A stretch of DNA of 34,533 nt from a bacterium (GTDB lineage: Bacteria; Patescibacteriota; Minisyncoccia; UBA6257; JAGOQP01): assembly GCA_021812345.1 (NCBI GenBank), contig JAKANP010000009.1, forward strand, positions 1 to 34,533. The letters are read 5' to 3'. The notes beneath the pieces were generated by a model. It saw nothing but the letters and a program-made list of their open reading frames with translations. It was not told the origin of the DNA and made no database searches. Both the position numbers and the translations under genes were made by a program. Below are positions 1 through 34,533 of this stretch, piece by piece; the stretch's first letter is position 1, and every line of letters starts with the position of its first letter.

Positions 1-104
1 TCCGGATTATTTTTAAGAATCTCCACGATTTCCGATTTTTGCTCATCGTCTAATCCTTCGACTTTTTTCTCTATCATTTTTTTAAATAAGAAATCTCTAA
101 ACAT
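1..104 (-). CDS. Hypothetical protein, N-terminal fragment running off the window (MFRDFLFKKMIEKKVEGLDDEQKSEIVEILKNNPE...)
   Basis: Open frame on the minus strand from ATG at 104 to the window edge; not in the supplied ORF track. Confidence 0.65.
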   Translation of the reverse strand, partial: MFRDFLFKKMIEKKVEGLDDEQKSEIVEILKNNP

Positions 105-107
105 ATT

Positions 108-665
108 TTAATTATTTTTATTTGCCAAACATAACGAAATGGTTTTATTAATATTATCCTGAAGAACTTTTAATGTTTTTTCATCGGTCAAGTTTCCTTG
201 AGTGTCAAATTTTCCGTCCACCAAGCCAACCAAAACTTCCGGCTGAGAAATAACACTCACGCTCAAAGCGCTTAAAATTTCTCTCAAATGAGCCTGCCCC
301 CTTAAAGTTCCATAAATACCGGTGGAAGCTCCAAAAATAGAAGCCCATTTGCCCTTCATGGTTTTTTCATAATCCAACGACATCCAGTCAATGGCATTTT
401 TTAATGCTCCGCTTATAGAATGATTGTATTCGGGAGATGCAATTAAAAACATATCTGCCCAAGACGATTCTTCCATTATTTTTTTAACCGATTCCGGCAT
501 CGGATTTGAAATGTCCTGATCAAAAATCGGCAACGAATTTTCTTTAAGGTCAAATTCCTTTACTTGCGCTCCACTATCTGAAGCGATTTTTTTGGCGACT
601 TGAAGTAATTTTCTATTAAAAGAATCTTTTCTTAAACTGCCGGAAATGGCAAGTATATTTAACAT
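108..665 (-). CDS. NAD(P)H-dependent FMN reductase family protein
   Basis: N-terminal ISGSLRKDSFNRKL and SPEYNHSISGALKNAIDW are typical of the NADPH-dependent FMN reductase (flavodoxin-like) family. Confidence 0.9.
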   Translation of the reverse strand: MLNILAISGSLRKDSFNRKLLQVAKKIASDSGAQVKEFDLKENSLPIFDQDISNPMPESVKKIMEESSWADMFLIASPEYNHSISGALKNAIDWMSLDYEKTMKGKWASIFGASTGIYGTLRGQAHLREILSALSVSVISQPEVLVGLVDGKFDTQGNLTDEKTLKVLQDNINKTISLCLANKNN

Positions 666-735
666 ATTATTTTTATTTTAATTATTTTAATTATAAAGAT
701 CTCTCTGACGAAGAAGTTTACCACTTTAATTCAAT

Positions 736-764
736 TTGCGCCAACAATCAATTTTAGATATTAT
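736..764 (+). promoter_or_regulatory. Putative sigma70-type promoter TTGCGC-17-TATTAT for the DUF192 gene
   Basis: -35 at 736-741, 17-bp spacer, -10 at 759-764; ATG at 774. Confidence 0.6.
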
Positions 765-773
765 TAACAGATC

Positions 774-1316
774 ATGAATAGAGCTCTAAAACTGTTTTTC
801 TTATCAATATTGATATTTTTGACGGTAGCGCTGATTATATTTCTTTTTGCGTTTGAAAAAAACTTTAAAGACAATATTAAAAATGGCGCCAATTATACGA
901 ATTTCGGTCAAAATATAATACTCCCCGCAAATCAATCCGCTGAAAATTCATCTTCTTCTATTTCAATTAACAATCACAAATTTTATGTTGAAGTTGAAAC
1001 TACTCCGGAAAAACAGGCGTTGGGATTATCCAATAGAACTTCGATGCCACAAAATGACGGAATGCTTTTTATTTTCACCGAGCCCGGATTATATCCGTTT
1101 TGGATGAATAAGATGCTATTTGCGCTGGATTTTGTTTGGATAAAAGGAAATGAAGTTGTTGATATAACCGAAAACGTTCCTCCGCCGTTAAACGGAAATC
1201 CGGTGATAACCATAGATCCAAAATCGGAAGTGGATAAAGTTCTTGAAATAAATGCCGGTCAAATAAAGAAAAACGGAATCAAAATAGGACAAAAAATAAT
1301 TTTTAATATAAACTGA
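774..1316 (+). CDS. DUF192 family protein with N-terminal membrane anchor
   Basis: FYVEVETTPEKQALGLSNRTSMPQNDGMLFIF...FWMNKMLFALDFVWI motif pattern of DUF192; N-terminal TM helix. Confidence 0.88.
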   Translation: MNRALKLFFLSILIFLTVALIIFLFAFEKNFKDNIKNGANYTNFGQNIILPANQSAENSSSSISINNHKFYVEVETTPEKQALGLSNRTSMPQNDGMLFIFTEPGLYPFWMNKMLFALDFVWIKGNEVVDITENVPPPLNGNPVITIDPKSEVDKVLEINAGQIKKNGIKIGQKIIFNIN

Positions 1317-2093
1317 TTATTTTTTATAGGGAACAAAATCAAATTTTTTCAAATCGTAAACAACATTTTTTCTTTCCACAACCACCTGCCATTTGTTCTT
1401 TATGGATTCTTTTATCAAAACATCGTCCGGGTTAAAGGCTATGGGCCTTCCTACAACTTTAAGAATTGATACATCGTTACCGCTATCACCCACTGCTACC
1501 GAGTTTTTCCAATCAACCGATATGTTCCGACTATCAAGATATTTTTTAAGTAAACTATCTTTTCTTGAAAAATTAGATACTCCTTCTCTTTTTCCCATAG
1601 GAATAAAAACATCTTGTCCGGTTTTAAAATTTTTCTCAACATAATATTTACTAAAAACTCCGTTTTGAACTCCAATGACTGCCCCGAAAGAGACATCAAA
1701 ACCCATATGAAAAGCAAATTTATCAACCACATAAGATGGGGATCCGGAAATGGCAATCAAATGATAGCCATTTTTTTTGAGTTTAGAAATCAAATCTCTG
1801 GTAAATCTGTAAGTTTTATCTTTTTCCAATTCCATAACGGAAGACGCCACAGCTTCTACTTTTGAAAATTTTTTACCGATTATGTATCTGTCGTAGATTC
1901 TGATAACTTTTCCCAAATAGTCATCGTAATCACCCACTCTGTTTAGCCACGCTAAATAGTCGGATTCCATTTCCTTATTGGCCTTTTTAGGAAACACGCC
2001 TCCACGCACCAAACCCCTTACAAGTTCTATCAAAAGGCTGGATCTAAAAATAGTTCCGTCAATATCAAAAATTCCTACTTTTATTTTTTTCAT
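1317..2093 (-). CDS. HAD-superfamily hydrolase, HAD-IB / phosphoserine phosphatase-like
   Basis: FDIDGTIF motif I, ISGSP motif II, VGDSGNDVSIL motif IV. Confidence 0.88.
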   Translation of the reverse strand: MKKIKVGIFDIDGTIFRSSLLIELVRGLVRGGVFPKKANKEMESDYLAWLNRVGDYDDYLGKVIRIYDRYIIGKKFSKVEAVASSVMELEKDKTYRFTRDLISKLKKNGYHLIAISGSPSYVVDKFAFHMGFDVSFGAVIGVQNGVFSKYYVEKNFKTGQDVFIPMGKREGVSNFSRKDSLLKKYLDSRNISVDWKNSVAVGDSGNDVSILKVVGRPIAFNPDDVLIKESIKNKWQVVVERKNVVYDLKKFDFVPYKK

Positions 2094-2096
2094 AAA

Positions 2097-2570
2097 TTAA
2101 TTAAATTTTATCGTTTTTACGACATCTTTAATCTCCGACAACATTTTCAAAAATTGATCTTTATATTGCGGATTTAAATTTTTAATAACATCATTGGAAA
2201 CGGCAATATTATATGAATAAGTATTGCCTCCATTTTCGGCTATGTAAACATAAGAATTATTAGGAGAGTTTTTTTGCGAATTCCATGAAGAATCAGGCAT
2301 GACATAGAGAATAAATATAGGGATTTGCATCTTTTGATCGCCGGTAAAAACAAAAGCGGTATTGCCCGGTTGGATTTCGGTTACAGAATAAAGTCCGGAC
2401 CAGTCGGAGGGAATGGCCAAGCTATACCTGTAATTTGGATTGTAATAACTGGACAATACCGGAATTTGACGAGTTTGACTCACTTGAAAATAATAATACC
2501 AAGCGCCAAAAATTAAAACTACCACGGCAAAAACCAATAAAAATATTTTTAAAACTTTTTTATGCTTCAT
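2097..2570 (-). CDS. Hypothetical membrane-anchored protein
   Basis: ORF with single N-terminal TM helix, co-directional with neighbours. Confidence 0.65.
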   Translation of the reverse strand: MKHKKVLKIFLLVFAVVVLIFGAWYYYFQVSQTRQIPVLSSYYNPNYRYSLAIPSDWSGLYSVTEIQPGNTAFVFTGDQKMQIPIFILYVMPDSSWNSQKNSPNNSYVYIAENGGNTYSYNIAVSNDVIKNLNPQYKDQFLKMLSEIKDVVKTIKFN

Positions 2571-2602
2571 GAGTTATTTAATTTAACTGCTATACAATAC
2601 TA

Positions 2603-3304
2603 CTAAAAATCATTCCCGTAAAGAACCACAAAGGACGCAACGATTGCTGCCGTTTCGGCTCTAAAAGTCAATTCTCCCAGAGAAAATATCTGGGTTTTTG
2701 TTTTTTTGAACAAATCAATCTCCGAATTGCTCCAACCCCCCTCAGGCCCGATAAAAATCGATATATTTTTTTCTGATAAAATTTTTTTGGAAAATCCTGA
2801 TTTATCAAAAACAATAACCGGTCCATTTTTCCGAGCAATTTCAACGGCATCGGATAATTTTTGAGGTAAAAATAATTTAGGAACAATTCCTCTTTGAGAT
2901 TGTTCGGATGCTTCTTTGATGATAGATTTTAATCTTTCAATTTTTATTCCCTGCTTTATCGTATTCTCGCAAATTAAAGGAATAATTTCATCAACTCCCA
3001 ATTCGGTAAGTTTTTGGCAAACCAATTCAAAATTTTCCCTTTTTAAAACAGAACAATAAACGGAGAGTTTTGTTTTTCGTTCATTTTCGTTTTTATAAAC
3101 GTTTATGACTTTGAGATTGATTTTTTTATTTTCAACGGAGTTAATCAAACATTCCGCTTCATTTAATTTTCCGTCGCATAGAATAATTCTGTCTCCGGGT
3201 TTAAGCCGCAAAACATTTTTGATTTGATTGTAAAAATCGTCATTGCTAACGGAAATATTATCCGAATGAATATCAAAATCTAAAAAAAATCTTTGAGTTT
3301 TCAT
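2603..3304 (-). CDS. rsmE: 16S rRNA (uracil1498-N3)-methyltransferase
   Basis: Length and C-terminal IFIGPEGGWSNSEIDLF...LGELTFRAETAAIVA SPOUT motif of RsmE. Confidence 0.93.
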   Translation of the reverse strand: MKTQRFFLDFDIHSDNISVSNDDFYNQIKNVLRLKPGDRIILCDGKLNEAECLINSVENKKINLKVINVYKNENERKTKLSVYCSVLKRENFELVCQKLTELGVDEIIPLICENTIKQGIKIERLKSIIKEASEQSQRGIVPKLFLPQKLSDAVEIARKNGPVIVFDKSGFSKKILSEKNISIFIGPEGGWSNSEIDLFKKTKTQIFSLGELTFRAETAAIVASFVVLYGNDF

Positions 3305-4062
3305 AGCAAATTAGTGACATCTGAAACCGCCTGACAATAATTGCAATAATCACACTCTTTCGACGGCTTTGGTATAGTGTTGGACATTAAACATTTTTTA
3401 ATTTCTTTTAATGCATCTTCTATCCAAGAATCATTCCCTTTATAAGGAATCAATTTAACATCAAATTCAAGTTTGGCGTCAAAAGCTTTTTTATCGGTTT
3501 TTCCGTTACAATAAACAAAATATCCCGTATCGGAAACCTTAAATCCGTTCTTCCTAAAAAGCCATTGATAAATATCCATTTGCCTTCTATATCCATCCTG
3601 CCATTCGGCGTCCAAATTAACTTCTTCATTTTTGCTGGTGGCTTTATAATCGGCGATAATTAATTCTCCTTTAGAATTAACCCAAACATCATCAACTCCT
3701 CCGGTTACCAAAAGATTTGTGGGCTCGTGAAGATATTGAATGCCACGCGTTCGAGAATCTCTCCATTCATCCATTTTTTCATGATTAAAAGGAACAGCGT
3801 CTATTCCATATGCTTCCATAAAAGGATGCGGGGTTCCTTTAACCCTATGAAAATCAAATTCTTTTTTTAACAGGGCGTCGACGGCATTATTTAAGCTAAA
3901 AGGAAACCCGGGCGGTTGACCGATGCCCAATCTTCTATCTAAATAAAAACACCTCGGACATTTTACAAATAAATCTATTTTGCTTCTGCTTATTTTAAAT
4001 GGTTTATCCGAATTGGGATCAAAAATTCCTCTGGTCTTTTTAGGGTTATAATATTGAGACAT
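3301..4062 (-). CDS. PD-(D/E)XK nuclease, Cas4/RecB-like with putative Fe-S cysteines
   Basis: ELIIADYKAT catalytic motif; N-terminal CPRC and C-terminal CDYCNYC cysteines. Start placed at the internal ATG 4062 (MSQYYNPKK) because a promoter sits just upstream. Confidence 0.8.
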   Translation of the reverse strand: MSQYYNPKKTRGIFDPNSDKPFKISRSKIDLFVKCPRCFYLDRRLGIGQPPGFPFSLNNAVDALLKKEFDFHRVKGTPHPFMEAYGIDAVPFNHEKMDEWRDSRTRGIQYLHEPTNLLVTGGVDDVWVNSKGELIIADYKATSKNEEVNLDAEWQDGYRRQMDIYQWLFRKNGFKVSDTGYFVYCNGKTDKKAFDAKLEFDVKLIPYKGNDSWIEDALKEIKKCLMSNTIPKPSKECDYCNYCQAVSDVTNLL

Positions 4063-4069
4063 GTAAATA

Positions 4070-4098
4070 ATATTACCAATAAAAAAATTCTTTTTCAA
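4070..4098 (-). promoter_or_regulatory. Putative promoter TTGAAA-17-TAATAT for the Cas4-like gene
   Basis: -35 at 4093-4098, -10 at 4070-4075, 17-bp spacer; ATG at 4062. Confidence 0.5.
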
Positions 4099-4122
4099 AA
4101 TTTCGAATTTTTTATCAAACAA

Positions 4123-4148
4123 AAAGACGCCTTTTTATGGGCGCCTTT
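4123..4148 (-). terminator. Intrinsic terminator after the RRM gene
   Basis: Minus strand AAAGGCGCC-loop-GGCGTCTTT (9 bp with one G.T) followed by a T-rich tract. Confidence 0.75.
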
Positions 4149-4157
4149 CTGTTTAGA

Positions 4158-4454
4158 TTACCATCTATTGTTGTCATCACCACCACGAAATCTCCTCTGA
4201 GGTCTTTCCTCTTTGGCTCTGGCTTCGTTAACGACCAATTTTCGGCCGCCAACTTCTTTGCCATTTAATTCGGCGATGGCTTTTTCCGCGTCAGCGTCTT
4301 CCATTTCCACAAATCCAAAACCTCTGGATCTGCCGGTCATTTTATCAACGATAACGGCGGCGCTCAACACATTACCAATTTCGGAAAAAGTATTCTGAAG
4401 TTCGTCCTGTGTCATGCTATAGGAAAGATTTCCTACAAATAACTTTTTTGCCAT
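4158..4454 (-). CDS. RRM-domain RNA-binding protein
   Basis: RNP2 LFVGNLSY and RNP1 RGFGFVEM motifs, Arg/Gly-rich tail. Confidence 0.95.
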   Translation of the reverse strand: MAKKLFVGNLSYSMTQDELQNTFSEIGNVLSAAVIVDKMTGRSRGFGFVEMEDADAEKAIAELNGKEVGGRKLVVNEARAKEERPQRRFRGGDDNNRW

Positions 4455-4589
4455 TTGTCAATTTATATACAAATTTAAAACTGTCACCGTAAAGACCACT
4501 CCATTCAAATATTAAAAATTTTTCGAACGAAGAACCGATGCAAAGCTCCATGTATTCCCCTGTACTTGTGGCACATAGAACTGAAGCTT
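4455..4589 (-). promoter_or_regulatory. Candidate structured 5' leader (about 135 nt) of the RRM gene
   Basis: Lies between the predicted TSS (about 4589) and the ATG; can pair AAGCT/AGCTT and CTATGT/ACATGG. Confidence 0.4.
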
Positions 4590-4595
4590 GGGGAT

Positions 4596-4624
4596 AAAAT
4601 ACCATACTTATTAAAAAAAGTCAA
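4596..4624 (-). promoter_or_regulatory. Promoter TTGACT-17-TATTTT for the RRM gene
   Basis: -35 at 4619-4624, -10 at 4596-4601, 17-bp spacer. Confidence 0.65.
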
Positions 4625-4660
4625 CTTTTAATATCTGCTAGAATTCGAATATTTTGTTTG

Positions 4661-4690
4661 TTTGAAATATATTTCAAAAAAGCGGATAAT
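4661..4690 (+). promoter_or_regulatory. Putative promoter TTGAAA-17-GATAAT with an 18-bp perfect palindrome over the -35 box
   Basis: TTTGAAATATATTTCAAA at 4661-4678; -10 at 4685-4690; ATG at 4708. Confidence 0.5.
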
Positions 4691-4707
4691 TTAATACAAT
4701 AAACATT

Positions 4708-5310
4708 ATGAATCTGAAAGAAAAAGAGGAAAAATTAAAAGAAATAAGAGATCAATTATTGAATTTATCGCATTCTCCTTTGTTTATTTACCGCAAAGAA
4801 AACGGCTACTTTCCGGTAGCAGGTCAAGGAAGTCACAACGCAAAGATAATGTTTATCGGTGAAGCGCCGGGAAAAAACGAGGCTCAAACCGGACGACCGT
4901 TTTGCGGAGCAGCGGGAAAATTATTGGACCAGCTTTTGGAATCAGCAAAAATTAAACGCGAAGACGTTTACATAACCAACATTGTTAAGGACAGGCCGCC
5001 GGAAAACAGGGATCCTTTTCCGGAAGAAATTGAAATATATGCTCCTTTTTTGGATAAGCAAATAGAAATTATAAATCCGAAAGTGATTGCCACCCTCGGA
5101 AGATTTTCTATGGATTATATTATGAGAGAATTTGGCTTATCCGAAGATTTAAAACCAATCAGCCAGATTCATGGTCATGTTTTTCAATCAAATTTCAATT
5201 CTAAAACAAAAATAATAATTCCTTTGTATCATCCGGCAGCGGCAATTTACAATCAGGAACTTAAAAAAACTCTTTTTGAAGATTTTAAAATTTTAGAACA
5301 GTATAAATAA
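4708..5310 (+). CDS. Type-4 (Fe-S) uracil-DNA glycosylase
   Basis: MFIGEAPGKNEAQTGRPFCGAAGKLLDQLL and YITNIVKDRPPENRDP motifs; YHPAAAIYN C-terminal motif. Confidence 0.94.
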   Translation: MNLKEKEEKLKEIRDQLLNLSHSPLFIYRKENGYFPVAGQGSHNAKIMFIGEAPGKNEAQTGRPFCGAAGKLLDQLLESAKIKREDVYITNIVKDRPPENRDPFPEEIEIYAPFLDKQIEIINPKVIATLGRFSMDYIMREFGLSEDLKPISQIHGHVFQSNFNSKTKIIIPLYHPAAAIYNQELKKTLFEDFKILEQYK

Positions 5311-5336
5311 AACATCCTGATATTAAGCAGGATGTT
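5311..5336. terminator. Bidirectional terminator hairpin between convergent genes
   Basis: aacatcctg-atattaag-caggatgtt, 9-bp perfect stem, T-rich flank. Confidence 0.75.
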
Positions 5337-5377
5337 AAATTTTTATTTTTAATCAACCAACAGATTGTTATTTTTGT

Positions 5378-6019
5378 TTAATCAAAAATTAAAACTGCCG
5401 CCGCCACTACCGTTGTCCAAAGTCCGTCTTTATGACCTTGCGCCGATTGAGTGACGTTGGTTGTTTTGTAAATTTGTCCCGATGATTTATAAACCTGCTC
5501 TCTTTCATCCCAAGCGGCATTCGGGTCAAACTCCAAACCCAATGTGGAAGCTAGCATTGTTGCCGCCAAATCTTCGGCATATTCTCCGCATTTTTGCTCA
5601 GTCTCTCCAAAAGGATGGTGCTCCGAAAGATATCCATAATTATTCGCATCCGCCGGCTGAGCCAATCCGACCGAAGCGGCAACGAGACGATTGGGTTCAT
5701 TGGTGGCATTTCTTGCCATAACAACAAAAACGACTTGTCCCGGACTTAATAATTTTTTACCTTCATCTTTTGAAATTCTTTTGCAATTTGGAGGAAAAAT
5801 TGAACTTACTGTAACTAAATTGTATTCGGCAATTCCGGCATCTCGCAAAGCCATCTCAAATGATTGAAGATATTCTTTGTGATATCCGACTCCCTTTGTA
5901 AAGAACATTTTTTTGGGAACAAATTGACCGCCAACCGGCTGTTGATTTGGTTGAGTTGTCGGCTGATACGATTGGGACGCAGGCGTCGCTTGAGGCGCCA
6001 AGGAATTATTGTTATCCAT
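5378..6019 (-). CDS. Pyruvoyl-dependent arginine decarboxylase
   Basis: [14 protein letters not shown] self-cleavage-site context and [10 protein letters not shown] motif; Q/P-rich N-terminal extension. Confidence 0.88.
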
Positions 6020-6274
6020 TTAAAAAATTAATTTATTTTTCCGTCGGCTAAAGCGGAATTTATTTATAACAAAACAATAATATAAAAAATTGAACAAATT
6101 ACAAGTGGATAACTTTTTATTTTTAAAATTAATTTTTTATTTTTTTAAATTATGCCGTATTTTGAATTATTTTTTATTTCAATCAAAACAAATTGTGACA
6201 CGCGACACAGTGAATGACAATACTGTGGTTTTGATAGTTCGGCGAATTATAACAATATCATCAATAACCCCAAA

Positions 6275-6314
6275 CTCATTACATTATCATCCGATCGGGA
6301 GATAATGTAATGAG
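6275..6314. repeat. 40-bp near-perfect palindrome
   Basis: CTCATTACATTATC-at-CCGATCGG-ga-GATAATGTAATGAG; both arms and the central 8-mer share one symmetry centre at 6294.5. Confidence 0.9.
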
Positions 6315-6444
6315 AGAAAAGTATTCATTTTTGTTTTATCAATGTCAAAAAATGGACGGCATAAAAAACCCAAATGTTTCTTAAGCGAGTGTCGGGGGGA
6401 GCGGTGAGATAGCAAAGCGTCCTGACGAATCGAGAAAAAATATC

Positions 6445-6466
6445 CTGCCTTTGTTAAAGAAGGCAG
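6445..6466. repeat. Intergenic hairpin (7-bp stem CTGCCTT/AAGGCAG)
   Basis: Inverted repeat read directly. Confidence 0.7.
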
Positions 6467-6486
6467 TGAAAATAAGTTCTACAATT

Positions 6487-6505
6487 CCTCCTTTCATAAA
6501 GGAGG
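6487..6505. repeat. Intergenic hairpin (8-bp stem CCTCCTTT/AAAGGAGG, loop cat)
   Basis: Inverted repeat read directly. Confidence 0.75.
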
Positions 6506-6550
6506 TGTCCTGAGCTTTGCCGAAGAGACTTGTCCTGAGCGAAATCGAAG

Positions 6551-6637
6551 GACGGAGGATTTGTAAAAAATGTATTTTGTATTTAGTATTTAGTATTTTG
6601 CGCGCCCTCCGTAGCTTTTTTGACCTTCCGAAGCCTT
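6551..6637. repeat. Direct repeat copy 1 (87 bp, period 134)
   Basis: gacggaggatttgtaaaaaatgtattttgtatttagtatttagtattttg...ctccgtagcttttttgaccttccgaagcctt. Confidence 0.92.
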
Positions 6638-6684
6638 GGCGAAGAAGGTAGCGAAGGAAGGTAAAGGAGGTGGCGAGTCGGCGA

Positions 6685-6771
6685 GACGGAGGATTTGTAA
6701 AAAATGTATTTTGTATTTAGTATTTAGTATTTTGCTTGCCCTCCGTAGCTTTTTTGACCTTCCGAAGCCTT
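6685..6771. repeat. Direct repeat copy 2 (87 bp)
   Basis: Nearly identical to 6551-6637; differs only around 'cgcgcc'/'cttgcc'. Confidence 0.92.
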
Positions 6772-6808
6772 GTGCGGAGGAGGTAGCAGAGGAGGGTTTC
6801 GTAGCAAA

Positions 6809-7810
6809 TTAATTTTTGAGCAATTTTGCCGCATCTTCGGGAAACACAGGATTTATTTCTACTCCCGTCCCCATTTCAAAACCGGCCGATACATTAGATT
6901 TTGGAACTATTTCCAAATGCCAATGATAATGATGAAAATTTATTTTGCCAAGAACGGGGGCGGTGTGAATATAAAAATTATAATCGGGATCTTTCAAATT
7001 TTTATAAATTGATTTCAAAATATTTTTTAATGCAACGGCTAATCCGCTTAAAGTATTCGGGGTCGAATCTTCAAAATATGGCTGATGATTTTTAGGAAAA
7101 ACATTAACCTGATACGGTTCTTTTGCGGCAAAAGGAACAAAAGCGACAATTCCATTTTTATTATAAATAATTCTTGATTTTTCTTTTAACTCCTGCTTTA
7201 TGATATCGCAGTGAATGCACTTGTGATGTTTTTGATAATATCTTTTTGAATAAGAGATAGAGCGACTAACTGAGTTTGGAACCACCGGCAAGGCAATAAT
7301 TTGATAGTGAGGATGAGAGATGGAAGCTCCCGCATTAGGACCAAAATTTTGAAACATAGAAACATAAGCGACACACTTATCGACGGATAATTCCTTGTAT
7401 CTTTTAACCAAGGCCGATAAAACATCGGTTGCTATTTTATCCGATAAATCTTTATAATTTTTACGATGATTTCTGGTAATTAAAATATCATGATGGCCAA
7501 CACCACTTGCCACATCATAAATCCCATGCTTAAAAAAAATAGCGCAGGACAAATGTCTATGAGTTAATGTCGGATATTTATTAGGCAAGACTTGAATCTC
7601 CCATTTTTCAATCGACTTATCTTCAGGAAACCAAAAAAGCGGAATTTCATTGCCGCTTTTTTGAGGGTCTTCAAATGGACAATTTTTTAGAGAAGAAATT
7701 TTTCTTTTTATAGACGGAGCGCCAAAATCATTGGGTCTCTTGCTTCTTTGAGGAGAAATTAAAACCCATTCTCCGGTTGTCGCGTGATATCTAAGTTCCG
7801 CTTTTTTCAT
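6809..7810 (-). CDS. galT: Galactose-1-phosphate uridylyltransferase
   Basis: NAGASISHPHYQIIALP and HYHWHLEIVP HIT-like motifs, RPNDFG N-terminal motif. Confidence 0.9.
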   Translation of the reverse strand: MKKAELRYHATTGEWVLISPQRSKRPNDFGAPSIKRKISSLKNCPFEDPQKSGNEIPLFWFPEDKSIEKWEIQVLPNKYPTLTHRHLSCAIFFKHGIYDVASGVGHHDILITRNHRKNYKDLSDKIATDVLSALVKRYKELSVDKCVAYVSMFQNFGPNAGASISHPHYQIIALPVVPNSVSRSISYSKRYYQKHHKCIHCDIIKQELKEKSRIIYNKNGIVAFVPFAAKEPYQVNVFPKNHQPYFEDSTPNTLSGLAVALKNILKSIYKNLKDPDYNFYIHTAPVLGKINFHHYHWHLEIVPKSNVSAGFEMGTGVEINPVFPEDAAKLLKN

Positions 7811-7837
7811 AAATAAAAAACAAACATTTTTAAATCC

Positions 7838-9814
7838 TTATTTTTTTATTATCCTATTATCATAATACCACTGAAACACTTTTTTAGCGACCGGAACGGC
7901 ATTTAAACTTCCCTCTTTGGCGTCTTCAATCATAACCAAAACCGCAATTTGCTGAGGGGTATTTGACGAAATCTGTTGCCCGGAATTATTTAGCGAACTA
8001 GTTGAATTCGTTAAATTAGAATTTGAATCCGAGCTTGTCGGCGGAATATTATATCCGACAAAAAAGGCATTTGTTTTTTGATTGTTTTGAATTTGAGCGC
8101 TTCCGGTTTTAGCGGCAATCCGCATCGGGATATCAACCAAAGTATGTGAAGTGCCGTAATCTTTAGTAACACCATCGAGCATTCCCTGTTCAATTTCATT
8201 AAAATGATTGGGGTCGTTGGCGCTGATAATATCAAAACTGGGAACTTTTTTGTAAACCACATTTCCTTGCGCATCAACTATGTCGCTTGCCAGATAAGGA
8301 ACAGGCATTTTGCCTTTGTCGGCAATTGAACAGATATATCTTAAAAGTTCTATGGGGGTAATTCTCAAATCTCCCTGCCCGATAGCAACATTGTAGGTGT
8401 CTCCAAGACGCCAGGGGTTACCCGTTTCTTTTTCTCTTTCTTGAGGATTAGCCAGTACTCCGGCGGATTCTCCGGGTAAATCAACTCCGGTGGGCAAATC
8501 TATTTTAAATTTTTTCCAATAATCAATTAATCTGTTTATCCCGAGTCCGACTTGAGTTCCTCCGCCGAATTTAGCATCGGGACTTTTATCGGTAAATCCT
8601 CCGACCACCTCGTAAAAATAGACATTGCTCGAACGCGCCAAAGCGGAATATAAATCAACCCATCCTTGAGGACGCCAATCCAAAAATTTTGAAGGCTTGT
8701 CGGGATAATATGGGTTTGGAACTTCTATGTATCCTATTGATAGAATTTTTTTTAGAGGATTTATGATGTTGTCTTCCAAAATACCAAAAGACACAAGCGG
8801 CTTTATAGTCGAGCCGGGACTGTAAAGTCCGGAAATAATTCGATTAAAAGTCGGTTTATTTTTATCGACAAATATTTGACCGGTTAAATTATTATTATCA
8901 AAACTCGGCAGACTTACCATTGAAAGAATTTCTCCGGTTTGAGGATTCATAACCAATCCCGCTCCGGCGACTTTTCCAAGCGATGCTAATTGATCCTGCA
9001 TGGCTTTATAAAAATAATCCTGAAGATTTGCGTCTATAGTCAGATTGACGGAATCTCCCCCAACAGGATTATTTAATGTTTTATTTTCAAGCACATTTCC
9101 TTTTGCGTCTTTATAAGAAATTTCCACCCCATTAGTTCCCGTAAGATAGCTGTTGTATTCCGATTCTATTCCAGATTTTCCAATTTCATCATTCAAACTC
9201 AAATCCTTATTATTATTCAAATCCGATTGGCTAACTAATCCCGTGTAACCGACAACGTGCGAAAAAATCGGACCCTCCAAATATTGTCTTTTATAACTGT
9301 TTTCAATAATTACAGGTTTTAAATTCAATTTTTTTAAAGCTATGACTTCCGATAGAGAAACGTCCTGAATAATCGGCAAATATGCCTGGGTTTCCAAATC
9401 AACGGAAGCTATTTCTTGTTTAGCAGAAGAAACGTCAAAAGGCGCCACGTTGTTTATTTGATTCAAGGTATCATCTAAAGAATTCCTATTTTTTAAAAGT
9501 TCTGAAAGATTTAAAACAACGCTGAAATTTGGCTGATTTGAAACCAGGATATTGCCGTTCCTGTCATAAATAATTCCTCGCGGAGCCTTTAAAATAGTTT
9601 CCTGACCGGCATTCGCCAAAGCCCTTGATTGATAACTTGGTCCCAAAAAAACTTGCAGCCAAGTTAATCTCAATAAAGCCAAGACGATAATTAAAACCAA
9701 AACCCATCCAAAAACGGCAAAAACATTGCCCGAAAGAGGGCGCTCAATCATGCCCAAATCTTGAGAAAGGTCGTCAACTATTGATTCTTCTAAAAATATC
9801 TCTTTTTTATCCAT
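7838..9814 (-). CDS. mrdA: Penicillin-binding protein 2 (transpeptidase)
   Basis: SPGSTIKP (SxxK), SSN and KTGSAQ motifs; located after mreB/C/D. Confidence 0.92.
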   Translation of the reverse strand: MDKKEIFLEESIVDDLSQDLGMIERPLSGNVFAVFGWVLVLIIVLALLRLTWLQVFLGPSYQSRALANAGQETILKAPRGIIYDRNGNILVSNQPNFSVVLNLSELLKNRNSLDDTLNQINNVAPFDVSSAKQEIASVDLETQAYLPIIQDVSLSEVIALKKLNLKPVIIENSYKRQYLEGPIFSHVVGYTGLVSQSDLNNNKDLSLNDEIGKSGIESEYNSYLTGTNGVEISYKDAKGNVLENKTLNNPVGGDSVNLTIDANLQDYFYKAMQDQLASLGKVAGAGLVMNPQTGEILSMVSLPSFDNNNLTGQIFVDKNKPTFNRIISGLYSPGSTIKPLVSFGILEDNIINPLKKILSIGYIEVPNPYYPDKPSKFLDWRPQGWVDLYSALARSSNVYFYEVVGGFTDKSPDAKFGGGTQVGLGINRLIDYWKKFKIDLPTGVDLPGESAGVLANPQEREKETGNPWRLGDTYNVAIGQGDLRITPIELLRYICSIADKGKMPVPYLASDIVDAQGNVVYKKVPSFDIISANDPNHFNEIEQGMLDGVTKDYGTSHTLVDIPMRIAAKTGSAQIQNNQKTNAFFVGYNIPPTSSDSNSNLTNSTSSLNNSGQQISSNTPQQIAVLVMIEDAKEGSLNAVPVAKKVFQWYYDNRIIKK

Positions 9815-10269
9815 AAACCAAAAGCAAATAATAATTCCTCAACGATTATGTTATAGATAAATTCCATAAAAAAAACAAGATAGTTAATGCGGGCAAGCGA
9901 ATCAAATGCAAGCCAAAAAACCGATTGGATCAAAAAAATCATAGCGATTCTTACTGCCAGTATTTTTTTAAATATAAAAAATTTGGCGATAACAAAAGAG
10001 ATAATCCCTAAAATAAATAAAATTACGTATTCCCAAATCAAAAACGGAGTGAATTTAAGCCAAAACTCTTCGGCGATTAAAAAAAACAAAAATATCTCCC
10101 AGCTGTCAATCAGAAAAGAAACAACAAGCGGCGCGACAATAAAAATATTCGGCTTGATATTGGCGAAAGAAAAATCAACCAATGAAAAAATAATCGTTGC
10201 TAAAAAAACAAAAAAAATAACGGCCAATTCTTTTTTAAAATCAATATCATTTTTTAATGACATAGACAT
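9790..10269 (-). CDS. mreD: Rod shape-determining MreD-like membrane protein
   Basis: Multi-TM, 159 aa, between mreC and mrdA; assigned mainly by position. Confidence 0.6.
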   Translation of the reverse strand: MSMSLKNDIDFKKELAVIFFVFLATIIFSLVDFSFANIKPNIFIVAPLVVSFLIDSWEIFLFFLIAEEFWLKFTPFLIWEYVILFILGIISFVIAKFFIFKKILAVRIAMIFLIQSVFWLAFDSLARINYLVFFMEFIYNIIVEELLFAFGLWIKKRYF

Positions 10270-10924
10270 CGTTAATATCGCTTAAAGCGTAAGATAAATC
10301 TATTTGAGCATTGAAAAACGCGCCAGTGGAATCTTCCCCGACACTTTTAACCGAGCCGATTGCCAATCCATACGGCAAATCTTTTGACGCCGAATAAATC
10401 GAATCCCCTGCGGAAACTTGTTTGGTTTTATCAATCAATCCAACCTGCGGAGATACCCCCCCGTTTAATAATCCGTCAATTCCGTTCTTGCCTATTTTTA
10501 CCGGTAAAGAATACGAAGGGTCAAAAATAGTTATAACCTCGCTGGAATTATCATAAACAGCGGAAATTTGTCCGATTAGAGTAGTTTTTGAAAAAACAAC
10601 CGGATCGCCCAAAGCAATCCCGTCATTTTTCCCTAAGTTAATATATATTCTGTTTTTAATATTAAACGGATAAAGAGAAAAGATTTTAGCATACGCATAT
10701 TTTGAATCGGACGGAAAAGAATATGAATTTTGAAGCGCTGAGAGTTGTCCTTTCAAATCGCTGTTTTCTTTTTTGAGATTATCAACTTCGTTTAAAATAG
10801 ATGGCAAAGAAAATATTTTAGAAACAGAATTAAAAAATCCGTAAGGCTTTGAAATAAAAAACGGGGTGGCAATTATCAACAGAATGATAATCGCCAATAC
10901 TGAAATAACGGCGGATTTTTTCAT
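10247..10924 (-). CDS. mreC: Rod shape-determining protein MreC
   Basis: N-terminal TM, coiled coil, INLGKNDGIALGDPVV and beta domain; position next to mreB. Confidence 0.88.
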   Translation of the reverse strand: MKKSAVISVLAIIILLIIATPFFISKPYGFFNSVSKIFSLPSILNEVDNLKKENSDLKGQLSALQNSYSFPSDSKYAYAKIFSLYPFNIKNRIYINLGKNDGIALGDPVVFSKTTLIGQISAVYDNSSEVITIFDPSYSLPVKIGKNGIDGLLNGGVSPQVGLIDKTKQVSAGDSIYSASKDLPYGLAIGSVKSVGEDSTGAFFNAQIDLSYALSDINDVYVIKK

Positions 10925-10942
10925 TATTTTTAAAATTTAAAA

Positions 10943-11983
10943 CTATTCAATAGTTATCGGCCTTACCGAAAGAGCAAAAAACTTCTTGTGATTTTCTATA
11001 TTTTCAGCCGCAACCCCGGTCCCCCTCACGACACAAGTAAGCGGATCATCAACCGATATCGTTCTGACGCCTATCTCCTTCTCAATAAGGTCGCTGAATC
11101 CTTTAAGCAAACTACCTCCTCCCGAAAGGTAAAGGCCATTATTCAAGACATCTCCGGCGAGTTCGGGCGGAGTTTTTTCCACGGTGTCTTTGATTGCTTC
11201 TATAATTTGCCTCACCGACGGCATAAGCGCCATTCTCGCTTGAGAATCTTTTATTATGGTTTCTTTGGGCAATCCGGAGGAAAGATCTCTTCCGGATATT
11301 TTTATTTCAATCGGTTTACCGGTATTGATGGCGGAGCCGATTTCTATTTTTATCTTTTCGGCAGTCGGTTCTCCAATTGCCATTTTAAAATCATCATGAA
11401 CATATTGAGCTATGTCGTTATTCATTTTATCGCCGGCGATTTTCAAACTTTTTGAAACAACCACTCCTCCCATTGAAACAATAGCAATCTCACAAGTGCC
11501 TCCGCCAATATCAACCACCATATGAGCTGTGGGCTCGTTTATCGGCAAATTTGCCCCAAGCAAAGCGGCAATAGGTTCTTCCATCAAATAAGCTACCGAA
11601 GCGCCCGAAGACACGATGGCATCTTCAACCGATTTTCTCTCAACTTCGGTCAAGTTAGTCGGAATTGCAACGACTGCGCGAATGTAATTAAAAAGACGAT
11701 CTTTTTTTATTTTTTTAATAAAATATTTTAAAATTTCCTGAGCCATCTGAAAGTCGGAAATAACACCGTTTACGAGAGGTCTTACAACGTCAATGTGAAC
11801 CGGGGTTCGGCCCATCATTCTTTTAGCTTCATTGCCTATGGCCAGAACTTGTCCGGTTTTGTTGTTCACGGCAATCATTGTCGGCTCATTAAAAATTATT
11901 CCCTCCCCTTTTAAGTAAACCAGTGAATTAGCCGTTCCCAAATCCACTCCAATATCGGTTTTTATTCCTTTAAATAACTTCAT
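10943..11983 (-). CDS. mreB: Rod shape-determining protein MreB (paralogue 1)
   Basis: DIGVDLGTANSLVY, DIGGGTCEIAIVS, YLSGGGSLLKG actin-fold motifs; start placed at MKLFKG. Confidence 0.96.
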   Translation of the reverse strand: MKLFKGIKTDIGVDLGTANSLVYLKGEGIIFNEPTMIAVNNKTGQVLAIGNEAKRMMGRTPVHIDVVRPLVNGVISDFQMAQEILKYFIKKIKKDRLFNYIRAVVAIPTNLTEVERKSVEDAIVSSGASVAYLMEEPIAALLGANLPINEPTAHMVVDIGGGTCEIAIVSMGGVVVSKSLKIAGDKMNNDIAQYVHDDFKMAIGEPTAEKIKIEIGSAINTGKPIEIKISGRDLSSGLPKETIIKDSQARMALMPSVRQIIEAIKDTVEKTPPELAGDVLNNGLYLSGGGSLLKGFSDLIEKEIGVRTISVDDPLTCVVRGTGVAAENIENHKKFFALSVRPITIE

Positions 11984-13238
11984 TTTTAATACCACTACAA
12001 TACTTTTTTATAAAAGAAAAATCAACTATTTTAGCCTCGGCTTCATTTCTCTTTTTGAACTCTATTTTAGAGCCTGTTTTTTGACTAATAATCAATCTGG
12101 CCGGAATTCCAATCAAGTCGCTTTCGGCAAATTTTTCTCCGGCGCTTTTATCTTGCCTGTCATCAAACAAGACCTCAATTCCCATTTTCAAAAGTTGCGA
12201 ATAAACTTTATTGGCTCTTTCAAAAATTTTTTTATTCTCTTTTTTATCATTAGAAACCAAAGCGATTAAATGAATTTCAAAAGGCGCGATCGATGAGGGC
12301 CAAATTAATCCCCTATCATCATGAGACGATTCGGCAACCGCCCCCATTAATCTTGAAGTGCCGATTCCATAACATCCCATAATAACCAATTTTTCTTCTC
12401 CATCTTTATCTTTAAATTTAAGTTTAAACGGATCCGAATACTTGGTGTTCAACTTGAATATATTACCCACTTCAATCCCTTTTCCAAGAACCAAAGGAGT
12501 TCCGCACTTAGGACAAGAATCTCCATCTTTTGAGCTGTTTATCTCGCTATTTTGGGCAAAGTGGCATTTTTTACAGTAAACAATAGAGTCTTCCCCATTT
12601 TCCGAGAGCACTTGAAATTCGTGAGAATATTTTGAAAACGTTCCACCGGAGGCTTCTACCAATAAAGCATCAAGCTCGACTCTTTTATATATTTTTTGAT
12701 AAGCGATTATGGCTTTGGAATAATATTTTTCCAAATCCTCGCCATCGGAATGAAAGGAATACAAGTCCTTCATCATAAACTCTCTTCCTCTTAATATTCC
12801 GGATTTGGCTCGCGGTTCGTCTCTGAATTTTGTTTGTATTTGATATAACCCGAAAGGAAGATCTTTGTATGAAAAAATAGCTTTTTGAGCCAAAGGAACG
12901 ACTACTTCTTCGTGAGTCGGTCCAAGAGCAAATTCTTTTTTGTCGCGCGAAACGATTTTAAATAAAGCTTCAAAAGTTGACCATCTTCCCGTTTGTTGCC
13001 AATTTTCTTTAGGGTTTAGCGCGGGCATCAAAACCTCCTGAGCACCGATGGCGTTTATCTCGTCTCTTACGATGGAATTGATTTTATTCAAAACTCTTAG
13101 CCCAAAAGGCAAATACGAATAAACTCCGGCCATAAGTTTGTCAATAAAGCCGGCCCTGATTAAAACCTTTGCGTTGTACGATTCTTCGTCTTTGGGAAAT
13201 TCTTTTCTAATAAAATTTGGGATTTGAGATTGAAACAT
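11970..13238 (-). CDS. proS: Prolyl-tRNA synthetase, short form
   Basis: Class II motifs (GPTHEE, RDEPRAKSGILRGREFMMKDLYSFH); Cys pairs in place of the INS editing domain. Confidence 0.95.
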   Translation of the reverse strand: MFQSQIPNFIRKEFPKDEESYNAKVLIRAGFIDKLMAGVYSYLPFGLRVLNKINSIVRDEINAIGAQEVLMPALNPKENWQQTGRWSTFEALFKIVSRDKKEFALGPTHEEVVVPLAQKAIFSYKDLPFGLYQIQTKFRDEPRAKSGILRGREFMMKDLYSFHSDGEDLEKYYSKAIIAYQKIYKRVELDALLVEASGGTFSKYSHEFQVLSENGEDSIVYCKKCHFAQNSEINSSKDGDSCPKCGTPLVLGKGIEVGNIFKLNTKYSDPFKLKFKDKDGEEKLVIMGCYGIGTSRLMGAVAESSHDDRGLIWPSSIAPFEIHLIALVSNDKKENKKIFERANKVYSQLLKMGIEVLFDDRQDKSAGEKFAESDLIGIPARLIISQKTGSKIEFKKRNEAEAKIVDFSFIKKYCSGIKNEVI

Positions 13239-13284
13239 ATTGGTTGGTAAATATTATCATCAAAAAATATTTTTTTCCAGAAAA

Positions 13285-14424
13285 TTAATGGAATAACCTT
13301 AAAACATCCTGAATGCTGGCGGCCAACACCAAGACCAGCAAAAGAGCAAATCCGATGCCGTTCACCCATTGCTGAGTTCTCAATTTAACCGGAGAACCTT
13401 TTATTTTTTCTATAATCAAAAATAAAACTCTTCCTCCGTCCAATGCGGGAAACGGAAAGATATTTAAAGCCGCCAAATTAAGTGAGATAAAAGCGACAAG
13501 ATTTGCAAGATATCCGATTCCTAAACTGGTGGCTTGAGAAGTTGCCTGAAAAATACCGATTGGTCCGGACATATATTTAAAAAGGTTGGGGCCATAGAAA
13601 AACCCGATAATTAAATTGAACAACGTTGTGTAAATCATTACAAATATCTGCCAGGAAACTTTAGTGGCTTCCCAAATGGCCGTGAAAAAAGGCTCCTTTT
13701 GAACGCCTCCCGATGATAGCGCAACGCCAAGAGGTCCTTCTCCGGCAGGAACATTAACTCTCGGAACAACTTCAATAGTTTTTGAACCGCTTCCGTTTTG
13801 AACGGTTAATGAAATTTTATCGCCCTTGTGGCTATTGATAAAAGAAATAAAATCGTCAGCTGAAGAATACCCGACAATTTTATCACCCGCTTCAATCCCT
13901 GCCGAATAAGCCGGGGAATCTTTTGCTACTTGAGAGACCACCACAACCGGCTTTGTGCCAATTATAAAAACAACAACCAGAATAAACCATCCCAAAATAA
14001 AATTCATCGCCACTCCGGAAACAAGCACAATTATTCTTTGCCATATCGGCTTTGAAGAAAAATATCTTTCTTTTGGAATTTTTTCTTCCTCAATTTCCGA
14101 AATTTTTTCATCAACAATAAATTCTTTTGAATCGGTTTTTATAACTTCAACAAATTCTTCTTGACTGACTATTTTTTCTTCGGCTTTCAACTCACTCTCG
14201 CCGTCTCCGTCTTCTCCGGCGATTTTGACAAAACCGCCCAAAGGCACGGCATTAATGCTCCAGAGAGTCTCCTTTTTTTGCCACCCTTTTATTTTAGGGG
14301 GAAAACCAAATCCAAATTCCTGAACATACATTTTGAATTTTTTTGCGGACAAAAAGTGGCCGAATTCGTGAACCAGCACCAAAACTGCCAAAATAGCAAT
14401 GAAAATTATTATGTTTAATATCAT
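13285..14424 (-). CDS. rseP: RIP metalloprotease RseP (site-2 protease)
   Basis: HEFGH zinc motif, PDZ segment, C-terminal NIFPFPALDGGRV. Confidence 0.93.
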   Translation of the reverse strand: MILNIIIFIAILAVLVLVHEFGHFLSAKKFKMYVQEFGFGFPPKIKGWQKKETLWSINAVPLGGFVKIAGEDGDGESELKAEEKIVSQEEFVEVIKTDSKEFIVDEKISEIEEEKIPKERYFSSKPIWQRIIVLVSGVAMNFILGWFILVVVFIIGTKPVVVVSQVAKDSPAYSAGIEAGDKIVGYSSADDFISFINSHKGDKISLTVQNGSGSKTIEVVPRVNVPAGEGPLGVALSSGGVQKEPFFTAIWEATKVSWQIFVMIYTTLFNLIIGFFYGPNLFKYMSGPIGIFQATSQATSLGIGYLANLVAFISLNLAALNIFPFPALDGGRVLFLIIEKIKGSPVKLRTQQWVNGIGFALLLVLVLAASIQDVLRLFH

Positions 14425-14435
14425 AAATTAAAAAA

Positions 14436-14984
14436 TTATTCGTTTATTTCTCGCGTCTTTTTTTCTAGTAAATTATCAATATCCGAATTAAATTTGTCCA
14501 TCATCTTTTGAATATCTTCATTGATTTCAAATTTCTCGTCCTCGGTTATTTCTCCCGATTTTTCCATTTCGGAAAGATGTTTTTTGATTTCATCTCTTAA
14601 TGTTCTTGATTTTATTCTGGTTTCTTCCGCTCTGGATTTAACAGCCTTTATCAATTCATTTTTTCTTTCTTGAGTCAACGACGGAAGATTAATATGAATA
14701 GTGTTGCCGTCATTGGCGGCGTTAACGTTAAGACGCGAGGAAACTTCTTTAACTATCGCCGAAACGACATTGGCATCCCAAACGCTTATTTGAATTTCTC
14801 TGGGGGGAACAATCATTATTGACCCAAGCTGTTTTATGGGAAGTTTTTGCCCATAATATTCAACTTGAATTTCTTCAACCAATGCCGGTGTCGGGCGAGA
14901 ACCTCTAATGGGGCTTATTTCATCTTTAAAAAACTTGATAACTTCCGAAAGTTTTAGTTCCAATTCTTTTTTTAATTCGTTCAT
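14436..14984 (-). CDS. frr: Ribosome recycling factor
   Basis: GSRPTPALVEEIQVEYYG and RRF helices; start at MNELKK (14984). Confidence 0.95.
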   Translation of the reverse strand: MNELKKELELKLSEVIKFFKDEISPIRGSRPTPALVEEIQVEYYGQKLPIKQLGSIMIVPPREIQISVWDANVVSAIVKEVSSRLNVNAANDGNTIHINLPSLTQERKNELIKAVKSRAEETRIKSRTLRDEIKKHLSEMEKSGEITEDEKFEINEDIQKMMDKFNSDIDNLLEKKTREINE

Positions 14985-14990
14985 AAAATA

Positions 14991-15019
14991 AATATACTCT
15001 ATAAAAAACACAAAATCAA
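14991..15019 (-). promoter_or_regulatory. Promoter TTGATT-17-TATATT for frr
   Basis: -35 at 15014-15019, -10 at 14991-14996; ATG first base at 14984. Confidence 0.65.
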
Positions 15020-15069
15020 AGATAATTTTTCTTTAAGATTTTTCAAAAATCATCGGCTTTTATTCATCA

Positions 15070-15107
15070 ATTCATTGTCGGTTTCAATATTGAAACCGAC
15101 AATGAAT
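15070..15107. repeat. 38-bp perfect palindrome (P1)
   Basis: attcattgtcggtttcaatattgaaaccgacaatgaat equals its own reverse complement. Confidence 0.98.
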
Positions 15108-15118
15108 ACAGTTATAAC
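15090..15118 (+). promoter_or_regulatory. Putative promoter TTGAAA-17-TATAAC for the TrpR-like gene, -35 inside palindrome P1
   Basis: -35 at 15090-15095, -10 at 15113-15118. Confidence 0.5.
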
Positions 15119-15154
15119 TAATAAGATCTGTAAATAATTTTTATATATTACATT

Positions 15155-15550
15155 ATGAGCAAAATTTCAAAAAATAAATTAAGTGACGAATTAAAAAAAG
15201 AATCAATTGAGTTACTATCCAAAAGAATTAAAAAAGTTGAAACAATAAACGATTTGGAAAGATTTTTAAATATGTTTTTTACTACTCTGGAAAAAGATAC
15301 GATTTTAAGACGTCTGGCGGTAATGATTTTACTTGATAGAAAATAAATATATATAGATATTTCGACTTTTCTGGATATCTCAAAAGCTACCATAAGCAAA
15401 ATAAATCACATTTCTCTTGGTGATGGATACGGCAAAAATCTCAGCAAACTAGGAAAAAGAATATATTCTAAAGATCGGCCAAACCATTCAAAAAAAGAAA
15501 GACACAAAAAATTATTCCGACCATATAAAGGAGCCGAGAGCATCATATAA
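15155..15550 (+). pseudogene. TrpR/YerC-YecD-like HTH regulator interrupted by in-frame TAA at 15344-15346
   Basis: First part ...LERFLNMFFTTLEKDTILRRLAVMILLDRK, then stop, then same frame IYIDISTFLDISKATISKINHISLGDGYGKNLSKLGK...AESII*; matches the TrpR-fold HTH pattern across the stop. Confidence 0.75.
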
Positions 15551-15585
15551 TTATTGCCGGTTTCAATATTGAAACCGGCAATAAT
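15550..15585. repeat. 36-bp perfect palindrome (P2), near-identical to P1
   Basis: attattgccggtttcaatattgaaaccggcaataat equals its own reverse complement; shares the 30-bp core attgYcggtttcaatattgaaaccgRcaat with P1. Confidence 0.98.
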
Positions 15586-15600
15586 AGAAATCTCAAAACC

Positions 15601-15637
15601 AAAAACGGGTTCACCCCGTTAGAGATGGCCCGTTTTT
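15601..15637. repeat. Hairpin aaaaacggg/cccgttttt; left half of a BIME-like inverted pair
   Basis: 9-bp stem; contains ccccgttagagat, inverted at 15700-15712. Confidence 0.75.
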
Positions 15638-15699
15638 TAAATTATAGGACAGATCAATATTATATTTTATCAACTCCTTGCTATGCGGATGCCAACTAA

Positions 15700-15732
15700 A
15701 TCTCTAACGGGGCAAGCCTAACCCGTTTTTTT
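15700..15732. repeat. Right half of the BIME-like inverted pair (atctctaacggggcaagcctaacccgttttttt)
   Basis: atctctaacgggg is the exact reverse complement of 15614-15626; followed by cccgtt and a T tract. Confidence 0.75.
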
Positions 15733-15772
15733 ACAAAATTATTATTTTCCGAAATCTATCAAAAAGCAGAAA

Positions 15773-16837
15773 TTACATGCTCAAGATTATTCTTCCTCCG
15801 GAAAAATAGAACTGGGAAACTTTAAATTGATTATTTAATTCTACAATATTCCAATTCCCCCCCCCGTCGTAGCTAAGATAAAGATTTTGTCCCGAAGCTA
15901 CATAGAGCGCTCCGTTATTATAACCGATGGCATCAATTTGTTTTTTTAAAATCGGTATATGCTTAAGCAAAGAAAAAGTTTCTCCGCCGTCGTAACTGGC
16001 TTGGATACCGCCTCCGGTCAAAATATAAATAACTCCTTTTCCGAAAGCTACATTTTTAGCCGGACTGGACCCAAAAAACCATCCTCCGGGTATTTTAATT
16101 CTACTGAAACTGGAGCTCAAACTGGTTCCTTTTTCAAAAGATCCATCCTTAAGCAATAAATAAAAATTGCCATCGCCGGGATAATAAATTTTAATTATTG
16201 GAGATGAGAAAGCGTTAACTACTCTCGTTTGACTGTTTAGCAAATTATATCTGATAACTTGACCGGTCGACATTCCAAAATACAAATAATTACCGGATCT
16301 GTAGATGTCATAAGCAGCCTCTCCGTCAAAATCCATAAGTTTTTTAAGATGAAAAAAATAATCCCAAGTTTGATAAACCGTTCCTTTGCCGTTTGAAAAA
16401 ACGGAAATGAAGAAATCTTCTCCATTGCCGGAAGCCGGTAAAACTTTGAAAACAAATGATTGGCTGTTTATTTCGTTATTGGAGCTATTGAATCTATTCC
16501 AAGTCAATCCTCCATCACGGCTTAAAAACAATCCGTGATCGGTTCCCATCCAAAACATATTGTTTTTAAGATAACTGCTTACATCAAAAATTTTAGTTCC
16601 ATTATTTTTATCAATTATTTCCTGATGGGAATTTTTAAAATTATCAAAAGTGATTAAAACTTGCCCTATATTAGAACTCCAATCCGTTTCAACTGCGGCA
16701 AAAACAGAAGCGAACAAGTCCGATGGACTTGAAAAGGACAAACTACCGGAAGAAATGCCGCTTACCAAAGAAAGCCCTATAAAAGCGCCCAAAATGCCTA
16801 CTATTAAGAGTCCGATAAAATAGATTTTGTCGTCCAT
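15773..16837 (-). CDS. Membrane-anchored beta-propeller protein with Asp-box (sialidase/YCF48-like) repeats
   Basis: Three Asp-box motifs: SRDGGLTWNRF, SYDGGETFSLL, SYDGGGNWNIV; N-terminal TM. Confidence 0.75.
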   Translation of the reverse strand: MDDKIYFIGLLIVGILGAFIGLSLVSGISSGSLSFSSPSDLFASVFAAVETDWSSNIGQVLITFDNFKNSHQEIIDKNNGTKIFDVSSYLKNNMFWMGTDHGLFLSRDGGLTWNRFNSSNNEINSQSFVFKVLPASGNGEDFFISVFSNGKGTVYQTWDYFFHLKKLMDFDGEAAYDIYRSGNYLYFGMSTGQVIRYNLLNSQTRVVNAFSSPIIKIYYPGDGNFYLLLKDGSFEKGTSLSSSFSRIKIPGGWFFGSSPAKNVAFGKGVIYILTGGGIQASYDGGETFSLLKHIPILKKQIDAIGYNNGALYVASGQNLYLSYDGGGNWNIVELNNQFKVSQFYFSGGRIILSM

Positions 16838-17703
16838 AGTATATTTTTTATGTGAATTCTTTTATTGACCACCAGAGATTCCATTCTGGCAATTTCCTGA
16901 TTAATATTCTTACAAAGTTTAGGCTCTTTTTTTGAAAATGGCCTCACCTTTTCAACTATCTCTTTAAAAAAAATATCTAAAGATTCGGGAGTTTTTTCAA
17001 ATATTTTTAACAAATCGTCAACTATATTTTCCAAAGCCCTTTTTTCGGATATTTTTTTATCAATAAAGCTTTTTATGGCCAGAGAAATATCCTTTGACGA
17101 TTTATCTTCTTGTAGCATAGTTATCGCCCTTCCAACTCTGCCGTAAGATTTTTCAGCCACATTTTTTGCTTTATTTTCACTAATTTTACCATATTTGACT
17201 AAAAAGTCAAGTATTATACTTTCAGATAATGTTTTAAAGTAAATAGCTTGCATTCTTGAGGCCAAGGTCGGCAAAAAATCAGCCTTATCTTTGGCAGTTA
17301 TGATAATAAGCGAGTTTTTAGGCGGATCCTCAACTATTTTAAGCAAGGCGTTTTGAGCCTGATCCGTGAGCCATTTTACATCTCTTATAATAACTACTCT
17401 ATAAGGAGAAGAAACCGCTGTTTTATATAAAAATCTTTCCGCTTCCCTTACGGCATCAATACCGATACTTTCTTTGTTGTTTTGGTCATCTTTTGAATTT
17501 TTAGAAAAATCAACGATCAGAGTTTCGTTTAAAACTTTTTCTGATTTATCAAAAATTTTATTTTCTATGTAGTTAGCAAGAGATTCGGCAAATAAAAATT
17601 TTCCGGTTTGAGGTTCTCCAAAAAATAAATAGGCATGAAATAATAAACGATTATCCGCTAAACGTTTGAATTCTTTTACAAGATCATCGTAGCCGTAAAG
17701 CAT
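16804..17703 (-). CDS. holB: DNA polymerase III delta' subunit-like ATPase
   Basis: AYLFFGEPQTGK, DVKWLTDQAQNALLKIVEDPP, ASRMQAIYF clamp-loader pattern. Confidence 0.82.
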   Translation of the reverse strand: MLYGYDDLVKEFKRLADNRLLFHAYLFFGEPQTGKFLFAESLANYIENKIFDKSEKVLNETLIVDFSKNSKDDQNNKESIGIDAVREAERFLYKTAVSSPYRVVIIRDVKWLTDQAQNALLKIVEDPPKNSLIIITAKDKADFLPTLASRMQAIYFKTLSESIILDFLVKYGKISENKAKNVAEKSYGRVGRAITMLQEDKSSKDISLAIKSFIDKKISEKRALENIVDDLLKIFEKTPESLDIFFKEIVEKVRPFSKKEPKLCKNINQEIARMESLVVNKRIHIKNILWTTKSILSDS

Positions 17704-17763
17704 AAATTTAAATTGAACAAATCAAAATCCATTATGTTTATTTTAAAAAATAAAATTTGATTT

Positions 17764-18777
17764 CTATTTTTTATTAAGAAGTGTTCGCTTATAGACATCA
17801 AGGTGATTTAAGATAAGTCCCGTGCCTTTGGCTACGCAAAACAAAGGCTCTTCGGCAACATAAGAATTAACCCCGAGCGCTTTCTTAAAAAATACCGGCA
17901 AATTTTCAATTTGAGCTCCTCCTCCGGAAAGCACCAAGCCTTTTTCCATAATATCAGCAACAAGTTCGGGCGGAGTTTCGTTAAAAACTTTCTGTACCGC
18001 TCCGGCAATCTCCACTAATTGCGGATGTAGGGCTTCGGCTATTTCATTGGAATTGATGATTAAATCTTTAGGAAGGCCACTGGCGCTGTCTCTACCTCTT
18101 ATTTGGTATTCTTTTTTTGACCTTCCCGTTGTTGCCGAACTGATGGCGATTTTTACATTTTCAGCTGTTTGCTCTCCAATATGAAGAGAATATTTTTTTC
18201 TGATGTAATCGGAAATGGATTGGTCAAATTTATTTCCGGCGACCCTCAAACTTGCCCAAGAAACGATTCCGCCCAAAGAAACAACGGCAACTTCGGAAGT
18301 CCCCCCACCAATGTTGATTATCATATTACCGGAATGAGAATTAATAGGAATACCGGCTCCCAAAGCGGCCAGAATCGGTTCCTTGACTATGTAAGCCTCT
18401 TTGGCGCCCGCTTCAACGGCGGCTCCAATAACGGCTCTTTTTTCCGTTTGAGTTATTCCCGCAGGAACAGAAATAACAACATCCGGTTTAATAATTGTTC
18501 CAAGCGCTCCAACAGCTTTGGATATAAAATATTTTAAAAGAGCTTTAGTTATATAATAATCGGCAATCACGCCGTCTTTAAGCGGTTTATAAGCAACGAT
18601 ATCCGATGGGGTCTTGCCTATCATTTCTTTAGCTTCTTTTCCGACGGCTAAAACTTTATTTTCAGGAACACTTAAAGCAACAATGGTTGGTTCGTTGATG
18701 ACAAAGCCCTTGCTTGGGGCAAAAACAACCGTGTTGGCGGTCCCCAGATCAATCCCAATTTTTGTAGTAAAAGCCAT
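17764..18777 (-). CDS. mreB: MreB/MreB-like protein (paralogue 2)
   Basis: KIGIDLGTANTVVF, NIGGGTSEVAVVS, VLSGGGAQIENLP. Confidence 0.93.
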   Translation of the reverse strand: MAFTTKIGIDLGTANTVVFAPSKGFVINEPTIVALSVPENKVLAVGKEAKEMIGKTPSDIVAYKPLKDGVIADYYITKALLKYFISKAVGALGTIIKPDVVISVPAGITQTEKRAVIGAAVEAGAKEAYIVKEPILAALGAGIPINSHSGNMIINIGGGTSEVAVVSLGGIVSWASLRVAGNKFDQSISDYIRKKYSLHIGEQTAENVKIAISSATTGRSKKEYQIRGRDSASGLPKDLIINSNEIAEALHPQLVEIAGAVQKVFNETPPELVADIMEKGLVLSGGGAQIENLPVFFKKALGVNSYVAEEPLFCVAKGTGLILNHLDVYKRTLLNKK

Positions 18778-18821
18778 AAAATTTAAAAATAAAAAATTAA
18801 TACCGAAGTTTTAACCACCAC

Positions 18822-18850
18822 ATAATAATCTGTTTTTTAAAAAGTTGCAA
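18822..18850 (-). promoter_or_regulatory. Promoter TTGCAA-17-TATTAT for mreB paralogue 2
   Basis: -35 at 18845-18850, -10 at 18822-18827. Confidence 0.6.
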
Positions 18851-18917
18851 ATATAAACCAATCTATTAATGTTCGGGTAAATTAATCAAATTTATAAATT
18901 GAGATAAAATAAAACAA

Positions 18918-20174
18918 TCAAATTCTTTCGATGTTTGCCCCGAGACCTCTTAATTTCCCGTCCATATCTTCATACCCTCTGTCTATGAATTCAATATTAT
19001 TAATAGTCGTCTCTCCTTCGGCCACAAGACTTGCTAAAACAACCGCCGCTCCACCGCGAATATCCAAACTGGATACTTCGGCGCCTTTAAGTCGAGTCGG
19101 CCCTTCCACGGCTATTCTATTGGGATTTAAAATTTCAACTTTTGCCTTCATTAATTTGAGTTCTTCAACGTATCTGAATCTTCCATCAAATAAAGTATCA
19201 AAAATTTCCGTTCGCCCGTCCGCTTGAGTCATTAAAACGGAATATTGAGGCTGAAGATCGGTTGGAAACCCGGGATATGTTCTTGCGTCTATATCGCAAG
19301 CAATTAATTTTCTTCCGGATAATGTCCTGACATACTCTTTTCCATCTTTTTCAAAGAATTCAAATTTTGCTCCGGCGTCTTTTAATTTTTTAAAAAATAA
19401 ATCGTTATGACAGGAAATAATCGGACCGACGACAATTTCGGAATCGGTTAATATTCCGGCAACAATATAGGTTCCCGCTTCTATTCTGTCGGGTAAAACT
19501 TCATATTCGGCGCCGTTAAGATTTTTTACTCCTTCAATTTCTATTTCGTGAGTGCCGGCACCTTTTATTTTAGCTCCCATTTTATTAAGAAAATCAGCCA
19601 AATCTTTAATTTCCGGCTCGGCGGCGGCAACATGAATTTTTGTAATTCCCTGAGAAAAAACCGATGCCATAATGGCATTCTCCGTCGCAGTAACACTTAT
19701 TTTTCCCAAAACAATGTGTCCGCTTTTTGGCTTGCCGATTAGATGAAAATTGTCACCCTCTTTCTTTATATCAACCCCCATTTGTCTAAAAACATCCAAA
19801 TGATCGCCTATAGGTCTTGCGCCAATAAGACACCCCCCGGGTTGATTTAAAATCACTTCTCCAAACTTTGCCAAAAGCGGTCCGGCCAAAACAATCGAAC
19901 CCCTTAATTTTTTTACCAAATCTTCATCAAGACAAAAAGTTTTTATTTTTTCCGGATTAATTTCAATATTGTTTCCTGTAAATTTTATTTCCGCTCCAAG
20001 ACTTTTTATAATTTCAATCAATTTTTCTATATCACTTATTTTAGGAACATTTTTAATAACTGAAGGCGAAGATCCCAAAATTGCGGCCGGAATTATTTTA
20101 AGCGCCGCATTTTTTGCTCCATTTATCTTAACTTCACCGGATAATTTTTTTTGGCCTCTCACTTTAAATTTCAT
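18918..20174 (-). CDS. murA: UDP-N-acetylglucosamine 1-carboxyvinyltransferase
   Basis: INGAKNAALKI, catalytic-loop QPGGCLIGARPIGDHLD with Cys, PGFPTDLQPQ. Confidence 0.96.
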   Translation of the reverse strand: MKFKVRGQKKLSGEVKINGAKNAALKIIPAAILGSSPSVIKNVPKISDIEKLIEIIKSLGAEIKFTGNNIEINPEKIKTFCLDEDLVKKLRGSIVLAGPLLAKFGEVILNQPGGCLIGARPIGDHLDVFRQMGVDIKKEGDNFHLIGKPKSGHIVLGKISVTATENAIMASVFSQGITKIHVAAAEPEIKDLADFLNKMGAKIKGAGTHEIEIEGVKNLNGAEYEVLPDRIEAGTYIVAGILTDSEIVVGPIISCHNDLFFKKLKDAGAKFEFFEKDGKEYVRTLSGRKLIACDIDARTYPGFPTDLQPQYSVLMTQADGRTEIFDTLFDGRFRYVEELKLMKAKVEILNPNRIAVEGPTRLKGAEVSSLDIRGGAAVVLASLVAEGETTINNIEFIDRGYEDMDGKLRGLGANIERI

Positions 20175-20203
20175 AATTTTAGAGTTATTATATTATTGCT
20201 CTG

Positions 20204-20232
20204 ATTATAAAACTATAATTTTAATGGCGCAA
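20204..20232 (-). promoter_or_regulatory. Promoter TTGCGC-17-TATAAT for murA
   Basis: -35 at 20227-20232, -10 at 20204-20209. Confidence 0.6.
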
Positions 20233-20253
20233 TTGCCACTTTTTTAAATATCT

Positions 20254-21549
20254 ATGAGTTTAAATTTTAGAAGGTTTTTATTCGCTTTATTTGTTATCAT
20301 TTTTATCGTTGCCGGAACGATAATTATTTATTATACCAAAGGATACAGAGTGGACTTTTCAAATTTTTCAATAGTAAAAACCGGCGGAGTTTACATAGAA
20401 TCAAACGTCTCCGGATTTCAAATTGATTTGGGTAAAACCACCTATAATGATCAATCGGGTTTATTTAAAAAAAGTACGCTCATTTCCGGAATTTTGCCCA
20501 AAAAATATTCTTTGACCATAAAAAAGAACGGCTACAACGATTACGAAAAAAATATAGAAGTTTTCCCCTCTCAGGTGTTCAGACTGTTTAACGTTCTTTT
20601 GGTCCCAAAAACCATTACTCCGTATTCTTCAACAACCAATATTTCAGGTGATTTTATTGTGGACGCTTTAAGCAACAAGGTGATCACTTTAAATAAAGAC
20701 AAGAATATTTACTATCTTTATGATTTTTCATCAGCATCGGCGACTTCTTCGCCTATAAATATCACTTCCAAAATATCGCAGATATTGAAACAAAAAATAA
20801 CATCCATCCGGCTTAACCCCCAAAAAGACAATGATTTTATAATCAAAACAGCCAAGGGATTATACCAAGTCGATTTAACGGCAAAAAACTCCTCATTAAT
20901 CCAAAGCGGAAACGTTGATCTGGTAAACATTCAAAATAACAACCTTTATGCTCTAGTTGAGAATGTTATTCCAAAAAAATCCATAAACTCGACATCGTCT
21001 CCTTCAAAAATAATTACCTACGACCTATCTCTCAATTCAAAAGTTTCGGAATTTAACCTTCCTTACAACGCCTCTTCCGTTGTTCAATTTGAACCGATAA
21101 ACAATATAATAATGATATTGCTCTCTGACGGATCATTATATGCTTATGATTTTTCCGGAAATCAACTTTATCAGGTAGCTCACTCGGCCAGAATGTTTTC
21201 TGTTTCCGACGATAAAAATAAAATATTCTTTCAGGATATGGACGGAAAATCTTTTGTTTACACATTTGACAACGAAAAACAATTTTTAGACGCACCTCAA
21301 AACATTTCAATCGGATTAAAATTGGTTGATGCTTTGCATGTCAATCAAGTCTGGTGGTATCCGGATTCTTTTCATTTAATACTTGAATACCCCGATAAAA
21401 TAACCATCGCCGAGGTCACTCAAAAGAATCCAAATGAAAGCTTTTCTCTGGTTAATTCCTTTGATAATGCTTTTTATTCTTCATCGGATAAGATTTTATA
21501 CACCATAAAATCCGGAGTGATTTATTTATGGGATATTTCAAAAATCTAA
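20254..21549 (+). CDS. PEGA-domain-containing membrane-anchored protein with propeller-like C-terminus
   Basis: N-terminal TM, GGVYIESNVSGFQIDLGKTTYNDQSGLFKKSTLISGILPKKYSLTIKKNGYNDYEK is PEGA-like. Confidence 0.7.
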   Translation: MSLNFRRFLFALFVIIFIVAGTIIIYYTKGYRVDFSNFSIVKTGGVYIESNVSGFQIDLGKTTYNDQSGLFKKSTLISGILPKKYSLTIKKNGYNDYEKNIEVFPSQVFRLFNVLLVPKTITPYSSTTNISGDFIVDALSNKVITLNKDKNIYYLYDFSSASATSSPINITSKISQILKQKITSIRLNPQKDNDFIIKTAKGLYQVDLTAKNSSLIQSGNVDLVNIQNNNLYALVENVIPKKSINSTSSPSKIITYDLSLNSKVSEFNLPYNASSVVQFEPINNIIMILLSDGSLYAYDFSGNQLYQVAHSARMFSVSDDKNKIFFQDMDGKSFVYTFDNEKQFLDAPQNISIGLKLVDALHVNQVWWYPDSFHLILEYPDKITIAEVTQKNPNESFSLVNSFDNAFYSSSDKILYTIKSGVIYLWDISKI

Positions 21550-21941
21550 TTTATTTTTTTATAGACAATAGGGATGGACACAATAAGAGCTCCCAAAATA
21601 ACAAATAACAAATCGTAAGTTATACTCTCAACGCTTCTTTGAATATAGTTAGAGAAAAAATTGCTGAAAAAAAATTCATGAGTCTCCCAAATAATGCCCA
21701 TAAACGAAGCGAAAGATATGGACATTGTAATAATTTTTATTTTTTCGGCAGAATAATGATCTCTTTCTCCTAAAAAATTATTAAATAAAAAGAAAAATAA
21801 TACGGAAGAAATAACCCCCAAAGACAGGTGCATCAAATAATCAATCCAGGAATAGGAGTAATTTCCAAAAAACAAAAAGGTGACGTGAAAGATAAAGAAC
21901 AAAACAAAGCAAAACAAAACAAAACGAGCTGATTTAATCAT
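21546..21941 (-). CDS. Hypothetical four-TM membrane protein
   Basis: Hydrophobic segments; convergent with the preceding gene, 4-bp overlap. Confidence 0.65.
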   Translation of the reverse strand: MIKSARFVLFCFVLFFIFHVTFLFFGNYSYSWIDYLMHLSLGVISSVLFFFLFNNFLGERDHYSAEKIKIITMSISFASFMGIIWETHEFFFSNFFSNYIQRSVESITYDLLFVILGALIVSIPIVYKKIN

Positions 21942-21957
21942 TTTTAAAAGATAAAAA

Positions 21958-22416
21958 TTAACGCTTTGACCATTGAGGAGCTTTTCTGGCCTTTTTCAGT
22001 CCGTATTTTTTTCTCTCAACCATTCTTGAATCTCTGGTCAAAAAATCCTGTTGTTTAAGCTTCTTTCTTAAAGTCTCATCCATTTCCAAGATAGCTCTTG
22101 AAATGCCGTGTCTTAAGGCTTCCGCTTGAGCGGAAATTCCTCCTCCCGCAATTTTAGCTGTTATTTTCATTGACTTTAGTCCCAATCTTTCGATTGGAGA
22201 TTTAACTGTTCTTTGGTAATTCGGCAAAGCAAAATATTTTTCAATGGGTTTTTCATTGACTTCAATATCCACCAATTCATTGTTTTTTGCCTTATACACC
22301 CTTACTCTGGCAACGGCGGTTTTCCTTCGTCCGACTCCCTGAAAATATTTTCCGTTTTCAGACTTCGACTCTGCCGACATACGGCTATTTACTTTTTTAT
22401 CTTTTCTGTCAGTCAT
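21958..22416 (-). CDS. rpsI: 30S ribosomal protein S9
   Basis: [15 protein letters not shown] ... C-terminal [17 protein letters not shown]. Confidence 0.98.
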
Positions 22417-22420
22417 AAAA

Positions 22421-22768
22421 TTATTTTTCTATAATTAATCTCTTAATTCTTCGAGCTTGAAGTTTGTTTTTGGGAAGCATTCTTAAAACCGCTTTTTTCA
22501 ATACCCACTCCATTCCGTGTTTTTCTATAACATCTTTTATTTTTCTTTCTTTAAGGTGTCCAATTTGGGTTGTGTGTGAATAATAAACCTTTTGGCTCAA
22601 TTTTCTTCCGGTTAAAATTAAACCGTCGATATTTTTAACGATTACCTTGTCTTCTCCCTCAAGACGGGGGTTATAATTTGAATTTTTTTTGCCTTGCAAA
22701 ATCAAAGCGATCTCAGACGCTGTTCTCCCTAAAATTTTTCCTTTGCAATCTATTGTGTATTCAGACAT
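22421..22768 (-). CDS. rplM: 50S ribosomal protein L13
   Basis: [22 protein letters not shown]; start set at MSEYTI, removing most of the overlap with fusA. Confidence 0.96.
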
Positions 22769-22772
22769 AAAA

Positions 22773-24917
22773 TTATTTTTTTCCTTCAATTATTTGTTGC
22801 TCAACGCTTTTTGGAACCTCTTCATAATGGCTAAATTCCATCGTAAAGGATCCTCTGCCTTGAGTCATGGACCTTAATTTTGTAGCATATCCGAACATTT
22901 CAGACAAGGGGACCATGGCATCTATAACTTTCATCATTCCTCTATCGGAAAGACCTTCAATTCTGCCTCTCTTTGAATTCAAATCTCCGGTGGCATCTCC
23001 CAAATAATCAGCCGGGGTAATAGTTTGAACTTTCATAATCGGTTCAAGAATAATCGGAGTTGCCAATCTGGCTCCTTCCTGAAGAGCCATGGATCCGGCA
23101 ATTTTAAAGGCCGCTTCGGAAGAGTCAACGTCGTGGTAGGAACCGTCAAAAAGAGTAACTTCTATGTCGGTCATCGGATATCCGGCAACAACTCCTTTAT
23201 CCAGCGCTTCTTTAATTCCTTTTTCGGCGGCCGGAATAAATTCTTGAGGAATAATACCTCCTTTAATCTGGTTAACAAAAACAAATCCCTTTCCTCTTTC
23301 CAATGGCTTAACTTTAATTTTAACGTGTCCGTATTGACCGCGTCCTCCCGATTGCCTGATATATTTTCCTTCAGCTTCCGAATTTCCTTTGACGGTTTCT
23401 TTATAAGAAACTCTGGGCCTTCCGACATTGGCTTCAACGTTAAATTCTCTCTTCATTCTATCCACTAAAATTTCCAAATGAAGTTCTCCCATTCCCCAAA
23501 TTATAGTTTCTCCGGTTTCGGAATCTCCGGTAACTCTAAAAGTCGGGTCTTCGTCGGCTAATCTTCTTAAAGCAATACCCAATTTTTCTTGGTCAGCTTT
23601 TGTTTTGGGTTCAATTTTAAGATTAATAACCGGTTCGGGGAAGGTAATTTTTTCCAAAATAATCGGTTTTTCGGGATCGCACAAAGTATCTCCGGTAGAA
23701 GTATTTTTAAGCCCGACAATGGCTCCCAAATCACCGGCAGACATTTCTTCCGTATCTTCCCTGTGATTGGCGTGCATTCTGACTATTCTACCGACTCTTT
23801 CTTGATTGCCTTTGATGGAATTTAAAATATAAGAACCTTTTTTCATCACTCCGCTGTAAATTCTGAAATAAGTCAAATTACCGACAAATGGGTCGGTAGC
23901 AATTTTGAAAGCCAAGGCAGTCAAAGGTTCTTCATCACTCGGCTGTCTAATTATTTCTTCGCCGGTTTTCGGATTAGTGCCTTTAATCGGCTTGAAATCT
24001 GTGATTTCCAAAGGTGACGGCAAATAATCCACCACGCCGTCAAGCATCATTTGAACGCCTCTATTTTTTAAAGCGCTTCCGCAAAAAACCGGAAACAATT
24101 CGTTATTAATAGTAGCTTTTCTTAAAACTTTTCTTAATTCATCAAGAGAAATTTCTTCTCCATTTAAATAACGTTCCATCAACGCTTCGTCTTTCTCAAC
24201 TATTTTTTCAATAAGAGAAGCTCTCTTATCTTCAACCTCCTGGGTCATATCGGAAGGAATTTCAATTTCTTTAACCGTTTCTCCATTATCTCCTTCGGTG
24301 GTGTAAGCCTTTTTTTCCAACAAATCAATAACCCCTTTGAAATTTTCTTCAAGACCGATTGGGATTTGAACCGCGACAGCATAAGGAGTTAATCTTTCCA
24401 AAATCGAATTAAACGAATATTCAAAACTGGCTCCCATTCTATCCAATTTATTTATGAAACAAATTCTGGGAACTTTATATTTGTCCGCTTGGTGCCAAAC
24501 GGTTTCTGATTGAGGTTCTACTCCGGCGACCCCGTCAAATACCGTAACTCCGCCGTCCAAAACTCTTAAAGAACGCTCGACTTCAGCGGTAAAATCAACG
24601 TGACCTGGAGTATCTATAATATTGATTCTGTGTTCAAACTGAGAACGAATTTTATTTTTTTCTTCCTGATCGGATGTTTTTATCAATTCTCTGACCGGAG
24701 TCCAAAAACATGTGGTCGCCGCAGAAGTGATAGTAATTCCCCTTTCTCTTTCCTGCTCCATCCAATCCATAGTGGCCGCTCCTTCGTGAACTTCTCCGAT
24801 TTTATGGGAAATTCCGGTATAGAATAAAATACGCTCGGAAACGGTCGTTTTACCGGCATCAATGTGGGCAATGATTCCTATGTTCCTATATTTTTCCAAT
24901 GGATAACGTTTTGCCAT
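22773..24917 (-). CDS. fusA: Elongation factor G
   Basis: [55 protein letters not shown]. Confidence 0.99.
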
Positions 24918-24994
24918 AAATTTTTATTCTATATTTTTGAAATAATTAAGCGCTTTAAATTGGCGTTAATTGCCGTCATTTTAATTGTTAAAAG

Positions 24995-25462
24995 TTATCG
25001 AGCAAAATGAGCGAAGGCTCTGTTGGCTTCGGCCATTTTGTGAACGTTTTGTTTTTTGCGAATAGCGTATCCCTCGTTGTTATAAACACCGACTATTTCG
25101 TCCGACAATCTTTGAGCCATGGGTTTCCCTTTAATCGATTGAGCGCCCTCTAAAATCCAATGACAGGCCAAGAAAAACTTTCTTTCGGCGCGCACTTCTC
25201 TTGGAACCTGATAATTGGCTCCCCCAACACGTTTTGAAACCACCTCATAAATAGGAGAGGCATTTTCTATAGCTTTTTCAAAAACTTGAATGGGATCCAA
25301 TTTGGTTTTTTTAGATATTGAATCGAGAGCGTCATAAACAACTTTCTGAGCCACCGATTTTTTACCATCTCTCATTAAATAATTAATAAATCTGGCGATT
25401 TGAAGATTTTCGTGTTTGATATCCGGCTCTATATTTCTTTTATAATTTCTTTTTTTTCTCAT
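24995..25462 (-). CDS. rpsG: 30S ribosomal protein S7
   Basis: FINYLMRDGKKSVAQKVVYDAL, GGANYQVPREV. Confidence 0.98.
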   Translation of the reverse strand: MRKKRNYKRNIEPDIKHENLQIARFINYLMRDGKKSVAQKVVYDALDSISKKTKLDPIQVFEKAIENASPIYEVVSKRVGGANYQVPREVRAERKFFLACHWILEGAQSIKGKPMAQRLSDEIVGVYNNEGYAIRKKQNVHKMAEANRAFAHFAR

Positions 25463-25476
25463 GAATTTTTAATTAT

Positions 25477-25887
25477 TTATTTTCCTTTTTTAACGCCATA
25501 TTTGCTTCTTTCCTGTTTTCTGTTTTCAACTCCGGTGGCGTCAAGACGTCCACGAACAATGTGGTATCTGACTCCCGGCAAATCTTTAACTCTTCCGCCC
25601 CTTATCATAACCACGGAGTGTTCCTGCAAATTATGCCCTTCTCCGGGAATATATGCGGTCACTTCCATTCCATTGGTCAATCTTACACGAGCCACTTTTC
25701 TTAAAGCCGAGTTCGGTTTCTTTGGGGTGGTCGTAAAAACTTTAACGCAGACTCCTCTTTTAAAAGGAGATACTGAATTTTTAGGTCTATTTTTTACTGT
25801 ATTAAAATAAAAACCAAGCGCCGGAGCTTTTGATTTTTTAATCGGAGATTTTCTCCCTTTTTTAACTAATTGAGTTACTGTCGGCAT
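25477..25887 (-). CDS. rpsL: 30S ribosomal protein S12
   Basis: [31 protein letters not shown]-like segment ([16 protein letters not shown]). Confidence 0.98.
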
Positions 25888-25917
25888 AATAAAAATGTCC
25901 TCTTCCGGACAAAAATA

Positions 25918-25946
25918 AATATAAACAAATGAGATTAAAAAGTCAA
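25918..25946 (-). promoter_or_regulatory. Promoter TTGACT-17-TATATT for the rpsL operon
   Basis: -35 at 25941-25946, -10 at 25918-25923; a small TGTCC/GGACA hairpin sits at the predicted transcript 5' end. Confidence 0.7.
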
Positions 25947-25952
25947 ATACAG

Positions 25953-25969
25953 AGCCGACAATATCGGCT
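25953..25969 (-). terminator. Possible terminator hairpin after the M50 gene
   Basis: AGCCGA-TATTG-TCGGCT, 6-bp stem just after the stop; weak T tract. Confidence 0.45.
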
Positions 25970-25973
25970 TATT

Positions 25974-26588
25974 TTAAGCCAACAGATTATAAAGCCAAAA
26001 TATGATCGGAGTAATTAAAGAAAATCCGAAAAAAATAAAAATTATCAAAAACCATAATCCGTAACGTTCCAAAACATGCTGAAATTTAAACCATTTTGAA
26101 GGCAGTAACGAAAATAATATTTTTGAACCATCAAGCGGAGGAATTGGAATTAAATTAAAAATCATAAGTGAAATATTCATCATTATGACAATTTGAAGGA
26201 AAATCGGATTGATAATTGATTGAGAAAAAATAATTTGAAATTTTAAAATAACGGCAGAAAAAATGGCGATTAAAAAATTACTCGATGGTCCGGCTAGTGC
26301 GATGAGTCCGCTTCCGCTTTTTGGATTTTTCAGATTAAACGGATTATATGGAACCGGCTTGGCCCAACCGATAACGAAAGCGCCTCCGGTACTAAAATAC
26401 AACAATAAAGGCAAAAGAACCGAACCAAAAGGATCCAAATGATTTAAAGGATTTAAGTTCAATCTTTTGGCATCCTTGGCGGTATTATCGCCCAACAAAT
26501 AAGCAATATAACCATGCGAAACTTCGTGGATCATAACCGACAGAATTAAAACAACTAATTGAAAAATTATTAAAACTATATCATTCAT
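25974..26588 (-). CDS. Site-2 protease family (M50) membrane metalloprotease
   Basis: HEVSHGYIAYLLGD and NLIPIPPLDGSKI motifs. Confidence 0.92.
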   Translation of the reverse strand: MNDIVLIIFQLVVLILSVMIHEVSHGYIAYLLGDNTAKDAKRLNLNPLNHLDPFGSVLLPLLLYFSTGGAFVIGWAKPVPYNPFNLKNPKSGSGLIALAGPSSNFLIAIFSAVILKFQIIFSQSIINPIFLQIVIMMNISLMIFNLIPIPPLDGSKILFSLLPSKWFKFQHVLERYGLWFLIIFIFFGFSLITPIIFWLYNLLA

Positions 26589-26598
26589 AAATTATAAA

Positions 26599-27819
26599 TT
26601 AATTATTACCAATCAACTGAATTAATTTGTTTAAAGAATTGTATTGAGCCGGAGAAGATATCTGGTAGTTTTGATTAAACCCGAATAAATACAAATTAAA
26701 ACTTTGGGGATTTAAGGCGTATCCGGAAATCGCCGGAGAAAAAGAATAACTTATTTTATAAATTGTTCTGCTACTTTTTGAAATCCAAATATCGATAGCG
26801 TTTTGAAAAGCCGACACAAGCGGAGCGTCGCTTTGACCGACACTGTCATAAAAATATTTTAAAGCCTGGTTGATTCCGTCCTGATTTAAAGCTATAGAAT
26901 AATGATAATAATTGCTTCCATCTATCGTGTCGGTTCCTTTAGAAACAATGGATTGAATATTGGAATAATTCAACATCAAACCAAAAAGTTGTGATAATTG
27001 ATTTTCGGATAAATTTTTTATGTCATTGATTTCCGAAAAAATTCCATTAGGAATGAAATTATTTATAACATCCGAAGAGGAATCGACTTGAACCCACCCC
27101 AAGGCAAGCTGATTGGCTAATTGAGCGCTTTGAGGCGAAGTGGTGGCAATAGAATTAATTTTAAAAAACCATGACTGGGGATCAATAGAAAGAAAACTCA
27201 CATCCCAAAAAGAAGTGGAGCTGGAATCGGCATCGAATCCGTTTTGCGCAAAAATTTGAGAAGAAATTTTAGGATAACTGCCCGATACATCAACAACCCC
27301 CTGTGAAGTTATCGTGTTTTTATCTGAAAATAAATTGAAAACTTGAGAATCATTCAGACTTTTATCGGCCGACGCGTCAACCTGCAAATAATAAGAAAAG
27401 GATTTGGCATTCAATAAATTTCCCATAGCTTTTTCTACAACCACCGAAGGAATTGTCCCATAAACATACAATCCGATTGAAATAATTAAAAATACTCCGA
27501 TTGCCGACAATACAAAGATAATGAATCTTTTTTTATAAATATTTAAAATTTCTCTGGCCGAAGCTTCCTGCTCTTTGAACTCCTGAGATATGTCGCCAAT
27601 CTTGTTTATTTTCGGTCCTTTATAAATCTGCTGTCCTTTTCTTGAATAATTTCTCAAAAAAGATTCCGGTATTTCTTGTCGCGAAACCATCTCATTTATC
27701 GCTCCTTCTATTTCTTGATAAGTAAATCCGGCGAATATCAAGTCGCTGATTAACTGTTCTCTGCCAACACCCTGAGCAACCGAATTTTTTATTATGTCTA
27801 TAATTTCTTTTTTTGCCAT
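26599..27819 (-). CDS. Hypothetical membrane-anchored protein
   Basis: N-terminal helical segment (GFTYQEIEGAINEM), one TM, long extracytoplasmic region. Confidence 0.65.
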   Translation of the reverse strand: MAKKEIIDIIKNSVAQGVGREQLISDLIFAGFTYQEIEGAINEMVSRQEIPESFLRNYSRKGQQIYKGPKINKIGDISQEFKEQEASAREILNIYKKRFIIFVLSAIGVFLIISIGLYVYGTIPSVVVEKAMGNLLNAKSFSYYLQVDASADKSLNDSQVFNLFSDKNTITSQGVVDVSGSYPKISSQIFAQNGFDADSSSTSFWDVSFLSIDPQSWFFKINSIATTSPQSAQLANQLALGWVQVDSSSDVINNFIPNGIFSEINDIKNLSENQLSQLFGLMLNYSNIQSIVSKGTDTIDGSNYYHYSIALNQDGINQALKYFYDSVGQSDAPLVSAFQNAIDIWISKSSRTIYKISYSFSPAISGYALNPQSFNLYLFGFNQNYQISSPAQYNSLNKLIQLIGNN

Positions 27820-27820
27820 T

Positions 27821-28078
27821 TTAAAGATTGCCCCAAATCAATTTTTCCTGAATCCATTTTTCTCTTTCTTTTTCGTCCTCTATAAATTTTGGTTTTAAAT
27901 GCCAAAACCATTTGTTGTTTTCCCCCTCTTTTTTAATAAATAAATCCACATCACCCAAAGTAATGCCTTCGGGCAGAATTTTGCTCCATCCGCCGGACTC
28001 AAAATCGGCCAAATCATTGATTTCTCCTTCCAATTTCTGAATCTTTTCGTTTTTAGACACTTTTTCAAAATGATTCAT
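27821..28078 (-). CDS. Hypothetical protein (about 85 aa)
   Basis: Start placed at MNHFEK because of an adjacent -10 box. Confidence 0.6.
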   Translation of the reverse strand: MNHFEKVSKNEKIQKLEGEINDLADFESGGWSKILPEGITLGDVDLFIKKEGENNKWFWHLKPKFIEDEKEREKWIQEKLIWGNL

Positions 28079-28084
28079 TTTTAT

Positions 28085-28090
28085 ATTATA
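28085..28090 (-). promoter_or_regulatory. Extended -10 box (TGCTATAAT) 7 nt before the ATG at 28078
   Basis: Minus strand TGTGCTATAATATAAAAATG; no clear -35. Confidence 0.5.
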
Positions 28091-28141
28091 GCACAAAAAA
28101 TAATTTTTATAATTTTATTAAATTTTTGGATACTAAAATTT

Positions 28142-30481
28142 TTATTTGCGAATATGAGCCTGTTTTACCATTTCCGAAATTTGCATCCAAATAAACGCCC
28201 AAATCCAAACAATGATCGCCCAACTTAACTTTATTGGACTCATAAAAAATCCCGAAACAGCAAATATTGTAGCTATTAATTGAGTTATAGTGGTCGCCCA
28301 AATAACTTCTTTGCTGGGTAAAAACTTATACCATTTTTCTTTGGTGTGAGCGACATAAATCAACATGTGACCGCCTATGGAAAGTTTTAAGAAAAAGAGA
28401 GTTTGAATCAAATTCCAGCTAATACCAAAAAATTGTTTAGCAATAAAAACAAAAATGACACTTCCTAATAATCCGACTGCCCCGTAAAGCGAACCTAAAA
28501 TAGTCCTTTCTTTAATATTTATTTTTGTCGGAGCCGATCCTGCGAACACATTATCATAAGCCAAAGAGATGATCGGAAGATCATTAAGGACCGCGAGAAT
28601 TAGAATCTGTATAGGGTTCATTGGATATTGAAGATACAAAATACCCAGAAGAGCAATAGAAAAAATGAGACGTAAACTTTCCGAAATTCTATAAAGAGCG
28701 TAAGTGTAAAGACGATAAAATATTTTTCTGGCCTCAATGATGGCATCTTTAATTACTGAAATTCCCGGGGACAGGAGAACAATGTCGGCGGCACTTTTTA
28801 AAGCATCAACCGCTCCTGAAACCGCAATGCCTACATCCGCCGCTTTTACCGCCGGAATGTCGTTTACTCCGTCTCCTGTTACTGCCACCTTATGTCTTTT
28901 CTGTCCCATTCTAACCAAGTTATATTTATCGGAAGGAAGAATTTCAGAAAAAACCGATATTTTTTCAAAAATATTTTCATCAAAATTATTATCATTTATA
29001 TTTTCAATAGCGGAACGGTTGACGACCGGACCATTTAATCCCATATCTTTAGCTATTCGTTCGCTAATGGCGATATTATCTCCAGTGAGTATTTTGACGG
29101 CTACGTGATTTTTTTGAAGAAAACCAATGGTGTCAAAGGCGTCTGGTTCGGGTCTGTCAGAAATTAAAATTATTCCGGCTAAATCCATATCACGTTCTTC
29201 TTTATTTTTTGAAACCGAAACCGCTAAAACTCTATATCCTCCATCGGCAGCTACTTTCACGTCTTTATAAAAAGATTCCAAATCATTTTTATTTATCTTA
29301 GAAAATTGTTGAATTATTTGAACTGCTCCCATTGAAACAGCAAAAGTGGAATTATCAATATTTACAATAGATGTAGTTCTTTTACGTTCCGAATCGGCGG
29401 GAACAAAATCTAAAATCTTAGCGCTTTGACTAATATTTTCGGATTCAAATTTTTTTATTATTGCCAAATCTATGGGCCCTTTTTCTATTTTGGAAGTGGC
29501 AAAATAAGCAAATTCAATAACTTGATTTGTGCTGAAATTTCCATATGGAATAATTTCACTTACAGAAAGTTCATTTTTTGTCAACGTTCCGGTTTTATCT
29601 GATAAAAGCAAGTCAACATCGGACAAATCTTCAAGAGAAGAAAGTTTGCGGACAATTGCCTGTTTATGAGCCAACTTCAAAACTCCCAAACTTATGATTA
29701 ATGTCATTACCGTCGGCAAACTTACGGGAATTCCGGCAATAATCAAACTTAAATCGAGAGCTAAAATTTCGGTAATTTTTTGATGAAAAATAAAAAAGAC
29801 AGCAGTCATAACGATAACCACCGAAACGCTTATAAACCCCAACAATTTAGCAATGCCAATAATGTCTTTTTCCAAAATACTCTTCTTTGAGCTGGTTTCA
29901 ACAGATAACAAAGTTTTTCCAAAATAAGTGGATTTCCCCGTAGCTATCACCTGGGCAACAGCAATTCCAGTTGCCACAAAAGATCCGGAATATGCCATGT
30001 CCCCCTCCTTTTTTTCTTTAGGTAGCGACTCTCCGGTAAGAGCAGATTCGTTTATAGTTATATTTTTTAATTCAATAAATTTAACATCTGCCGGAATAAT
30101 TTTTCCGGCAGTAAGGCTCAAAACATCATCGGGAACAATTTCAGTTGAAGATATTTTTTTCCATGCGCCATCTCTAAAAACATCAACAATAATCGATAAT
30201 TTTGACTGAAGTTTTTTTATGGCGTCGTCTGTTTTTTTATCATGCCAAAAACCAATAAAAAAATTTACAACCCAGAGAAAAAAGATAAAATAAAAATCAA
30301 GCAGCCTTCCGTCAATATAAGATATAACCGCAGCAGCAATTAGCATTAACGAGATGAAAGAAAATATCCAGGAAAAAATTTTTTTTATTAAACTATTTTT
30401 CTTTTCCTGAATTTCATTTCTTCCAAAAAGTTTTAATTTTTCTGATGCCTCTTTTGAGGTAATTCCTCGATAATTTTCCAT
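28142..30481 (-). CDS. P-type ATPase, P3A (plasma-membrane H+-ATPase)-like
   Basis: SALTGESLP, LLSDKTGTLTKNE, TGDGVNDIPAVKAADVGIAV; M6 motif AVLNDLPIISLAYD. Start placed at MENYRG (30481). Confidence 0.88.
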   Translation of the reverse strand: MENYRGITSKEASEKLKLFGRNEIQEKKNSLIKKIFSWIFSFISLMLIAAAVISYIDGRLLDFYFIFFLWVVNFFIGFWHDKKTDDAIKKLQSKLSIIVDVFRDGAWKKISSTEIVPDDVLSLTAGKIIPADVKFIELKNITINESALTGESLPKEKKEGDMAYSGSFVATGIAVAQVIATGKSTYFGKTLLSVETSSKKSILEKDIIGIAKLLGFISVSVVIVMTAVFFIFHQKITEILALDLSLIIAGIPVSLPTVMTLIISLGVLKLAHKQAIVRKLSSLEDLSDVDLLLSDKTGTLTKNELSVSEIIPYGNFSTNQVIEFAYFATSKIEKGPIDLAIIKKFESENISQSAKILDFVPADSERKRTTSIVNIDNSTFAVSMGAVQIIQQFSKINKNDLESFYKDVKVAADGGYRVLAVSVSKNKEERDMDLAGIILISDRPEPDAFDTIGFLQKNHVAVKILTGDNIAISERIAKDMGLNGPVVNRSAIENINDNNFDENIFEKISVFSEILPSDKYNLVRMGQKRHKVAVTGDGVNDIPAVKAADVGIAVSGAVDALKSAADIVLLSPGISVIKDAIIEARKIFYRLYTYALYRISESLRLIFSIALLGILYLQYPMNPIQILILAVLNDLPIISLAYDNVFAGSAPTKINIKERTILGSLYGAVGLLGSVIFVFIAKQFFGISWNLIQTLFFLKLSIGGHMLIYVAHTKEKWYKFLPSKEVIWATTITQLIATIFAVSGFFMSPIKLSWAIIVWIWAFIWMQISEMVKQAHIRK

Positions 30482-30487
30482 TGATAA

Positions 30488-30493
30488 ATTATA
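30488..30493 (-). promoter_or_regulatory. Consensus -10 TATAAT 7 nt before the P-type ATPase ATG
   Basis: Minus strand TTGGTATAATTTATCAATGG. Confidence 0.5.
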
Positions 30494-30546
30494 CCAAAAA
30501 ATCACTTTTATAGTACAAAAGAGTATTTTTTAATCTCAAATTTAGG

Positions 30547-30583
30547 CAAAAATAAAAATCCCATTTTGGGATCTTTATTTTTG
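30547..30583. terminator. Bidirectional terminator-like hairpin (17-bp arms, one mismatch)
   Basis: caaaaataaaaatcccattttgggatctttatttttg. Confidence 0.75.
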
Positions 30584-30593
30584 TCGGGCTGCC
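30579..30593. repeat. 15-nt direct repeat matching the tRNA-Pro 3' end (copy 1)
   Basis: ttttgtcgggctgcc, identical to 30841-30855. Confidence 0.9.
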
Positions 30594-30809
30594 CCGCCTT
30601 CATTAAAATTACGGCGGGCAGGCGGGAATTTCACATCGTCGTTTCGCTCCTCCCAAGACACCCTGCCTACCGACAGGCAGGCTAGACGGAAAACTACAAG
30701 TTTCCCGTTCCAGAGCATCCTGCTATTGATTCGCAATAACGCAATGCCCGTTGAAAGCAAAACTGTTTGCTTTCAACCCCCTCCGATTCAACTCCCTTGA
30801 AACTCAACG

Positions 30810-30843
30810 AAATAAAAAATCGCCAACAAGCGATTTTTTATTT
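30810..30843 (-). terminator. Terminator downstream of tRNA-Pro
   Basis: aaataaaaaatcgc-caacaa-gcgattttttattt, 14-bp perfect arms. Confidence 0.85.
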
Positions 30844-30845
30844 TG

Positions 30846-30916
30846 TCGGGCTGCCGGGAATTGAACCCGGGTCGCATCCACCCCAAGGATGTATACTACC
30901 GTTATACTACAGCCCG
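30846..30916 (-). tRNA. tRNA-Pro (anticodon GGG)
   Basis: CGGGCTG/CAGCCCG acceptor with A73; anticodon arm CATCC-TTGGGGT-GGATG; T arm CCGGG-TTCAATT-CCCGG; CCA not encoded. Confidence 0.93.
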
Positions 30917-30998
30917 ATATTTACTAAAAATATACCGATTATCAAAAAATTTCAATAAAAAAAATCACTCCCGAATTTGGAGCGAATTTTTTAAAAAA

Positions 30999-31187
30999 TT
31001 ATTTAGCGGATTTGCTCATTTTTTTTATGCAATCGGTGCAAGCCAAAACCCTCTTTCCGTCGATAAGGCGAGTTTTTTGCAAATTGGGATATTTTCTGAG
31101 CCAATTTACCGGATTATAATTTCCGCGAAGTTTTTTTCTGGCTCCTCCCATTTGAGACCCTTTTCCGCAAATTTCACAAGTTTTCAT
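30999..31187 (-). CDS. rpmB: 50S ribosomal protein L28
   Basis: MKTCEICGKGSQMGGARKKLRGNYNPVNWLRKYPNLQKTRLIDGKRVLACTDCIKKM. Confidence 0.93.
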   Translation of the reverse strand: MKTCEICGKGSQMGGARKKLRGNYNPVNWLRKYPNLQKTRLIDGKRVLACTDCIKKMSKSAK

Positions 31188-31200
31188 TTTATAAAATTAT

Positions 31201-31344
31201 TTATTTTAAGTATTTTAATGAGCCCGCCTCAAGATCCATCCCGGCAAAATACCAGGTGGGTGGACTCAATCTTAGCGCAAGCGCCATGATACTATCGCCC
31301 TCCCATAAAAAAATGTTTGACCGAGAATCTTTTGGCAAGGCTCA
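31201..31344 (-). promoter_or_regulatory. Candidate structured leader of rpmB, containing a 28-aa small ORF (31201-31287)
   Basis: GC-rich block in AT-rich surroundings with a CCTGG-tattttg-CCGGG hairpin; small ORF MALALRLSPPTWYFAGMDLEAGSLKYLK. Confidence 0.4.
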
Positions 31345-31350
31345 ATTGGG

Positions 31351-31378
31351 ATAATAGCAGAATGAATCAAAAAATCAA
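31351..31378 (-). promoter_or_regulatory. Promoter TTGATT-16-TATTAT upstream of rpmB
   Basis: -35 at 31373-31378, -10 at 31351-31356. Confidence 0.6.
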
Positions 31379-31391
31379 GCATTTTGGAAAA

Positions 31392-31862
31392 CTATCTTTC
31401 ATCTTCAACATAGATTTGTTCAAAATCTATTTTCTGATAGTCAAAGATTTCATCCTGATTAAAAAACCTCCAAACTTCCTTCTCGGCGTTTTCAACACTA
31501 TCTGAAGCGTGTATTATGTTCGCCTGTCTGGACATTGAAAAATCCCCTCTGATAGTCCCCGGGGGGGCAGTTCGGCTCTGAGTTGGCCCACACATCCCCC
31601 TGACGACACTCACCGCTTCAAGTCCCTCCAAAACCATCGCCACAACAGGAGATTCCTTCATAAAAGATTTTAGCCCCGTAAAAAACGGTTTGTCTTTGTG
31701 GTGAGAATAATGCTCGTCCAAAAGAACATCGCTTAATTGCATCATTTTAAGTCCAGAAATTTTTAATCCTTTCTGCTCGAAACGTTCTACAATTTTACCG
31801 AGCAAATTTCTTTGCAAGGCGTCCGGTTTTAAAAGCACCAATGTTTTTTCTTTTGTTCCCAT
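31392..31862 (-). CDS. ndk: Nucleoside diphosphate kinase
   Basis: TLVLLKPDALQRNLLGKI and NIIHASDSVENAEKE. Confidence 0.96.
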   Translation of the reverse strand: MGTKEKTLVLLKPDALQRNLLGKIVERFEQKGLKISGLKMMQLSDVLLDEHYSHHKDKPFFTGLKSFMKESPVVAMVLEGLEAVSVVRGMCGPTQSRTAPPGTIRGDFSMSRQANIIHASDSVENAEKEVWRFFNQDEIFDYQKIDFEQIYVEDER

Positions 31863-31880
31863 ATTTTATTTATTATTAAA

Positions 31881-33314
31881 TTATTTTTTAGGTTTCTTGA
31901 TTTCTAAATGAAGTTCATCCAATTGTTTCTTTTCCAATTCGCTGGGAGCGCTCATCATCAGGTCGCGCGCATCTCCGGTTTTTGGAAAAGCGATAACTTC
32001 TCGGATATTCGGTTCGTTGGAAAGCAGAGTTACCAATCGGTCCATACCCCAAGCAATTCCTCCATGAGGCGGAGCTCCAAAGGAAAGAGCCTCGATCATA
32101 TGGCCAAAATTATTTTGAATTCTCTCTTCGCTAAAACCCATTATTTCAAAAACTCTTTTTAGAGCTTCGGGCTTGTGATTTCTGATACTGCCTCCGCCGA
32201 TTTCAAATCCGTTTAGAGCAATATCATATTGAGAAGTTAAAATGTTTCCTATATTTTTCTTTTCCATTAAATCGTTCATAAATTCATCCTTGGGCGCCGA
32301 AAACGGATTGTGAGTAAAAGTCCAGGCCTTTGCTGAAGCTTCGGCCTGCGAGTCACCCTCTTTATCTACTTTTTCAAAAAAAGGAAAGTCGATAACCCAG
32401 CAAAATGCCAAGAGATTAGGGTCGTTTTTGTCTTCTCTTAAATCCGGCCTGTCTGTTTTATATTTTTCCATTGATTCTTTGTATGTAAGGCGAGGAAATG
32501 GAACTTGCTGAATTTTTTTATTGGGGGCGCAAGCTTTAACCAAATCAATTAATAATTTTTCGTTTAGCTCCATAACATCCTCCCGTTTGACAAAGCTCAT
32601 TTCCAAATCAAGTTGAGTAAATTCCGGTTGTCTATCGCCTCTGGTGTCTTCGTCTCTAAAACATCGGGCGATTTGAAAATACTTTTCAACACCGCCAACC
32701 ATCAAAAGTTGCTTATACTGCTGAGGCGATTGAGGTAAAGCAAAAAATTTTCCGGGATAAAGTCTGGACGGCACAACATAATCACGAGCGCCTTCGGGAG
32801 TTGATTTGGTTAATATCGGAGTTTCTATTTCCAAAAAATTTTCCTTATCCAAAAAATCCCTGATAAATTTGACAACTTTATGCCTTAATAAAAGATTAGC
32901 GCTCAACCTGGGACGCCTGATATCAAGATAACGATATTTCATTCTTATTTCTTCGCCGATATTTTTACCGTCGGAATTTATCTCAAATGGAGGAGTTAGC
33001 GATTCATTCAAAACTTCAAGACTTTTGGCTTCAATTTCAAACTTTCCGGTATCTATATTTTTATTGATTAAATTATCAGGACGTTCTTTGATAATTCCAG
33101 AAATTTTAACCACCCATTCGTTTCTTAATTTTTGAGCTTTTTCATATATTTCTTTTTCGCTCCACGGACCAAAAACGACCTGACAAACACCGCTCCTGTC
33201 GCGAAGGTCTATAAAAACGATTTTCCCATGGTCTCTTCGGTTATCAACCCAACCATATAAATCAACCGATTCCCCCGATTTAGAAATTATGTCATTAATC
33301 CAAACTCTTTCCAT
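31881..33314 (-). CDS. aspS: Aspartyl-tRNA synthetase, compact form
   Basis: OB-fold N-terminus, class II motifs (RYLDIRRP, FRDEDTRGDRQPEFTQLDLEMSF, GIAWGMDRLV). Confidence 0.96.
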   Translation of the reverse strand: MERVWINDIISKSGESVDLYGWVDNRRDHGKIVFIDLRDRSGVCQVVFGPWSEKEIYEKAQKLRNEWVVKISGIIKERPDNLINKNIDTGKFEIEAKSLEVLNESLTPPFEINSDGKNIGEEIRMKYRYLDIRRPRLSANLLLRHKVVKFIRDFLDKENFLEIETPILTKSTPEGARDYVVPSRLYPGKFFALPQSPQQYKQLLMVGGVEKYFQIARCFRDEDTRGDRQPEFTQLDLEMSFVKREDVMELNEKLLIDLVKACAPNKKIQQVPFPRLTYKESMEKYKTDRPDLREDKNDPNLLAFCWVIDFPFFEKVDKEGDSQAEASAKAWTFTHNPFSAPKDEFMNDLMEKKNIGNILTSQYDIALNGFEIGGGSIRNHKPEALKRVFEIMGFSEERIQNNFGHMIEALSFGAPPHGGIAWGMDRLVTLLSNEPNIREVIAFPKTGDARDLMMSAPSELEKKQLDELHLEIKKPKK

Positions 33315-33322
33315 ATAAAATT

Positions 33323-33351
33323 AGAATATAAAAAAAAACGAAAAAACGCAA
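33323..33351 (-). promoter_or_regulatory. Promoter TTGCGT-17-TATTCT for aspS
   Basis: -35 at 33346-33351, -10 at 33323-33328; ATG at 33314. Confidence 0.5.
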
Positions 33352-33395
33352 ACCATAAGAATTACCGACTCGCTGATATCACAAATAACAGAAAA

Positions 33396-34235
33396 CTATT
33401 TTAATCCGGAAACTTTAATTAAATTATTTTGATAAAAAACTTTTACAATTCCGTCGATATCGGTTCTAAATATTTTTGCTCCCAAATCGGAAATTCTTTT
33501 TAAAACTTCTTGAGTCGGATGGCCGTAAGAATTTTTTCCTACTTCAACAACGGCAATTTTTGGATTAACGGCTTTGATAAAATTTTCCGAAGACGAATAT
33601 TTTGACCCATGATGAGGGACTTTTAGAATATCGGCGGAAATTGATTGATTTAATATTTTTTGCTCGGTTTTGGAAGATATATCGGCCGTAAAAAGAGAAC
33701 TTAAATTTTCACTATCAAATTTTATAACCATTGAATCGTCATTTATGGGAGTTTTTGAGTTGGCGTCGTTTTTGGACGGCCAAATAATTTTGAAATTATT
33801 TTTTTCATAATAAACTTTATCACCGGCAGATAAAATAACGTATGGAATTTTATTTTCCAAAAGAACGGTTTTTAAATTATTCCACAATTCCGTTTCAATT
33901 CCGTTATAAACCACTAAACCTATATCAAAATTTTTTATAATTTGAAACATTCCTCCGGCATGATCAAGCTGTCCGTGAGAAACAAAAGCGACATCAATTC
34001 TCTTTCTATAAAAAGGAAGCAGTTTCTCCAGATTGCTTAAAACCTTAAAATTACTTCCGGCATCAATCAAAAAAGAGGCGCCACCGGATTTAATCAGCTC
34101 ACTATCTCCTTGCCCAACATTTAGAAAATAAATTTCAGCATCGGTATTAAATGGATTTGATAAAACTATACCCCAGGCAAAAGCATTGGCAAAAACTAAA
34201 AATGTAATAAACAAAATATTTTTTTTATACGGCAT
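33396..34235 (-). CDS. ComEC/Rec2-related MBL-fold metallohydrolase domain protein
   Basis: FLNVGQGDSELIKSGGASFLIDAG, SHGQLDHAGG, LKVPHHGSKYSSS. Confidence 0.9.
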   Translation of the reverse strand: MPYKKNILFITFLVFANAFAWGIVLSNPFNTDAEIYFLNVGQGDSELIKSGGASFLIDAGSNFKVLSNLEKLLPFYRKRIDVAFVSHGQLDHAGGMFQIIKNFDIGLVVYNGIETELWNNLKTVLLENKIPYVILSAGDKVYYEKNNFKIIWPSKNDANSKTPINDDSMVIKFDSENLSSLFTADISSKTEQKILNQSISADILKVPHHGSKYSSSENFIKAVNPKIAVVEVGKNSYGHPTQEVLKRISDLGAKIFRTDIDGIVKVFYQNNLIKVSGLK

Positions 34236-34533
34236 ATTCGTTTGTTCTCAATTTATCTCTAAACTTATAAATAAACAAAATAATTAAAGAATAATAAAAT
34301 ATTGCCGCCCATAATCCGAATTGAATTTGCGCTTGAGAAAATGAACCAAAAAAATTTATCACCCAAGATTCAAATTTTAAAGGAATAAAAGCGAACAATG
34401 AGCCGATGCGCGCCAATGGCACCCAGATAATCCCCAAAAATCCAACAAAAAATCCCAAAAACATAGTTATCGGGACAAGCGGCAAAATCAAAATATTAGA
34501 CATCAGTCCGGTGAAAGAAAATCCAGATCGGAA
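34225..34533 (-). CDS. comEC: ComEC/Rec2 competence-type membrane protein, C-terminal end (gene continues past window edge)
   Basis: Frame stays open to the window edge (FRSGFSFTGLMSNILILPLVPITMFLG...); multi-TM, followed by a ComEC-type MBL domain gene. Confidence 0.75.
   Translation of the reverse strand, partial: FRSGFSFTGLMSNILILPLVPITMFLGFFVGFLGIIWVPLARIGSLFAFIPLKFESWVINFFGSFSQAQIQFGLWAAIFYYSLIILFIYKFRDKLRTNEYAV

Follow-up and report, generated by a model that had tools for sequence, protein, structure and literature searches.

A window of 34,533 nucleotides (the whole stretch of bacterial DNA that was analysed) carries, at the junction of frr and a propeller gene, a TrpR-like gene with a perfect palindrome at each end. 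The locus raises the question of whether the palindromes are operators of an autoregulated repressor gene or the ends of a small mobile unit, the two alternatives put forward in the initial annotation of the window. Both proposals are probably right. The block is, at a probability of about two in three on the sequence comparisons below, a single representative of a minimal mobile element composed of a palindrome, a TrpR-like gene, and a second palindrome.

A TrpR-like gene between perfect palindromes

The features of the locus are as follows.

15022..15595, no strand: block missing at the syntenic site of same-genus genomes, borders approximate
15070..15107, no strand: upstream palindrome, perfect, 19+19, 38 bp, core CGGTTTCAATATTGAAACCG
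15090..15118, + strand: promoter-like TTGAAA-17-TATAAC with the -35 within the palindrome, read directly, by consensus resemblance only
15155..15550, + strand: TrpR-like gene of the divergent class, stop-interrupted, basic tail ending YKGAESII
15344..15346, + strand: in-frame TAA at codon 64, ahead of the DNA-binding helices
15550..15585, no strand: downstream palindrome, perfect, 18+18, 36 bp, with the 20-bp core of the upstream copy and outer arms that differ yet are paired

Both palindromes, reported in the initial annotation, were confirmed at these positions, far beyond chance; neither has a loop between its arms (loop 0), and the downstream one takes in the final base of the TAA closing the long frame. 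Both carry the 30-bp core that they were said to share, without any mismatch (15074-15103 and 15553-15582), and 100 shuffles of the window gave 0 matches to it. The promoter also reads as described, with TTGAAA at 15090-15095, a 17-nt spacer, and TATAAC at 15113-15118. Assignment of the gene to the TrpR superfamily stands, as its read-through frame matches PF01371 (Trp_repressor) with E=1e-9 and 38.6 bits, above the curated cut-off of 27. What had been missed is the interruption at codon 64, which splits 15155-15550 so that translation table 11 yields a 63-aa ORF only; either the window gene is a pseudogene or the stop results from a sequencing error. Since the read-through frame scores under the cut-offs of both the YerC/YecD (HisR) equivalog TIGR02531 (29.1 against 42.2 bits) and the TrpR equivalog TIGR01321 (13.6 against 67.25), the gene was assigned to neither HisR nor TrpR.

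All 36 aligned relatives match PF01371 (E<=0.01). The structure model of one of them, from genome G003, shows five helices in the TrpR fold, most of that domain at pLDDT above 90, together with a poorly ordered tail. Its best structural matches are the TrpR-like 3g1c, 3kor, and 1tro, with E-values above 0.01. A Pfam scan revealed no known catalytic domain in these TrpR-like proteins. Elsewhere in the window, two terminator-like hairpins downstream of the block (15610-15735) have an inverted 13-bp repeat in common (CCCCGTTAGAGAT), a related pair being carried by the same-genus genome G002, and two genes appear MreB-like by eye only (10943-11995 and 17764-18777).

Core copies and insertion at the frr/propeller junction

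The genome of the window (G000), 725 kb in size and belonging to a relative of Ca. Wolfebacteria, is a fragmented assembly, as are G144 (see below) and others. It contains eight exact copies of the 20-bp core and a ninth with one mismatch, versus a single PF01371 match, and all nine copies are intergenic with respect to predicted genes. They form three close pairs, namely the window pair, a pair at valS (2.35 kb apart), and a pair at a 158-aa ORF (0.7 kb apart). The seven copies outside the window have no TrpR-like gene nearby, which counts in part against the operator proposal. Four of these seven lone sites fall within co-directional gene pairs, with a start codon ~70-145 nt downstream, as would be expected if the gene served the cell as a TrpR/HisR-type repressor, autoregulated through one operator, with a second site at the gene's 3′ end and with dispersed operators that make up a small regulon. 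The TrpR fold, the operator geometry, and the promoter-like sequence overlapping the upstream site also favor such a repressor. This explanation is nevertheless unlikely, because two other lone sites lie between convergent genes, the genes beside the sites are unrelated, and neither the sites nor the TrpR-like gene are conserved within the genus.

The core was absent from the two same-genus genomes G001 and G002 in a search with an 18-mer allowing one mismatch, and parS-like chromosome sites were rejected because of this absence. Outside the genus, it occurs in one of 245 genomes of the order (G003), as a single copy in an ordinary stretch of coding frame that looks like chance. Across 264 Gb of bacterial genomes, four single matches turned up, which are near chance level and look accidental, and a scan of viral contigs gave none. 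A phage origin was rejected, with no IMG/VR relatives for two subfamilies and none for one relative in phage records.

Comparison of the junction with relatives, as the initial annotation had suggested, revealed that G001 and G002 keep the frr/propeller gene order and that a block of ~575 bp is missing from both. G002 aligns on both flanks without ~574 bp (about 15022 to 15595). Because the block is missing at the syntenic site in both same-genus genomes, its insertion appears recent. By these alignments, the palindrome-gene block is a species-specific insertion at an otherwise conserved site, with a polarity inferred from two relatives. The mobile-unit proposal is supported both by this absence and by the recurrence of the layout with other cores in many genomes. 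The missing block overshoots the palindromes by ~48 bp on the left and ~10 bp on the right, and, in agreement with the initial annotation, no clear target-site duplication was found, a possible imperfect one (AAATCAAAG/AAATCTCAAA) being unconvincing. Therefore, the exact extent of the mobile unit is left undefined. The two lone palindromes flanking valS are also missing at the matching sites in both relatives; the EF-P/mnmA junction is rearranged in the relatives, and that site is thus uninformative for insertion.

The paired and lone sites also have neighbours of their own. valS (L015:7076-9199, contig C4), located between two palindrome copies, is a xenologue replaced in place. It shows 45% identity to G001, 42-49% to two pieces in G002, and 66% to G003, a genome of another genus; the two G002 pieces match G001 at 82%, and the genes neighbouring valS follow the species tree. 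Because the native leader and first codons are retained, it is less likely that the palindromes coincide exactly with the ends of the foreign valS. The palindrome-bracketed 158-aa ORF (L016:7709-8430, contig C11) reaches up to 61% GC in a stretch of ~35% GC, has no Pfam match, and looks foreign. Tandem copies of GACCTCACCTTAGGGTTATTTTAATAAGATAAAAATAACC adjoin a lone palindrome at L017:9500-9615 (contig C16), and an ORF start at L015:11164-11643 resembles a LAGLIDADG homing endonuclease (IAGFLDGDGSL; by eye only).

Recurrence with other cores and probable copying of the outer arms

A PF01371 search of the order separated two classes of proteins. Ordinary TrpR proteins are mostly about 95-120 aa long with E below 1e-15, whereas the divergent TrpR-like proteins have tails that are longer and basic, and number up to nine per genome. 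Perfect palindromes, commonly one per side with a common core, lie near almost all of 43 loci of the divergent class, which were taken with flanks not known beforehand and with preference for multi-copy genomes rather than at random. Bracketing in the strict sense (loop 0, half-sites with 8 or more identical bases, within 400 bp) applies to 23 of 44 divergent genes (the 43 loci and the window gene). The other 21 have no strict same-core bracket, some of them having imperfect or looped palindromes or lying at contig ends. Strict bracketing was found at none of 22 frr and EF-P control loci, at 2 of 395 positions drawn at random from the same loci, and in 3 of 22 members of a TrpR control set, two of these three having the longer frames of the divergent class. 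Among loci from outside the order, 7 of 28 are bracketed. The palindromes often sit after stop codons, as would be expected of chance palindromes or of common hairpins, for example transcription terminators; this explanation is refuted by the controls and is highly improbable, because identical cores occur on both sides of the gene and genome-wide, terminators have no common core, and shuffles and controls gave almost none.

The gene regularly has a site after it, and several paralogues can occur in one genome, each with its own core; both features argue further against a cellular repressor. G144 has nine divergent TrpR-like genes and one core at 22 places, of which 19 are exact, none has one mismatch, and three have two, the mismatches of two of these three being symmetric pairs.

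Paired palindrome copies have a half-site of ~10 nt in common, with the consensus WRNNATAGC from the centre outwards (25 elements) and an A at position 7 in 25/25. The core fits a site for a TrpR-type dimer, given that the sites of the TrpR family are palindromes of 20 bp and that cacTTTAnnnnnnTAAAgtg has been published as the HisR motif (PMC9413887). Protein similarity correlates with half-site similarity (Mantel r=0.46, p=0.0002, n=24): pairs from different genomes have 75% of half-site bases in common at 50-70% protein identity versus 42% at 20-30%. The cores of the window gene and its closest intact relatives are CGGTTTCAAT here, TGGTATCAAT in G003, and TGGTTCTAAT in G061. The TrpR-like protein thus probably binds its own palindromes. 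The operator proposal keeps this part of its support, namely the 20-bp TrpR/HisR geometry, cores that track protein relatedness, and an upstream copy overlapping a promoter-like sequence.

The same co-variation bears on another explanation, in which REP/MITE-type palindromic repeats are moved by an unrelated host transposase, with the TrpR-like gene carried along as a passenger or exapted as a binder. An excess of lone copies over gene copies and a TrpR-like protein without a catalytic domain would agree with it. Cores that track the TrpR-like protein make it a poor candidate, as does the lack of any Y1 transposase (Y1_Tnp) match in nine of the 15 carrier genomes (G000, G144, G226, G227, G038, G035, G003, G061, and G087), in a search covering the Y1 family only. 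With no match across these nine genomes, Y1 transposase was likewise rejected as a helper.

The arms of the palindromes run on average 4.1 nt past the 10-nt half-site, where 0.37 nt would be expected. Compensated differences, i.e., bases that differ between the copies and are paired within each, occur in 12 of the 24 bracketing pairs. Of 20 compensated positions, 18 lie at position 10 or further out. Protein binding does not need arm symmetry beyond the half-site, and this extended symmetry with its compensated differences also argues against a cellular repressor. In G227, the first or last bases of the coding sequence recur in mirrored form in the outer arms (outer TACCCAT, inner ATGGGTA), and a paralogue with an identical inner sequence has no mirrored arm, which indicates copying from inside to outside. 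The compensated arms suggest fold-back copying of DNA. Such copying does explain the arms, whether it took place as the element inserted or through template switching at quasi-palindromes, which is an established process.

A probable minimal mobile element and its known counterparts

In the proposed minimal mobile element, a protein dimer would bind the ~20-bp core of its own palindromes in the manner of TrpR/HisR, and the upstream palindrome would double as an autorepression operator, as geometry and co-variation suggest. Comparison with the two relatives shows that the unit entered the frr/propeller junction in this lineage. Lone palindromes may be scars left by gene loss between repeats, or non-autonomous copies moved in trans. 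Because of the compensated differences and the arms mirroring coding sequence, the outer arms may be inner arms copied through a hairpin, at insertion or later by template switching. As the protein has no recognisable catalytic domain, movement would probably proceed via host replication/recombination proteins, which it might recruit or expose to the hairpin. With the sole gene copy in this genome broken, the family may now be inactive there. A bolder version, which we regard as possible though rather doubtful, makes the TrpR-like protein itself the mobilisation factor of a hairpin-ended element: it would bind the palindrome, the DNA would fold back as a hairpin, and its off-centre opening would write the outer arms as mirror copies. 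The result would be a transposon with no recognisable transposase, and such palindrome pairs may also bear other cargo.

REPtrons, in which RAYT genes are flanked by REP/REPIN palindromes dispersed in the same genome (PMC3733652, PMC3116915), are similar in several respects. Here, too, a gene is flanked by palindromes dispersed in the same genome (nine copies in G000, 22 in G144), several types of gene and palindrome occur per genome and change together, and copies are mostly extragenic, with few within genes. In contrast, RAYT is a Y1 (HUH) tyrosine transposase, whereas the bracketed gene here is a PF01371 protein in which no catalytic domain was found; REPs are imperfect, GTAG-tagged hairpins, whereas these palindromes are perfect and loop-free with a TrpR-type half-site; and copies number about 9-22 rather than hundreds. 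As the defining Y1 transposase is missing, the element is not a REPtron, and the best reading of the analogy is a REPtron-like minimal mobile element in which a TrpR-fold binder would replace the Y1 transposase. TrpR and HisR (YerC) belong to the same fold family and have a 20-bp palindromic site, with autoregulation plausible, and the half-site here resembles the HisR NNNTAAAGTG read from the centre (PMC9413887). Unlike them, the present gene is multi-copy and lineage-specific with an extra basic tail, its sites flank it on both sides, and no histidine or tryptophan genes were noted beside the dispersed sites. CGTC REPs resemble the lone sites as dispersed palindromes without a dedicated transposase (PMC3733652).

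The open-access literature that was searched contained no description of such an element, nor of a gene-plus-palindrome family of this kind in Patescibacteria. The recurring, species-specific unit of TrpR-like gene and palindromes thus looks like a type of minimal mobile element that had not been described before. Patescibacteria genomes are very small, and the unit, if mobile, would rank with the smallest mobile units known to us that bear a gene (about 0.4-0.6 kb), and it would move without a recognisable transposase. With many subfamilies, each having its own palindrome, protein-DNA recognition and co-divergence can be tested directly, and the compensated arms would preserve a natural trace of fold-back copying in the DNA of bacteria.

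Rickettsia palindromic elements are also dispersed palindromes without a dedicated transposase, with some copies within genes. Neither they nor CGTC REPs are known to bracket a gene, whereas here a gene is bracketed by matching cores. A likeness to the Rickettsia elements is seen in G144, where one palindrome copy lies in frame within an NADH dehydrogenase-like gene (contig C15, L129:173-1630), part of which reads N; the palindrome-bearing stretch corresponds to a loop that is longer than in solved relatives.
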